Positions 1 through 64,000 of a DNA stretch of 64,000 nt are shown in pieces. A program made the translations under genes and the position numbers. The notes under the pieces are model-generated. The model worked only from the letters and a program-made list of their open reading frames with translations. It did no database searches and was not told the origin of the DNA. The DNA comes from Bacteriovoracaceae bacterium (GTDB taxonomy: Bacteria; Bdellovibrionota; Bacteriovoracia; Bacteriovoracales; Bacteriovoracaceae): positions 62,001 through 126,000 of the forward strand of contig JABFRR010000011.1 of NCBI GenBank assembly GCA_013141065.1. Reading direction: 5' to 3'. Positions within the stretch are counted from its first letter, which is position 1; each line of letters begins with the position of its first letter.

Positions 1-154
1 GCCTGCTTTCAATCCTATTAAATTTATCCTAATTTTATTTTGAAAAGTCTGATAGTCTGACCTATCTACTTTTGAAATAGATAAAACAAATAATGCTCCT
101 AAAGCAAGATGAAAGAGCACGGAATATTGAAAGCTTTTTAAGATTGTTGGCATA

Positions 155-2287
155 TTAAATTTCTATTTTCAAACCAGTATAAACAAGCCTACCCGTATTA
201 GGTCCCCATACGTGTCTATTATCGAGATGAGTGTGACCTCGGTGCGTTCTCCATGATAGTGGAGACTCGCCATCTTTAGTCTGGGTGTAATCAAGAAGAT
301 TATTAACTCCAAGTAACCAAGAAAACTTACTAAATTGATATAGGTAAAAAACATCTAGAGTGAAAAATGTCGGTGACCTTTGACGTTTTTGATTTGCCGG
401 AATTTTATCAAAACTCATAGGATCTGGATCATCATTAAGCGTATTATAATTTTTATAATAACCATAGGGACTAAGTTTTCTAGGGCCTACGATATTGGCA
501 CTAACAACTACTTCATTCTTGCCAAAGTGGTAATCAGACACAAACCTCGCCCTAGTTTCTTGGGCAGCTGTTGGAAGTTTTTCTTTATATGAATCAGGTA
601 ACATAAACCAATCAAAACTGCTTTCCAAAGTCCAATCAGGTGTTATTTTTTGAATATGAAGCAGCCCTAGAGTCTTTATATTCATGGCAGTATTTGAATT
701 TTTAAATAAAACTGGAGAGGTTTCTTCGTCAGCAAAGGCCATGTTATTCAATCTAGTCCATGCAAATGAAAATGCAGAACTTGAATTATTGCCTTCATAA
801 TTAAGTGTGTAAGTAAAATTATGGGCCATTTCAAGCTTGGTAATACTCAACTCAAAACCCTCTTCATTTGTTCCATGTTGGGATTCAAACATGGACAATG
901 GGGCACGATAACCTACTCCATAGGCAAATCTCGATGATACTTTCTCATTATGAGTTCTTTTATAATGAACCCTAGGAGCAATTGCAGTCTTTCTAAGTTT
1001 ATTATTGAGGAGCCTTTTATCATCCCAATCAACATTCATATTATCAAATCGTAAAATTAAGTTAAGCTCATCATTTTCTGTAATGATCCATTCATCTTGA
1101 ATGTAGGCTCCATAAGTTTTAAATTTGAACGAATCTCTCTTGTAGTTACTAACTTTATAGAGATATTCCGAGCTAGATTTCATCTCTTCATTTTTATGAT
1201 CAATTCCAACTGTTAAAAAATGATTATCATTGATTACATTGTTTATTTTAAAATCAAAAAAACGAAACATATCTGTATTATTATAATCATAGCCATGGGA
1301 ATAAATTGATTTTTGAGTTTGTTTAGCGAGAGAAAAAGCTCCTTTTAAATTTATATCGTCATTAAGATGATAAGAAAGACTCCCGCCCGCATCAACTCGA
1401 TTGAGCCTTATTCTGTCACCTATTTTACTTAAGTCTCCTGTAAATTTATTGCGAATATCTCGATTGCTCCCAAAATCATCATTAGCATCTGTACTCGCTG
1501 GATAAGTTGTGGGTCTATAGGCCTTTGTGGTTCCACCAAGAAGTTCCAGGTCTTGATATCCTGCCCTTAGTGAAACTTTTAATTTATCACCAATTCGATT
1601 TTCTTTTTTTATAAAAATCGATTCTTGTGATTGCCTTGAAGACTCTGTTACATTGTTGTTATCAACATCAAATGAACCCATTAAATTTTTCTGAGCACCT
1701 ATTACTGTTCCCCCATAATTATCCCCATAAGATCCGAGAATTTCTTGATTGAGATACTGATGTGTTCCCCCTCGTATTTGATAAGTGAATTTCTTTTCAT
1801 TCGGAATCATTGTGATGATGTTAATTGCTCCACCGATTGATTCAGGAGCAGTTAGAGAAGCACCTGCTCCTCGCATAATTTCTAATTGACTAACTCCCAC
1901 CATGGGAATGGCTTCCATACCGTAGAAAGATGAAACTGATGAAAAGGCAGGTATCCCATCAATGAGAATAGTTGTATTTTCTCCCCTCATTCCATTTAAT
2001 GTGATTCTTTGAGATCCACAATTGGCACAAGTGAGGGTTGTTTGTACGCCTGGCTCAAGATCAACCGCTTTAGCCAAGCTTGTCGCATTCTTATGAGTGA
2101 TCTTCGCTTTTGTTAAGACTTCTTTTTTTATAACAGAATTTTTATTAATTTTAGATAAAGGAACATCAGAATCGAGTGTTCCAGTGACAACAATTGTATC
2201 AGACCCATTTTCATGGGCCTGTACAAAATTAGATAGCATCGTGATTATAAAAAAACAAATACTGAGCAAAGAACAAGAATTACTCAT
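155..2287 (-). CDS. TonB-dependent outer-membrane receptor with CxxC in plug domain (possibly copper related)
   Basis: Signal peptide; plug motifs 'GMRGENTTILIDGIPAFSS', 'LEIMRGAGASLTAPESIGGAINIIT'; 'TTLTCANCGSQRI'; C-terminal beta-barrel ending in an alternating pattern. Confidence 0.9.
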   Translation of the reverse strand: MSNSCSLLSICFFIITMLSNFVQAHENGSDTIVVTGTLDSDVPLSKINKNSVIKKEVLTKAKITHKNATSLAKAVDLEPGVQTTLTCANCGSQRITLNGMRGENTTILIDGIPAFSSVSSFYGMEAIPMVGVSQLEIMRGAGASLTAPESIGGAINIITMIPNEKKFTYQIRGGTHQYLNQEILGSYGDNYGGTVIGAQKNLMGSFDVDNNNVTESSRQSQESIFIKKENRIGDKLKVSLRAGYQDLELLGGTTKAYRPTTYPASTDANDDFGSNRDIRNKFTGDLSKIGDRIRLNRVDAGGSLSYHLNDDINLKGAFSLAKQTQKSIYSHGYDYNNTDMFRFFDFKINNVINDNHFLTVGIDHKNEEMKSSSEYLYKVSNYKRDSFKFKTYGAYIQDEWIITENDELNLILRFDNMNVDWDDKRLLNNKLRKTAIAPRVHYKRTHNEKVSSRFAYGVGYRAPLSMFESQHGTNEEGFELSITKLEMAHNFTYTLNYEGNNSSSAFSFAWTRLNNMAFADEETSPVLFKNSNTAMNIKTLGLLHIQKITPDWTLESSFDWFMLPDSYKEKLPTAAQETRARFVSDYHFGKNEVVVSANIVGPRKLSPYGYYKNYNTLNDDPDPMSFDKIPANQKRQRSPTFFTLDVFYLYQFSKFSWLLGVNNLLDYTQTKDGESPLSWRTHRGHTHLDNRHVWGPNTGRLVYTGLKIEI

Positions 2288-2699
2288 GATCTGCTTTTAC
2301 TAAATTCAAGCACTGAGCTGTATGATAATGAGTTCCATGTAACCATTTAAGAGCAAAGCTTACTGGCGCTTCAATTCCAGTTGAACCAACTGAAGTTAAG
2401 ACATTAATAAGATCTTTTTGATTTTCGCCAACACCAGTTAAAATCTGTGGTTTTCCACTTGGCTTAATTGTGAAAGTCAACTCACCTCCATGCTTTAAAT
2501 GATCATCACCGTCATCAAGGCTAACAGCTACGTCTGCTCTAAAATTTTCTGGAGTCTCAATATTATTTTCATAATAAGTTTGTTCAACCTCTATAACACA
2601 TGGCTCACCTGTACCTTTAACAGTTCCAACGAACGCAGTATGGGCAAAAGCAGTAGCTGAGAAAGAAAGAAAAATCACAGTAGACAGAATTTTATTCAT
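2280..2699 (-). CDS. Small periplasmic protein, His/Cys-containing ('WLHGTHYHTAQC'), coupled to TonB receptor
   Basis: Start trimmed to MNKILSTVIFLSF (signal peptide) preceded by GGAGGC SD; 8-bp overlap with the downstream receptor ORF. Confidence 0.7.
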   Translation of the reverse strand: MNKILSTVIFLSFSATAFAHTAFVGTVKGTGEPCVIEVEQTYYENNIETPENFRADVAVSLDDGDDHLKHGGELTFTIKPSGKPQILTGVGENQKDLINVLTSVGSTGIEAPVSFALKWLHGTHYHTAQCLNLVKADHE

Positions 2700-2855
2700 A
2701 AAGCCTCCATAGTTTAGATTTCCTTTATATTTCATTTGCGACTCACTTGCAATTGAAAATGCAACTTATTCGCAGCATGGTTAAAAACTATAAATAAATA
2801 TATGTAGGCTAACTATATGAAAATAAAAGCTCCTGTGAAAACCTTTAATGTTCTC

Positions 2856-3212
2856 TCAAGCTTTGACAACATAAGAAGCACACCATCCACAATTAGCGAC
2901 AAATTTCATCCCCATCATTGTACATGGTGCATAAGCACTGTCTTCTTTTGCTAGATTATAAAACTTGCAATTACCACAATGAGAACCCGCCTTATATTTT
3001 GCATTCTTTGATGTTTTTGCGTCTTCTACATATTGTAATGTTTTCCCCATTCCTTCCATTGGTTTTGCAATCATTTTTCCTTTTGGTGGAATAGCAGGGC
3101 ATTTGTCGACAGCAAATGACTTCATTGAATTCATCAGCATTGGTATACCAACAACTCCGGCCATTGCTAATTGAAAAAAAGATCGTCTTGTGACTTGTTT
3201 TTCTTCTGACAT
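2856..3212 (-). CDS. High-potential iron-sulfur protein (HiPIP)-like, Tat exported
   Basis: Tat motif 'TRRSFFQLAMAG'; C-x2-C ... C ... 'NCGWC' cysteine pattern typical of HiPIP; start trimmed to MSEEKQ. Confidence 0.75.
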   Translation of the reverse strand: MSEEKQVTRRSFFQLAMAGVVGIPMLMNSMKSFAVDKCPAIPPKGKMIAKPMEGMGKTLQYVEDAKTSKNAKYKAGSHCGNCKFYNLAKEDSAYAPCTMMGMKFVANCGWCASYVVKA

Positions 3213-3269
3213 AAATATCTCCATTTTTAAATTTGGAGTATAATATCAACTAATGCTAGATGGGAAAAT

Positions 3270-3284
3270 GCAACAGATTGCTGC
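3270..3284. promoter_or_regulatory. RegA-box-like dyad GCAAC-AGATT-GCTGC upstream of the HiPIP-like gene
   Basis: Same N5 spacing; flanked as TGCAAC...GCTGCA. Confidence 0.5.
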
Positions 3285-3288
3285 ATAC

Positions 3289-3320
3289 AAAAAGCCTACG
3301 CGAATGAGCGTAGAAAAAAA
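3289..3320 (-). terminator. Putative rho-independent terminator of the regA-like gene
   Basis: CTACGC-gaatga-GCGTAG stem with T-run on the minus strand. Confidence 0.6.
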
Positions 3321-3363
3321 TAAAATTTCTTAAGATTTAGTTCTGTAAATATTAATGGATTGA

Positions 3364-3900
3364 CTAAGGTTTCTTTCTTAACTTTCTTTGTAAACTCTGT
3401 CTATGAAGTCCAAGCTCCCGAGCTGTCTTGGAAATATTCCCCTCATTCACGTTTAATACATAATTTATATATTCATGTTCATTCTGAGACAAAGAAATCC
3501 TTTTAGAAAGATCTATATGCTCTTCATTTTTTAAATTGTTCTCTTTGGGGATGTGCGAATTAAAAGCTTCCTCAATTTGTTCAATGTTAGCTGGCTTGGT
3601 TAAATAGTTAATTGCTCCGAGCTTAACAGCTTCAACCGCAGTTGCGATACTTCCAAATCCAGTAAGTACAACGATCTTGCACTCGGTTAGTTGTTTTATA
3701 AGTAATGATATTGCGGCCAATCCACTCTCACCATTTAATCTCAAATCTACAATTGCAAAATTAAAGCTTCTGGCCGGGATCTGTGATAGTTGTGAAGCTT
3801 CAGTTACGCTGTAGCCTTTATCTTTAAAATCAGCTGCAAGAACTTCTCTAAGGCCTCTATCATCTTCAAGTATAAGTAGTTCTTTTAAACTACTATTCAT
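3364..3900 (-). CDS. RegA/PrrA/ActR-type response regulator
   Basis: Receiver domain (LEDD, VDLRL, VLTGFGSIATAVEAVKLGAINYLTKP) and Fis-type HTH 'NISKTARELGLHRQSLQRKLRKKP'. Confidence 0.85.
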   Translation of the reverse strand: MNSSLKELLILEDDRGLREVLAADFKDKGYSVTEASQLSQIPARSFNFAIVDLRLNGESGLAAISLLIKQLTECKIVVLTGFGSIATAVEAVKLGAINYLTKPANIEQIEEAFNSHIPKENNLKNEEHIDLSKRISLSQNEHEYINYVLNVNEGNISKTARELGLHRQSLQRKLRKKP

Positions 3901-5159
3901 GCGTAACTCCCTACTGGTGCCATAAACTTTACAACTGCACCTTTAGGCTGAAGATTACTAATGACGAGATTGCCTCCGATTGACTGTGCAAACATCAAAA
4001 AAGAATAAAGTCCCAACCCCGTTCCTTCTTTTTTTGTCGTCAAAAAAGGTTCCCCAAAACGCTCTAAAACATCCTTAGAAAAACCATCGCCATTATCGGT
4101 AATCACAACAACGAGACGAGAGTCTTCAATAGATAAATCAATCCTTATTCGATTATTAGAATTTGATTCGTATGCGTTATCCAAAATATTTAACAACCCT
4201 TGAGAGAAATTTAAAATTGGCAATTTTATGAAGGTCGGTACATCGGATAAAATATTAAATCTTAGGTCAGCATCTGGATGATCTAAAATCCAACTTTCTG
4301 TTATCTCCTTCAATGAAGATTTTAAATCTACAGACTGAAAAATATAATCTCTGTTATCTAATTGAGCATGATTCATGTACCTGATGATTTTTTCACAATT
4401 ATCAACTGCCTCTAATGCTGCCTTTGTATCTTCTGTTTTTTCCTTTCTAGCAATACGGTTCAATCGAAGCTTTACAGTATTGAGTGGACTCGCAAATTCA
4501 TGTGAAAAACCTGCGGTTAAAGCTCCAATTGCCCTAAGTCTATCCATTTTCTCAGCGTATATCTTCATTTGAGAAAGTTGTTCTCTTTGTGAAAAAACAT
4601 ACTTACTGACTGAACGTGTGATCACCCATACACAAAGTAAAATGGTCTGAATAAATACAGCACTCGAGATAAACTTAGAATGAAGAAAGTAATTATTTTG
4701 TGAGATTTGAATAATTAAAAAGCATAGAGCAATACAAAGATAAAATAATAAACTTTTCCGACCATTTAAAAGAATGGCACCTAAAGTTATATGTATAAAA
4801 TAAATAACTTCGGCCGGCACACTAATAACTTTTATTAAGAGCCAAAATAGTAGAGTAAACCAAATTAAATCTACAAGCAGTGAAGCAAAAGTAAGATAAG
4901 CAGAGGTAGTCCTCCCCATGGACTTCCAAATTCCAAACATTACAAAATTAAATGCTAAAAGAGAGCAACATACACCTACATAAAAAACTAACTCTCGATA
5001 ATTGGTGAAAGCTGTCATTAGATAAGGAATCACTAGAAAAAACTGAATGAATAGAAATATCCATCGCAAGCGAATAAGCCATAAAATTTTACCTTTCTCA
5101 GGATCAACTTCATCGATTGGCATCACAAGATATGTATATATATTTGATAAATATTTCAT
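3897..5159 (-). CDS. RegB/PrrB/ActS-type membrane sensor histidine kinase
   Basis: Multi-TM N-terminus, H-box 'GFSHEFASPLNTVKLRLNRI', N and G boxes (DNAYES, DNGDGF, GTGLGLYS); overlaps the response regulator. Confidence 0.85.
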   Translation of the reverse strand: MKYLSNIYTYLVMPIDEVDPEKGKILWLIRLRWIFLFIQFFLVIPYLMTAFTNYRELVFYVGVCCSLLAFNFVMFGIWKSMGRTTSAYLTFASLLVDLIWFTLLFWLLIKVISVPAEVIYFIHITLGAILLNGRKSLLFYLCIALCFLIIQISQNNYFLHSKFISSAVFIQTILLCVWVITRSVSKYVFSQREQLSQMKIYAEKMDRLRAIGALTAGFSHEFASPLNTVKLRLNRIARKEKTEDTKAALEAVDNCEKIIRYMNHAQLDNRDYIFQSVDLKSSLKEITESWILDHPDADLRFNILSDVPTFIKLPILNFSQGLLNILDNAYESNSNNRIRIDLSIEDSRLVVVITDNGDGFSKDVLERFGEPFLTTKKEGTGLGLYSFLMFAQSIGGNLVISNLQPKGAVVKFMAPVGSYA

Positions 5160-5200
5160 CTTCTATCCGTAAAAATTCTAGTGATTATATCCAAATCTTC

Positions 5201-5737
5201 CTACATTGACCTTAAATTTCTGCATTCATAAGAATCTTCACGAAGCCAAGAGACTCTATGAATCATCGCTCTAGTCGGTGCCTTCGTTTCACTGCTAAAA
5301 ATAAGAATATAATGATTATCACGACGATTGACTTTATACTGGGCTGCGAAAACTTGATTATATAAATGAGTTGTATCGTCCCCCCATCTATCTATTTCCC
5401 ATGGTTTTTCAACATCACCTGTCACTTCACCACAAGTTCCAGGCAAGTGAAATTCAGTATCATTATTTGTTCTTCTACTACCTAATAAAATTTCCATTTC
5501 ACGAGAATGAACACCTATGTCATCAAGACCAAACATCATTTGCGCATTAATATTGTTGCAATGTTTTCCCTTTGAAGGATTGGGAATTACCTCATTGATT
5601 TGAACATAACAAATTGTCTCCATTCTTTTTTCATTATGAAATAACACACCTCCATAAATTCTAGATTGTAAATTAATAACATCTGCCTGTACAAGCCATG
5701 AACTGGTTAATCCAATAAAAACTAATAAATTTTTCAC
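5201..5737 (-). CDS. Secreted protein of unknown function
   Basis: Signal peptide MKNLLVFIGLTSSWLVQA; divergent from the bd-like operon. Confidence 0.6.
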   Translation of the reverse strand: MKNLLVFIGLTSSWLVQADVINLQSRIYGGVLFHNEKRMETICYVQINEVIPNPSKGKHCNNINAQMMFGLDDIGVHSREMEILLGSRRTNNDTEFHLPGTCGEVTGDVEKPWEIDRWGDDTTHLYNQVFAAQYKVNRRDNHYILIFSSETKAPTRAMIHRVSWLREDSYECRNLRSM

Positions 5738-5793
5738 AAATATCCTCCGATTATATTTCTTATTTTATAAACCAAAAATAATCATTTGAACCT

Positions 5794-5808
5794 GCAACGA
5801 ATAGTTGC
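5794..5808. promoter_or_regulatory. RegA-box-like dyad GCAAC-GAATA-GTTGC
   Basis: Perfect 7-5-7 inverted repeat CTGCAAC/GTTGCAG (5792-5810). Confidence 0.6.
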
Positions 5809-5825
5809 AGTCAAGTTTTCAAACA

Positions 5826-5840
5826 GCAACAAGTTGTTGC
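5826..5840. promoter_or_regulatory. RegA-box-like dyad GCAAC-AAGTT-GTTGC
   Basis: Perfect 5-5-5 inverted repeat. Confidence 0.6.
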
Positions 5841-5841
5841 G

Positions 5842-5856
5842 GCAATAATTTGTTGC
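5842..5856. promoter_or_regulatory. RegA-box-like dyad GCAAT-AATTT-GTTGC
   Basis: One mismatch; third copy in tandem. Confidence 0.5.
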
Positions 5857-5914
5857 ATTTTATCCCACATTTTTTCTTGATATAAATCATAAAAACATAT
5901 TCAAAGGATAAGAC

Positions 5915-7321
5915 ATGGACTTTCCTGTTTTCCATCTAGATTTTCTAGGAAACAGATTATTGATTGCAATTATTGCCATCACTCACGTAATTATGAGTCA
6001 CACAATGGCCGTTGGAGGCATCCCCTTAATTACATTTCTCGAGTGGAAAAGTTACAAAACTAAAGATCCACGCTGGAGTAAACTGGCGTATAAAATTCTA
6101 TTTGTCTTTTTTCTTTTTACGACTTCTCTTGGTGCCATGACAGGGGTTGGAATCTGGTTTTCAACTTCATTAGTTAATCCGACTGCTATAGGAAGCTTAA
6201 TTAGAGTTTTCTTTTGGGCATGGTTCGTTGAATGGGGAGCGTTTGTCACAGAAGTTGTTCTCATTCTTTGTTATTATTTAACTTGGAAAAAGTGGGATAA
6301 CGATAAAGACAAATTGAAGCATATTAAACTTGGACTATATCTTAGTATTGCTTCTTGGATTACGATGGTACTCATCGTTGCCATACTGGCCTACATGATG
6401 GATGTAGGCTCATGGAAAGGAACTCATTCATTCTGGCACGCTGTCTTCAATCCCGTTTATCTGCCACAGCTTGCTTTCAGAACAACGTGGGGGATGTTTC
6501 TTGCTGGTGGAGCTGCACTTACAGTAATGGCATTTTTAAAAGATTTAGACGGTGAATTTTATAAAATGGGTCGCAAAAGTATTGCTAAGTGGATGCTCTG
6601 CTGGCTCCCTTTTGTTTTCCTTGCATCTTGCTGGTATTGGAGTGTCGTTCCTATACTTATGCGTGAGAATGTTCCTGCTGCTTTAACAACTCAAGTCTTC
6701 CAGCACTGGTATCAAGGGGTCTTAACTTATACTTTTTTAGGTGTAGGAATTATTGTCTTGATCGCTTTCATGATCTTGAATCCTAAAACAACTAAATACA
6801 TTAATAGACCGGCAATGATTATTCCTTACGCTATTGGCCTCGTACTTATTGGACAATTTGAAAGAGTTAGAGAATTTATTCGTAAGCCTTATGCTATTGC
6901 GAACTATTTATATGCCAATACAATTCGAGAAGAAGATCTACCTCTATTAACCAATGAGGGAATTCTAAAATATGCAAACTTTGCCAGAGTAAGAAAAATT
7001 ACAAATGAAAATAGAATTGAAGCAGGCAGGGAAGTTTTTAAAATCGCATGTACTAGATGTCATACTGTCTCAAATATTGGAATCAACTCAATTCAAGATA
7101 GACTTTATAGCATGTTTCAGGATCAACCAAGAGATGGTGAATTTAAAGACAATATCGAACATTATATCCTTAATATTCATCAAGCTCGTCCCTACATGCC
7201 TCCTTTTCCGGGTAACAAAGAGGAAGCAAGAGTACTTGCAGAGTATTTAGCACATCTTCATAAAAATAGAGAAGAACTCCTTGGTGACCAAGTCCTTGGA
7301 ACAAAATTAATCGATAACTAG
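5915..7321 (+). CDS. CydA-like (cytochrome bd superfamily) membrane subunit with C-terminal cytochrome c domain
   Basis: TM1 His motif 'ITHVIMSHTMAVGGIPLITFLEW', TM3 'FVEWGAFVTEVVLILCYYLTW' (paired Glu as in CydA), C-terminal 'CTRCH' heme c motif. Confidence 0.75.
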   Translation: MDFPVFHLDFLGNRLLIAIIAITHVIMSHTMAVGGIPLITFLEWKSYKTKDPRWSKLAYKILFVFFLFTTSLGAMTGVGIWFSTSLVNPTAIGSLIRVFFWAWFVEWGAFVTEVVLILCYYLTWKKWDNDKDKLKHIKLGLYLSIASWITMVLIVAILAYMMDVGSWKGTHSFWHAVFNPVYLPQLAFRTTWGMFLAGGAALTVMAFLKDLDGEFYKMGRKSIAKWMLCWLPFVFLASCWYWSVVPILMRENVPAALTTQVFQHWYQGVLTYTFLGVGIIVLIAFMILNPKTTKYINRPAMIIPYAIGLVLIGQFERVREFIRKPYAIANYLYANTIREEDLPLLTNEGILKYANFARVRKITNENRIEAGREVFKIACTRCHTVSNIGINSIQDRLYSMFQDQPRDGEFKDNIEHYILNIHQARPYMPPFPGNKEEARVLAEYLAHLHKNREELLGDQVLGTKLIDN

Positions 7322-7332
7322 AAGGAATATAT

Positions 7333-8394
7333 ATGCCACAATTTCATGATCTTCCATTACCACTTCCGGCACCAGAGTTTTTACTAAAAGCAATGCTAGT
7401 TATTTTCTTTATTTTGCACATTATCTTCGTAGAGATGATGGTAGGCGCCACAATTCTTTGCACATACTTTGAGTGGAAAGGGTTAAAAGAGAAGAATACA
7501 TTTTTTGATAAAGTGGCTTTCGAGATTGCAAAATCAATAACTGTTAACAAAAGCATGGCGGTAGTTCTAGGTGTTGGGCCTTTGCTTTTAATCAATGTCA
7601 CTTATACCATCTTTTTCTATTCTTCGAGTGTTCTTATTGGGAATGCTTGGATCTTAGTTATCCCCATGGCCATCTCGGCATTTCTTATAACTTATCTTCA
7701 TCAATACGCATGGGATTGGTTTGAAAATTATAAAAAATTACATGTTACGCTGATTGCAGTTGCCTCACTTCACTTCCTCATTATTCCTTTCTTTTTCCTT
7801 ACAAATACAAATCTTATGTGGTTCCCAACGGTATGGGATCAGATACATGGATTTTTCTCAGCATTATTTTATCCAAACATTTTTGCTCGCTATTTTTTCT
7901 TTCTGAGTACAACTTTAACTGTCACCGGAATTTTCCTCAACTGGCTATTTAATAAGAAAATTAAAAATGATGAATTTCATTACCCAAACAAAGATTCACT
8001 GGATAACTTATTTTTATCTTTTAATAGATTTGTCTTAGTTGGAATGTTTGGGCAAATGCTTTTTGGATCAGTTGTTATATTTACCGCTCAAAAAGAAGGG
8101 CTCGATAAAAATTTAATTCCCTTATTGATTGGAGTTGCCATCTTCTTTATTCCCCCTATGATTAATATGGCCAATGCAAACCTTAACAAAAAAACCCTTT
8201 CAGATTTTCAATTTAAAACAACTGTAGTCTCACTATTTATTTCAATTATTTTTGCAGGCGTTTTACGACATCACTTTAGAGAAAATGCTCTTTTACCTCA
8301 TCAGGTTAACATGAAAAAAAATACTGAAATCTATTTAGAAAAAATTAAAAATGCTAAAAAAAATTATGGTGTTAAGGATTATAAATATGAATAA
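7333..8394 (+). CDS. Second CydA-like multi-TM subunit, no heme c motif
   Basis: Same N-terminal topology ('FFILHIIFVEMMVGATILCTYFEWKG'); 11 bp downstream of the first subunit. Confidence 0.65.
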   Translation: MPQFHDLPLPLPAPEFLLKAMLVIFFILHIIFVEMMVGATILCTYFEWKGLKEKNTFFDKVAFEIAKSITVNKSMAVVLGVGPLLLINVTYTIFFYSSSVLIGNAWILVIPMAISAFLITYLHQYAWDWFENYKKLHVTLIAVASLHFLIIPFFFLTNTNLMWFPTVWDQIHGFFSALFYPNIFARYFFFLSTTLTVTGIFLNWLFNKKIKNDEFHYPNKDSLDNLFLSFNRFVLVGMFGQMLFGSVVIFTAQKEGLDKNLIPLLIGVAIFFIPPMINMANANLNKKTLSDFQFKTTVVSLFISIIFAGVLRHHFRENALLPHQVNMKKNTEIYLEKIKNAKKNYGVKDYKYE

Positions 8395-9235
8395 GATACT
8401 CTTTGCTATGACTACAATTCTCTTAATGTCTTGTTCACGTTCTCCATTTCTCGACGATAAGATTTTAGGTGGAAAGGTAGTTTTAAAATCACAACTGAAT
8501 AAAGGATTCCGAGTCTATCAGGCAAATTGTCTTTCATGCCATGGAGAAAAAGGCGATGGAACAGGAATTACCTATCGGGCACTTGTTACCAAGCCCAGAA
8601 ATCTGACTCAAGGAATATATAAATTTGGACTAAGCTTAGATGGAGGTCTTCCAACAGATGAAGATTTTGCCAATATTTTAAATCATGGATTGAGAGGGAC
8701 TGCAATGCTTCCCTGGGGGCTTGATCCAGATGAAGTCTTTGCAGTTACTCAATATATAAAGACATTTGCACCTCAAGTCTGGGAGGGGAAAAACTATTTA
8801 GCTCCTCAAAGGCCAAAATTCTCAAAAGATCCGTTTCAATACACATATGAAGCTCAAGCAATCGAGAGAGGTAAAAATGTTTATCATCAAACAGCTCAAT
8901 GTTTTACTTGTCACAGGGCCTACTTATCTGTTGAAGAAATGAAAAGTATTACAGGTGACCAGACTATCAATGAGAAGTCTGATATTTTCCAAGTTAAGCC
9001 TCAATTAACATCTTATTTTTTGGGGAAGATGCAAGAGGATTTGCTACCGAATACTCCACCCGATTTTAAATATCACAACGTTCGCTCTGCTCGAAATGTT
9101 GAAGAGCTTTATCATAGAATCTATGTTGGTGTGAACGGTACGGCAATGCCACCTTGGAATGGGACTATTACAGATGACGAGATTTGGTCTGTCGCTTACT
9201 ACGTCGACTCTTTAATAAAAGAAAAAAAGTTTTAA
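8387..9235 (+). CDS. Diheme cytochrome c lipoprotein
   Basis: Lipobox 'LLMSC'; CLSCH and CFTCH motifs; start trimmed to MNKILF. Confidence 0.8.
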   Translation: MNKILFAMTTILLMSCSRSPFLDDKILGGKVVLKSQLNKGFRVYQANCLSCHGEKGDGTGITYRALVTKPRNLTQGIYKFGLSLDGGLPTDEDFANILNHGLRGTAMLPWGLDPDEVFAVTQYIKTFAPQVWEGKNYLAPQRPKFSKDPFQYTYEAQAIERGKNVYHQTAQCFTCHRAYLSVEEMKSITGDQTINEKSDIFQVKPQLTSYFLGKMQEDLLPNTPPDFKYHNVRSARNVEELYHRIYVGVNGTAMPPWNGTITDDEIWSVAYYVDSLIKEKKF

Positions 9236-9242
9236 AGGACAA

Positions 9243-9285
9243 GCACTCGAAAATGTTTTAATTTTCCGAGTGCAGTCTTTTTACA
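9243..9285. terminator. Bidirectional terminator between convergent genes
   Basis: GCACTCGAAAAT...ATTTTCCGAGTGC stem-loop followed by T-rich tract. Confidence 0.65.
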
Positions 9286-9700
9286 TTTTCTCTACTTTTG
9301 CATCAACCGCAACAGTAGTCTTATTATCAAAAATCAAACTGATTTTATGCACGGCCCCTTCCTTTAAAGGATTTTTAAGCTTAAAAACCATGATGTGTAA
9401 TCCACCTGACTTCAATTCTGTCGTCTCATGTTGCTTTACTTCAATAGATTCAACTTTTCTCATGACCATCTTACCATTGGTCATTTCCATATTATGTAAT
9501 TCAAACTTTCCTGCAAAATCACCTTTAACATCAACAAGCTTCACATCCTTATCGGTATGATTTGTCATGTTCATAAAAATAGCTGTCATTGGAGTATTCG
9601 GAGGCGTAAGCCTAATTTTTGGATTTTCAATTTTTATTTTTCCTGCTGCAAATAAATTTAGAGAGAAAGCTAAAAGAAAAAATGAGAGAATGGTTTTCAT
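9281..9700 (-). CDS. PCuAC-family copper chaperone
   Basis: 'AIFMNMTNHTDKDVKLV...FELHNMEMTNGKMVMRKVESIEV...LKSGGLHIMVFKLKNPLKEG' (H-M-M-x-H-x-M type); start trimmed to MKTILS with AGGAGT SD. Confidence 0.85.
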   Translation of the reverse strand: MKTILSFFLLAFSLNLFAAGKIKIENPKIRLTPPNTPMTAIFMNMTNHTDKDVKLVDVKGDFAGKFELHNMEMTNGKMVMRKVESIEVKQHETTELKSGGLHIMVFKLKNPLKEGAVHKISLIFDNKTTVAVDAKVEKM

Positions 9701-9719
9701 AAGGACTCCTATGTAAGAA

Positions 9720-10319
9720 TTATAATTTTTTATTAGACTCTTCAAATATTTTATTAAGCTGAGATAAAATAACAACCTTAGGTGAGCCATGATGGATAGG
9801 CTCTAACAATTTTCCTTCAGAGGATAACACAATAATATCGGTTGAATGATCTACGGTATAACCCATTTCCGATTTTAATGGGACTTTCATAAAAACAATT
9901 CCAAAATAACGAGTGAATAAATCTAATTCTTTCAATGTTAATGAAACTGGAATAGTTTTTGAGTCAAAAAATGAAGTATATGTTTTTAAGTCTTCAACCT
10001 TATCTCTCTCTGGATCTAGATCAACAAAAACAAAAGCAATTTGGTCTCGTCTTTCTTTTGGTAAATCTTTAAACACACTTGCCATAGTCCCTAAAGTTGT
10101 TGGGCACACATCTGGACAGCTCAAAAAACCAAAATATAGTAGAACAACTTTATGTTTATCTTTGAGCTCTTTAAGAGTAATTACCTCATTACCTGTGTTG
10201 AGCTTTAGTAAGAATGGATTGAACTCCCTTTCTTTTTTATTCATTAAATATGAAATAACGAGTAGGGCCATAAGCGCTATGACGCTTAGTGAATTTTTTG
10301 TAATTTCTTTAACGTTCAT
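9720..10319 (-). CDS. SCO1/SenC-family copper chaperone
   Basis: 'GFLSCPDVCPTTLGTM', 'FVDLDPERD', 'DHSTDIIVLSSEGKLL'. Confidence 0.9.
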   Translation of the reverse strand: MNVKEITKNSLSVIALMALLVISYLMNKKEREFNPFLLKLNTGNEVITLKELKDKHKVVLLYFGFLSCPDVCPTTLGTMASVFKDLPKERRDQIAFVFVDLDPERDKVEDLKTYTSFFDSKTIPVSLTLKELDLFTRYFGIVFMKVPLKSEMGYTVDHSTDIIVLSSEGKLLEPIHHGSPKVVILSQLNKIFEESNKKL

Positions 10320-10372
10320 GCTAGCTAACCTCTGCTTCAGGCCATTTTAACACCTTAATTCAGTTATAGAAT

Positions 10373-10387
10373 GCAACTTTTTGTAGC
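10373..10387. promoter_or_regulatory. RegA-box-like dyad GCAAC-TTTTT-GTAGC between divergent Sco1 and YtkA-like genes
   Basis: N5 spacing, one mismatch. Confidence 0.45.
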
Positions 10388-10424
10388 AGTAAGTACAGTA
10401 AACATAAAAAATTGAGTCTCGCAT

Positions 10425-10439
10425 GCATTAATATGTTGC
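10425..10439. promoter_or_regulatory. Degenerate RegA-box-like GCATT-AATAT-GTTGC
   Basis: N5 spacing; one perfect and one weak half-site; further GCGAC half-site at 10453-10457. Confidence 0.3.
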
Positions 10440-10498
10440 AGGTACATTTCATGCGACTTGTTTTATAAAGATCGAATAAAATATTAAAGGAGTCGAGC

Positions 10499-10885
10499 TT
10501 GAAGATATTGCTGTTTGCATTTTCACTAATGGGGTTTATCGGACTAGTCGAAGCTTGTGAACCGAACGAAATCGCATTTCCTAAAAGCAAAGTATGTTCA
10601 AAGTTAACATGGATAACAGGGCCATCTATTAACCAATTCAATAGTGCAACTGTTCAGTTAAGTGAAACCAGCTTAAAATTAAATGTTACTCCATGGATGG
10701 TGATGATGGGTGGCCATGAGCACGGATCAAGACCAGTCATTATAAATGAAGTTTCTCCAAGTGATTATTTAATTGAAAAAATATATTTCATGGGTGGAAT
10801 GCAAGGCAGTTGGTTTTTAAAGTTTCAGCTTATCAATGATAAAAAAGAAATTGTCGAAGAAGTTCGTTCATTGGTTTCATTATAA
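10499..10885 (+). CDS. YtkA/FixH-like periplasmic protein
   Basis: 'WMVMMGGHEHGSRPVI' and 'KIYFMGGMQGSWFLKFQL'. Confidence 0.6.
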   Translation: MKILLFAFSLMGFIGLVEACEPNEIAFPKSKVCSKLTWITGPSINQFNSATVQLSETSLKLNVTPWMVMMGGHEHGSRPVIINEVSPSDYLIEKIYFMGGMQGSWFLKFQLINDKKEIVEEVRSLVSL

Positions 10886-11431
10886 ATGAAAAAATTAGTT
10901 TTTTTATCATTTTTACTTTTCCTTCAAACACAATTTACCTTTGCATCAGAAAAGGTAAATCTCCCGTCACTGATAGTTTCTCCTGAAAATAAAGAATTAA
11001 ATATAAATGAAATTAGAAAAATTAAAGTTCTCATTTTTATTAGCAAAACCTGTCCATGTACACAACAAAACATTCCATACATAAATGAGCTTGCAAAAGA
11101 TTTTCCTAATATTGATTTCATCGGCATTCACTCTGTTAAAACGACAACACAAAAAGACATAGATGATATTTTATCTCAGCATCATCCAAAGTTTTCTATT
11201 GTTAATGATAAGGATTTAAAAATTGCAAATATTTTGAAGGCCAACAGAACTCCTCAAGCCATTATCTTGAACGACAAAAATGAAGTTTTATATAATGGTG
11301 GCATAACAAATAGGACCAATCCAAAAAATGCCGACAAGCTCTATTTAAAAAATGCACTAGCTGAAATTGCAAACAACAAAGAAGTTACTGAAAAAGAAAC
11401 AAGGTCATTAGGATGCGTTATTATTCGATAA
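10886..11431 (+). CDS. Redoxin/thioredoxin-like secreted protein
   Basis: Signal peptide; 'VLIFISKTCPCTQQNIPYINEL'; 'RTPQAIILNDKNEVLYNGGI'. Confidence 0.8.
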   Translation: MKKLVFLSFLLFLQTQFTFASEKVNLPSLIVSPENKELNINEIRKIKVLIFISKTCPCTQQNIPYINELAKDFPNIDFIGIHSVKTTTQKDIDDILSQHHPKFSIVNDKDLKIANILKANRTPQAIILNDKNEVLYNGGITNRTNPKNADKLYLKNALAEIANNKEVTEKETRSLGCVIIR

Positions 11432-11835
11432 TATTATTGGTCTGCTTGCTTACAGGTTGTGGAAAATCACCTCTTTTTAACAAAGTGACTAAAACGGCTG
11501 GTGAAATTTCTGGCAATATTCTGTTAAGTGAAAATTTTCCTATGAAGAACATTGAATTCTCTCTTAATTGGAAAACTCCTCCCAGCCTTGAAGAGTTAGG
11601 CGTTTTTGAGATTGAATTAAAAGAGCCACTCGCTCCCAATCTTTCGATAAATGCTTTTATCTGGATGCCTGAAATGGGTCATGGCTCTTCTCCAATCGAA
11701 GTAATAAAAAGTAGTGATCTAAACTATGTTTTCAGTGAAGTCGCATTTATCATGCCAGGTCTTTGGGTTCTTCATGTTGAAATACTAGAAAATAATAAAG
11801 TGGTTGATAAATGGCAAAAATCTATAGTTCTTTAA
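11413..11835 (+). CDS. YtkA/FixH-like lipoprotein
   Basis: Lipobox 'LLTGC'; 'FIWMPEMGHGSSPIEV', 'AFIMPGLWVLHVEI'. Confidence 0.65.
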   Translation: MRYYSIILLVCLLTGCGKSPLFNKVTKTAGEISGNILLSENFPMKNIEFSLNWKTPPSLEELGVFEIELKEPLAPNLSINAFIWMPEMGHGSSPIEVIKSSDLNYVFSEVAFIMPGLWVLHVEILENNKVVDKWQKSIVL

Positions 11836-12680
11836 TTTTATTTTTATTTTCAAATCTCACCTATGCAGCTTCATGCTGTGGTGGAGGGCAGTCTGCTTCT
11901 TCGGTTATGATAGCAGATCACTTACAGGAATGGACAATCTCCACAAATTTCCGTGATGACTTGGGACAAACTAATAATGAAGGCCTTGCATTAATGGATG
12001 GTGAACAAAATAAAGACCAAACTTTTACAAGTGCAATTGAATATAAAAAATTATTAAGCGCCCGAACTCAAGGCAATGTTAGTGTCAACTATATACAAAA
12101 AGAAGCAAAACGATTGGGAAAAAATGAAACAAATGGTGGATTTGGCGATTTGGCCCTAGGTTCCTTTTATGAGGCATTAACAAATTATAATTATATTCCA
12201 CTTGCCCCTAGAATCTTCACCGGCATTAAAATAATTATTCCTTTTGGCGAAAATAATTTTAATTCAAAAAAAGAACTAAGAACTGACATAAGAGGCACAG
12301 GCTTTTACAAAATAGATCTTCCAATTGTTGGTGTAGTAAACGCTTGGAAGTTTAGCATTTCCCCTCAATACCTACCTGATCAAAAAAATCTTTCTTCTAC
12401 TTATGCCTTCGCGACAGCAGGCACTTATACATATTCGGTCACTGAAGAAATCGATATTTCTGGAACTCTACAATGGAGTTACCTAGCGAAAAAAAAGTAT
12501 CAAAATCAATCTCTGATTGCCGGTCAATATTGGGAAGTAAGTATCTCACCTTCATGGATGTTATCTAAAAATAATTCATTAAATTTAAATTATAGTGATT
12601 CTACTTTATTAGGTATAAGTAGAAACTCTGCTCTTTATAGGTCTGTTTCATTGGGTATGACTTGGTCTGAATTGCTTTAA
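11811..12680 (+). CDS. Outer-membrane beta-barrel-like protein with N-terminal CCGGG
   Basis: Signal peptide then 'ASCCGGGQSAS'; alternating-strand composition. Confidence 0.55.
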   Translation: MAKIYSSLILFLFSNLTYAASCCGGGQSASSVMIADHLQEWTISTNFRDDLGQTNNEGLALMDGEQNKDQTFTSAIEYKKLLSARTQGNVSVNYIQKEAKRLGKNETNGGFGDLALGSFYEALTNYNYIPLAPRIFTGIKIIIPFGENNFNSKKELRTDIRGTGFYKIDLPIVGVVNAWKFSISPQYLPDQKNLSSTYAFATAGTYTYSVTEEIDISGTLQWSYLAKKKYQNQSLIAGQYWEVSISPSWMLSKNNSLNLNYSDSTLLGISRNSALYRSVSLGMTWSELL

Positions 12681-12699
12681 ATAATATTAGGAGATTTTT

Positions 12700-13161
12700 A
12701 TGAAAAAACTAGCGACACTTATCTCAATCTGTATTCTCTCTATCTTATCGTCTACTTTTGTATTTGCACATGACGATCATCCTACACCTGCCGCACACTT
12801 AACATATAAGAAGGGATCGTTGCATATTCATGCTGATTTTCTTAAAACTCCAATCACAGGAGAAGAGGCCTTCCTAAAGCTAGAAGCACGTGATGGTAAG
12901 ACACACAAACTTATTGATATTCAAGACGATATTGATGTTGATTTATGGATGCCTGATATGAACCACGGCTCATCTCCTACATTAGTTGAGCGAGCTATCG
13001 ATAACCAAGGTAATCCAATCACTGGTACTTTTATCGCTAAAAGTCTATACTTCGTAATGGCCGGGACTTGGGATGTAAAAGTCACTCTGAAAGATTCAAG
13101 TAATGTTTCTGAAACAAAAAAATTCTCGCTTAAGATTAGCGGATCTGGACACGATCATTAG
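12700..13161 (+). CDS. YtkA/FixH-like periplasmic protein
   Basis: 'DLWMPDMNHGSSPTLVER', 'LYFVMAGTWDVKVTL', His-rich termini. Confidence 0.65.
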   Translation: MKKLATLISICILSILSSTFVFAHDDHPTPAAHLTYKKGSLHIHADFLKTPITGEEAFLKLEARDGKTHKLIDIQDDIDVDLWMPDMNHGSSPTLVERAIDNQGNPITGTFIAKSLYFVMAGTWDVKVTLKDSSNVSETKKFSLKISGSGHDH

Positions 13162-13186
13162 TCTCTTAACTTATTGAGAAAAAAAG

Positions 13187-13222
13187 TTGGCTTCGTAATA
13201 ACGTCGAAGCCAATTCATTTCT
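13187..13222 (+). terminator. Stem-loop terminator
   Basis: TTGGCTTCG...CGAAGCCAA stem. Confidence 0.5.
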
Positions 13223-13339
13223 TTGCATCATGTTGCGGTAAATAGTTTCTAGTATCTGACATTCTTATCTTCTGATGAGAACGTAATCACTTTTTAATTT
13301 AAAAGAATTTTCAAGTTCAGTGTTTTACTCAAGTATAAT

Positions 13340-14203
13340 CTAATCTCTTAAAATTATTTTATAGTTTTTCAATCTATCCGTAGGAGTTAGAAGTACCTTA
13401 GTCATCGCTGAAAAATGCCCACCATACACCAAATCAAAATCCAAAGTAAGAATTGTCTCTATAGTAGTATGATTGGCCATATTTAATATCATTGCATCTG
13501 AGTAACCCATTCCTGTTTCACCACAAATTTGAGTTGCCATTCTCCATTCAACATCTTTTTTTATAAAATACTTCTGAGAAACATCATCTCTGGATGTGAG
13601 GTAATGGCAAAGCTCATCTAGGAGTTTTTCATAAGAGTGCATTCTTTCCATAAGCATTACAGAACAAAAAGCCAGCCACCCTTTTTCCTCTTGGACATTT
13701 CTTGCTCTGAAAGATTTTTTTATCGATTTAATTTCTGAATCTTTAAAATAATTAGCGTCAATCGAAAACCCTTCAATATCCATTTCAGTAGTATCTACGC
13801 TTTGAGACTCAAGAACCTTTTCAAATTGTACCTGCTTCTCTACTTCTCTCTTTTGGCGAAGGTTTCTGTTGCGAATTTGATTTTCAATTTCTTGTTTGAC
13901 TGTATCTGAAATAATTTTTTGCGTTTTATTTATTTTATATAACTGAAGAATTGCTTCGGTTATAGTCTTTCTCCGATAATATTCTAAAAATTCTGCCTTC
14001 GTAGTTACTGAAGTAAACAAAGAAACATTTTTTGTTATTTTATTCAATCCTCCAAAGAATTCTCGAATAGTATCGTGATCTTTATGATTCTTATCTCTGT
14101 AAGCAATAATAACATTGGCATCTAAAATTAATTGAACTTCCTGTTCCTTTTGCAACTTCTTTAAAAATTCTCTAAACCCTATCCGATTCACCATTTTCAG
14201 CAT
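13340..14203 (-). CDS. PIN-domain-like protein
   Basis: 'LILDANVIIAYRDK' and 'YSDAMILNMANHTTIETILTLDFDLV' acidic PIN motifs. Confidence 0.7.
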   Translation of the reverse strand: MLKMVNRIGFREFLKKLQKEQEVQLILDANVIIAYRDKNHKDHDTIREFFGGLNKITKNVSLFTSVTTKAEFLEYYRRKTITEAILQLYKINKTQKIISDTVKQEIENQIRNRNLRQKREVEKQVQFEKVLESQSVDTTEMDIEGFSIDANYFKDSEIKSIKKSFRARNVQEEKGWLAFCSVMLMERMHSYEKLLDELCHYLTSRDDVSQKYFIKKDVEWRMATQICGETGMGYSDAMILNMANHTTIETILTLDFDLVYGGHFSAMTKVLLTPTDRLKNYKIILRD

Positions 14204-14396
14204 TTCCTTTATCAGTGTTTATGAAACTGTCGTCAAATCCCTTAGCAACTTTTTCATTTTCATCGTTTTCTAAATCTTCTGATTCAATTTCTTCTTTAAA
14301 ATAATCTCGTAGTGTATCAGCAAGTTCATCAGTAATTTCGATTTCTTCTAAGCGATCCATATCTTCCATTATATCGATTATTGATCTTCTATTCAT
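14172..14396 (-). CDS. Small acidic protein overlapping the PIN gene (antitoxin-like partner?)
   Basis: Start trimmed to MNRRSIIDIMEDMDRLEE with GGAG SD; 32-bp overlap with the PIN ORF. Confidence 0.5.
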   Translation of the reverse strand: MNRRSIIDIMEDMDRLEEIEITDELADTLRDYFKEEIESEDLENDENEKVAKGFDDSFINTDKGNAENGESDRV

Positions 14397-14471
14397 AATC
14401 AGCTCCAGGTTTGTTTTTTCAAACATATCACATAAACAGATGATCTTAACATCTTGTAATTACTCGCATTG

Positions 14472-14543
14472 CTATCCACCAGAACCCTCTCCTGACATTG
14501 CTCTACCGCCCCCAGATCCATCCCCAAAAAGCTTAATTTTCAT
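14472..14543 (-). CDS. Unannotated 23-aa Gly-rich peptide MKIKLFGDGSGGGRAMSGEGSGG
   Basis: ATG with AAAAGGAG SD 7 nt upstream; starts 13 nt after the MFS stop codon; TAG stop; absent from the ORF track because of its length. Confidence 0.5.
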   Translation of the reverse strand: MKIKLFGDGSGGGRAMSGEGSGG

Positions 14544-14556
14544 GTGCTTTCTCCTT

Positions 14557-15711
14557 TTAAAAAACTACAAACAAAACAGATAATAAAAATGCACCTACTG
14601 AAATCCACCACGCATGACTTGCAGAGAGTCCATCAATCCACGAACTACTTATAAAATAACTTATAGCTATCATGGCCTCTACTGAAAAATTCATCATAGA
14701 TAAACCAGTTGATCGAATATCATCAGGAAAAGAATCGTGTTGAATCGCTTGTGTTGCAGGAAGAAATACTCCTCGTGCTCCTGCCATCATCCAAACGCCA
14801 ATTAACCCAAAATGAACATTGCTCGTTACTGCACAAATACTCGCTCCAAGTCCCATTACTAAAAGTGACGCTTGAATTCTCGGCATAAAAGAAGTTGGCT
14901 TAATTTTTTTAGAGTAATAATGATTAACTGCATATCTTGATAGATATGACCCAGTAGCTAGTGCTGAAAACCACAAATCACTGCCACCTAAACTTTTAAT
15001 CCAAGGTAGCCATAGTATCCCAAGAATTGATTCGATTTGATTTAACATTCTTACTGGTAGAAGAATTTTCAATTCATAATTCTTAGAAATGTATTTCAAT
15101 CCTGAAAAAGCTTGGGCCATGAACTCACTAATTTTTTTATGAGATTTTTTAACTTGTTCTTCGTGTACCGAAACGAGAACAAACAAAACTGAAATAAGAT
15201 AAATCATTCCTGCAACCGCGAAAGACTTTAGCCCTAGCCATTTTGAAAGAAAACCAACAGAGGCACTTGCCAATATATAACTAGCAACTGATGTCTTTTC
15301 AATTATGGAAAAGTACTTATTCGAATCAAATGCACTAACCTCTTCGCTCTTAGCATTTGAATAAAGCAGAGCTGAAAGTGCCCCTGATATAAAACTAGAG
15401 CCTATTCCATAAACTACAAATGAAGTGATTACTACAATTGGACCTTTGTCAGATAAAAGGAACAAGAATAAGGAAAAAGTTTGAATCAAACCACCGATGA
15501 TAGTTGATTTTTTAGTACCGAATAAATCGGCCCAAATACCAGTAGGTATTTCAAACAATGCCAGGACGACATAAAGAAAGCCGTAACCAATAGAGATAGT
15601 TTTGAAGCTTACTCCGGCATTATAAAGAACGGGAGAGGCAGCGATACTAAATAGCATCGCCCCATAGCCTCTAAGCCCTAAAACTAATCTAGATTTGCTA
15701 GTAGAATTCAT
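14557..15711 (-). CDS. MFS transporter
   Basis: 12-TM-like; 'FEIPTGIWADLFGTKKSTIIGG' motif A; start trimmed to MNSTSKS. Confidence 0.8.
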   Translation of the reverse strand: MNSTSKSRLVLGLRGYGAMLFSIAASPVLYNAGVSFKTISIGYGFLYVVLALFEIPTGIWADLFGTKKSTIIGGLIQTFSLFLFLLSDKGPIVVITSFVVYGIGSSFISGALSALLYSNAKSEEVSAFDSNKYFSIIEKTSVASYILASASVGFLSKWLGLKSFAVAGMIYLISVLFVLVSVHEEQVKKSHKKISEFMAQAFSGLKYISKNYELKILLPVRMLNQIESILGILWLPWIKSLGGSDLWFSALATGSYLSRYAVNHYYSKKIKPTSFMPRIQASLLVMGLGASICAVTSNVHFGLIGVWMMAGARGVFLPATQAIQHDSFPDDIRSTGLSMMNFSVEAMIAISYFISSSWIDGLSASHAWWISVGAFLLSVLFVVF

Positions 15712-16301
15712 TGTACCTATTCTTAAGCTTTGAAGCTTCTCCCTCTCTTCATGATATTTACTCTCTTGCAACTGCTTTGGAAGTTGAAACACAAACCCTA
15801 ATCAATCAGGCCAATGATTGTTTTCACACCTTTGGAACTGACCGTGTAAAGATTCAAAACGATCAAGACGAAAATGCCATAGATTTTCTGAACTTTCTTG
15901 ATGAATACATTGTTCCTACCTATGGTCGCGCTAATTCTAAAATGATTAATATTGATAAATTTTTAAATGATATTAATTTTATCAATCATAATCTTCCAAT
16001 GGCCATTACAAATTTTAAAGTTAATGTTCACAATAAAAAATATGCATTAGCAAAATACGGTAAAGAAGAACAATTTTCTGGATATATATGTGAATCATTT
16101 CCAGTTCCCAGTATTTTGTTGGCGCACTTTAATAGAATACTTAGTATCCAAGAAAATTATTATTACTTTAGTAATTCGCAACTCCCAGGCGCCACGATTG
16201 AAGATAAAGATATTTGGTATGTCCTCGGCTATGTACATCGAGTTGATGAAAACTATTTCGCAATAGTTGTAAAATTAAAATCCATGTGGAAAGCTATTTA
16301 A
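15711..16301 (+). CDS. Protein of unknown function, start uncertain
   Basis: Open frame divergent from MFS; no ATG near the 5' end, TTG start in track. Confidence 0.4.
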   Translation: MYLFLSFEASPSLHDIYSLATALEVETQTLINQANDCFHTFGTDRVKIQNDQDENAIDFLNFLDEYIVPTYGRANSKMINIDKFLNDINFINHNLPMAITNFKVNVHNKKYALAKYGKEEQFSGYICESFPVPSILLAHFNRILSIQENYYYFSNSQLPGATIEDKDIWYVLGYVHRVDENYFAIVVKLKSMWKAI

Positions 16302-16302
16302 T

Positions 16303-16947
16303 CTAATCAACTAGACTAAAGCTATTGATCACTACCTCATATTGAGATTGAGTATCATCCCCATCCACACTTATCCAAACGGCACTCACATTCAATGGTT
16401 CTTTAAAAACAACTCTATAGTCAAAACTTGAAGCATCTTGAACAACTGCAAAAAAATTTTCTTTTAGAAGTGAAGATGCCGGGTGAATCCTTGAAGTGTT
16501 GAGACTTGAGGGATTTTGGGTCACATTATAAAACTCAACGAGTTTGATGCCACTGTCACTCGGCAATGTTGAATAGATTTTCTTCAGCCACTCTGGAAAA
16601 ACTAACTTTTGAAAATAATTAGGACGTGTATCTCCTTTAATAATAAAACCAACACGCAAAGGATAGTCATCGAAACCCTTTTTTCCTTGCAGCGAATAGT
16701 CACTAAATTTCGGCAATCCCAAAAAATTTCCTTTGATATTAAAGCCTGAATATTTAAGAGGTTTTTCAAGTGTATATATTATTGGACTAGCTGAACTATC
16801 AACTTTAATATTGAGAGAGCCATTTAAAAAAGTCACTTCATTCTTTTTTAATTTTGAATATTTCTCAATATGCCAAGATGAATTGAGTGATAAAGGAATT
16901 ATAAATAATCCGTTAATTATTTTTTTCATTTTAAAGTTCTTCCCCAT
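16303..16947 (-). CDS. Secreted protein, possibly DUF3047-like
   Basis: Signal-like N-terminus; C-terminal 'VWISVDGDDTQSQYEVVINSFSL'. Confidence 0.4.
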   Translation of the reverse strand: MGKNFKMKKIINGLFIIPLSLNSSWHIEKYSKLKKNEVTFLNGSLNIKVDSSASPIIYTLEKPLKYSGFNIKGNFLGLPKFSDYSLQGKKGFDDYPLRVGFIIKGDTRPNYFQKLVFPEWLKKIYSTLPSDSGIKLVEFYNVTQNPSSLNTSRIHPASSLLKENFFAVVQDASSFDYRVVFKEPLNVSAVWISVDGDDTQSQYEVVINSFSLVD

Positions 16948-17606
16948 TTAATTAATTCTTTTTGAACAGGTAATAATTGTTCATTCATCAAATCAATATC
17001 AGCATATCTTTGCAAATCAATTACTTCATCAATGTCATAGCTCATTTTAATTGTATCTATTGTTCCAATATTTAAAAGATTGCGTTTTAGGTTTTCTGCT
17101 GTCGTATTTTGACTGTACTCTACTGATGTCCAGATTTTTTGGGGAATAGCTTTTTTTCCACCGAAAAAATAAAATCCACCATCAAGTGTTTTTCCCATAA
17201 TAAAAGTATCTTTAGAACCATTCTTCAACTTAAGAATTCCATTCTCATATTCAGATACTGTGATGTGAGGGGAATCACCTCCAATAAAACAGACACCTTC
17301 ATGCTTAGCGATTAATTCGCTATAGACATGAGACAATCTTTCTCCAAGGCTTTCACCTTCACCTTGAGACACAACTGCAAATTCTGACCATACAGAGCTT
17401 TTTAACGCATCTTTTTCAGCAACTGCCCAATAAATAGTCAAATTGGGGTTAACCTTTGAGAGTCTATTCATCACTTCAGAGATGGCCAATAATGAATAAG
17501 AGTAAAAACTTTCTGCTTGCTCCTTTCCGATTGAAGAACCAAGTCTAGTTTTTATTGGTGAATATCCAACTGTTTTAACAAAAATAGCGAGCGCTATACT
17601 TTTCAT
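16926..17606 (-). CDS. DUF2064 / TIGR04282-type glycosyltransferase
   Basis: 'LAIFVKTVGYSPIKTRLGSSIGKEQA', 'GVCFIGGDSPHIT', 'DGGFYFFGGKK'. Confidence 0.8.
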   Translation of the reverse strand: MKSIALAIFVKTVGYSPIKTRLGSSIGKEQAESFYSYSLLAISEVMNRLSKVNPNLTIYWAVAEKDALKSSVWSEFAVVSQGEGESLGERLSHVYSELIAKHEGVCFIGGDSPHITVSEYENGILKLKNGSKDTFIMGKTLDGGFYFFGGKKAIPQKIWTSVEYSQNTTAENLKRNLLNIGTIDTIKMSYDIDEVIDLQRYADIDLMNEQLLPVQKELIKWGRTLK

Positions 17607-17613
17607 AATATTC

Positions 17614-18306
17614 TCATCGTGAACGTACTAATTCTAAAAATTTTGGAAAGGCCTGATAAAATGTTTTCCAAAGATGATTGAGTGTTGTTTTTCCCCAGCC
17701 CTTTTTTTGGTAGCGCCGAGCACTTGTAACAATACTCGACTTAACAGATACAACTGAAATTTTCTTAATTCTGGTATTCCAAACAAAAAGATGATCCTCT
17801 CCATATAGACACCGTTCATCAAATGGACCAATTCGTTGAAAATTTTCCTTCATCAATGAAAAAGCCTGATCACCGAAAGGCATTTTTAGGAGTCGTGACC
17901 TGATATAGACTCCCCATTCATTGATGATCATAAGTGGAGGGCCATCATTAGAAAATTTTAAATCGAAGTAATAAAGATTTTTAGGATTAATTATTAAGTT
18001 CTTTTTTAATAATTCGAATGATTCTTTTGAAATCCGTGAATCGCAATGAACAAACCAAAGAAAATTATTTTGAGAGAGCCTTGCTCCCATATTTAATTGT
18101 CTGGCCCGACCGAGCTCTGTATTAATCCATTTTATATTAAAGAGATTTTGAAACATTGAGAAATCCCTTGGAGGTGGATCAGGACTGACAATGAGGATTT
18201 CATCTTCTGGAGCTAAAAACTCTAAATCAGTTAGTAAATCTCTCCAAGCATTTTCCCCATTAGCAACCGGAATTATCACTGAAAAATTAATTTCAATCTG
18301 ACTCAT
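17614..18306 (-). CDS. TIGR04283-type family 2 glycosyltransferase
   Basis: 'FSVIIPVANGENAWRDLL', 'GRARQLNMGARLSQNNFLWFVHCDS', 'PFGDQAF'. Confidence 0.8.
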   Translation of the reverse strand: MSQIEINFSVIIPVANGENAWRDLLTDLEFLAPEDEILIVSPDPPPRDFSMFQNLFNIKWINTELGRARQLNMGARLSQNNFLWFVHCDSRISKESFELLKKNLIINPKNLYYFDLKFSNDGPPLMIINEWGVYIRSRLLKMPFGDQAFSLMKENFQRIGPFDERCLYGEDHLFVWNTRIKKISVVSVKSSIVTSARRYQKKGWGKTTLNHLWKTFYQAFPKFLELVRSR

Positions 18307-19073
18307 TACGACTCTCTAAAAGGCTGACTCAACAATTGAGAGATTGTTTGATCTTCAGACTTATTAAACTTTAAATACCCTATCACTCCATCGGATTTAA
18401 ATTTTTCTGAATAAGTCTTAAATAAATTATCCCAAATAGAAAAATTAAAACTGAAATTTGTATTAGATTCATTTTCCTGAACAGAATGATGAATTATATG
18501 CATTTGAGGAGTAACAAAAATGTATCTTAAGTATTTTTCAAAACTCGCAGGTAATTTAACGTTCGAGTGAGAAAACATGGACATACCATTTAACACTATT
18601 TCAAAAACTAGTATTACATTTTTATCAATACCAATAAATAAGATCAAACAAATTTTAAACATCAGTGAATAGAGAATTTCCACCGGATGAAAACGTAGTC
18701 CACTGGTGACATCTAGATCGAGATCTGAATGATGAACACCATGAAAGCGCCAAAGGATATTCCATTTATGAGAAAAAACATGCTGGAAATAAATCATCAT
18801 GTCTAAAAAAATAAATGAAAGTATGTAGGTAAAGCTGCCTTGCAGTTCAAAATAATTTAAAAAACCAATTTTTTGTTCACTCGCCCATATCGATACAACA
18901 AAAAGTCCCGCAGGCAATATTAACTTTAATAAAAGTGAGTCAATGAAGATAAGTAGAAGATTTCCAGGCCAGCGCTGCATTCGCAGAAGAACACGGTTCC
19001 TATAAGGATAAAAAATTTCTGCCATTAAGAGTGAGATAAATAAGACTGAAAAAACTATCACTCGTAAATTCAT
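18306..19073 (-). CDS. Sterol desaturase / fatty acid hydroxylase family membrane protein
   Basis: His boxes 'HVFSH', 'HGVHHSD', 'HIIHH'. Confidence 0.85.
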   Translation of the reverse strand: MNLRVIVFSVLFISLLMAEIFYPYRNRVLLRMQRWPGNLLLIFIDSLLLKLILPAGLFVVSIWASEQKIGFLNYFELQGSFTYILSFIFLDMMIYFQHVFSHKWNILWRFHGVHHSDLDLDVTSGLRFHPVEILYSLMFKICLILFIGIDKNVILVFEIVLNGMSMFSHSNVKLPASFEKYLRYIFVTPQMHIIHHSVQENESNTNFSFNFSIWDNLFKTYSEKFKSDGVIGYLKFNKSEDQTISQLLSQPFRES

Positions 19074-19078
19074 TATAA

Positions 19079-19465
19079 TTACTCAGGTGACTCACATTTT
19101 GTTAAGTCATAACTAAGCTCTAAATTGAATTTTTCAAAATTTAATTTCAAGCAATAAGGTAAACTCTCTTCTTGGGCCTTGAGTCCGAACCGTGCAGCTT
19201 CATCACAATCATTTCCAGCTAACATAAAAAAGCCAACATTCTCCCAAATGGAGTCAATGTATTCTAATTTAACCAAACCATTAACAAAGCTCTGACAATC
19301 TAAAAGTAATTTTTGATCCGGTATTGGGTTTTGTAAAACAAGCTCCAGTTGGTAGTCCATATCAGGAACAAGTTTGTACCCCTGAATAATGAAACTATTT
19401 TCATTAGCAAAAGCTTGAAATGAGCTGAGAAAAGTAATGAAAAAACCTAGAATAATATGATTCAT
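19079..19465 (-). CDS. Secreted protein of unknown function
   Basis: Signal peptide, four Cys. Confidence 0.5.
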   Translation of the reverse strand: MNHIILGFFITFLSSFQAFANENSFIIQGYKLVPDMDYQLELVLQNPIPDQKLLLDCQSFVNGLVKLEYIDSIWENVGFFMLAGNDCDEAARFGLKAQEESLPYCLKLNFEKFNLELSYDLTKCESPE

Positions 19466-19567
19466 AAGATAAGAATTAGCACATTGATTTCATAAAAACA
19501 TATAGCATCGCACGATTACTTCTTACTTTTAAATGGATTAGCCTATTTATTCATTAAAAAGGAGTAT

Positions 19568-20302
19568 TTGATGATACGAAGCATTTTTCACATTCTCATC
19601 TTGACCTGTTTTAGCCTAAATATCACTTCAGCACAGGAATTGTCTTCACTGAGACTTTTTAAAAAAGTCACCACAAATATTGCGGAACCTTCTGCTTTAA
19701 GTTTTTCAAGTGATCATCAAACACTTTGGACTGTCAGTGATAATAATGGTTCTGCCTATTCACTTTCTCTCGATGGTAAAGTGCTTTCAGAGATTAAAAC
19801 TGGTGGTTCTGACTTAGAGGGTATTGTCGCACATGAAGACTTAGAAGGTCCTTGTGTGGTCTTAGAAAGAGTGCGCGAAATTGTTTGTTACGATAAAAAT
19901 TGGAAAGTGTTAAAAAAGAAAAGAATCCCTTTTTCTGGAGATGCCAACTCAGGTTTTGAGGGACTGACTTATAATCCTCACAATCAGCACTTTTATATCG
20001 TGAATGAAAAAAAACCAACAAGTATTCTGGAGCTCAACTCTGATTTTGATATAGTTCAAATAAGTACTTTGAATTTTGCAAAGGACTTGTCTGATATCTT
20101 CTTTGATTCAATTGAACAGAAATTTTGGATATTAAGCCATGAAAGCAAGATGATCTTTAAAACAGACCTAAGTTTTCAAATTGAAAATCAGTATGCCATA
20201 CCTGAAGTTGTACAAGCCGAGGGAATTAGTGTGGATTCAGTGAAAAGAAAAATTTATGTTATATCAGATAAAGATTCACAGTTTTTCGTTTACGATTACT
20301 AA
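19568..20302 (+). CDS. SdiA-regulated-like beta-propeller protein
   Basis: 'EPSALSFSSDHQTLWTVSDNNG', 'DLEGIV', 'GFEGLTYNP', 'QAEGISVDSVKRKIYVISD'. Confidence 0.75.
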   Translation: MMIRSIFHILILTCFSLNITSAQELSSLRLFKKVTTNIAEPSALSFSSDHQTLWTVSDNNGSAYSLSLDGKVLSEIKTGGSDLEGIVAHEDLEGPCVVLERVREIVCYDKNWKVLKKKRIPFSGDANSGFEGLTYNPHNQHFYIVNEKKPTSILELNSDFDIVQISTLNFAKDLSDIFFDSIEQKFWILSHESKMIFKTDLSFQIENQYAIPEVVQAEGISVDSVKRKIYVISDKDSQFFVYDY

Positions 20303-20307
20303 ATAAA

Positions 20308-20345
20308 AAAAGGGCCGTCTTAACTTTTATTAAGACGGCCCTTTA
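20308..20345. terminator. Bidirectional terminator
   Basis: Perfect 13-bp stem AGGGCCGTCTTAA/TTAAGACGGCCCT with A/T flanks between convergent genes. Confidence 0.85.
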
Positions 20346-20358
20346 TAAGTTCTAAGTA

Positions 20359-23300
20359 TTAATTTCCTGCCGTTACATGTTCATGTTCTTTTCTAATCCA
20401 ATTAATAATAGCTTCTCTGTATTTAGCTTTTAAAGCTTCAAGCTTATCATTCATTTGATCTGGAGTTGAAGTTGTGTCATAGGCCTTAACTCCACCAGTA
20501 AGCTTACCATCTGTCTTTTTAAGTATTGTTTCTATTCTTCTTCCGTTCATATTTGCCTGAGTGTCTGTAGCACTAGGAATATGAGTTACATACATGTTAG
20601 TTCTATTTTGAATAAATACTCCTGTATCTAAATTATCACCCTCAGTAAGTATTCTATTTCTTAACATATCGTGAACAAAACTTTCATAATACGGCTTTGC
20701 AGATAAATCTGGAATCGTCACATAGTTAACTCTTTTTAATTGTCCCATGTGTGCTCTAGCTAATGTTTTCTTAGCTTCAGAGTTCGAATCCCACGCGTCC
20801 AAGAGACCCAAGTCTGCTTTAGTATATGTTTTAAAGTAAAAGCCTTGAATCCACTTAGAGAAATAAGCTGGCCCTGTTCCAACTTGGTTACTAAACATAC
20901 CATCAAGAATTTTAGCACCATCGTTAGAGTTGTATGGCATTACTGTTAATCCACTAGCTGCATACTGTAAGTCCTCAATGAAGTGAAGTTTCGGGTGAAC
21001 ACCTGATCCATCTAATCCTCTAACTAATAAAGACTCTCTGTAGTTCGAGAAATCTACTCGGCTAAGGGCCTGAGCACAAAGAATTTCTGGATAATCAAAT
21101 GTAGTCATCTTAAAGTATGGGTGAGTGTCATTATGACAAGTCATACACTGATACATTTGTGGATTGTTTGCCTGCTGTCTTCCGTTGCCTGGGAATCGAT
21201 TTAAGTAATCATTAATACCATCTGCGTCTTTATTCATTAAACGCACGTTTCTTAAAATTGGTTTTACTGTATTTAGGAATAAGTCAAGCTCTCGACATTT
21301 TCTTCCTTCTACTAACACAGGTGCAGTACCTCGTGGGTCAAGTTCAGAAATCATTTTCGTTGTTTTTTCTAATTTATCAAAAGCAAATTGAAAGTAGTCA
21401 GTTGCAGGGCTACTTGTCACAAGAGCAGTTAGACCTGCATAAGTGAAGATTTGGTCATCTCCTGCTGTTACGTTAACGTTTGTCCAAGTTGTATCTGTGA
21501 ATGATGTAGCTCCATTAATGAATACTTTTATTCCCTTGACTGCAATATTGGCAGTTGGTGAAATTATTCTTGGATTTCTGAAAATATAATTTTGTCCACC
21601 CAGTGCAGTTTTTACTTCAGCTTTAAAGAATGCACTTCCTGGCTCTAATCCTACGAGAGTTGAGATATCGTAATTTAAAACTTTTTTCTTATAGTCAGCA
21701 ATGTTGTTTTCATCACGAGCTAGAATGTCTGGTTGAAAATCAAGCAGGTCATCAAAGTTAGCAACATAATCAAGTGCGATTAAGTCAATTTTTGTTAAAG
21801 CTGCTGCTTCAAAAATTTGTATCGTGTACGTTTTACCTGCAACCAGTGGCCAGTATCTACGATTATCAGCAAGAGTTAATGGCACACCTGCTTCGTTCTT
21901 TTTTAATGATCCTAAACTATCAAGTTTAGTTAAGTCATCATTTCGCCCTGGAGTATACCAAGTCCAATCACTAAATTCGTTAGGAAATGTATAAGCTATA
22001 CAACTCGCACCAGTATTAGCTGGAGCTTTAATACCTGTTACTGTGTTCACCGGGCCCACTGCTGGATCAACAATTCTTAAATTCATTGTTGAGTTCACAG
22101 GGCCTTTCGCTTTAGTCCAAAGATTATAAAGTCCTGATTTTCTCACTTTAACTTTGTATTCCAACATACCAGGAGTGCGTTCTGCTTCTGATAATTCTTT
22201 AAATGGTAGTGCAGTCGACATTGACATGCTTATTTCATTTGCAGCTGCCCAGTCTTGTACACCTTTAATAAGATCATTTTGAATTTTTAAGCATTGAGCG
22301 GCGTCACCACAATTGTGAACCATCATGCTTTCTGCCGGGAATAAAGCTTTTCTAAATGAATTTGCAGGTGCTGCAAAATTTGCAAGACCAACTCGTTCTA
22401 TTTCATTAAAAGCAATAATTGAGTTTCCATTTGCGTAGGCAACTCGTCCAGCTACGTTACCACTGTGACAGCTCACGCATGAAGAAGCGGTTAACACTGG
22501 GTGAAGTGTATTTTGAAAATTGGCAATTTTGTCACCCTTCGCAAGGACTCTTGAAGAACTTGAAAGAAGTGCTTTTAAGTCTAGATTAACTTGTGGAACT
22601 GCGATTGGGTATGAGACACGTGCTTTTTCAGAAAATGTTCCGTTTGAGTGACTATAAAACACTTGATCAAAACTAGTTCCAAAAGTGTTAGCGTCAGCTG
22701 CAGTATATGTGTGAGCATAAATGTCTAATCTGGTAAATGCTGTCCCTGCCTCTAACTCTGCAAGGGAGCCTGGAATAAAGTCAGTTCCAGCGCTATTCAC
22801 TTTTAAAATATCAAGAGCATTGTCATAAGTTAGAGCTGTACCAACAGCAGAGCCTGCTGTTATCTCTACTGCTTGAGTCGTAGGAGTACAAACGTTACCT
22901 GGACACGCCATGATATTGAGTTTCATGTTAGGTGAAAGAGAATAAAAACGATTTGCGTCCATAGATACAATATTTTTATATCTAGAGTTTGAAGCAATAA
23001 TTGCATCAAGTCTTTGTTTCACATATGGGTACATGACATCACGTCTGAAATGATTTGGAGAGACAGCATCATTTCGCGTAAAGAAGTTTAAAATTTCTTT
23101 AGTAGAGAAATCATTAACTGGAAGTTTAAATAAATTTTTAAGTTGAACATCCCCACCATTCGGTTTTGGAATGAGAGCAGTTGGATCATTGATGTAAGCA
23201 TTGCCAGAGAATACTTTACTTCGTTCTGCAAAGTATGGAAGAGTTGTAAAACTCACGCCACCAACAATATTTCCTCCCATCGGAAAGTTTGTAACATCAA

Positions 23301-24351
23301 TTGCTGTCTTAATTGTTCTCCCTGAACTTGAAAGTTCGAGATCTCCAACATCAAAATTTCCATCTGTAATTGCAAAATTGGCCATCGGAACAATTCTTGG
23401 AACACCATCTGCTGTTCCAGTCTCACTCGACCAGCCAGTAAGCATTTTAGCATATTCCATTCTTCTATCTGGTCTAACGACAACACTTCTCACAGCAACA
23501 GAAAAAGGACGTTGTCCGTCTTTAATAATTAATCCTGAAGGAGTTGTTGCTCCTGAAGGTATATGAGTTCCATCTTCTAAAATTCTATAAGGCCCAGTTG
23601 AGCTGTTTGCTAGCATTCCTTGAGTAGTAACTTCGCAAGCATTACCTTTCATTATTTGTGGTGTTCGTGAAGCAGTTGTGAGTGGATTTCCAATTGGCAT
23701 TGGAGTATTAGCGTAGCGGTAACCTGATGCTTTACCGTCTGGTTCAGCAACAAATCGACCGACCATGGCTTCTGGAAAATCATCTTGTTCTGCTTCAACT
23801 AGGAACGTTCCACTTTCTGCTTCTGCAGCAGAAGTTACTAAGTCTTTAAAGAAAATTGGAGCTGTCTTTAATCCTGTTGATGAAATGTTAACAGCATCTC
23901 GCCATTTTTTAATTTCTGCTAAGATTGTTGCTGCTTCAGCATCACAATCAGAGTCTCCAGCACCTGATAGACAATTGTGAAGGTCATTTTTTACTCTGAG
24001 GTATACACGAGAGGCTTCAGGTGTTTCTAGGTTTACTTTTTTTGCATCAAGCAAAATTGATTTCCAAGCTGCATTGACATCACTAACAATATAGTAGGGT
24101 TGATATTTTTTTGAATCACCATGACAACTAACACACGACATCGAATTCAAGACTGGATACAGCGTCTGCTTGAAGGCATTCACTGATTTAATAGACTCAT
24201 CTCCAGTGACCACAACTGGTGCCCCCGAGACTCCCGAGGAAGGCCCAGCTTTAAATTTTAAACTCGACTTCGATTCTTGTGCCGTTTGCACACAAGCAGT
24301 TATACTAAATATTTGTATTAGAAGCAGTGTTGAAAAATTTAATATTTTCAA
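20359..24351 (-). CDS. 1330-aa lipoprotein with three CxxCH modules
   Basis: Lipobox 'SITAC'; SCVSCH (x2), QCMTCH; two clearly duplicated modules. Confidence 0.75.
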   Translation of the reverse strand: MKILNFSTLLLIQIFSITACVQTAQESKSSLKFKAGPSSGVSGAPVVVTGDESIKSVNAFKQTLYPVLNSMSCVSCHGDSKKYQPYYIVSDVNAAWKSILLDAKKVNLETPEASRVYLRVKNDLHNCLSGAGDSDCDAEAATILAEIKKWRDAVNISSTGLKTAPIFFKDLVTSAAEAESGTFLVEAEQDDFPEAMVGRFVAEPDGKASGYRYANTPMPIGNPLTTASRTPQIMKGNACEVTTQGMLANSSTGPYRILEDGTHIPSGATTPSGLIIKDGQRPFSVAVRSVVVRPDRRMEYAKMLTGWSSETGTADGVPRIVPMANFAITDGNFDVGDLELSSSGRTIKTAIDVTNFPMGGNIVGGVSFTTLPYFAERSKVFSGNAYINDPTALIPKPNGGDVQLKNLFKLPVNDFSTKEILNFFTRNDAVSPNHFRRDVMYPYVKQRLDAIIASNSRYKNIVSMDANRFYSLSPNMKLNIMACPGNVCTPTTQAVEITAGSAVGTALTYDNALDILKVNSAGTDFIPGSLAELEAGTAFTRLDIYAHTYTAADANTFGTSFDQVFYSHSNGTFSEKARVSYPIAVPQVNLDLKALLSSSSRVLAKGDKIANFQNTLHPVLTASSCVSCHSGNVAGRVAYANGNSIIAFNEIERVGLANFAAPANSFRKALFPAESMMVHNCGDAAQCLKIQNDLIKGVQDWAAANEISMSMSTALPFKELSEAERTPGMLEYKVKVRKSGLYNLWTKAKGPVNSTMNLRIVDPAVGPVNTVTGIKAPANTGASCIAYTFPNEFSDWTWYTPGRNDDLTKLDSLGSLKKNEAGVPLTLADNRRYWPLVAGKTYTIQIFEAAALTKIDLIALDYVANFDDLLDFQPDILARDENNIADYKKKVLNYDISTLVGLEPGSAFFKAEVKTALGGQNYIFRNPRIISPTANIAVKGIKVFINGATSFTDTTWTNVNVTAGDDQIFTYAGLTALVTSSPATDYFQFAFDKLEKTTKMISELDPRGTAPVLVEGRKCRELDLFLNTVKPILRNVRLMNKDADGINDYLNRFPGNGRQQANNPQMYQCMTCHNDTHPYFKMTTFDYPEILCAQALSRVDFSNYRESLLVRGLDGSGVHPKLHFIEDLQYAASGLTVMPYNSNDGAKILDGMFSNQVGTGPAYFSKWIQGFYFKTYTKADLGLLDAWDSNSEAKKTLARAHMGQLKRVNYVTIPDLSAKPYYESFVHDMLRNRILTEGDNLDTGVFIQNRTNMYVTHIPSATDTQANMNGRRIETILKKTDGKLTGGVKAYDTTSTPDQMNDKLEALKAKYREAIINWIRKEHEHVTAGN

Positions 24352-24369
24352 ATATTTTCCCCGATATTA

Positions 24370-25947
24370 TTAAGCCACTAGAGATTTAAAACGTATCAAT
24401 TTTTCAAAGTCATTTGGCAGAGTCTCTGCTGGAAAAGTTGCCATGAATTTTTTCTTAACATCATCAACCAATACAGCAGGATCTTTTTCTGTTGACATAC
24501 ATGCTAAGTAATTCAAGATAACTGCTTTCCACATCTGATCAACACTGTTAGCGACACTCGAAGAAGTGAGGTTAATACCTCCACCTTGTCTAAAGTGACC
24601 TACTTGTCTTGTTTTATTTGGAAGAATTAATGGGCCATTAACAGAACGATTATGATCATGTTTATAAACGATACAAACTTGAGTACTTGTTGTCCCGTTG
24701 TCACCAACCCAGTTGACTCGTCCAGCGCCTGCAGGAGTATCGTCAGTTGTTCCAGCGTTATCTCCGCCAACACCACCATCAGTGTAAAGGTGAATGAATA
24801 GGTTTTGACCTTTGGCCGCTGCTAATTTAATACATTTTCCAACATAACGACCAATCTCTTGATCTTTCATGTTACCGGTTGAAGAATTCCCTGTGTGGTA
24901 GTCACAACCACCTACAACAATACTACCAACACCTGCAATATGCTCAGTAACGAGGTTAGCAATTGAAGCGACTTTTTCATCAATAACTGCTCCGGCCATA
25001 GTTGCACCAAAAGAGTCTCTGATTTTTGCAATCAATTCTGGGTTATTTATAGGATTAAGAGCAACTGGAGAGAATTGTTTAAATACATCTTTAGAAGTAT
25101 TTTGTGATTTAGAAATGGCAGCAGCATCTAATTGCTTATTTACCATTAAATCCATTTTCGATTTACTTAGTCCCGTAATACTTCTTAAAAAAGATTGAAT
25201 ACGAGCTGTCCCTTTTCCATCAGCATTTGAAGCATCTAAAAAATTTGGATTAAGTGTGTTTGATCCAAGACTTAGTAGGCCCGAACCTTCAGCAAAATTA
25301 GTTACTCTTGAAGAAGCAAGATCTGATCTCACTTGAGTTGCAATAACTGGGCTGCGTGAACCTGACACTGTTCCTGTATCTCCAATAAGTTGAACAAGTT
25401 TTCCTTTTGCTCCTGATTTCTGAGCTTGGAAAGCAACGTTAATTGGATTTTCTGCAGAGTCATCAGAAGTTCTTCCACATATTATAATTCCATCAACAGA
25501 CTCTTTAAGTTCTGCTGATAAGACAGAATTCATTCCTGAAAGAATCCCACTTGTAGAATGGAAAACTAATCCGTAATCACGGTTAAGCATCCCACCATTT
25601 TTGGGGTGCATCGAAGGTGGTAAACCTAATAAAATATAGTCGTTAAGATTTGAAGCTGTTCCGAAGTTTTCTTGTTCTTCATCTGCACCAAACCCTACCA
25701 AGACGTTACCGCCAGCGAAGTTCATCCCGCCAGCGCCTTCGAATGCCAAAAACCCTATTCCTAGTGTTTCTGAAACTGCTTGAGCAGAGACGTTTGATGG
25801 ATTTAGAAGCAAGCTTGGCACTAGGGCAAAGGTACTTAAACCCATTATCCCGGATGCTAAGAAATCTCTTCTCGTTGTTAAGTTTGCAGTCCCATGTGGT
25901 ACTGTTAACCCAAGGTCTGTTAAATCTTTTAAACGCTTTTCACTCAT
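24370..25947 (-). CDS. Tat-exported protein, DUF1501-like
   Basis: 'TTRRDFLASGIMGLSTFALVPSLL' Tat signal; 'DGGVGGDNAGTTDDTPAGAGRVNWVGDNG' late motif. Confidence 0.55.
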   Translation of the reverse strand: MSEKRLKDLTDLGLTVPHGTANLTTRRDFLASGIMGLSTFALVPSLLLNPSNVSAQAVSETLGIGFLAFEGAGGMNFAGGNVLVGFGADEEQENFGTASNLNDYILLGLPPSMHPKNGGMLNRDYGLVFHSTSGILSGMNSVLSAELKESVDGIIICGRTSDDSAENPINVAFQAQKSGAKGKLVQLIGDTGTVSGSRSPVIATQVRSDLASSRVTNFAEGSGLLSLGSNTLNPNFLDASNADGKGTARIQSFLRSITGLSKSKMDLMVNKQLDAAAISKSQNTSKDVFKQFSPVALNPINNPELIAKIRDSFGATMAGAVIDEKVASIANLVTEHIAGVGSIVVGGCDYHTGNSSTGNMKDQEIGRYVGKCIKLAAAKGQNLFIHLYTDGGVGGDNAGTTDDTPAGAGRVNWVGDNGTTSTQVCIVYKHDHNRSVNGPLILPNKTRQVGHFRQGGGINLTSSSVANSVDQMWKAVILNYLACMSTEKDPAVLVDDVKKKFMATFPAETLPNDFEKLIRFKSLVA

Positions 25948-25996
25948 AAGTTATCCCCAATACATTTTTAAGAACCATTTATAATAAACGAACGTT

Positions 25997-26683
25997 CTAT
26001 AAAGTCGTAAATTCAGCTGAAGATAAAACTGCAGTACAGGCAAGCTTGCTTAGGTTTTGCTTTAAAGCAACACCTGTTGCAACTGGAACCAACATTCCGA
26101 TGTCTGCTCCGTTTTCATCTTTTCCGGCATCGTTGTTCATAATCTTTACAAGGTCTGCATTATATTTGTCGTATAAAACAGAATTTGCGTCTGACCTTGC
26201 ACCAACAAATCTTTCTAATAATTTTGTCGTCATCGCTTGAGCGCTTATAGTTGCATAATCAACTGCTTTAAAAGCGGCATCATTTGTTATGAAAGCATCA
26301 CAATAAACCGCAGATAGTCTGACCATTGCGATTTGATTAAAAGGTGTGAAGTTTGTAGCCCCATGCTCACCTGGTAGAGAGTTTTTAATCAATCCATACT
26401 CTGTAGAAATCGCCGGAGTTGTTGGATCAATACCTGTAACTTTTGAAAGAGACATATTATATTGGTTGAAAGTTTTTAACGCAATATTCTTGTCTAATTC
26501 AGCTTCACCTACAACGACTCCTCCACCACCAGAGCTTCCGCCGCCTCCAGTACTTCCGCCGCCACCACTAGCTGGTTTTCCTCCAGCATTGTTGAATTCA
26601 AGTTTTGTTGTTTCTGGTTGTTTTTCCACACACGAAGCTAGGACAAACAATGCTAATAAATTAATTTTTAATTTAAAGGTCAT
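25997..26683 (-). CDS. Lipoprotein with Gly/Ser-rich linker
   Basis: Lipobox 'VLASC'; 'GGGGSTGGGGSSGGGGVVVG'. Confidence 0.55.
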   Translation of the reverse strand: MTFKLKINLLALFVLASCVEKQPETTKLEFNNAGGKPASGGGGSTGGGGSSGGGGVVVGEAELDKNIALKTFNQYNMSLSKVTGIDPTTPAISTEYGLIKNSLPGEHGATNFTPFNQIAMVRLSAVYCDAFITNDAAFKAVDYATISAQAMTTKLLERFVGARSDANSVLYDKYNADLVKIMNNDAGKDENGADIGMLVPVATGVALKQNLSKLACTAVLSSAEFTTL

Positions 26684-26686
26684 ATT

Positions 26687-28114
26687 TTATTTCCCCATAC
26701 AAGCTACAGAAGTGTTCATAAATAGTTTCTTCATATTGAAATTGTCTTCTTCATAATTTAGAGCTAGTAACTTTACTAAGTTCTTATCAGAATCAGAGTG
26801 TGCTTCTCTATGACAAACTGTCTTGAATACTGTTTTCGCCATACACTTATGGAACTCTTTTGTCTCAGAATACATAGTAGCTAGTGAAGTTAATCCATTC
26901 CCTTCAGATTGTGGTCCCCAACCAAAAGTTGCATTTTGTCCTTGATTTGAAAGATTCAACCAAGAATCATCCTGAGTAATAAATCCTTTAGGGAAAAGTG
27001 CATTGTGGTTCATTTTCGCTACAACAACACCTTGGTTGTATTGAATCGCACCATTTGGAAATGAATAGTAAGCAAGGGCACCAACATGTGGATCCATAAC
27101 TGCGTGGCAACCAACACAAAGTGCTTTAAATGTTGCTGATGTTCCACCAGGACTTCTATCAACATCTCTACGAACTCTGAAGTCTGGAGTGTTGGTATCG
27201 TTAACTTCCATCATTTCTTTGCAAAAAATATGTTTCATTGTACTTTGGAAAGCTCGTCTATTTGTACCAGCAGTATAGTTAGCTTGACCCCAAGCACGTG
27301 TAGTCATAATACCTGAAATTGCTTTTTCATCTTGGTGAAGTCGTACTGCCTGACTTTTTTCTGTAAGTATACGAGGGCTTGAAAGATTTAAGTTTAAGTT
27401 TTCCATTTCTTCGTACATCGCATTTGTACTTTTAATTAAGCCAGTCGATAGTTTTGAATCTGATGCTGGAATATAGTAATGGTTTGAACTTACACCTGCT
27501 GTGAACTCAGCAGAAGTTAGACCAGTAAACCGGCATAACTTTGAAGTGCTGTTTGGGTTTTGTGGATCGATAAATAAAATACGTCCACGCTTAACAGCTG
27601 GCTCTTTACAAAAAGTACAAACAGGAATGCTTTCACAACTTGTAGTATTTGATGAATAAAGTAATGGTAAGCTATTAACTAAGCTAGTTGTCACTTTGTT
27701 ACCGGCCATACTTATTCCACTCGCAACATAGACAGTATCACTATATAGGATTTTGTTAAATTGCTTTTCATCTCTAACCCAACCAATTACAGTCGCAGTT
27801 AAATCTGTTAGTGGATACATCTTTGTATAGTCAACATTGGTCCAAGGTGTAGCAAAGTTTTTAACTGTTACGTTATAAAAACTTCCCTTAGAGTCCATTC
27901 CGTTTTGTGAATCAACAATGTCTCTAGCAGCTTGAAGTGCATTTCCACTTGCAATTTTTGCAGCAACAATGTTGACTTCAGCAGCGGTTGGATTGACCCC
28001 TGTTAAAGATGAGTAGAGTTTTCTCGCCTGGTCTTCACTCCCAGCATGTGCGCTTGAAAACGTACTACCTATTGCGGTGATGTAGAACAAAAATAAATGC
28101 TTTCTATTATACAT
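26687..28114 (-). CDS. Secreted mono-heme cytochrome-like protein (DUF1549/DUF1592-like N-terminus)
   Basis: 'LYSSLTGVNPTAAEVNIVAAKI', 'ALCVGCHAVMDPHVGALAYY'. Confidence 0.6.
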   Translation of the reverse strand: MYNRKHLFLFYITAIGSTFSSAHAGSEDQARKLYSSLTGVNPTAAEVNIVAAKIASGNALQAARDIVDSQNGMDSKGSFYNVTVKNFATPWTNVDYTKMYPLTDLTATVIGWVRDEKQFNKILYSDTVYVASGISMAGNKVTTSLVNSLPLLYSSNTTSCESIPVCTFCKEPAVKRGRILFIDPQNPNSTSKLCRFTGLTSAEFTAGVSSNHYYIPASDSKLSTGLIKSTNAMYEEMENLNLNLSSPRILTEKSQAVRLHQDEKAISGIMTTRAWGQANYTAGTNRRAFQSTMKHIFCKEMMEVNDTNTPDFRVRRDVDRSPGGTSATFKALCVGCHAVMDPHVGALAYYSFPNGAIQYNQGVVVAKMNHNALFPKGFITQDDSWLNLSNQGQNATFGWGPQSEGNGLTSLATMYSETKEFHKCMAKTVFKTVCHREAHSDSDKNLVKLLALNYEEDNFNMKKLFMNTSVACMGK

Positions 28115-28230
28115 AAATTAAAACCCTCAACTAAGAGCTGCATGTTTATTTCGAAACACTTAGTAATTACACTTTATCGGCTTATTGCGGTCGGAAATTA
28201 AAAACATTGTGGCTTTAAAACAAAAATAAA

Positions 28231-28242
28231 TGATCTAGATCA
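28231..28242. promoter_or_regulatory. FNR/CRP-like palindrome TGATCTAGATCA
   Basis: Perfect 12-bp palindrome 117 bp upstream of the cytochrome operon. Confidence 0.3.
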
Positions 28243-28413
28243 CTTAGATGCTTTTATTTCTAAAAACGGCCTTAAAAAATCAAAAAAAAGTTGCAACAAA
28301 AAATGGGCATCGATCACCTAATTCTATTTATTAGCTTTAAAACCTCAATGAAATCATAAGATAGCGCTTTAGGTATTTAGCAGTGATAATTGGTTTTTAG
28401 ACTATATTAAGGA

Positions 28414-29151
28414 TCAAAAGTTATTAATCTTATTTTCCATAAATTCAAGAATATCAGGATGAGGATCAGAAGCTTTTATTTTATAAATAGCAGAGTCATC
28501 GCCATTCATTATACTTTCTCTATTTTGCTCCAGATAAAAATCTACTGCCTCTTTATATATATAAAAATCTTTTTCTGGCCCTACTTTATCTTTCATCGCA
28601 AAACTATTATTTAAAACTTTATTCTCAATGATATCTTCCGCTCGACGGTAGAGAATTTGATTTCTCTCCTTCAAGTGGTTGGTAATTTTAAAAAGGCTGA
28701 CTAAGCATTTATTGCAACCTAAAAAATCATCATTCATTATAATTGCTTCCCAGGCTTTTTTACCTTCAGGGTCATTTTTAACGATTGTTACAATTTCTTT
28801 GACTTGATCGCGCTTTAATAAAGCTTCTGTACTCTTGGGAGCTTCCGTGCCCTTAACTAAATCCATAAAGCTATACATTTTACTCTTAACTCGAGATGAA
28901 ATTCCTGAGCCAAACTTGTTGCCTTTTTCCCAGTTATGCTTGGGCAGAGTTGAATCACTCTTGTTTGATTTACTTTCATTTTTTTTAATTTGCTCAGTGA
29001 CTAAGACTAGAGATTTTTGAAAGTCTTCTTTTTTTAACTCTGCTTTTAATTCACGTTCAATTTTTGCAATACTTTTTTTATTATCGCTATTCGAGCGATA
29101 TAAAAAAGCAACAAAGATTCCTATAAGTGTTAAAAAAGCAAATGTGCGCAA
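28414..29151 (-). CDS. Single-TM protein of unknown function
   Basis: N-terminal TM; ORF abuts the HAMP protein gene. Confidence 0.5.
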   Translation of the reverse strand: MRTFAFLTLIGIFVAFLYRSNSDNKKSIAKIERELKAELKKEDFQKSLVLVTEQIKKNESKSNKSDSTLPKHNWEKGNKFGSGISSRVKSKMYSFMDLVKGTEAPKSTEALLKRDQVKEIVTIVKNDPEGKKAWEAIIMNDDFLGCNKCLVSLFKITNHLKERNQILYRRAEDIIENKVLNNSFAMKDKVGPEKDFYIYKEAVDFYLEQNRESIMNGDDSAIYKIKASDPHPDILEFMENKINNF

Positions 29152-29154
29152 AAA

Positions 29155-29622
29155 TTATCCTTCTTTTTCATTTTTAATTTTATCTAGTGCTGAATTAATA
29201 ATGGCCGGAAGATCACTATAGTAATCTCCTGCTCTGAAGCTCAAAACATGATTTTTCTCTTTTGTTTCAACAATATTTATAAAAAAATGTTTTAAGCGAT
29301 ATACCGGTCCGACAATTTTATGTGAAAGGTAAATAGAAGCAGCGATAGTTAAGAAAATTGAAAGAGTAAAAGTCCATGCTATGTTTATCGATACGAGATT
29401 TATGGTACTTTCAAGAAAACTAAAATAAGGATGTGAATCGGCTAAACCTGCCTCTGTGCCAATTCTTTGCAAGTCCTTAAATGAATCGATGATTTTAAAA
29501 TAGATGATTCCAGTACTAAGAGAAATAATAACGACATTCACTAAAATTAAAGCAAACTGCAATGGTGGATAAATAAAATATCCACCGAACTTTCTACGAT
29601 TTTTCATAAATTTCCCACTCAA
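29155..29622 (-). CDS. Two-TM protein with HAMP-like tail and no output domain
   Basis: 'HKIVGPVYRLKHFFINIVETKE' HAMP-like segment. Confidence 0.55.
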   Translation of the reverse strand: MSGKFMKNRRKFGGYFIYPPLQFALILVNVVIISLSTGIIYFKIIDSFKDLQRIGTEAGLADSHPYFSFLESTINLVSINIAWTFTLSIFLTIAASIYLSHKIVGPVYRLKHFFINIVETKEKNHVLSFRAGDYYSDLPAIINSALDKIKNEKEG

Positions 29623-29720
29623 CTAAATTAGATTAATTTTAATTATTCTAATACATGCCTACACTAAGTGCCACACCTAGTTTAAGCCGAGTTGAATGCT
29701 CGGTTTTCTTGAAAAAACTC

Positions 29721-30761
29721 TCAAAGAGTTTTGCTATCAACTACAAAGCGGTATTTTACATCACCCTTTATGGTTCTTTCATAGGCTTCATTTATTTGTG
29801 AAGCACTTATTAGCTCAATATCAGATAAAACCTTTTTCTTGGCACAAAAATCTAACATCTCTTGAGTTTCTTTAATTCCGCCAATGAGTGATCCAGTTAA
29901 CTTCTTTCGACCAAAAATTAAGGCCATGGCCGAAATTTGATTTGGTTCAGGCGCAGCCCCTAATAAAACATGAGTACAATCTAATTTAAGTGTCGACATG
30001 TAAGGTGTAAAATCATGCTGAGCAGAGACTGTGTCAATAATCAAATCAAGTTTCCCAACATAGGGTAAAAAATTATCTGCATTTTTTGTCATAATGAAAT
30101 TTTTAGCTCCAAGTTTCTTTGCATCTTTTTCTTTATTAGGTGAAGTGCTAAAGACTGTAACTTCTGCTCCCATCGCTTTTGCAATTTTAACCGCCATGTG
30201 ACCAAGGCCCCCAAGCCCAACGACTCCGACCTTTGAACCTTTTTTCACTTTATATTTTTTAAGTGGAGAATAAGTCGTAATCCCTGCACATAATAATGGG
30301 GCCACTCGTTTAAGATCCAATCCTTTTTTAATTTTTAAGACATACTTATCTTTGACAGTAATATGAGATGAGTATGCACCGAGAGTTGGTGTGACTCCAT
30401 CAAGCTCTACACTATTATAAGTAAATACAGGAACTGAACAAAATTGTTCTTCATGGTTTTTGCAATTTTCACATTTACCACAAGAGTCGACCAAGCAACC
30501 AACACCGGCCAGGTCACCTACTTTAAACTTAGTCACTTTTTTGCCAACTCTTACAACTCGACCAACAATTTCATGTCCTGGTACACAAGGATAAGCAGTT
30601 GGGCCCCACTCACTTCGAGCAGTATGAATATCTGAATGACAAACACCACAAAAATCAATTTCAATCACCACATCATTGAGCTTTGGATCTCTCCTCTCAA
30701 TAACAAATGGTTTTAAAGGGGTCGTCGCAGATTGTGTTGCATAGGATTTTGCTTGAAACAT
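29721..30761 (-). CDS. Zinc-dependent NAD(P) alcohol dehydrogenase
   Basis: 'FCGVCHSDIHTARSEWGPTAYPCVPGHEIVGRV', 'GLGGLGHMAVKIAKAMGAEV'. Confidence 0.95.
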   Translation of the reverse strand: MFQAKSYATQSATTPLKPFVIERRDPKLNDVVIEIDFCGVCHSDIHTARSEWGPTAYPCVPGHEIVGRVVRVGKKVTKFKVGDLAGVGCLVDSCGKCENCKNHEEQFCSVPVFTYNSVELDGVTPTLGAYSSHITVKDKYVLKIKKGLDLKRVAPLLCAGITTYSPLKKYKVKKGSKVGVVGLGGLGHMAVKIAKAMGAEVTVFSTSPNKEKDAKKLGAKNFIMTKNADNFLPYVGKLDLIIDTVSAQHDFTPYMSTLKLDCTHVLLGAAPEPNQISAMALIFGRKKLTGSLIGGIKETQEMLDFCAKKKVLSDIELISASQINEAYERTIKGDVKYRFVVDSKTL

Positions 30762-30963
30762 TTAATTCTCCATAAAAAAAATTTAATCTTAAATATCGTA
30801 ATGGGGATTTTATCTCTATGACAATGTTAATTCACATTATTATGTTAGACCTTTGTCAGACCTAGCCTATATTAATTACACACTTAAACTTATCAACTTT
30901 CGAAAAATCAATATTCGACATATTATCCATAAGTTATTGTTTATCGAAAGGAATTGAGGTTTT

Positions 30964-33669
30964 ATGAAAGCACTTTTTGGGCTGTCACTAGTTTTACTTT
31001 TTTCTACACCACTCTATGCTAATAGCAATAGACTTAATACCAATTTAAATTTCACCAACCGTGCACAATGCGCTCTAGATTCAAAAAAACCAACGACGAG
31101 TATTCTCGTGTTATTGAGTAATATGGATGTGGGACGTTCACTTTATCGCTTAGGTAAAATTAGGAATGAAAGAGACATAAGTGAATTTACTAAACTTGGC
31201 TTAAACAAGTATCGCTACACTGTACTTTCTCTAATAGATATCATTCATAATAAAATAATCACCAATAAATTACCGCTCCTCAACTCTGATCTTACTCTGG
31301 AAACCAATCTCGTAAATTATAAAAATATTTCTGAGAAATGTTCTCAAAGTACTGATTGCCCTGAGCTTGATGATTACTTGGCAGGTATATGGTCTGAATC
31401 AAGTAAAGCAAAACCAAATTTCACTAATCAAGATCGTTTCACGAATGAAAACTTTTTAAACGTCGAAATGAAGTCAAAAACGAAAAAACTTAATTGTTCG
31501 TACTTAAAAAAATTCACTCCACTTGAAGCTCATCTCTTTGGAACAAAACCTACTGTCGATATCTTGGAGCAAATTGCCAAGGCTTCAAGTGAAGTCAATG
31601 ACTATTACTCTGAATGCCACGACTACAAAACTCAAGAAAGCTTAAAAGTCTCAACTTATGAAATGTCTCTAGATATTGAAGATTCAAAACGCTTTTCAAG
31701 CCTAGGTTTTGATTATTGGAATACCATGAAAATCTATTTTTCGTGGGCATTTAGAAACTCTCCAGAAGCTACTCAGCTTGCTTATCCATTTGATGAAATT
31801 TTCAGTAGTGTTCTTATTGAAGATTCACTTTTCATGGTCCCAAACGGATGTAAAAGTTTAGTTAGTCCCAAATGCGATCCAGCTACAATAAATCAAAACT
31901 CAGTAAGGCTGTTTGCCAAACATGATTTCAAACAACAAGTAGATGCCCTTGACTTTTTCCGTCCAATTCCGGACGGTGCGGCTAGTAAAATCCTTGAAGA
32001 TCAATTCACAGTAGTCAATCAAGACATTCTTAACTTTGCTCAATTCGAAACGGCCGATGCTTGGACAGACAACTTTAGACAAAATTTTTCTGAAACAAGA
32101 CTGACCATGAGAAAAAAGTTTGTTAGCTCAGTTAATAACATGACATTAATTGGTAAAAATTTAAAACAAGGACAATTAAAAGCCAGCTTAGCAGAATATT
32201 TTGATGTTATCATAAATAGCAAAAATAAAGCTCTTGATAATATTTCACTTAAGTCTGAGCTCTATTACCTTTGTGCTGAAAGTACTTTCTTATCGAGCGA
32301 AGAATTAAGTTATTTGCGCCCTAAAGTAGAAAATCTAGGCAAATTAACCTTTACGGACCAGGCCACCAACTCAATCAATAGCAGCACCCTAAACGAAATA
32401 ATTGATAACTATAAAGAAATTGCAACAAGTGTAAATGAGCTGTGTGGATCATTTGATCAATCTGTCGTCTTTGAACCAGACTTTGTTGTAGATAGATCAG
32501 GATTCAATCGTTGGTACATAGACACAGTATTTGAAGGAAAAATACCTTCGATGGCATCCCTCAATAGAAAGGAAAAACTAACTACTAAAAAACCACTAAT
32601 TGCTTACCAGCTCTACTCAAAATCTAAAGATATTAAGGATGTCATTTGCATCGATTCAGTCGATTGTGCACGTGTTGCTATTCAATCAATTGTAGATATT
32701 TACGGTGTAATTATCTATTCTGATTTATTTCTTGATATAAAACGTGAAATCAATTCTCCTAGTATGCTCAATCCCTATGCTGAAAGAACTGCATGTAAGG
32801 TCTATGATCCGTGGTTTAAAACTAAAGCTTCTCTCTTTGCCTTTGCAACTGACTTCACACAAGGGGCTATCAGTTCAGTTGCACCAGCTGTGGTGTATGG
32901 AAATTTTGATCTTCAAGCAGGTAGAGTTGTGAGTTTTAATCAATTGGTCAAAGAAGGAAAAATTATTGTCGATCCAAAATATGAAAAGAAAAAAGTACTT
33001 GCCACAGTAGCACTAGATTTAGGAGCGATGAGCAATATTCCTTGCTCAGTCTCAGTAACGAAATCTAATAAACTTGATCCTAGTAAAATTTTAGGTTTTA
33101 GAGGATTGACGATTAGAACATGCAAAGAAAAAGAAAAGAACGTTGTGAATGTTGAAGTCAATAATGAGCTTGGTGAAAGCCAAAGTAAATATACTAACGG
33201 CTGCCTCCAGTGCTCACTTGACTTTGAACACGTCACTTCAGCAGTCTCCTCGGTTATCCCTTACGGACGAACTGCCTTTTTCATGGCACGCGCAGTGATT
33301 CGTCTTTATAAAGGTCTTAAAGATCCTGTCAATATTCCACGTTCATGGAATGTGAATCCTTACTTAACAAAAGTGGCCTATGATTCTCATGGCGGAAAAA
33401 TTCCTAACGACTGTGTACGAAAACTGGTAAATGGTAAGTCTTGCATGAAAAATTCATGTGAGGATTCAATTGTGAATGCCTATAGATCGAATGGCTATTT
33501 TTTAGACTCAATTAATTCTGATGATACATGGAAAGGCGTCGCCAATGTAAAGATTAAAGGCTGCAAAAACTTTAACAAAATAAAAGTTTCTTCATCACGT
33601 GATCAAGATGGGAATGAAACTTGTAATTTATCAAATAAAAATTTAAATTTAAAATGTGAGACTCTATGA
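30964..33669 (+). CDS. Large Cys-containing secreted protein of unknown function
   Basis: Signal peptide; long ORF; no recognised motif. Confidence 0.6.
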   Translation: MKALFGLSLVLLFSTPLYANSNRLNTNLNFTNRAQCALDSKKPTTSILVLLSNMDVGRSLYRLGKIRNERDISEFTKLGLNKYRYTVLSLIDIIHNKIITNKLPLLNSDLTLETNLVNYKNISEKCSQSTDCPELDDYLAGIWSESSKAKPNFTNQDRFTNENFLNVEMKSKTKKLNCSYLKKFTPLEAHLFGTKPTVDILEQIAKASSEVNDYYSECHDYKTQESLKVSTYEMSLDIEDSKRFSSLGFDYWNTMKIYFSWAFRNSPEATQLAYPFDEIFSSVLIEDSLFMVPNGCKSLVSPKCDPATINQNSVRLFAKHDFKQQVDALDFFRPIPDGAASKILEDQFTVVNQDILNFAQFETADAWTDNFRQNFSETRLTMRKKFVSSVNNMTLIGKNLKQGQLKASLAEYFDVIINSKNKALDNISLKSELYYLCAESTFLSSEELSYLRPKVENLGKLTFTDQATNSINSSTLNEIIDNYKEIATSVNELCGSFDQSVVFEPDFVVDRSGFNRWYIDTVFEGKIPSMASLNRKEKLTTKKPLIAYQLYSKSKDIKDVICIDSVDCARVAIQSIVDIYGVIIYSDLFLDIKREINSPSMLNPYAERTACKVYDPWFKTKASLFAFATDFTQGAISSVAPAVVYGNFDLQAGRVVSFNQLVKEGKIIVDPKYEKKKVLATVALDLGAMSNIPCSVSVTKSNKLDPSKILGFRGLTIRTCKEKEKNVVNVEVNNELGESQSKYTNGCLQCSLDFEHVTSAVSSVIPYGRTAFFMARAVIRLYKGLKDPVNIPRSWNVNPYLTKVAYDSHGGKIPNDCVRKLVNGKSCMKNSCEDSIVNAYRSNGYFLDSINSDDTWKGVANVKIKGCKNFNKIKVSSSRDQDGNETCNLSNKNLNLKCETL

Positions 33670-34211
33670 AAAAAATAATTGTTCAATGCCTTTCAATAAT
33701 TTTATTTGCAGCCCTATTTCCAAATAGCTCAAAAGCATCATTCGATGTTTCAGAAACTTGGAATGCTGATCTTCGCTCTCAAGTCGTCATTACATGTGAT
33801 GAGTACTCTCGTTTGTGTATTGATCTTTGTAATAATGCCAAGTCGTGCTACTTAAAAAATTCTACTTGTCGTGACTGCATAAGTACGGGTGTTAAAATGA
33901 CTTATTTCTTCTCAGCATTTGGAAAAGAAATTTCAGGAGCAAAAGAAGAAGTCTCACAATACGAATTTGTCGAATTCTTAAGTAATGAATCGTTTATTGC
34001 TATTGGTCCGAATAATATTTACAACCAGTTTGATGCTGCCCAAACAAACGCTTTGCTTGAAAAATTTAAATCGATGTGCCCTAACAATGCACCTTCTCCT
34101 GTTGCTTTCTTCAAAATTGAAAATAAAAATCTCATTGTTAAAAATGCAAAATACATTACATGCGGAAGTGCAATATACAGATTAGAAGTAAAGTCTATCC
34201 TACTTGACTAG
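33666..34211 (+). CDS. Secreted Cys-rich protein of unknown function
   Basis: Signal peptide; overlaps upstream stop (ATGA). Confidence 0.55.
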   Translation: MKKIIVQCLSIILFAALFPNSSKASFDVSETWNADLRSQVVITCDEYSRLCIDLCNNAKSCYLKNSTCRDCISTGVKMTYFFSAFGKEISGAKEEVSQYEFVEFLSNESFIAIGPNNIYNQFDAAQTNALLEKFKSMCPNNAPSPVAFFKIENKNLIVKNAKYITCGSAIYRLEVKSILLD

Positions 34212-35450
34212 GCATTGTTTAGATTCTTTTTCAAATCCCCAGCGCGCATCAATTGATTCATTTGGATTCGAAGAAATCAAACCTGCTTTGAAACGATCAT
34301 AAAATGATCTGATATTCACTTTAATTGGCTTCTTTGAAGTCAACTCTATTGGAATTGAACATAATTGGGCCATGGAATTGAAAGCCTCTGTTGAATTATT
34401 CTCACCTATTAAATTCTCTAAACTAAGTATAGTCTCAGCATTTAATTCATTTAGTTGATTACTTCGAATAATCGATTTGAAGCCATTTCTTAGTCTTTCG
34501 ATATCTTGGATAATATTATTATCTCTTGATGGTGTAGAATATTCTTCATACTGCATATTCGTAAAACATTTTTTTGTGAGTACACCTTTTTCTTGTAATG
34601 CTAAATCCACAACATCTTTTCTGGTCTTTAAAGCTAGGCAAATATTTTCGATTCTTCGTTCAATATTTAATTGTAATGTGTCTTCTTTTATTTTGAGTCC
34701 ATCTTTTACCATTCCAAAAAAGCGTGACTCACCTAGTTTTACGAGTTGATACTGCTCAAGGGATTCATTTTCGCGAGAATTGCTTTTTTCTATAAAGCGT
34801 CTGAAACCAAAAGGTCTTTCTTTAAAAAGATGCAGTGGCATTCCCTTTCTTGATAACAGCGGACGAATGGCCCTTGGCTGAGTCGAAGAGAATAAAACAA
34901 AATCACCCGTCGGTAAAACTTCCTTTATTATGTAAACATGTCTAGTGTCTTCACCTTTAGAATTAATCCACCTGGTTATATAAAGATCCCCTGGACGAAT
35001 AGATTTAAGTGCTATTGGATAAGTGTTTTCACGGGCCAGTACTTCGGACCCACTATTTTCACCAATGTAAGCGATGAAAGACTTTAGCTTTTTAAGTTCA
35101 TCATTAGTTACCAGGTCAAATCGCTTAGTTTTTTCAGAAATTATTTGCCCGTCATTATCTTTAAATTCTATAGACAATTTTTGTTCATAAGCAAAGATGG
35201 CCCTAAGTGCAAAAGCGGCATCTGCACAATCCGTTTTGATTCCATAATAAGGACTATTGGGATTTGAAAAAATATCGTGGGAGACTTTTTCTTGAACCCA
35301 TTTTGAATACAATATTTCATGCTCGGGGCTGAAGTCGTAATTGGATTCATACACTGCAGAAATAGCGTTTCCAGAGAGTCCCATTACTCCAATTAAAAAA
35401 AGTGAATAAATTGATTTTTTAATACTCATAGAGAACAAGGTGTCGGACAA
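34200..35450 (-). CDS. Secreted protein with NlpC/P60-like Cys-His pattern
   Basis: 'IKTDCADAAFALRAIFAYEQ' and 'PGDLYITRW...TRHVYIIKEV'. Confidence 0.4.
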   Translation of the reverse strand: MSDTLFSMSIKKSIYSLFLIGVMGLSGNAISAVYESNYDFSPEHEILYSKWVQEKVSHDIFSNPNSPYYGIKTDCADAAFALRAIFAYEQKLSIEFKDNDGQIISEKTKRFDLVTNDELKKLKSFIAYIGENSGSEVLARENTYPIALKSIRPGDLYITRWINSKGEDTRHVYIIKEVLPTGDFVLFSSTQPRAIRPLLSRKGMPLHLFKERPFGFRRFIEKSNSRENESLEQYQLVKLGESRFFGMVKDGLKIKEDTLQLNIERRIENICLALKTRKDVVDLALQEKGVLTKKCFTNMQYEEYSTPSRDNNIIQDIERLRNGFKSIIRSNQLNELNAETILSLENLIGENNSTEAFNSMAQLCSIPIELTSKKPIKVNIRSFYDRFKAGLISSNPNESIDARWGFEKESKQCLVK

Positions 35451-36467
35451 AGTCCTGTTTGAACATCTTTATCTATAAATCGACTACTCACTAATTCTTC
35501 AATAAATGCCGCTTCTGAATTAGTCTTCCAAGATGTGCAGGTAAACCTATCTTGACCATTAACTTTGATTTTGCATAAATTGTAGTCTTTAGGAAGAAGT
35601 AAACTTTCATCAGTTGGAATGAGATTTAACTGTGTTTGAAAAGTAACTTTTTTAAAACTATTTTCACGCTGTTTTATTATTGCACCTTCTCTAAACGAGT
35701 GTCTGACAAAACATCTCTCACTTCCTGAAACAACACGTGAAAAGCTTTTTTCAGATGAAAAGAAACTAGACTCAGTTGAGAGATTTTTAATAATTGTCTC
35801 ATCATTTGAATTCAAACAGACTAGGTCGATTTTATTGAGCAATTGAGAGCTGGAATTGTAATTAAAATTTGTAAACACGGATTGTGAAAAAATGACTTTA
35901 CCAGATACATTAAAATCAATTCTTTCTGGGTTTAAGTTTTTATTCACTATACATATATCTACAAAATACTCCGCTCCATAATAATCAGAACCAAAGTTAA
36001 ATTGCAAATCAGATCCACCTGCTAAAATCTTTGAACCAAAAATTGTTGAAACTTCATTGTAGAGAGAATTATTTGAAGCATTCAGAGTTTTCTTTAAAAA
36101 TAACGGATTTTCACTTCCATCATTATCAGCGACACTGAAGTTAAAAAAATTAGTCTTTTGATCTGTTCTATTAGTCGAATTCTCTAAAAAAGCGTAGTCC
36201 AGCGTTACAGGCAAAAGTTTCAATTTTTTTACTATCAAATTCACTGCATTTTCCTATGAAAATTTCTTTATAATCTTCTTTTTTTGTATATTTTTTAAAA
36301 TCAATTAATTCTATACACAAATCTTTAGCAATAGCTTCTGGCCCTTGCTCGATCACACATACTGAAATTTCTTTTTTTGAACACGATAATGCGTGGGCAT
36401 TTGATCCCACAATTGAGGCTATCCACATAAAGACTAGTAGAGACAAGCTAAATTTGTTCATGGCCAA
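35426..36467 (-). pseudogene. Frameshifted secreted protein; 5' part 36171..36467 and 3' part 35426..~36180
   Basis: 'FACNAGLRFF' (5' ORF) and 'GAEYFVDICIV' (3' ORF) both match the divergent paralogue at 36734; frames join if one T is removed from a T-run. Confidence 0.65.
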
Positions 36468-36613
36468 ATATCCTTAATACCTAAAGGGATGTTGAAAACG
36501 AAGATCTAACAAATTTATAAAAAAATTCAAAGACTTATTTGAACTTAGACTGAGAATGTAAATCTTTCACAGTCTCATAACTTGCGAGTTTTTTTAACTA
36601 CCTGAATTCTCAT

Positions 36614-36638
36614 AATTCTTAATATAGCCTTAAGAATT
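36614..36638. promoter_or_regulatory. Inverted repeat AATTCTTAA-N7-TTAAGAATT upstream of the 36734 gene
   Basis: Perfect 9-7-9 repeat, followed by TTAGAATCTT and a TTGACT hexamer. Confidence 0.35.
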
Positions 36639-36733
36639 CTTTAGAATCTTTATTGACTTGCTTAGTCAGCCAGATTAAAGGACGCCTTAATTATATCTTA
36701 AATTATCTTACAACCCTCATATAGGAGATACTA

Positions 36734-37729
36734 ATGAGAAAATTGCTTCTTTCAGCTGTAGCGCTATTAGCACTATCAGCACAAAACGCTTTTGCGATCA
36801 ATTTAACTTTCCAGTTTGACGTCAATAGCTCAGGGCCTTCAATCTATGCATGTAACGCTGGTATTAGACACGTTGCTGCTACTAACGTTTGTTATGACAG
36901 AAATACAAACCAATCATGTACACCTGGTTGTGCAGCTGGAATCGTATCTCAATGTCTTGGTGGCTCAGCTCCTTCATCATGTGTTTGTTCTGGTGAAAAT
37001 TATGATTCAGGAACACAAGGAACATGGAGACTTGATTTCCTTCAAGCTAACTCAGCAGCGTGGACTGATAACCAAGTTCAAGCTGGCGCATCTACAGCTC
37101 ACCTTCTAGCTGCTACTGGTTCATCTTCATTTAACCAAATTACTCCTGGAGCTTTTCCAGCTCTTAATGCTTACGGAAGACAACTTAAAGACCTAACAAT
37201 CAACTTAGGTTCAGAAATTTATAATGCTGAATACTTTGTTGATATCTGTTACCGTGGCCCACAAATTGACTACAGACATAATGGTCAAGTTGTTCCAGGT
37301 TTAAACTTTGCTTTAAAAGCTAATGCAACAATCTTTGATATCAAATTAGCAGACGGTGTAAGCTACCGTGCTCTTTCAACTCTTCAAGTTAAAGCAGAAG
37401 CAAAATGTATCATGAATGATGATTTTGATTACTGTCTTGCTGACATCATTCCTGGTGAAACTGCTGGATGTGAATCTTCATCAAGCCTCACAACTCACAC
37501 TTATGGCAAAATTTCTAACAACGGTGTGTTTGTAGATATGTCAGGATCTGCAATCAACGTAGCTAAGTTAATTACTGATGCTTCAATGAACAGCAACAGC
37601 AATGTCACTCCACGTTTTTGCCAAATTCGTTATTCTTTCCAAGAAACTTCTAAGAAAATTAGAAAGTGGAAATTACAACAAGCAAGAATTTGTACATATA
37701 CTGAAATTTCTGAGCCAACTTTAGAGTAG
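36734..37729 (+). CDS. Secreted Cys-rich protein, likely highly expressed
   Basis: Signal peptide; own strong terminator; 'IYNAEYFVDICY'. Confidence 0.65.
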   Translation: MRKLLLSAVALLALSAQNAFAINLTFQFDVNSSGPSIYACNAGIRHVAATNVCYDRNTNQSCTPGCAAGIVSQCLGGSAPSSCVCSGENYDSGTQGTWRLDFLQANSAAWTDNQVQAGASTAHLLAATGSSSFNQITPGAFPALNAYGRQLKDLTINLGSEIYNAEYFVDICYRGPQIDYRHNGQVVPGLNFALKANATIFDIKLADGVSYRALSTLQVKAEAKCIMNDDFDYCLADIIPGETAGCESSSSLTTHTYGKISNNGVFVDMSGSAINVAKLITDASMNSNSNVTPRFCQIRYSFQETSKKIRKWKLQQARICTYTEISEPTLE

Positions 37730-37740
37730 TTTTTTATATA

Positions 37741-37776
37741 AAAAGCCGGAGAAGAAATCCTTCTCCGGTTTTTTTA
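37741..37776 (+). terminator. Rho-independent terminator
   Basis: CCGGAGAAG-aaatc-CTTCTCCGG then T-run. Confidence 0.9.
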
Positions 37777-37791
37777 ATAAAGGTAAATAAA

Positions 37792-39339
37792 ATGAGAAAT
37801 AGTTTTTTAATCATTCTCTTTTCATTATTCAGCTCTCCATCTTTTGCATGTGGAGTGAGTACTCCGAACTACGTCAATCTTGCTATCTCTACTATCGAAG
37901 AAAAAATATTCTCTTATAGTGTTAAAACTAGTGATGAGAAGTTGCCTGGTGCTTTTGTTTCGAACTGCCGTGAAACAGCACTGAAAAGACGATTTGTCAT
38001 GATTACTTTTGGCCCGGAAATGACTGGACTTAATGATTCAATTCGTGGAACGAATTTTGATAAGCAGTTTGCTGAAAATACCATTTGTTCAATAAAAAAT
38101 AATCCCATCAATGTACTTCAATCAATAAGCGCAGAAAAAGCGAACTTTGAATCTAAGTGGAAATTTATAAACGAGTGCGTAGAAGTTCATGTGACAGAAT
38201 TAGGATCAAAGCCCTTAAGTTTTCCTACCGATCAAACAGGTTGCACAATCAAATCGGTGAATTCCAAGAGCGCCGTATTTAATGGTGGTTTTTGTTTTTT
38301 AAAACCTAACCCAGACTCTGAATGGAATGTTTCAGTTACAGTCAAAGAAAGTTGTAAAAAAATAAATGGCTATAGAGACTCAGGCATTAACCTTCAAGAC
38401 CTAGAGTCCGGCGTAAATTTTTACACTTCTTCTACTTATAAAGACGAAATCAATGACCTTTCTGCTTTTGGCTCATTTGCCGTGAGACTATCAGTTAATC
38501 CCAGCCCAACATTGTTTAGGGCATCTGATGATTTTGGAATTTTGAGACCAACATTTCCTGAAGATTTTCCAGTTAACGACATCCACTTGGGGAAACTCGA
38601 AATTATCGATGAAGGTGAAAACGTAAAATACGTTTCACTTAAAACACCACTAATTGTTAACAATGTTTGTCAATCAATTGAAAAGAATGGATTAAAATCT
38701 TCAATCTGTGATTATGCAACTCCTTATGTGGGAGAAATTTCTCTTATCAATAGCAAAGGCCAAGTCGAAGCCACTTGGTTTGACGGTGGAATTACACCCA
38801 CTCAATGGCAAGGAATCTTAAACGGAGAAGGCTCAGAAATATCCAAAGAACTTCTGAGAAAAAATGAAACCTACAAACTAGAAGTCAGCTTTGCTGATCC
38901 TTATTTTGAATTTAATACCTTTAAAAAACGTATAAAAAGTAAATTTCAGGCCCTGACATCAGGTTTACCTGTCTTTTATGCTGGCGGTGGTATTTCTGAA
39001 ATTCCGGATCTGAGAGACCTCGTAGATATCAATCCTATCTTGGATATAAACCCAATAGGTGAACTTGATTTTAAAACAGGACTCGATGGTCTTGATAATA
39101 ACCGTAAACGCTTAAACGCCTATTTCTCAACGACACTTTATCCACCGATGTACACTCAGGCCTGTTCTCCAAGTACGGGAACATGTCAAAAAACGGGAAA
39201 GCCATTTGTAAAGTTTACAGCAAGCTTTAAAGTTGATAGCGATTATAAGATTTCTGAATTATTAGTTGAGAGAAACTCAAAAATTTTAGGATCTTATAAA
39301 AAGAAAATAACACAACAACCAGAAATGATTTGTAATTAA
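37792..39339 (+). CDS. Secreted protein of unknown function
   Basis: Signal peptide; continuous ORF. Confidence 0.55.
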   Translation: MRNSFLIILFSLFSSPSFACGVSTPNYVNLAISTIEEKIFSYSVKTSDEKLPGAFVSNCRETALKRRFVMITFGPEMTGLNDSIRGTNFDKQFAENTICSIKNNPINVLQSISAEKANFESKWKFINECVEVHVTELGSKPLSFPTDQTGCTIKSVNSKSAVFNGGFCFLKPNPDSEWNVSVTVKESCKKINGYRDSGINLQDLESGVNFYTSSTYKDEINDLSAFGSFAVRLSVNPSPTLFRASDDFGILRPTFPEDFPVNDIHLGKLEIIDEGENVKYVSLKTPLIVNNVCQSIEKNGLKSSICDYATPYVGEISLINSKGQVEATWFDGGITPTQWQGILNGEGSEISKELLRKNETYKLEVSFADPYFEFNTFKKRIKSKFQALTSGLPVFYAGGGISEIPDLRDLVDINPILDINPIGELDFKTGLDGLDNNRKRLNAYFSTTLYPPMYTQACSPSTGTCQKTGKPFVKFTASFKVDSDYKISELLVERNSKILGSYKKKITQQPEMICN

Positions 39340-39358
39340 ATAATTAGGAGACCTCTAA

Positions 39359-39904
39359 ATGAAAAAAATACTACTACTCGCTATGATCGCACTTTCTTTT
39401 TCAGTCTTGGCCGACGACATTGATGATATCTTTGTTCCCGGTGATGGTGAATTTAAATTTGAAAGATTCTCAAACGAAGGAATCCTTCTTTCAATAGACA
39501 GAGATGCTCGTGTTGCTTGTCACTCAAATGGACAATGTGTTCTTTCTTCTGTTCAAAGTGATTCAAAGGGATGGGAAGTTTCTTTTAATTTTGGACAAGG
39601 AAACAGTGTAAATTCAAATGGTGGTACAACGATTATTACTGGTGGATATGACTCTGGCAAAAATGACTGTAATACTTGTGATTCAATTAATTGGGGTTTA
39701 ACAATGTCATATAAAAAAGGACAATGTACTCAACAAGTAATGGTTCCAAGATCACTTTACTATGCCATGAACAGATACCTTTATGGTTTAATGCAAGAAA
39801 CTGGAGAGACTCGTAAAGGATTCACTCCTGCTGATGAAGCGATGATCATGTTTTATTCTACAATCATGAAACAAGCTTCTGCTAATGGTTGTAGTACTAA
39901 ATAA
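39359..39904 (+). CDS. Secreted protein of unknown function
   Basis: Signal peptide; SD 'AGGAG'; 'NDCNTCDSINWG'. Confidence 0.6.
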   Translation: MKKILLLAMIALSFSVLADDIDDIFVPGDGEFKFERFSNEGILLSIDRDARVACHSNGQCVLSSVQSDSKGWEVSFNFGQGNSVNSNGGTTIITGGYDSGKNDCNTCDSINWGLTMSYKKGQCTQQVMVPRSLYYAMNRYLYGLMQETGETRKGFTPADEAMIMFYSTIMKQASANGCSTK

Positions 39905-39911
39905 GTTTTTT

Positions 39912-39951
39912 TAAAAAAAGCCGGCATCATTTGATGCCGGCTTTTTTTTTG
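39912..39951 (+). terminator. Rho-independent terminator
   Basis: GCCGGCATCA-tt-TGATGCCGGC then T-run. Confidence 0.95.
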
Positions 39952-40043
39952 CCTAATACTGACAAGATTAATCAAATTCTCTTACCTAAATGGAAAAGTT
40001 GGCCCCTAGGGAACTTTATCTCCACACTCAGCTAAAATAAGAT

Positions 40044-40841
40044 ATGAGGATTTGTATGAAACAATTAATTTTAGTAATGAGTCTCTTTTTTATTACCCAA
40101 GGGATATATGCCAATGAAGAGTATTTAAGTTGGCAGAAAATTGAAAAAGAATTCGAAAAACTAAATTTAAATACCAAAGCTTTAAGTCATGTTCAATGTT
40201 TTTTTTCAGAGCATGAAAATACAGTTTTCAGGAAGAAGGTTTCTTTTGATGATTCGGGGCTTAATAGATGTTCAGGAGACTCTTCAATAACCATAGATTC
40301 TAAAAGAATTTTTGCGATCATTGATTACACCAAAGATAGTGATGAAAAAAGAATGTATTTAGTAGATAGATTAACCGGAAAAATCACTCCAATGGCCGTG
40401 GCCCATGGAAGATTTAAAGCAGGTTTTCTCAATCCTCGCGTCTCATTCTTAAAAAATTCTGTTTCAAAATCAAGATACTACAGTAATGAAATGAATTCGA
40501 ATGCGCCATCATCTGGTTTTTTTATAGCTGGAATAAAGTATGACGGAAAATTTAAACAAAGTTTAACCCTGCACGGTCTGGAAGAATCTATCAACGATAA
40601 TGCTTGCGAGAGGGCAGTTGTTATTCATAAGCATTTATTAGTTTCTAACAATAGAGCCTATGTGCTTTCCAGTGGCTGCCCAATGGTCAGCAGAAAGAAT
40701 ATCGATCAAGTCATAAACGCACTTCGCTCAAAAGAAGACATAAATGGCAATGTTGAAAAAAATGGTGGACTGGTCTTTATTTATGGTGAACGTGAGAAAA
40801 ATTGGCCGCAATTAAGCTGTCCAGGCAGTTTTAATCTTTAA
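40044..40841 (+). CDS. Secreted protein of unknown function
   Basis: Signal peptide. Confidence 0.5.
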   Translation: MRICMKQLILVMSLFFITQGIYANEEYLSWQKIEKEFEKLNLNTKALSHVQCFFSEHENTVFRKKVSFDDSGLNRCSGDSSITIDSKRIFAIIDYTKDSDEKRMYLVDRLTGKITPMAVAHGRFKAGFLNPRVSFLKNSVSKSRYYSNEMNSNAPSSGFFIAGIKYDGKFKQSLTLHGLEESINDNACERAVVIHKHLLVSNNRAYVLSSGCPMVSRKNIDQVINALRSKEDINGNVEKNGGLVFIYGEREKNWPQLSCPGSFNL

Positions 40842-40942
40842 TAAGCTTTCGATTTTACGTAAAAGTTGAAGCAGAGAGTAAGAATTAGTATTTGTCACGC
40901 TCTGGTGATTGAGACTATCATACGTTCTTTTAAGGAGAACTT

Positions 40943-41425
40943 ATGAAAGCCTGCATTTTTGCTCTATTATTACTCTCATTATCAAGTCACGCCAGAGAAC
41001 AAATTTCAACAAGTATGCAAATCGAAAAACTTTTTACTCAATCAACCCTGCCTGACTTTGAACCTTATATCGGCGTTGCCTTGCCAGGTCGCTGCTTTTT
41101 CAAAACCCCTCAAGAAGTGCAAACCGCTTCAGTCTTAGTTCCTTCTCAACTAGAAGAAGGGTTCGTTATCGCCCCCTTATCTGCCGATAAAAGGGCAGCC
41201 TCTTTTTTTGATAAAATGTCCCACTCTGAAATCCTCGAGAGGTTTCCTCAAGTCCAGAAACTCAACCGTATCGTTCATTATAATGAAAATGAGGCCATAT
41301 TATACCGAAAGAAAAAAAATCAAAACTTTGAAGCGAGAATCAGACAATTCCAAGACTATTTCTTTGTTCGAGTCCTAATGGCGAATCAAGAAGTTAGGTA
41401 CTGTTATTACCGAACACTTTTGTAA
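40943..41425 (+). CDS. Secreted protein of unknown function
   Basis: Signal peptide; SD AAGGAG. Confidence 0.5.
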   Translation: MKACIFALLLLSLSSHAREQISTSMQIEKLFTQSTLPDFEPYIGVALPGRCFFKTPQEVQTASVLVPSQLEEGFVIAPLSADKRAASFFDKMSHSEILERFPQVQKLNRIVHYNENEAILYRKKKNQNFEARIRQFQDYFFVRVLMANQEVRYCYYRTLL

Positions 41426-41503
41426 TTTTTACAAGCTGAACGATTCTGATCCAAATTTAGGGTATCTTGAGTTAACGGCATCAAATTTTCGGGAGATTGA
41501 AGT

Positions 41504-41827
41504 ATGAAGTTTTTAATAGCAATTTTGGTTTCTATAGCTGCTTTTTCTGCTTTAGCTGGTGATATTTCTCCAAAAATGTTGAGTGAGATTGAATCGAGAA
41601 TTTCTATTCAAAAAGAAGAGTTAAATCTTAAGACCAGTGGTCTTGATATCGTTGATATAGTCGAAGGAAAAATTGTGGCTTCAATTATCATCAGTGTGGA
41701 AGACAAAATTGAAGAAGCAGAAATGCTGTTGGCTGAAATTGAATCCGATGAATCCTTAACAGAAGAAAACATTCAGGCAATCGTTGACTTACTTGATGAA
41801 GCTGAAGTTTTAATCGAATCAATCTAA
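41504..41827 (+). CDS. Small acidic secreted protein
   Basis: Signal peptide. Confidence 0.5.
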   Translation: MKFLIAILVSIAAFSALAGDISPKMLSEIESRISIQKEELNLKTSGLDIVDIVEGKIVASIIISVEDKIEEAEMLLAEIESDESLTEENIQAIVDLLDEAEVLIESI

Positions 41828-44800
41828 TTTATTATTCTTGAGTGAAAGTAGACGTCCTTGACTTAGTTCCATAACATAGTCGAGATCGTCTACTGTGCTC
41901 AACCTATGGGCAATTATCAATACAGTTTTATTTTTTAATTCGGACCTCAAGATCGCTTGAATTTTATAATCCGATACTACATCGATGCTTGCAGTCGCTT
42001 CGTCCAACATAATTATTTTTGCATCTAATAAGAGTGCTCTTGCTAAACAAAAAAGCTGACGTTGCCCTTGAGAAAGATTGGCTCCTCCATCAGACACCGG
42101 GGTCTCTAGCTCTTGTTTCATATTTCTTACTAATTCACTTAGGCCGGTTAATTCTAAAACTTTCCAAATTTCATCAACACTTTTGAAACTATAAGGATCT
42201 AGATTGCTTCTGAGTGTGCCTATAAACAAAGTTGGATCTTGCGGAATAATGGCCAAACGTGAACGCAGAGTTTTTAAATCAATTGAACTAATATCAATGC
42301 CATCAATTTTTATACTCCCTTCTCGAATCGCCATAAAACGATAAATCATTTGAAAAATTGTCGTTTTACCTGCACCTGTTCGACCTATTATTCCGACCTG
42401 TAGACCCTGCAGGGATTTCAAACGTAAGACCATTGATCACATCTGGTAGAGATTCATCATAAGCAGCATAGACATTTTCAAATGAAATTTTTCCTTGAAC
42501 TGGCCAATTTTTCTCAGCAAAATATTCAATTGATGAAGTGATACTTTTTTCACCGGTAATGGCCGTCATGAATTTTATGCGTTCAATTGATGTCATCTTA
42601 GATTCTAGATCTGAAAGAATGCGAATCCCCCAATTGAGTGCCCCCCAAAAAGACATTGAATAAAGTGTCACTAATCCGGCAGATGCTGGGCTTAAGTAAT
42701 GATTGGAAACAGAGTAAATTAAACTAAGAGCAGTTGCACCGGATATAATTCCACCTATCATAGGAATTCTAATTGAAAACCAACGATTCAAAAGAAAATT
42801 ATTAACAAATGCTTTTTGACTTTTTTCTAAATGAGAAAAGAACTGTTCTCGAAACCACGGAATTTTATTATAGGCCCTGATAACTGGAAGACCTCCCAGT
42901 GTCTCTTTAAAGTGTGCATACCTCGGAGACCTGAATATGGAGTCCATGCGCTTCACTTCGCGAGCACAACGTCTATAAGACAACTGAAACTGCCAATAGA
43001 CGAATCCTAAAGGAATGATGATAATGAGAATGATAGGAACACTAAAGATGATGAGAAATAAAGAAATGAGAACTTGAAATAAAGCTTGAATCGCCGTTTC
43101 AAAATTCCATTGTAACTGAAAATCTACTGACTCGAGGTCTCTTGAAAACCTTTGTAATAATCTACCTACAGGTGTTGTATCAAAAAATCGAACTGGTGCC
43201 TTTAGTACGGATTCTAGCATTCGGTCATGAAGTTCAATTCCAGCTTGTATTCCTCTTTTGAGCCAGAAAAGTTGATTTGCCATCTGTACGAGTAAACTGA
43301 TTAAAGCGATAGTTCCATAAATTAAAATACCTTTCATCGGCGTTATCGATTCAGAGTGAGAAGTAAACCAACTGAGCCACCACTGATTGAATAATGGAAA
43401 AGCCGTGATGGCGAGCACTCCAAAAACCAATGAAAACATAATTAATTTTTGATATTTCCCTCGTCCACCTAATGCTTTTATATAATCTATATAAAGTGAT
43501 GCCCTCACCGCTCCTGATTCTCGATCTTCATCACTCATTAATTGAGTGTTTAATTCTGCCACAGGAGCACTTTCAACTTTTGAAGTTGTTAATTGAGACA
43601 CTTCATTATTACTTGCTTTATGATGAGAATAAAAATGTCGAAATTCTAAAGAATCCTCTAAAAGTTTTTCAAATTTACCACATCCAAGGATCTCACCATT
43701 TTTAAGAAAGAGAACTTGATCAAATAAAGTTAGATTATCTAATCGATGGGTAACAACGACTCTCGTTTTATTTTTCCAGGCACCAAATATTAAGTGCTGT
43801 ACAAGAAATTCTTCAGTGTGAATATCTACTGCAGAAAGTGGATCATCTAATAAAATAATTTCTGGATTATGCAGATGACAACGGGCTAAACACAGACGTT
43901 GTTTTTGACCACCACTTAAATTAACACCTTTTTCTCCTAACTCTGTCATATAAGAACCAGGGAGTCTTTCTATATCCTCACTGAGACCTGCCAGTCTTAG
44001 GGAATCTAATACATCATGAAGTGAGGCGCTTGCTAGGCCCATTTTCACATTCTCTAAAATTGAAGTATTCATAATATAGCTTTCTTGACCGACATAACCA
44101 AAATTATTCGCTCTCACTAACTTGGTGCCGGAGTCTGCTTTAAATTCATTTAAAATAAGTTGTAATATCGTTGTTTTGCCAGAGCCAACTTCTCCCACGA
44201 TAGCGAGACTTGAACCCTTCTTAACTTTAAAATTACAATTATTCAGTAGAAAATTAGACTTCAAAGCACGGTAAGAAATATTATTAAAAACTATATCAAA
44301 TTCTAGTTCAGGAGAATCAACGTAGAGGTCTTTCCACTTATCGACTTTTTTTGAATTGAGAAAAATTCTGATGCGGCCAAGAGACACCCAAGCATTCGTT
44401 AATCGAGAAAGAACACCCGGCAGATGAGCGATTGGTTCTTGTAAGAGTCCAAATAATGAAACACAAGTCAATACTAGGGCCGGAGTAAGATTTTCACCGC
44501 GAAGAAGATGAATCCAAAGAGCAAAAAATAATACTAAAGTTGTAATGGCCACAAAACTTAATCCAGAGAGCATTTCAGATCTCGCTAGACGTTTACGTGC
44601 ACTGACTTCCTCACTTCTAACAACTCCAACTTGTTTAATTATTTCTTCTTCCCATACGAAATATTTAACTAATCTCATTGATTGTAATACTTGTCCCATT
44701 AAAGTGACTCTCTCGTCTCTTTTTTTCATTAAAATTTCTTCAAGCGACATAAAGCTTTTAGCAATTTTTCTTGTGATGGGAGTTAAGATTCCAATGATGA

Positions 44801-45449
44801 GCACCGCAATGAGTCCGGTCCATCCTAAAAAATAAAAAAACATCGATAAGGAACCAAATAGAAGTAAAAATGCCCAGCCCAAATCTCCAATTAACATCGG
44901 CACGTCAGCAATAGATTCAGAATCTGAACTCATGTGATTGACAACATCACCAACATTAACTTCTTGCCTAGCATCTTGAGAAAGAACCAATGCCTGCTCA
45001 AAAATTAGTCGATTTAACCTACTCGTTATTCTGACATTTGCTCTAAGTGTAGCATAAAAATTATGTTGATAACCAATTCCCATAAAAATGCCAATTAATC
45101 CAAGGCCTACAGCAATTGGTAACACATTTAAGTAATCAATTTTTCCCTCAGACAATAAAGTTAACTTGGTTATAAATTGGTTTACAAAAAGTGGGCTTGA
45201 TAAACTTGCGACAACTCCAATAAAATAAAAAGACCAAGCTCGTTTAAGCAAGTATTTTTGCTCTCCAAGAATTTGCCATAGCATTGATTTGTTACTTTCT
45301 AAATTTATTGATGGATCTTTAATCGTCCGGTCCAGTTGTAATTCTGGAGGAACCTCGAGCAAGTCATCAAAAGTGAGTATTTTTTCTCGTCCCTTGCTAA
45401 TGAGTGGCGAAATCTGACAAAAAAAGAAGTTTTTAATACTTTGATACAT
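41819..45449 (-). pseudogene. ABCC/MRP-type fused ABC transporter split by a frameshift near 42411
   Basis: Two TMDs; NBD1 'GEVGSGKTT...LSGGQKQRLCLARC' in one frame; NBD2 'GIIGRTGAGKTT...LSQGQRQLFCLARALL' in the other. Confidence 0.75.
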
Positions 45450-45456
45450 AAGATTG

Positions 45457-46131
45457 TTAATTTTTGATCTCAATAACACACAGGCAATGTCCTTCATGGA
45501 TAGAAAACTGCCCTGTAAATTCGTCTAAATGACCAGGTCGATATTCATCGTTTAATTCTTTAAGTAATTTTATTTTAAAGGTTCCATTCAAAAAATCAAT
45601 TTCACTTACTGCTGCATCAAGAAATCCAAAAAACTGATGTACTTGAGGATAGAGAGCTTTATAAAGAGACTCTTTTATCGAAAAAATCAAAGTGAGTAAT
45701 TCTTCATTTGCTAAATTGGCGTGCGATTTTAAATCTAAACTATTCGTGATATGAGACTTGAGTTCTAACTTTGTTCTCCCAAGTATTTCCAAGTCAATAC
45801 CAACACCTTTTAAAAATTCGGAACTTCCTACAGCGGCACTAACATAATCTCGGTTGTGAGTGATACTACCAACAACGCCTAGAGGCCAAAGTGGAGAGCG
45901 GTCTACTGAATATGGTAATTCAAAAAGAGGACGGTTAAAATATTTACTGTGGGCCATGCTTGCACACATTCTCCCCAAGAGAAATTCCTCTATCCTTTTC
46001 GGATGAAAACTTAGAACCTCTGGTGAAAGAATAATACTTTCTTTCAGTGCCTGGTAATCACTTGAAAAAAAGTCTTCTCTTTTTAGAAAATAAAAAGATG
46101 AATAAGTAAAAAGATCATTCCATTTTCTCAA
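45457..46131 (-). CDS. EntD/Sfp-type 4'-phosphopantetheinyl transferase
   Basis: 'PLWPLGVVGSITHNRDYVSAAV', 'GVGIDLE', 'IFSIKESLYKALYP'. Confidence 0.85.
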   Translation of the reverse strand: MRKWNDLFTYSSFYFLKREDFFSSDYQALKESIILSPEVLSFHPKRIEEFLLGRMCASMAHSKYFNRPLFELPYSVDRSPLWPLGVVGSITHNRDYVSAAVGSSEFLKGVGIDLEILGRTKLELKSHITNSLDLKSHANLANEELLTLIFSIKESLYKALYPQVHQFFGFLDAAVSEIDFLNGTFKIKLLKELNDEYRPGHLDEFTGQFSIHEGHCLCVIEIKN

Positions 46132-47806
46132 GATTATTCCACTGTTTTAAAAAATCATTTAAAAACTGATCTCTCCAGATTTGATCATCTCCCAGATAGA
46201 GTAAAAATTTCTGATTTCCATATCTTAAGTAAAATGCACCAAAATCATTCCAATCTAAACGATTGGCTTCCATGTGTTCTTGCAAGCTCGCCCAAGCAGT
46301 GCGATCTGAGGCCGTAAATTCTGCTTCGAAGATGTTACTTTGAATACCCGATTCATTGACTGCAAAAACTTGTAATTCATGTTGAGTGCTAGTTAAATCA
46401 CATAACTTAAAATCCCAAAGTGTATTTATAACAGGGGTCAGAAATTTTTCTTTATTTAAGGCAATATTCACTTCAAAAACTTTATCGACACCGTTATTGA
46501 CTGCCTGACCTGATAAAATTAAGCAGGATTGAACAACTTGAATTTTAGTGTTTACTAACTGAGGCCGATTCATTCCCTCAACTTCGCCGAGCCAAGAATT
46601 TCGAGTAAATATTCGAGTGCCACCAAAAGTATTTTTTATTTCAAATTTAAATATGTACTCACCCATCGTGAGTTCTCGAGAAAATGCACTGAAACGTCTA
46701 TCTCGACCAATCACCACTGCAAAACGATCAACATTCTTTCCTGTTTTTTTATCTACAACTACGACGTTCAAAGATTTAAAAAATTCTTTTGGTATTGTGA
46801 TTAAACCCGCAACTTGAAACTGAAGCCCACTGGAGACGACGGGCTCCAATAAGACTTCTGGTAATCGAACTTCGCTCGATCGTCGATTATTTGTATAAAA
46901 AAATTGAGCGAGGTATTGTGGATAATTTAAGCTTTTTTTATTAATAAAGTTCCCACCATTTCCACCTTGTCCTGCTGGCCAGTTATGTCCTAGGTTTTTA
47001 TTCATAATGAGTGAGACTCTAGGCCCTGCGGCGTCTGACCACAAAGTACCAGTGCCTTCTTTGTTGGCACCATCTAATTTCAAAGTGTCAAAAGAACTTT
47101 GGTTGAGAGCTCCATAAATTGTTTTCAAAATATCTGCATTGAATAAATTAAAATTGGTGCTGACAATATAATCATTGTTGCCATAAATAATTGAAGCTAT
47201 TTGTGTTTTTAAAAATTGCTCTTTTCCATTGGCTAAATTTTTACATGTATTTAACATTGTTTCATAAGAAGTTTTAGGCCTAGAGATTTCAGACGATGCT
47301 GTTCCCGTAGATGGCCCGGCATTGATGCCAAGACCTGCATAGAGCTCGGGAGCCAAGCAACCCAAAATCATGGATTGACCTCCACCAGAAGAAAGTCCCG
47401 AGAGATAAACTTGTCCAGGATCAATATTTAATTCACTTCTGGCGATCAAAGCTTTAGTTAAATTAATTAATGCTCCATTATGACGATTATTTACGGTGTG
47501 ATCTCCACCATAATAATCCCAACAGCCTGCGAGCACTCCTCCATTTGGAACTTTGGGAATAGCAACAATCATATTAAAATCATCTGCAGTAGATTCCCAA
47601 TTTCCATCTTTTTTTAAATCTTCAGCTTTTTGTGAACAACCGTGAAGATTAATCATTAGAGATTTTTTTTTCGTTTTTACAGATAGGCTCAGCGGAATTT
47701 TTGGCAAATAATAGTGTACTTGGACTCCCGCAATTGTTTCAAATTTCCACTCAGCTAAGGCCTGCAATGAAAAAAAGCCTAAGGTCAAAAGAACGATTAA
47801 TTTCAT
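46115..47806 (-). CDS. PHB depolymerase-type secreted esterase
   Basis: 'MINLHGCSQKAEDL', 'VYLSGLSSGGGQSMILGC', 'NLGHNWPAGQGGN'. Confidence 0.8.
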   Translation of the reverse strand: MKLIVLLTLGFFSLQALAEWKFETIAGVQVHYYLPKIPLSLSVKTKKKSLMINLHGCSQKAEDLKKDGNWESTADDFNMIVAIPKVPNGGVLAGCWDYYGGDHTVNNRHNGALINLTKALIARSELNIDPGQVYLSGLSSGGGQSMILGCLAPELYAGLGINAGPSTGTASSEISRPKTSYETMLNTCKNLANGKEQFLKTQIASIIYGNNDYIVSTNFNLFNADILKTIYGALNQSSFDTLKLDGANKEGTGTLWSDAAGPRVSLIMNKNLGHNWPAGQGGNGGNFINKKSLNYPQYLAQFFYTNNRRSSEVRLPEVLLEPVVSSGLQFQVAGLITIPKEFFKSLNVVVVDKKTGKNVDRFAVVIGRDRRFSAFSRELTMGEYIFKFEIKNTFGGTRIFTRNSWLGEVEGMNRPQLVNTKIQVVQSCLILSGQAVNNGVDKVFEVNIALNKEKFLTPVINTLWDFKLCDLTSTQHELQVFAVNESGIQSNIFEAEFTASDRTAWASLQEHMEANRLDWNDFGAFYLRYGNQKFLLYLGDDQIWRDQFLNDFLKQWNNLEKME

Positions 47807-48336
47807 AAAATTCCACGATTAAGCATTAAGTCACTAATTTTATATATCTTAGAATTAAAAAGAAGCTTCGTCATATGAAAAAAGTCATTCTCTATTCATC
47901 TTAATTTTTCTATAATGACCCAATGAAATATACAAACTTGTCAGTCACTTTTTTATTATTCTTTTCTTTTTTTAGTTTAAACTTAGCAGCTGCTAACGAG
48001 TCGTGCACCAAGGCCAGCCGCCAAGAATTTTTAAGTCTCAATGAGGCGCTTTATCAAGAATACCGCGATATCGACACTCAAAGCAGCATGACAACTTATA
48101 AGAAAGCTTTTTGGATTGAAGGAAATCCTAAAGTTAACAAAGCACTTTTTTTAGCCCACGGCTACATGGGAAGCCCTGGGGAAATGAAATATTTAGCAGA
48201 ACCATTTATAAAAGCTGGCTGGTCTATAATTGGTTTTTTATTACCTGGTCATGGAAGTACGCACTTCGTGGCAAACGTTTACAAACATCCTCGGTGGTCT
48301 AATTCTTTAAAAATTCAATTAGATTTAGTCTCGAAG

Positions 48337-49975
48337 CAGCAGTTCCCGGCCTCTTAGCCTGTCAACCCGATTTAAAACTCATAGTGTTATAGGGTAATAA
48401 ATTCACGATTTTTCGAAAAAAATTATTTTTGATGGTAAATGGCTTTGAAGAATAAAAAACAAATCAGAACGGGCGTTAAAATTAACCTGTCTCTGGTGGC
48501 ATTTCACGATAGTAAAGAAGGTAATAAAATTGATCCCAGCTAGATAATGGCACCCATTCAATAGCACTGGTTAAACTGCTCCATAAGCTTGATTTTTGCT
48601 TAAATTTTTCAACTAATTTTTTAAAAGTATAACAACTAATCTCTTGGATCTGGTCAACAAAAAATGCCAGAAACATACTCATAATAAAATTATGTGTTAA
48701 GTTTTTTTCACCATGCCCATAATTATGTTCTAAATTATAACCTCTATTCTTCAAAGTATTAAACGTTTCATTTTCTATTTTCCAGCGCGTGCGACCTCCT
48801 TCTGCAAGTTGAACAATATTATTTTTTGTAACTGCTATATCTGTAATAAATGTGAAATTACGTTCGAGCCTTTCTGCTTTTCCCTTTTGCCAATCCATTC
48901 AGTGACTTCTTTAACTTGAACAAAATTTATAAATGGACTTTCCTTGTCTTGATGGAGTCTTATATTGTTTGCAAATCTGTAATTCATTTTTGTTGTTTTT
49001 ATAACTTTTCACCAGACTCAAAAACTCTTTCGTGAAACTGGGTTTCTCCAGTAGTCTCTCCCTCTTTTACACTCATAAAAAGAAGACTTTTAGTTTCTTT
49101 GACTGCTATTAAAAACTCATAACCATACTCTCGAAGTAATTTTATAATAGGTCCATTGGCATACAAAGCATCAAGTAAGAAAATTATTTTTAACTTCGGG
49201 TGCTCTCTTTTAAAATCAGCTAAAAATCTTCTAAATGCTGTTTGTTCAGAATCGTTTTTACTACTTCCATCAAGTCTCATAATGGGTTCAGGGCACATTG
49301 GAATAACTTGCTTTAGATCTGGGTGAACAATTGATCCTGCCAAAATATTATGTCCAAATTTAAGAGTCATTTTATTGTTTTCATCAAAATGTTCTTCAAT
49401 CATGCAACAGTCACAAACTAATTTTTCCGATCGAAAATATCCAGATCCATCTGTTGCTAATAAATAATGAGATTGACCATTAATTTTCATAAACTCAAAC
49501 TGCTCTAGCGTTTTTGATCTTTGAATATATGAAAAAAGTCTTTGAAATAATGGTCGATACTGATTGTATTCTACTGTTTCTAAAATATCTCTTAAGTGAG
49601 TATCTGACGGAACTCTATCAATTTTAAAAAGTGAGTTGAGATTGTGCATTCTAATTTTATGTTCTTTCAATTGATTTTCAAATTGTAAAAGAGATGGTGA
49701 TTTTAGGGCAAAGACCGCAAAGCTAGACATTAAAAAATTCTTGAGAGGTATTTCAAAAATTGGTCTTTTTTCCTTAAATTTTGAAAATTCAGATAGAATA
49801 ATTTCATTACATTCTTCAACTTTCAATTTATTTGCTTGTCGCCCCATAAAACACCTCTGAAAAGCATTTTAGATGGCCAGAAATGATTTGTGAAGGCCAG
49901 AAAGCATAAATCATTACGAAAAATTAAATATTTTCTCTTATCTTGAGTGGGAAAAATTTACACCGGGAATTCCTG
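48337..49975 (-). mobile_element. IS element, ~1639 bp, DDE transposase (IS4-superfamily/ISNCY-like?)
   Basis: 9-bp direct repeats GTCTCGAAG at 48328-48336 and 49976-49984; imperfect terminal IR CAGCAGTTCCCGG / CAGGAATTCCCGG (11/13). Confidence 0.9.
48482..49847 (-). pseudogene. Frameshifted transposase (48999..49847 and 48482..48898)
   Basis: 'LLATDGSGYF', 'IIFLLDALYANGP' and 'RTRWKIENETFNTLKNRGYNLEHNYGHG' in different frames. Confidence 0.8.
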
Positions 49976-50508
49976 GTCTCGAAGTGCTTTAAAGAAGTAA
50001 AAGCCGTTGGGTTTTCAACTGGTGGTCTTTTATTAACTCAATATGTATTAAACGAAAAAAAGCCCTCTAGCTTAAAGAGTCTACATCTCATTTCTCCTTA
50101 CTACATCCAACGTTTTGGTGGATTTTTTGACAGCATAATAGGTCATTTTGTGAATGGACTTTCAGTTGATACTGCCTATTTCCTGAGCCGATTTAAAGAT
50201 TTAAAAGTTATGACACTTGATTCGCAGTTTTATCATCAAAATCTTCCCATAGACGCAGGTCTGCAAGTTAAAGAACTAGGAATTATTGAATCAAAGAAAG
50301 ATTATACTGCTAAAAAAATACCAGTTCAGCTTTTTATTTCAGAAGGAGATTGGACAGTCGATATTCAGGCGACCAAAGACTTTATAATAAAAAATTTTGA
50401 AGAAGTTGAACTTACTTATTACAAAGGTGAAGAGCCTCATCACTTAATGTCACCTTCAGTAAGTTCAAAAGCTAAAGAGATTCAGCAGAAAATTTTTAAT
50501 TTTTAATA

Positions 50509-51090
50509 TTAATTTGGCAAATTTGATTGTGCTAACAAGTCATCAAGAAAGAATGCACTCAATTCCATTCTTCCACCCAATTGACTTTTTCGGTATATTT
50601 GACTGGCTTGTTGCCTGACCGTATTTTCATTTGAACCTCGAATTTCTGCAATTTCTTTCATTGATAAACCTTTTATTAATAATAAGGCTATTTCTTTTTC
50701 ACCACGACTAAATGACCATCGATTAAACTGAGCATCGATATAACTTAAAAACTCAGAAGAAAGATGACCAATTTTTTGTTGAAAATCCATTTGCTCTTCT
50801 TTTATTTTTTGATTCAAATTCGCATTTATCAATCCCAATTCGGTTATTTTCTCTCGGTAACCTGTCATTTCATTTGATTGCCATTTAACAATTCTAAATT
50901 GAAAGAAGGCTCCAAGCATAGAAAAAATCCATAAGGCAATTTCAAGCATGAGGTGATCGATACCAACCCCTTGCCTCATGTCTACAACGACATCAAACAT
51001 CGTAAACAAACTCACTCCGAGTAAAAGTATGAAAGTTATAATTTTAATTTTATTTTCTTGAGTAGACGTCATAGTATTTTGTAACTCCAT
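50509..51090 (-). CDS. Membrane-anchored LuxR-type HTH regulator
   Basis: Two TM segments, then 'FSRGEKEIALLLIKGLSMKEIAEIRGSNENTVRQQASQIYRKSQL'. Confidence 0.75.
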   Translation of the reverse strand: MELQNTMTSTQENKIKIITFILLLGVSLFTMFDVVVDMRQGVGIDHLMLEIALWIFSMLGAFFQFRIVKWQSNEMTGYREKITELGLINANLNQKIKEEQMDFQQKIGHLSSEFLSYIDAQFNRWSFSRGEKEIALLLIKGLSMKEIAEIRGSNENTVRQQASQIYRKSQLGGRMELSAFFLDDLLAQSNLPN

Positions 51091-52247
51091 ATTTTTTCTT
51101 GCGCTTCTAAGCTTTTATTTACATCGTCAGTAGTAATACAAGATTTAAATTTTTTCCCTGGATCGACTTGCTGATTCATATAATCTTTAATATCTGGGGA
51201 CTGATAGGGATCTGAAATAACATAACCTGCTCTTTCAATGCATTTCTCATCCTGACAATCTTGCCAAAATGCTCCGTAAACAATTCGGCCATCGTTGGTA
51301 AATCCGGGAAAACTATCAGCATGAACTCTTTTAAGAGGATCATCCAAAGTAAAAGTTTTCTTTAAGTCTCGATCATAAAAATAGACACCGTTTCCCCGAT
51401 TTCCCATCGAACCGCTAGCATAAAATAAAACAGCATTGAGTTCAGGTTTTGAGAAAATAATTTTTGAAACTATAACATTTAAATCTAAAACTCGCTCACA
51501 AGATTTATGATCATTTCCAAACTTATAAATTCTCATTGAGACATCTGAGTCTTTAGGGTTTTGTGGCATAGAAGCAAATTCACTACCATCTAACGAAATC
51601 ATGGGCAAGCTCATGACATCTCCATCGCTAGAGCGAAGATTTTTACACATATACTCAACAGATCCATTATCTTTTTTGGAAGCTACTCCATTTTTATCTA
51701 GCCCCACTTTAATAATTCTATTTGATAAGACTCCAACTCCTTGGTTCTCGCTATTGCCCGAAGGCCAAGACAGCGAACGAACCTGATGATCTGATGCTGA
51801 TCCACCACTTAATTCTGCAGCGACGGTATAAAATCCACTGATACCACCTTTAAATTGCTTTTTTGCCTTTTTTTGCTTTCTTAGGATATCAGTTAATTTG
51901 TAGTGATCCCCATTTGTATCAACTAAATATCTCCAAGTTCCTTGAACTGGAAAAGCTTCATTTGACAGCGGCGTTTCATAGGGAATGACTGAATTACTTA
52001 ATGCTTTATTGTCATTTCTTTTGAGCTCCATGAGGGTAACCTGACTTAGGCCTTTTCCTGAAAATGAACGCAAAATATACTTTCCATCTGGACTCACTCG
52101 AGCATACATTCCAAGCTCAACCGTACCGTTGTCATTTCGTGAAACCCAATTTCCACTGAAGGGAAAATACTCATGTGGAGGTACACATTCAGAGGCCATT
52201 AAGTTTGTAACAGAAACCAAAGATATAAAAAGCATAATTTTTTTCAT
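51069..52247 (-). CDS. Secreted, possibly beta-propeller, protein
   Basis: Signal peptide; repeated strand-like pattern. Confidence 0.45.
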   Translation of the reverse strand: MKKIMLFISLVSVTNLMASECVPPHEYFPFSGNWVSRNDNGTVELGMYARVSPDGKYILRSFSGKGLSQVTLMELKRNDNKALSNSVIPYETPLSNEAFPVQGTWRYLVDTNGDHYKLTDILRKQKKAKKQFKGGISGFYTVAAELSGGSASDHQVRSLSWPSGNSENQGVGVLSNRIIKVGLDKNGVASKKDNGSVEYMCKNLRSSDGDVMSLPMISLDGSEFASMPQNPKDSDVSMRIYKFGNDHKSCERVLDLNVIVSKIIFSKPELNAVLFYASGSMGNRGNGVYFYDRDLKKTFTLDDPLKRVHADSFPGFTNDGRIVYGAFWQDCQDEKCIERAGYVISDPYQSPDIKDYMNQQVDPGKKFKSCITTDDVNKSLEAQEKIWSYKIL

Positions 52248-53053
52248 TACATTTCTCCTTTCAGTTCAAAAGAGAAAGTTTCAAATAATTTTTTAGAATC
52301 CTCATTGGTCATGACTCCGGTAATAAAACGCGGATGAATCTTTTTATTATTAAAAACAAAAGTTACTGGAAAATGATTGAATCCATTTCTCATAAAAATA
52401 TCCATCGATACATTTCGATTAATACTGTACTTGCTGGCGAGATTACGGTTATTTTTTTTGATATTCTTTTGATTAAGAACATCAAGTGCTCCCAATATTT
52501 CTTCCGTACTGGCCCTAGGGTCAACTACCGGGATAAAAGTATACCCTAATGCTTTAGCCAGGCCCTCTACTCTTGGCAGATCAAAAACAGAATAAGAAAA
52601 TTTTGGTGACCAAAAATAGATTATTCCTTTCTCATTTAATGAAAGAACTTTAATTAAATCAGCATCATTCCAATCATCACTTGTTTTCGTATTATATATT
52701 TTTTCTAAATACCACGGATATGGCTCATCTTTTATTAAGGCTTCACAGGTCGAATTAAAACTGACACGGGAAAACTTTTGATTTTTTAGCCAGATGATCT
52801 CAGGGGCTTTTCCTTTAGTTTGATGAAGTTCTACCCACTCCCCAATAATTTTGGAAATATTACGATAAACTAGTTCTTTATAAGACCCACCGACTTGTTG
52901 AAGAAATTCTTCCTTGTCCCAGTTGTTTTTAGCTAAATAACCTAAAAACTCACGTTGACAGATTTGATTGTCAAAATTTAACCAAGGTGATTTATCCGCG
53001 GTCATTCCCGGCCTAATTAGTGACATCAATATAAAAAAAACTAAAAACTTCAT
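52247..53053 (-). CDS. Secreted protein, weakly thioredoxin-like
   Basis: Signal peptide; 'GIIYFWSPKFSYSVFDLPRVEGLAKALGYTFIPVVDP'. Confidence 0.45.
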   Translation of the reverse strand: MKFLVFFILMSLIRPGMTADKSPWLNFDNQICQREFLGYLAKNNWDKEEFLQQVGGSYKELVYRNISKIIGEWVELHQTKGKAPEIIWLKNQKFSRVSFNSTCEALIKDEPYPWYLEKIYNTKTSDDWNDADLIKVLSLNEKGIIYFWSPKFSYSVFDLPRVEGLAKALGYTFIPVVDPRASTEEILGALDVLNQKNIKKNNRNLASKYSINRNVSMDIFMRNGFNHFPVTFVFNNKKIHPRFITGVMTNEDSKKLFETFSFELKGEM

Positions 53054-53062
53054 TAAAGTCTC

Positions 53063-54040
53063 CTAAATAGTTGCTTGCAAAAAACTTTTAAATCGATCAT
53101 TTCCCTTTTTCCAGATTATCGCATCAAAAATAAAATGAGAAATTAACGGAGTTGTTAAAAGGGCGATTGCAAGTGAATCAAAATGACCACTCATTTCAAC
53201 TAAATCCTCTTGAAAGTAATCAACTAATCCACCAAAAGCAAAAATAGCGATCAGAAAAAACCCAGCATATTTTTTAATCATCCTTGATGTATGTGTCAGA
53301 ATAATTCGTTTTTCCATCAAGAAATAATAAGGAATTGCGTGGGAGAATATTAGCAGGACATAACTTTTAAGTTCATTGGTAGAAAAAATAAATCCATAGG
53401 CATAAACTGAAGCAAAGAAGGCCATGGTAAAAATCCCTTTAGTATTTTTAGTTAGGATTAGATAAATGAAAAAACAACATGCTATTCCAAGATAAACTAG
53501 AGGTAGAACATTTATTACAAACGAATGTTGCAAAGGAGAAAGATAGTTATGGAGATAAAATGGCATAAGTATTTCGTCACTTAAAAGTCCTTTGTTCATA
53601 GGACCTCTTAAGTGAAAAATTAAAAATGGAGCAAGTGTCAAGAAATAGTAAAAAAACTTAATTAATGAGTTATGAGTTTTAATGCCGGCCCGGTAGAGAA
53701 AAGTAATTCCAAGCCCCTGTCGCATGTTGTGAAAAATTGTAAAATAGAAGATATAAAAGAAAAAATGAGAACTACTAAAATAGTGAATAATGAAATTAAG
53801 TAAAAAAGTTCCCAATAACACAGCACTCACATATTTTTTCCCAGCTTCAGAAGGGTCAAAGAGAACCTCAATAAAAGTTGAGTAAACATGTCCCCCATCT
53901 AGGAAGTAAATTGTTAGTAGGATAAAAATAGACGAATTCAGCACTCCCGAAAATTGAATTAAAAAAAAAGCGATCAAGGTAGCCAGAAAAATTTTCGTTA
54001 GATCACTATATTGACTGCTAAAAATTGAATGGGCTCTCAT
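53063..54040 (-). CDS. Multi-TM membrane protein of unknown function
   Basis: Hydrophobic ORF. Confidence 0.55.
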   Translation of the reverse strand: MRAHSIFSSQYSDLTKIFLATLIAFFLIQFSGVLNSSIFILLTIYFLDGGHVYSTFIEVLFDPSEAGKKYVSAVLLGTFLLNFIIHYFSSSHFFFYIFYFTIFHNMRQGLGITFLYRAGIKTHNSLIKFFYYFLTLAPFLIFHLRGPMNKGLLSDEILMPFYLHNYLSPLQHSFVINVLPLVYLGIACCFFIYLILTKNTKGIFTMAFFASVYAYGFIFSTNELKSYVLLIFSHAIPYYFLMEKRIILTHTSRMIKKYAGFFLIAIFAFGGLVDYFQEDLVEMSGHFDSLAIALLTTPLISHFIFDAIIWKKGNDRFKSFLQATI

Positions 54041-54099
54041 ATACTAATTAACCAATTATTCATTTTTGATTTATTTCCTGACAAATATTATTTAATAAG

Positions 54100-56232
54100 A
54101 TGATAACTTTAATGTTTAATTTTTCCAAGTCAAAGAGTATAAATAACCGCATGATTAAAAGACTTATTAACTCTCCAAAGCTCAAATTCTTATATACACT
54201 CTTGCTCTTCCAAGTGGTGCTCTTTGCTGTCTATAGATTATTCTTTCTTTGGTATTTTAATGACAATGTTCTTGAAGGGACTTATTACCAAATAGCTCAA
54301 AATTTATTTCTAGGCACTCGATTTGATCTTCGCCTGAGTTTAATACTTTTAATTCCAGCAATAATGATAATTAACTTTCCTCTTAATCCGGCATTTAAAG
54401 TAAGGTTTGTTAATTTTACCTACACTTTATTGTTTGGACTTATCACTTTTCTTTATATTATAGATATCGGATATTTTTCATATTTAAATTCAAGATTAAA
54501 TGCAACGGTTCTTCATTTTTTAAATGATTCAACAATTTCAGCGCGAATGATTTTAGAGTCCTATCCTTGGGTAAAATTAATTATTCTCACTCTTTTTTTA
54601 GGTGCTTTAATCCATCTATCCCTGAGAAACTTTATATCTAAAAAATTATTTAGAAGTATTGATTTTAATTATAATAAATCAAATCTTGCAGGCTCCTTTT
54701 TCTTTCTTCTCTTTTTTATTTTTGGAATTTACGGAAGTCCTACCATGTATCCCTTGCGTTGGTCGCAGGCTTTTTCTACCCCCGACATTTTTGCTTCAAA
54801 TCTATCTCTCAATCCCGTATTGTATGTCTTTGATACATATTCTTTTCGCAATAAAGATTTTGATGAAAAGCGTGTCGCTGATAATTACGATCTCATTGCT
54901 AATTATCTCAAAGTTAATAATCCCAACTTAGGCCAATTGAATTTTATGCGCCATTATTCGGGAGATAAATTAAAAAACAGTCCTCGGCCTAATATCGTGC
55001 TCATTGTAATGGAATCTCTCGCTTGGTATAAAACAGGACTTGGGGGCTCAGAGCTCAATCCGACTCCGCACCTAGATGCAATCGCTCAAGAGTCTCTGCT
55101 ATTTAGCCAATTTTATACTCCGACAGTTGCCACTGCACGATCAATCTTTTCAATTGTAACAGGCCTTCCAGATGTTTCAAAGGTTAAAACAAGTTCCAGA
55201 AATCCCTTTATTGTTAATCAGCATACAATAATGGGTCAGTTTGAAGAGTATCAGAAATATTATTTTCTCGGCGGCAGTGCGAATTGGGGAAACATACGCG
55301 GAGTATTTAGCTACAATGTGCCAAGTTTAAAAATTTTTGAGGAAGGATCATACAAGTCTCCTCGAATGGATGTGTGGGGTATAAGCGATCTCGATTTATT
55401 TAAAGAATCTGCTGAAATCATAAATCAAGATTACAAAAAGCAAAAAAAACCTTTTTTTGCTTTCATTCAAACTTCTGGTTTTCACCGTCCTTACACAATT
55501 GCTCCTAATAGTGACAATTTCGTTAAACTAGAGCCCAAAGATATTTCACCAACAAAAATTAAAGCATTTGGTTTTGAATCTTTTGAAGAACTAAATTCGA
55601 TGAGACTTCAAGACTTTGCACTTGGAAAATTTATTAAACTCGCTAAAAATCAAACTTGGTACAATAATACTATTTTTGTAATAATTGGCGATCACGCACT
55701 TCCCCACAATAATGCTCAGAATGTACCCGAATGGAAAAAAAGCCTCTTAAACAATTATCACGTTCCACTGCTTATTCATTTTCCTAAATTTATAAAACCA
55801 AACAGAGAAAATAAAATTGCTTCTTCACTTGATGTAATGCCTACACTCGCAGGTTTAGCCGGAATTTCTTATTCAACTAGAAGTCTCGGCAGAGATTTAT
55901 TCAACCCTGAATTTGACAATTACAGAGCCGCTTTTTCTTATAATTGGTATTCACCTTTTCATTTTAGTTTAATAGATGATGAGTTTTATTTTGAATATAA
56001 TCCTGCCAGCAAAATTGGAAAATTAAATAAATACAAAGAAAGTGATAAAGACATTGATGTTAAAAATCTGTACCCTGAAAAATATCTTGAGATGGAGAAA
56101 CTAACAAAAGGTCTGTATGAATCATCACGCTATCTTCTCCATAATAATCAGCGCATAAAAAATTCAATCGAATTAAAAATTCCATCACTCACCAAGAAAA
56201 ATGAAGTCAAAAAAGTTCAAGGTCTTTTGTAA
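54100..56232 (+). CDS. LTA synthase-like sulfatase-superfamily membrane protein
   Basis: N-terminal TMs; 'RPNIVLIVMESLAWYKTG', 'FYTPTVATARSIFSIVTGLP', 'IFVIIGDHA'. Confidence 0.85.
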   Translation: MITLMFNFSKSKSINNRMIKRLINSPKLKFLYTLLLFQVVLFAVYRLFFLWYFNDNVLEGTYYQIAQNLFLGTRFDLRLSLILLIPAIMIINFPLNPAFKVRFVNFTYTLLFGLITFLYIIDIGYFSYLNSRLNATVLHFLNDSTISARMILESYPWVKLIILTLFLGALIHLSLRNFISKKLFRSIDFNYNKSNLAGSFFFLLFFIFGIYGSPTMYPLRWSQAFSTPDIFASNLSLNPVLYVFDTYSFRNKDFDEKRVADNYDLIANYLKVNNPNLGQLNFMRHYSGDKLKNSPRPNIVLIVMESLAWYKTGLGGSELNPTPHLDAIAQESLLFSQFYTPTVATARSIFSIVTGLPDVSKVKTSSRNPFIVNQHTIMGQFEEYQKYYFLGGSANWGNIRGVFSYNVPSLKIFEEGSYKSPRMDVWGISDLDLFKESAEIINQDYKKQKKPFFAFIQTSGFHRPYTIAPNSDNFVKLEPKDISPTKIKAFGFESFEELNSMRLQDFALGKFIKLAKNQTWYNNTIFVIIGDHALPHNNAQNVPEWKKSLLNNYHVPLLIHFPKFIKPNRENKIASSLDVMPTLAGLAGISYSTRSLGRDLFNPEFDNYRAAFSYNWYSPFHFSLIDDEFYFEYNPASKIGKLNKYKESDKDIDVKNLYPEKYLEMEKLTKGLYESSRYLLHNNQRIKNSIELKIPSLTKKNEVKKVQGLL

Positions 56233-56242
56233 TAGATAAAAA

Positions 56243-56965
56243 TTATTCTATTAAATAATCAACTGAAACATCTGCACTGACCTTAACTTCTCCACTCATT
56301 AATTGTGTTCCTAGTGCAAGTGATTTGCCTTGTGCCCTTGAATTCATATCCATCATTGCTTCTGCATACATCGGCTGAATGACTTGAGCACCTCTTGGAA
56401 CTAAGCGATAGACTCCTTTAAGCTTTACACTTGCCGCACTTGCTAATACTGCTGCTTGTGCTTCGGCGGCGCGTACAGCTTGTCCGAGGAGAGATTTTTC
56501 TTCTTCCAATCTTTTATCCAGATCAAACTGAAGAGTATTAACATTTACACCAGAGAGGTCTTTTTTGGGGCCAACGCTGAGTTCATCTAAAAAAGGGCCC
56601 GCATTTTCTATACTTCTTAGTGTAATGCTCAAACTTTGTTGGCAATTGTATCCCTGAATACTATTTAGATTAGTTTTCGGATTATAGACATAGTCGGGAT
56701 TAAGTTCATAAGACAGTGTTTTAATATCTTCTTTTTTTATCTTAAAGTTTGAAAGAGCATTTTTTAAACTTTCAAATCGCAATTGATTATTTTTCTGTGC
56801 TTCTTTGGCAGTAAAGCCTTTAGACCAAACGATAAGGTTAATGCGTACAATGTCTGGTTGAAATGTTTTTTCTGCTGAGCCAGTGACTGAAATAGTCCTT
56901 ATAACTTCTGCATTTGCACTTAAATTCATTAAAGAAAAGCAAAAAATTAGAAAAATATTTCGCAT
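56243..56965 (-). CDS. SIMPL (DUF541) domain protein
   Basis: 'RTISVTGSAEKTFQPDIVRINL', 'GYNCQQSLSITLR'. Confidence 0.85.
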   Translation of the reverse strand: MRNIFLIFCFSLMNLSANAEVIRTISVTGSAEKTFQPDIVRINLIVWSKGFTAKEAQKNNQLRFESLKNALSNFKIKKEDIKTLSYELNPDYVYNPKTNLNSIQGYNCQQSLSITLRSIENAGPFLDELSVGPKKDLSGVNVNTLQFDLDKRLEEEKSLLGQAVRAAEAQAAVLASAASVKLKGVYRLVPRGAQVIQPMYAEAMMDMNSRAQGKSLALGTQLMSGEVKVSADVSVDYLIE

Positions 56966-57021
56966 TAAATTCTCCTTGTGATAGTCTCAAACCTTAAAAA
57001 TTCTACCTAAAAAATACTAAA

Positions 57022-58134
57022 TTGGAAGTTAACTTTATGACTAAAAAAGTAAGCGCTAGAAAAGACATTAAACCAACCGTTAAAACTCAGATTGATCCCA
57101 ATGGAAAAGCTTCAAGTCAAGATGGAATCTATGGGCTTCCTTTTCATGAAAGTGAGGCAAAGGTTGTTTATATCCCAGTTCCTTGGGATGTTACAACTTC
57201 ATATCAGGCCGGCACATCAAAAGGCCCAGGAGCAATTTTAAAAGCTTCTGAACAAATTGATTTTTTTGACCTGGATTACATCAATGCTTATGAAGCAGGT
57301 CTTTACATGAAAAAAGAAAGTTCAAAAATTAAAAAACTCAACAAAGAAGGAAGACTGCTCGCTAAAAAAATTATTGACGCTGATGATGATTCCATGAAAA
57401 AAAATAAATCACTTCAGCTTAATTTAAAGAAAGTTAATGCCATTTGTGAGAATCTTAATCTCGAAGTTTATAATGAAACAAAAGCATGTCTCAAAAAAGG
57501 TCAAATACCAATCATCGTTGGAGGTGATCACGCAACACCTTTTGGTGCGATAAAGGCTTATGCAGAAACATTTAAAGACTTTGGTGTGCTTCATTTTGAT
57601 GCTCACTCAGATACAAGAATCGCGTACATGGGATTTGAAAATTCCCATGCGTCTATTATGCATAACGTGATGGAAAAAATTCCTGGTGTTTCTAAATTAG
57701 TACAAGTTGGAATTCGTGATTTCTGTGAACAAGAATTTAATTACACTGAGGCACATCCTAAAATTAAAGTATACTTCGATCAACACCTCCATAAGCGGAA
57801 ATTATCTGGTGAATCTTTTGAAAAAATAGCACGTGAAATAATCAGTCATCTTCCTAAAAATGTTTATATCTCATTTGATATTGATGGATTGGATCCAAGG
57901 TTTTGTCCCCATACTGGAACCCCAGTTCCAGGTGGATTAGACTATCCTGAAGTCGTATTTATCATTAATGAATTGGTAAAATCTAAAAGAACTCTGGTTG
58001 GTTTTGATTTGGTCGAGGTAGCCCCATCTCCAAAAGATAAATCTGATGAGTGGGACGCCAACGTTGGTATGCGCTTATTATACAAAATGACCTCTGCAGC
58101 TTTAAGTAGTCAAGGTCTCATTCAAAACAGATAA
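57022..58134 (+). CDS. Agmatinase/arginase-family ureohydrolase
   Basis: 'IIVGGDHATPFGAI', 'LHFDAHSDTR', 'SFDIDGLDPRFCPHTGTPVPGGL'. Confidence 0.95.
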   Translation: MEVNFMTKKVSARKDIKPTVKTQIDPNGKASSQDGIYGLPFHESEAKVVYIPVPWDVTTSYQAGTSKGPGAILKASEQIDFFDLDYINAYEAGLYMKKESSKIKKLNKEGRLLAKKIIDADDDSMKKNKSLQLNLKKVNAICENLNLEVYNETKACLKKGQIPIIVGGDHATPFGAIKAYAETFKDFGVLHFDAHSDTRIAYMGFENSHASIMHNVMEKIPGVSKLVQVGIRDFCEQEFNYTEAHPKIKVYFDQHLHKRKLSGESFEKIAREIISHLPKNVYISFDIDGLDPRFCPHTGTPVPGGLDYPEVVFIINELVKSKRTLVGFDLVEVAPSPKDKSDEWDANVGMRLLYKMTSAALSSQGLIQNR

Positions 58135-58149
58135 ACAAAAGACAATAAA

Positions 58150-58180
58150 AAAGGGCGCTCATTCGAGTGCCCTTTTTTGA
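58150..58180 (+). terminator. Rho-independent terminator
   Basis: GGGCGCTC-attc-GAGTGCCC then T-run. Confidence 0.85.
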
Positions 58181-58202
58181 TCCATCTAAAATTTAAGTGA
58201 CT

Positions 58203-58451
58203 TCATAATTTGTGACGGGAGCAGGCACGCACGAATTTAAGTCCAGGTGGACCATCTGAGGCGTAAGCTCCAATACTTGCAATCACAAACGCAAAAGCCA
58301 CGGCATATTCACCAGTCTTTAAAAATAAAGACTCTCTGATGAAATCTCCAGAGACAACATCTAGCAAGGCAAACACTGTTACCATTGCCAGACAAGCACT
58401 CCAAAAAGAGTACTCGTTCTGTGATCCGTTGTTATCTTTTGTCATATGCAT
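58203..58451 (-). CDS. Small two-TM protein
   Basis: Hydrophobic short ORF. Confidence 0.4.
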   Translation of the reverse strand: MHMTKDNNGSQNEYSFWSACLAMVTVFALLDVVSGDFIRESLFLKTGEYAVAFAFVIASIGAYASDGPPGLKFVRACSRHKL

Positions 58452-58645
58452 AGACTAAACTCCCCTATCGCAATTCCTCCGGATGGTTTATTTGGAAGAA
58501 GCGATATCAGCAGTATAATTGATTCCACCTTACTCGCTAAATTTCATTTTTTCTAATAAGTTATCATGGCCTTAGAATGCATTGGTCCTATAACTTTACC
58601 AAGCAAAGCGCCAACTTATTGAGCAAGAGGCCATTGGACAAGTGA

Positions 58646-59380
58646 CTATTTTATGTAGTGTTTGTAGATTTCCTTGATTCGTCCTTTTTTAACTAGTTCT
58701 TTTAAACCTAAATTGTAGTCATCTCTTAACTGAGAATCACTAAAAACAAGTTGATAATGAGAAGGGTTAGCTTTTGTAAAAGGATGAAAATCAACCGGAA
58801 GATTTTTAAAACGTGGATTTGATTTAGATTGACCAGCATAATACTTGTAAATATTAATATCACTCAACACTACGTCAACTCTCTCAAAATTTAATAAAAG
58901 AGCTTGAGTCGATTGATCATTTTTCTCTGAATAAAGATTCGTTTTTCCAATTTCACTGAGCCACTCAGGGTAGCGCTTAAGTGCTCCAACAAATGAATTA
59001 ACCTGCAAGCCTTTCAAGTCTTCTGGTTTTTTGATTTTAATATTTTTTTGCTTGAGTGTTATAAAATAGTTGTCGTATAAAACCGGTGCTTCACCATAAA
59101 AACCACCAAAAATATTTAAATTCTCACCGACATCCATCATGACGACATCAACTATTTTATTTTTAAAAGAGATTGCAATTCTTCCCATTGGTAAATAAAT
59201 TGGAATTAATTTATGTCCGCGATAGGCAAGTGCCTCTGAGACAATTTCGACTTCAATACCAGAATTAGTCTCAGGAATAACAAAAGGTGGGAGTTTTTCA
59301 CCAAAACCCACTCTTACTTCTTTTGCGTTTAAAAGACTGGTGGTAAAAACAAACAAGAAAAAAATAAATTTTATTGTCAT
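58646..59380 (-). CDS. Solute-binding protein family 3-like periplasmic protein
   Basis: Signal peptide; 'VRVGFGEKLPPFVIPETNSGIEVEIVSEALAYRGHKL', 'DLKGLQVNSFVGA'. Confidence 0.75.
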   Translation of the reverse strand: MTIKFIFFLFVFTTSLLNAKEVRVGFGEKLPPFVIPETNSGIEVEIVSEALAYRGHKLIPIYLPMGRIAISFKNKIVDVVMMDVGENLNIFGGFYGEAPVLYDNYFITLKQKNIKIKKPEDLKGLQVNSFVGALKRYPEWLSEIGKTNLYSEKNDQSTQALLLNFERVDVVLSDINIYKYYAGQSKSNPRFKNLPVDFHPFTKANPSHYQLVFSDSQLRDDYNLGLKELVKKGRIKEIYKHYIK

Positions 59381-59491
59381 ACAATTAAACTATTTACCCA
59401 TGGTGAAAATATGTCAAAATACGCCTAGAGAAAATTTATCTTACAGCAATTTCCACAATTAGTACTCGAATAAGGGATGATTTAAATTATT

Positions 59492-60409
59492 ATGAAAAAA
59501 TTATTAATATCTTTAGCTTTTCTAATGGTTTTAGGATCATGTTCTTCTCTGAAAAAAATAAATAATGATCAAAAAAAACTCAATCAAGTATTTATAAATG
59601 ATTCTCACTGGAATGATTTAACAAAAGTGTTGATTCAAAATAAAGACCAAAACCTAGACAAAAATTTATCTATACACCACCCGAACCTTCTGTCCCAAAT
59701 CAATCAAGACTCAAAGGACCCATACTTACTCATGTTTTGGGGGAAAAGTTACAATATTGACGCAAGTAATAATAAAATAATCGTTGATGAAGGGCTCTTA
59801 AAAGAACTTCATCAAAAATTTAATATTTTTACAACAAATACCCAGGCCCATGCAGGAATCATCCATACCTATGGTTATCTTTTTAGCCTCTTGGATACAC
59901 CATATGGATTTAAGCGAAAGCGCTGGATTGATCAATCCTTAAATTCAGCTTTTTCATTCGAAAAATTAAGTCTTTCTCCTGATGCAATTGAGGGTGGACT
60001 TCTATCTAATCTCACCTATTTTATCGGAATGATTACTTTAAAAAATAAAACTAACTTACAACTCTTAAAAAATGTTTCACAAGAAGTTCAACATTTTAAC
60101 TACGATGGATTAAAAAAATATCGGCTTGAAGAGAAGAGTAAAGACGTAATTATAAAAACAACTTTTGTTTCATTTCCCAAAAATATGGCCCAAGAGGATA
60201 ACAGCTATCTTTTAATCTACACAATTTTTGACCTCACGCTTGATAAAGAATATCTCATCACTGCTTTTCCTATAAATCAAAAAACTTTTTTAAATGCCCA
60301 AGACAAAAAGTATCTTGGAAAAAATAAGAATATTTCATTGAGATATAATGCAGCTTTAGATCATTTTGTTCAAGGGACTTTAGGCTCCAGGACTTTTTTC
60401 AACAATTAA
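59492..60409 (+). CDS. Lipoprotein of unknown function
   Basis: Lipobox 'LGSC'. Confidence 0.55.
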   Translation: MKKLLISLAFLMVLGSCSSLKKINNDQKKLNQVFINDSHWNDLTKVLIQNKDQNLDKNLSIHHPNLLSQINQDSKDPYLLMFWGKSYNIDASNNKIIVDEGLLKELHQKFNIFTTNTQAHAGIIHTYGYLFSLLDTPYGFKRKRWIDQSLNSAFSFEKLSLSPDAIEGGLLSNLTYFIGMITLKNKTNLQLLKNVSQEVQHFNYDGLKKYRLEEKSKDVIIKTTFVSFPKNMAQEDNSYLLIYTIFDLTLDKEYLITAFPINQKTFLNAQDKKYLGKNKNISLRYNAALDHFVQGTLGSRTFFNN

Positions 60410-62134
60410 AGGTTGCAACTGCAAAGGAGAACTAAAGTTTATATTGATCTCTTTTGCTGTTTGTAAAATTGCTAAAATAAATTTATGCCGCTCTGAGAGT
60501 TCGACTGTTCCAATCGTTGTCTTAAAATATACATTCACCAAAATATTAATTGCTTTATCAGTCATGTCAAAAATGTAAACTTGAGCTGTTGCTGGATCAA
60601 TGACTTGATGTATTTGGCATAAATACCTCAAGCGTTCACAATAATCTTCTAAAACTTCTGTTGGAGTTTCATAATCAATTTGCAAGAGAACTCTAAATCT
60701 TCGAGATTCCCTCATGCCATAATTATCGATGGCCATATTGGCGAGAACATTATTGGGCAAAGTCACCACCGACTGGTGAGGTGTTCTTATTCTGGTACTT
60801 CTAAAGCCGACTTCTTCAACCGTTCCTTCCAATCCTTTATCTAGTAAGACATAGTCCCCAATCAGAAATGGACGATCGATAATCAATGTTACCGAACCAA
60901 AGAGATTTGAAATTGTGTCTTTAGCCGCTAAAGCTACTGCCACCCCCCCAATTCCAAGACCAGCAAGAATGCTTCCAATATCAAAAGTTAAACTATGAGC
61001 GACTAAAATTGTTCCAAAAGAGACAACTAAAACTTTTGAAGTTTTTGACAAAATTGGAATGAGAACATCATCAAATTTATTGGCAGTGTCTTTGGCAATT
61101 TTTGCAAAGTGCATGCTGATAAGATCAACGATCTTAAGTGATGACCAGACTGAAGAGATAGCTATCAATATATAAAAGACTCTGACTAAAAATTCATAGC
61201 TAGTGAGATCTATTTCAATAACTCTTATTCCGGCCATACACATAAGAGAAAAAGCCAGTAGGCCAAAAGGCAAAGTGGATTTGTAATGATCTTTTTCCTT
61301 AAACATTAAAGATTCTTTTTTGACTAAATCATGTATATAAATTGTCGCAAGAAACCGCGAAAGACTAAGTGCGATTAAGGCCAAAATAAAAATAAATAAA
61401 AATCCTAACCATTGAGCTTTTGAAAAAAAGAAAACTGTCTCTGACATCCAAATTGGCAAAGAGGCTTTGATTTTTGTTTTCCAATTACTGTACTCTAATA
61501 CCCCACTAACAACAGGTAAGTGAGAAACTGTGGAGTATATATGTCCTAAGGACTGGACAGTTTCTGCAGAAAATCTCCAAGCTCCATCGGCATTTTTCTC
61601 AATAGCAATTTCGGCATCTATACTGGAGTCATTTTTTGAAATTGCTTGTTTTCGAAAATACCATTTCGGGCCATTGGGATTATTCGGTATACTCTCAAGG
61701 TCAATTTTTGCTATACGATCTAGGGTGTTTATTAATCGCTCAGCCGCTTGTCGACCTACTCGTTGCCTAAAATTTTCTTCGATCTGTGTTAAGTTAAATG
61801 TCCTTGCTGCCTGATCAAAATAAAGCTGTGCTCGTCCTGTTCCTTTTTTAACTTCATCCATGGCAACCAAAAAAGTACTCATCGTCTCTCTTGGACTTTT
61901 AAGCTTCTCCAGTTCTTCGTATCTTAAATACGCGACTGAAGAATCCATTTCAATCTCTAAATCTTTGTTTGATGAGGAACTATTTTTTTCATTTACGATA
62001 GTCTCTTTTAAGACTGCTCCTGGTATTTGAGCAAATAATGTCGGCTGTGTTAAATAGAAAAATATTAATAAAAATTTCATGAAGATTCCTTGAAGTGTAG
62101 AGTAAAAATACATTGAAAGAAGTAAACTGGTCAA
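60380..62134 (-). CDS. MscS-family mechanosensitive channel
   Basis: 'LGIGGVAVALAAKDTISNLFGSVTLIIDRPFLIGDYVLLD', 'VVTLPNNVLANMAIDNYG'. Confidence 0.95.
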   Translation of the reverse strand: MTSLLLSMYFYSTLQGIFMKFLLIFFYLTQPTLFAQIPGAVLKETIVNEKNSSSSNKDLEIEMDSSVAYLRYEELEKLKSPRETMSTFLVAMDEVKKGTGRAQLYFDQAARTFNLTQIEENFRQRVGRQAAERLINTLDRIAKIDLESIPNNPNGPKWYFRKQAISKNDSSIDAEIAIEKNADGAWRFSAETVQSLGHIYSTVSHLPVVSGVLEYSNWKTKIKASLPIWMSETVFFFSKAQWLGFLFIFILALIALSLSRFLATIYIHDLVKKESLMFKEKDHYKSTLPFGLLAFSLMCMAGIRVIEIDLTSYEFLVRVFYILIAISSVWSSLKIVDLISMHFAKIAKDTANKFDDVLIPILSKTSKVLVVSFGTILVAHSLTFDIGSILAGLGIGGVAVALAAKDTISNLFGSVTLIIDRPFLIGDYVLLDKGLEGTVEEVGFRSTRIRTPHQSVVTLPNNVLANMAIDNYGMRESRRFRVLLQIDYETPTEVLEDYCERLRYLCQIHQVIDPATAQVYIFDMTDKAINILVNVYFKTTIGTVELSERHKFILAILQTAKEININFSSPLQLQPLIVEKSPGA

Positions 62135-62250
62135 GAATTGCTGACCATGTCATCAAAAAATATTTCATACAAAGTGTTTCATCATTAGTGGGATATCCAT
62201 AACTGTATTAAAATAAAGTAACCGCAATCTGCTTCTCAAGGATGAGATGA

Positions 62251-63324
62251 ATGAAAAAAATATTTTTACTTATTTTAGTCTTACTGTCTATCCCAACACT
62301 CTTTGCCCAAGATGTTTCTGAAGGGGTCTATGTTAAAAAGACCAATGAATCTCAATTTAATTTACTCAAGTCTCGCAATGAATTCACCATCGACCATATA
62401 AGTGAACAAGGTTTTGAACTTTATGGGCCAGTTGGCACCAGTCAATTTTTAAAATTTAATAATATCGAATTTGAATTTTTAAAAAAAATTCCTGTCACCA
62501 TCGCTGCGACTTATCCTAGCCCTGAAGAAATTGAACTAGAGCTTAAATCTCTAACCTCAAAATATTCATCAATAAGTAAAATGTTTTCAATCGGAAATTC
62601 GGTTAAGAAAAGATCATTGTGGGTCATTAAAATTTCTAAAAATGTCGGTGTTAATGATCATCGACCTGAGTTTAAATATATTGCAAACATGCATGGTGAT
62701 GAAATAGTGGGAAGAGAGCTGATGGTAAGATTTATCAAAGACCTACTCTCCCAATACGGAAAGGACCAACAAATCACGAACCTTATAGATCGAGCTCAAA
62801 TATATATAATGCCTTCAATGAATCCAGACGGTGCTGCTAATAAAAACCGAGGGAATGCTAATTCCATTGATCTTAATAGAAATTTTCCAGATTTTTCTAC
62901 AAATGATAACAAAGACACAACCTTGGGTAGACAGCCAGAGACACAGGCAGTAATGAATTGGCAGACTCAAAGAAACTTTAAACTCTCGGCAAATTTTCAT
63001 GGTGGTGCAGAGGTTGTCAATTATCCTTGGGATACATCGGCAAGTAAATTTCCAGAGCAAGATTACTTAAAAGAATTAAGTCTTGAATATGCAGGCTTAA
63101 CTCCATACATTGCAATGTCTTCTACTTTTAAAAATGGAATCACAAATGGTTATGCTTGGTATGAAGTTAACGGAGGAATGCAAGATTGGAGTCTCTACTA
63201 CAAAAAAGACCTGCAATTAACTATCGAACTATCAAACCCCAAATGGCCTGAATACGATAAGATTGATTTTTACTATCAAGAAAATAAAATCGCTCTCTTG
63301 AACTTAATTCAAAGGGTGTTGTAA
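62251..63324 (+). CDS. M14 zinc carboxypeptidase
   Basis: 'NMHGDEIVGRELMVRF', 'IMPSMNPDGA', 'SIDLNRNFPD', 'SANFHGGAEVVNYPWD', 'LQLTIELSNPKWP'. Confidence 0.95.
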   Translation: MKKIFLLILVLLSIPTLFAQDVSEGVYVKKTNESQFNLLKSRNEFTIDHISEQGFELYGPVGTSQFLKFNNIEFEFLKKIPVTIAATYPSPEEIELELKSLTSKYSSISKMFSIGNSVKKRSLWVIKISKNVGVNDHRPEFKYIANMHGDEIVGRELMVRFIKDLLSQYGKDQQITNLIDRAQIYIMPSMNPDGAANKNRGNANSIDLNRNFPDFSTNDNKDTTLGRQPETQAVMNWQTQRNFKLSANFHGGAEVVNYPWDTSASKFPEQDYLKELSLEYAGLTPYIAMSSTFKNGITNGYAWYEVNGGMQDWSLYYKKDLQLTIELSNPKWPEYDKIDFYYQENKIALLNLIQRVL

Positions 63325-63327
63325 TAA

Positions 63328-64000
63328 TTAAATGTTTATTTTGTGCTTATTAAATAACTGCTCAAACTCGCTCATATGTATCGGTGAATTAGGGGTCATG
63401 ATGGCCCTTAATGTGTAAGTGTGATCTTCTTCTTTATTGATGAGTATTTGATCTTTTGAAAAATATTTATCTTTAAAAAGTTCATCTAATTCAAAACTAT
63501 TTAAAAAAGTAATATCAATTTTACCTTCTAGTAATTCGTTTAAATTTTCTTTTAGGGAAGTTCCAAAGCTTATGCCTTCAATTTTTTTATTCTCAGAAAT
63601 CTTATGATCCGTTTGCATGTTTAGAAGTTTATAGTGATACCCTAAAATTAACTTTATCTTTTTATCTTTAAAATTTGAAAAAAAACTTTGATCTCTGTTA
63701 TTGGCCTTTAGAGCAATAATCACCTCTTGTCCCTTGGCCAAAACAGATGAAGTGTTATAATTAATTTTCTCTTGAGACCAACCCCAAGATTCATCTTCAA
63801 ACAAAATTACATCAAATTTTCCAGTAGTGAAGTCTCTATATCGACGTTTGGCACTGGTTAAAACAAATTGAAATTTATATTTATCTTGTGATTGATTGAA
63901 TTTTTTGATGATCTCTATCGTGTGACCACTTTTTCCTTCATATTCTACAAAAGGGTAAAACTCATATCCCCCCACCTTTACTAAAATTTTAGCATCAGAG
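63328..64000 (-). CDS. Solute-binding protein family 3-like protein, truncated at window edge
   Basis: Frame stays open to the window end (…DAKILVKVGGYEFYPFVEYEGKSGHTIEIIKKFN). Confidence 0.6.
   Translation of the reverse strand, partial: SDAKILVKVGGYEFYPFVEYEGKSGHTIEIIKKFNQSQDKYKFQFVLTSAKRRYRDFTTGKFDVILFEDESWGWSQEKINYNTSSVLAKGQEVIIALKANNRDQSFFSNFKDKKIKLILGYHYKLLNMQTDHKISENKKIEGISFGTSLKENLNELLEGKIDITFLNSFELDELFKDKYFSKDQILINKEEDHTYTLRAIMTPNSPIHMSEFEQLFNKHKINI

Follow-up and report, generated by a model that had tools for sequence, protein, structure and literature searches.

What does a cytochrome bd-type enzyme do that carries c hemes and lacks CydB, and under which conditions would a cell need it? 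An operon in the window, the whole stretch of 64,000 nucleotides analysed here (a Bacteriovoracaceae bacterium, contig JABFRR010000011.1), raises this question. To our knowledge, the non-quinol bd families are widespread and unproven as oxygen reductases, and no copper-independent cytochrome c oxidase has yet been demonstrated. Based on sequence comparisons, we propose, with a probability of about 0.6, that the operon encodes a copper-free CydAA'-type O2 reductase which is fed by cytochrome c or HiPIP and which is activated by a RegBA-like system, together with copper chaperones, when the heme-copper oxidases fail. If this is true, we would be dealing with a cytochrome c oxidase that is independent of copper, for which likely donors can be named, namely HiPIP and a diheme cytochrome c related to one from an aa3 operon, and for which the expression conditions are predicted. 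New here is the regulatory context, which consists of the RegBA-like system, its putative boxes and the place that cytochrome bd takes in related species.

Organization of the operon

The operon consists of three tightly packed genes on the plus strand and is part of a larger island (2856-13161) that has operator-like boxes in common. Gene 1 (5915..7321, 468 aa) encodes a CydA-type catalytic subunit with eight transmembrane helices (TM) and a C-terminal periplasmic monoheme c domain (CTRCH), gene 2 (7333..8394, 353 aa) a second CydA-type subunit with eight TM (CydA'), and gene 3 (8387..9235) a diheme cytochrome c lipoprotein with the heme motifs CLSCH and CFTCH, whose start overlaps the end of gene 2. 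Although the open reading frame of gene 3 opens at 8351, we prefer the start at 8387, since it has a Shine-Dalgarno-like AAGGA 8 nt upstream and yields the lipoprotein signal MNKILFAMTTILLMSC with the lipobox LMSC. The preliminary description had recognized three tandem genes, with a fused heme c in the first, a second CydA-like membrane protein, a diheme lipoprotein and no visible CydB. All of this is borne out by the reading frames, by the two CxxCH motifs and the lipobox of gene 3, and by the homology searches below. The overlap of genes 2 and 3, the island, the RegBA-like regulator with the boxes, HiPIP, the copper chaperones and the kinship of gene 3 with an aa3-oxidase subunit go beyond that description.

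Gene 1 has kept the oxygen-reducing site of CydA and lost the quinol side

We found that gene 1 matches the CydA structure 5doq_A with phmmer (E=8e-7), and that in hhalign a profile built from ten homologues matches canonical CydA across TM1-4 (98%, E=1.6e-13). The predicted model of gene 1 matched 5doq_A in Foldseek (E=1.7e-5), and the best PDB matches for the models of both gene 1 and gene 2 were bd-oxidase subunit I chains; these three-row AlphaFold models are of low confidence (pLDDT 53 and 65). Sequence and fold together thus identify the four-helix CydA core of the bd superfamily in gene 1, and both subunits are of the CydA type rather than of an unrelated fold. The Pfam model PF01654 matches neither gene 1 nor any other protein of its genome. 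A homologue of gene 1 in another genome of the phylum (G294) is matched above the cut-off with 55.5 bits, and the miss is a sensitivity limit of the model and not a defining biological feature. The C-terminal domain of gene 1 is a cytochrome c domain (PF13442); the G294 homologue (L014) has two CxxCH motifs.

In the hhalign alignment, H24, E106 and E113 of gene 1 correspond to H19, E99 and E107 of E. coli CydA. E320 corresponds to E445, with E320-xx-R-x-P-Y lying on E445-xx-R-x-P-W; the match is weak (E=0.007) and the motif exact. The preliminary description had made its reading depend on a conserved TM1 His and TM3 Glu pair. In ten homologues from three phyla, H24 and E106 are invariant and E113 is nearly so, and on this point the reading therefore stands. 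The heme c is likewise present in all ten, with C379, C382, H383 and M428 invariant, and Met428 is a candidate for the sixth heme ligand. The numbers of Lys and Arg residues per loop alternate (1, 6, 1, 6, 2, 5, 1, 3), which puts both the N-terminus of gene 1 and its c domain on the periplasmic side.

In contrast to these sites, the quinol-side and b558 residues of E. coli CydA, His186, Met393, Lys252 and Glu257, all invariant across 24 canonical CydA sequences, have no counterpart in gene 1, and the loop at the position of the long Q-loop has only about 19 residues. Gene 1 therefore differs from the quinol oxidases (qOR, CydAB) in its b558 ligands, its Q-loop and its missing CydB partner, whereas it shares with them the equivalents of His19, Glu99, Glu107 and Glu445 and, in related species, the same upstream box. 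The loss of the quinol site together with the gain of a heme c suggests that O2 is probably reduced with electrons from periplasmic carriers.

The partner subunit and the diheme cytochrome c

Gene 2 is related to 5doq_A (phmmer, E=6e-4), to gene 1 (hhalign, 97%, E=6e-11) and to CydA (91%, E=1e-6). A role as CydB can be ruled out, since hhalign against CydB gave nothing, and no CydB is present at the locus. Gene 2 has kept the TM1 His (His29) and has lost the TM3 Glu pair. In its nearest homologues (L002, L003, L004 and L006) a C-terminal c domain is fused to this subunit, which is absent from gene 2 in the window; at the G341 locus (L013) two c domains are fused to it.

We considered whether gene 3 is a c domain that has become separated from gene 2, and rejected this. 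It does not match the monoheme tails of L003 and L004 and matches only that of L013 weakly. Instead, it shares 45% identity with the diheme lipoprotein encoded in the aa3-oxidase operon of the same genome. That operon (L086) has the order COX15-UbiA, COX2, COX1, COX3, diheme c, SCO1, COX4; it thus resembles the window operon and its surroundings in a related diheme lipoprotein and a SCO1, and differs in encoding a heme-copper enzyme and in that no box was found there. A single full-length copy of this type of diheme protein is the rule among relatives from the same family, while the genome of the window has two. A recent duplication of the aa3 copy is not supported by the tree, in which the copy in the window falls outside the group of the genus and has a long branch. 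The genome also encodes a cbb3 oxidase.

From these components we can outline a possible electron path. HiPIP or a cytochrome c would reduce the diheme lipoprotein, which would pass electrons to the heme c at the C-terminus of gene 1, and from there they would reach the two active-site hemes of gene 1 and finally O2. Gene 2 would act as a structural partner in place of CydB, and copper would not be needed by this oxidase.

In archaea, the CydAA' enzyme, which consists of two CydA paralogues, is a quinol oxidase, and genes 1 and 2 are the same kind of CydA pair. The enzyme might hence be a quinol oxidase after all, with a non-canonical site, while the c hemes feed electrons elsewhere or merely modulate its activity. 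We regard this as unlikely, given that His186, Met393, Lys252/Glu257 and the long Q-loop are without counterpart, that every homologue of gene 1 carries the heme c, and that a diheme protein of the aa3-operon type is added here.

The periplasmically fed oxidase that we favour resembles two families of the superfamily. The OR-C family was reportedly defined by Murali, Gennis and Hemp in 2021, and we take a C-terminal heme c on CydA and the absence of a quinol site to be its defining features; both are present in gene 1. The likeness to OR-C noted in the preliminary description therefore holds at the level of the family description, with a CydA-type core, a fused heme c, no quinol site and no CydB. 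Unlike OR-C, gene 2 has no c domain and is followed by the aa3-related diheme lipoprotein, and the operon is accompanied by the RegBA-like regulator and the boxes. The CydAA' proteins of the sister family OR-N in Nitrospinota and Nitrospirales also combine two CydA paralogues with a proposed oxidation of cytochrome c (PMC10839748, PMC12342949), and the one of Nitrospinota is described as a probable cytochrome c oxidase for which experimental proof is lacking (PMC10839748). The window differs from them in its C-terminal heme c. Moreover, the OR-N5 copies in Nitrospirales follow genes of alternative complex III (PMC10839748, PMC12342949), whereas the operon in the window adjoins a RegBA-like system.

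Distribution of the operon

Clear homologues of gene 1 were found in 6 of 369 genomes of the phylum. A pattern scan gave two genome records, one of which (L003) is apparently the same locus as that of G356. Homologues are also located on plasmids of Agrobacterium, Thermus and Methylosinus, and no relative was found in viral contigs. This patchy distribution suggests horizontal transfer or frequent loss. The GC content of the island resembles that of the window.

The surroundings of the homologues vary. In two loci (L015 11236-12516 and L016 7220-8446), gene 1 is preceded by a gene for a hydrophobic protein of 408-426 aa, without a Pfam match in L016. The G294 homologue is followed by nrfA-, napA- and napB-like genes (L014 1914-9141), and the G341 locus (L013 1-6096 and 8822-11682) combines upstream genes for NrfD, a ferredoxin and c-type proteins, which look like those of alternative complex III, with the doubly c-fused gene 2. 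On pMSC49c, a plasmid of Methylosinus, methanobactin biosynthesis genes stand next to the homologous oxidase, a cytochrome c and a RegBA-like pair (L012 7983-12925 and 13852-17329).

A RegBA-like system and its predicted boxes

Upstream of the operon and divergent from it lie the genes for a RegA/PrrA-like response regulator with a REC domain and a Fis-type HTH (3364..3900, minus strand) and for a RegB/PrrB-like sensor kinase (3897..5159, minus strand). Their best curated families are ActR/PrrA/RegA and ActS/PrrB/RegB with 126 and 112 bits, which is below the NCBIfam cut-offs of 250 bits (NF033791) and 350 bits (NF033792); judged by sequence, the system is RegBA-like, and we do not claim membership of RegB/RegA for it. 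The kinase has the redox-active cysteine, since Cys255, which we equate with Cys265 of RegB, is invariant in seven kinases. It has lost the quinone-binding motif GGxxNPF, which is exact in L004, L010, L012 and L015 and near-exact in L003 and L016, and its signal may therefore differ.

Five Bdellovibrionota loci (the window, L003, L004, L015 and L016) and the Agrobacterium and Methylosinus plasmids (L010 and L012) have a RegBA-like pair in the vicinity of gene 1 or its homologue. Near the homologues of G294 and G341, which adjoin nitrate/nitrite-reductase-type or NrfD/ferredoxin genes, neither the regulator nor an upstream box was found. An exclusive link between the regulator and the gene 1 enzyme can be ruled out, as the regulator is more widely distributed (66 of 358 genomes).

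In the window, three boxes of the form GCAAC-N5-GTTGC precede gene 1 (5794-5808, 5826-5840 and 5842-5856, the last with one mismatch). Another operator-like box, GCAACAGATTGCTGC, lies upstream of the HiPIP gene (3270..3284), and a fifth with one mismatch, GCAACTTTTTGTAGC, upstream of the copper chaperone genes SCO1-PCuAC (10373..10387). Allowing up to one mismatch, the window contains six such boxes, five of them in the island, where 1.12 are expected, and none of 100 shuffles reached six. Three other exact boxes of the genome lie inside predicted reading frames and were left out of the count. We derived the palindrome, with the consensus GCAAC-N5-GYTGC, from the window and its gene 1 relatives, and these few loci therefore do not count as independent cases. 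In L003, three identical boxes stand before HiPIP, before gene 1 and before an operon with YtkA and CopC. Across the phylum, 17 of the 20 loci with a homologous regulator contain a perfect box (0.17 expected), in contrast to none of 50 control loci (0/26 aa3-diheme and 0/24 other cytochrome c loci).

These data point to the RegBA-like regulator as the protein that acts on the predicted boxes. It is improbable that the boxes belong to another regulator and merely coincide with the RegBA-like genes. The Agrobacterium and Methylosinus loci would fit such a coincidence, since they have the regulator and no such box upstream of gene 1. It is opposed by the 17 of 20 regulator loci with a perfect box, by the co-occurrence, described below, of the box before cydA with the regulator, and by the Fis-type HTH, which would suit a short palindrome. 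Control by the RegBA-like system would mean that it switches on the oxidase, HiPIP and SCO1/PCuAC together.

The same box precedes canonical cytochrome bd in relatives

When the canonical cydA genes are split by whether their genome encodes the regulator, a perfect box lies 58-100 nt upstream in 6 of 12 cases with the regulator and in 0 of 12 cases that lack it (Fisher two-sided, hand-computed, approximately 0.014, with the six boxed cases coming from two genera and not being independent). In a genome from the genus of the window (G009), the regulator lies beside HiPIP and near a TonB-dependent receptor, and a boxed canonical cydA is present without gene 1. The genome of the window is the converse: its gene 1 is boxed, and its assembly (92% complete) contains no canonical CydA. 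In G356, the box is missing before cydA and present at the gene 1 locus, which is the one of L003. Gene 1 without cydA is found in the genome of the window, G039 and G211, but cydA occurs in only 24 of 144 genomes of the phylum.

Since the same box precedes canonical cydA in relatives with the regulator, the gene 1 enzyme appears to fill the regulatory slot of cytochrome bd, and the redox-sensing switch above the operon seems to control ordinary cytochrome bd instead in related species. We tentatively suggest, at slightly less than even odds, that one RegBA-like regulon in Bdellovibrionota has just one place for a bd-type enzyme, its bd slot. Either canonical quinol cytochrome bd or a copper-free oxidase of the bd superfamily, fed by cytochrome c or HiPIP, would occupy this slot, and the module would serve to bypass and repair heme-copper oxidases that are failing. 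If so, the locus would provide a regulatory argument that one non-quinol bd family does the job of cytochrome bd.

The box before cydA also bears on the substrate. SCO1/YtkA-type genes are known to accompany denitrification operons as well, and one homologue, that of G294, stands beside nrfA-, napA- and napB-like genes. The enzyme could accordingly be a detoxifying or respiratory reductase, fed by the c hemes, that reduces NO or a related nitrogen oxide rather than O2. We consider this very unlikely, because the active-site residues are those of O2-reducing CydA, the box of the regulator precedes canonical cytochrome bd in relatives, and none of the other homologues read was seen to have a gene for a nitrogen-oxide reductase next to it.

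Island neighbours and a possible link to copper

Further genes of the island may hint at the conditions under which the oxidase is induced. The HiPIP (2856..3224, minus strand; PF01355), a candidate periplasmic electron donor, adjoins the regulator in the window, L003 and G009. Downstream of the operon follow, on the minus strand, the copper chaperones PCu(A)C (9281..9700; PF04314), whose reading frame opens at 9790 while a start at 9700 is likelier, and SCO1/SenC (9720..10319; PF02630). The plus strand then encodes a thioredoxin-like exported protein (10886..11431), a YtkA-like lipoprotein (11413..11835; weak Pfam match), a porin-like exported protein (11811..12680) and a YtkA-like exported protein (12700..13161; PF13115). 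The genome has three other SCO1 matches, and the chaperones of the island are therefore not its only ones. As a raw count, 7 of 10 gene 1 loci have genes for SCO1, PCuAC, YtkA, CopC, DUF1775, ZnuA/CobW or methanobactin in their neighbourhood, and several of these copper-type neighbours are retained in regulator islands without gene 1.

The closest precedent is the RoxSR-CIO system of Pseudomonas aeruginosa, which, with SenC and a copper-starvation response, is similar to the window in its PrrA-type regulator, its bd-type oxidase and its copper-sensitive respiratory chain. RoxR, a relative of PrrA, is reported to activate the bd-type oxidase CIO (Comolli and Donohue 2002, cited in PMC5266731). 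CIO is a quinol oxidase, whereas the putative target in the window is a c-heme enzyme, with similar boxes at HiPIP and SCO1/PCuAC. Judging from these neighbours and this precedent, the inducing signal is most likely the failure of the copper-dependent aa3 and cbb3 oxidases, as may be caused by copper shortage, NO, cyanide or sulfide. The induced set would then both bypass these oxidases and repair them.

RegBA/PrrBA systems classically respond to redox state and oxygen. It is therefore possible, although we hold it to be the less probable case, that the enzyme is a cytochrome-c-fed O2 reductase whose regulon answers low oxygen or the general redox state, the copper genes being adjacent for other reasons. 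The regulator locus of G198, with no copper chaperone in the stretch read, would agree with this. Such an explanation accounts less well for the copper/zinc-type genes near 7 of the 10 gene 1 loci and for the boxes before SCO1-PCuAC here and before the YtkA and CopC operon in L003.

Two further elements accompany the regulator. A TonB-dependent receptor and its exported partner of 151 aa (155..2735, minus strand) are also found close to the regulator of G009 and of G117, and relatives that lack the oxidase keep the pair in the vicinity of their RegBA-like module; its substrate is perhaps a metal complex. An assignment as a known copper receptor is not supported, as the best match is of the vitamin B12 type and far below the cut-off. 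An exported protein of 178 aa (5201..5737, minus strand), which has no Pfam or NCBIfam match, is conserved in several regulator islands, and its counterpart in G013 is 85% identical.
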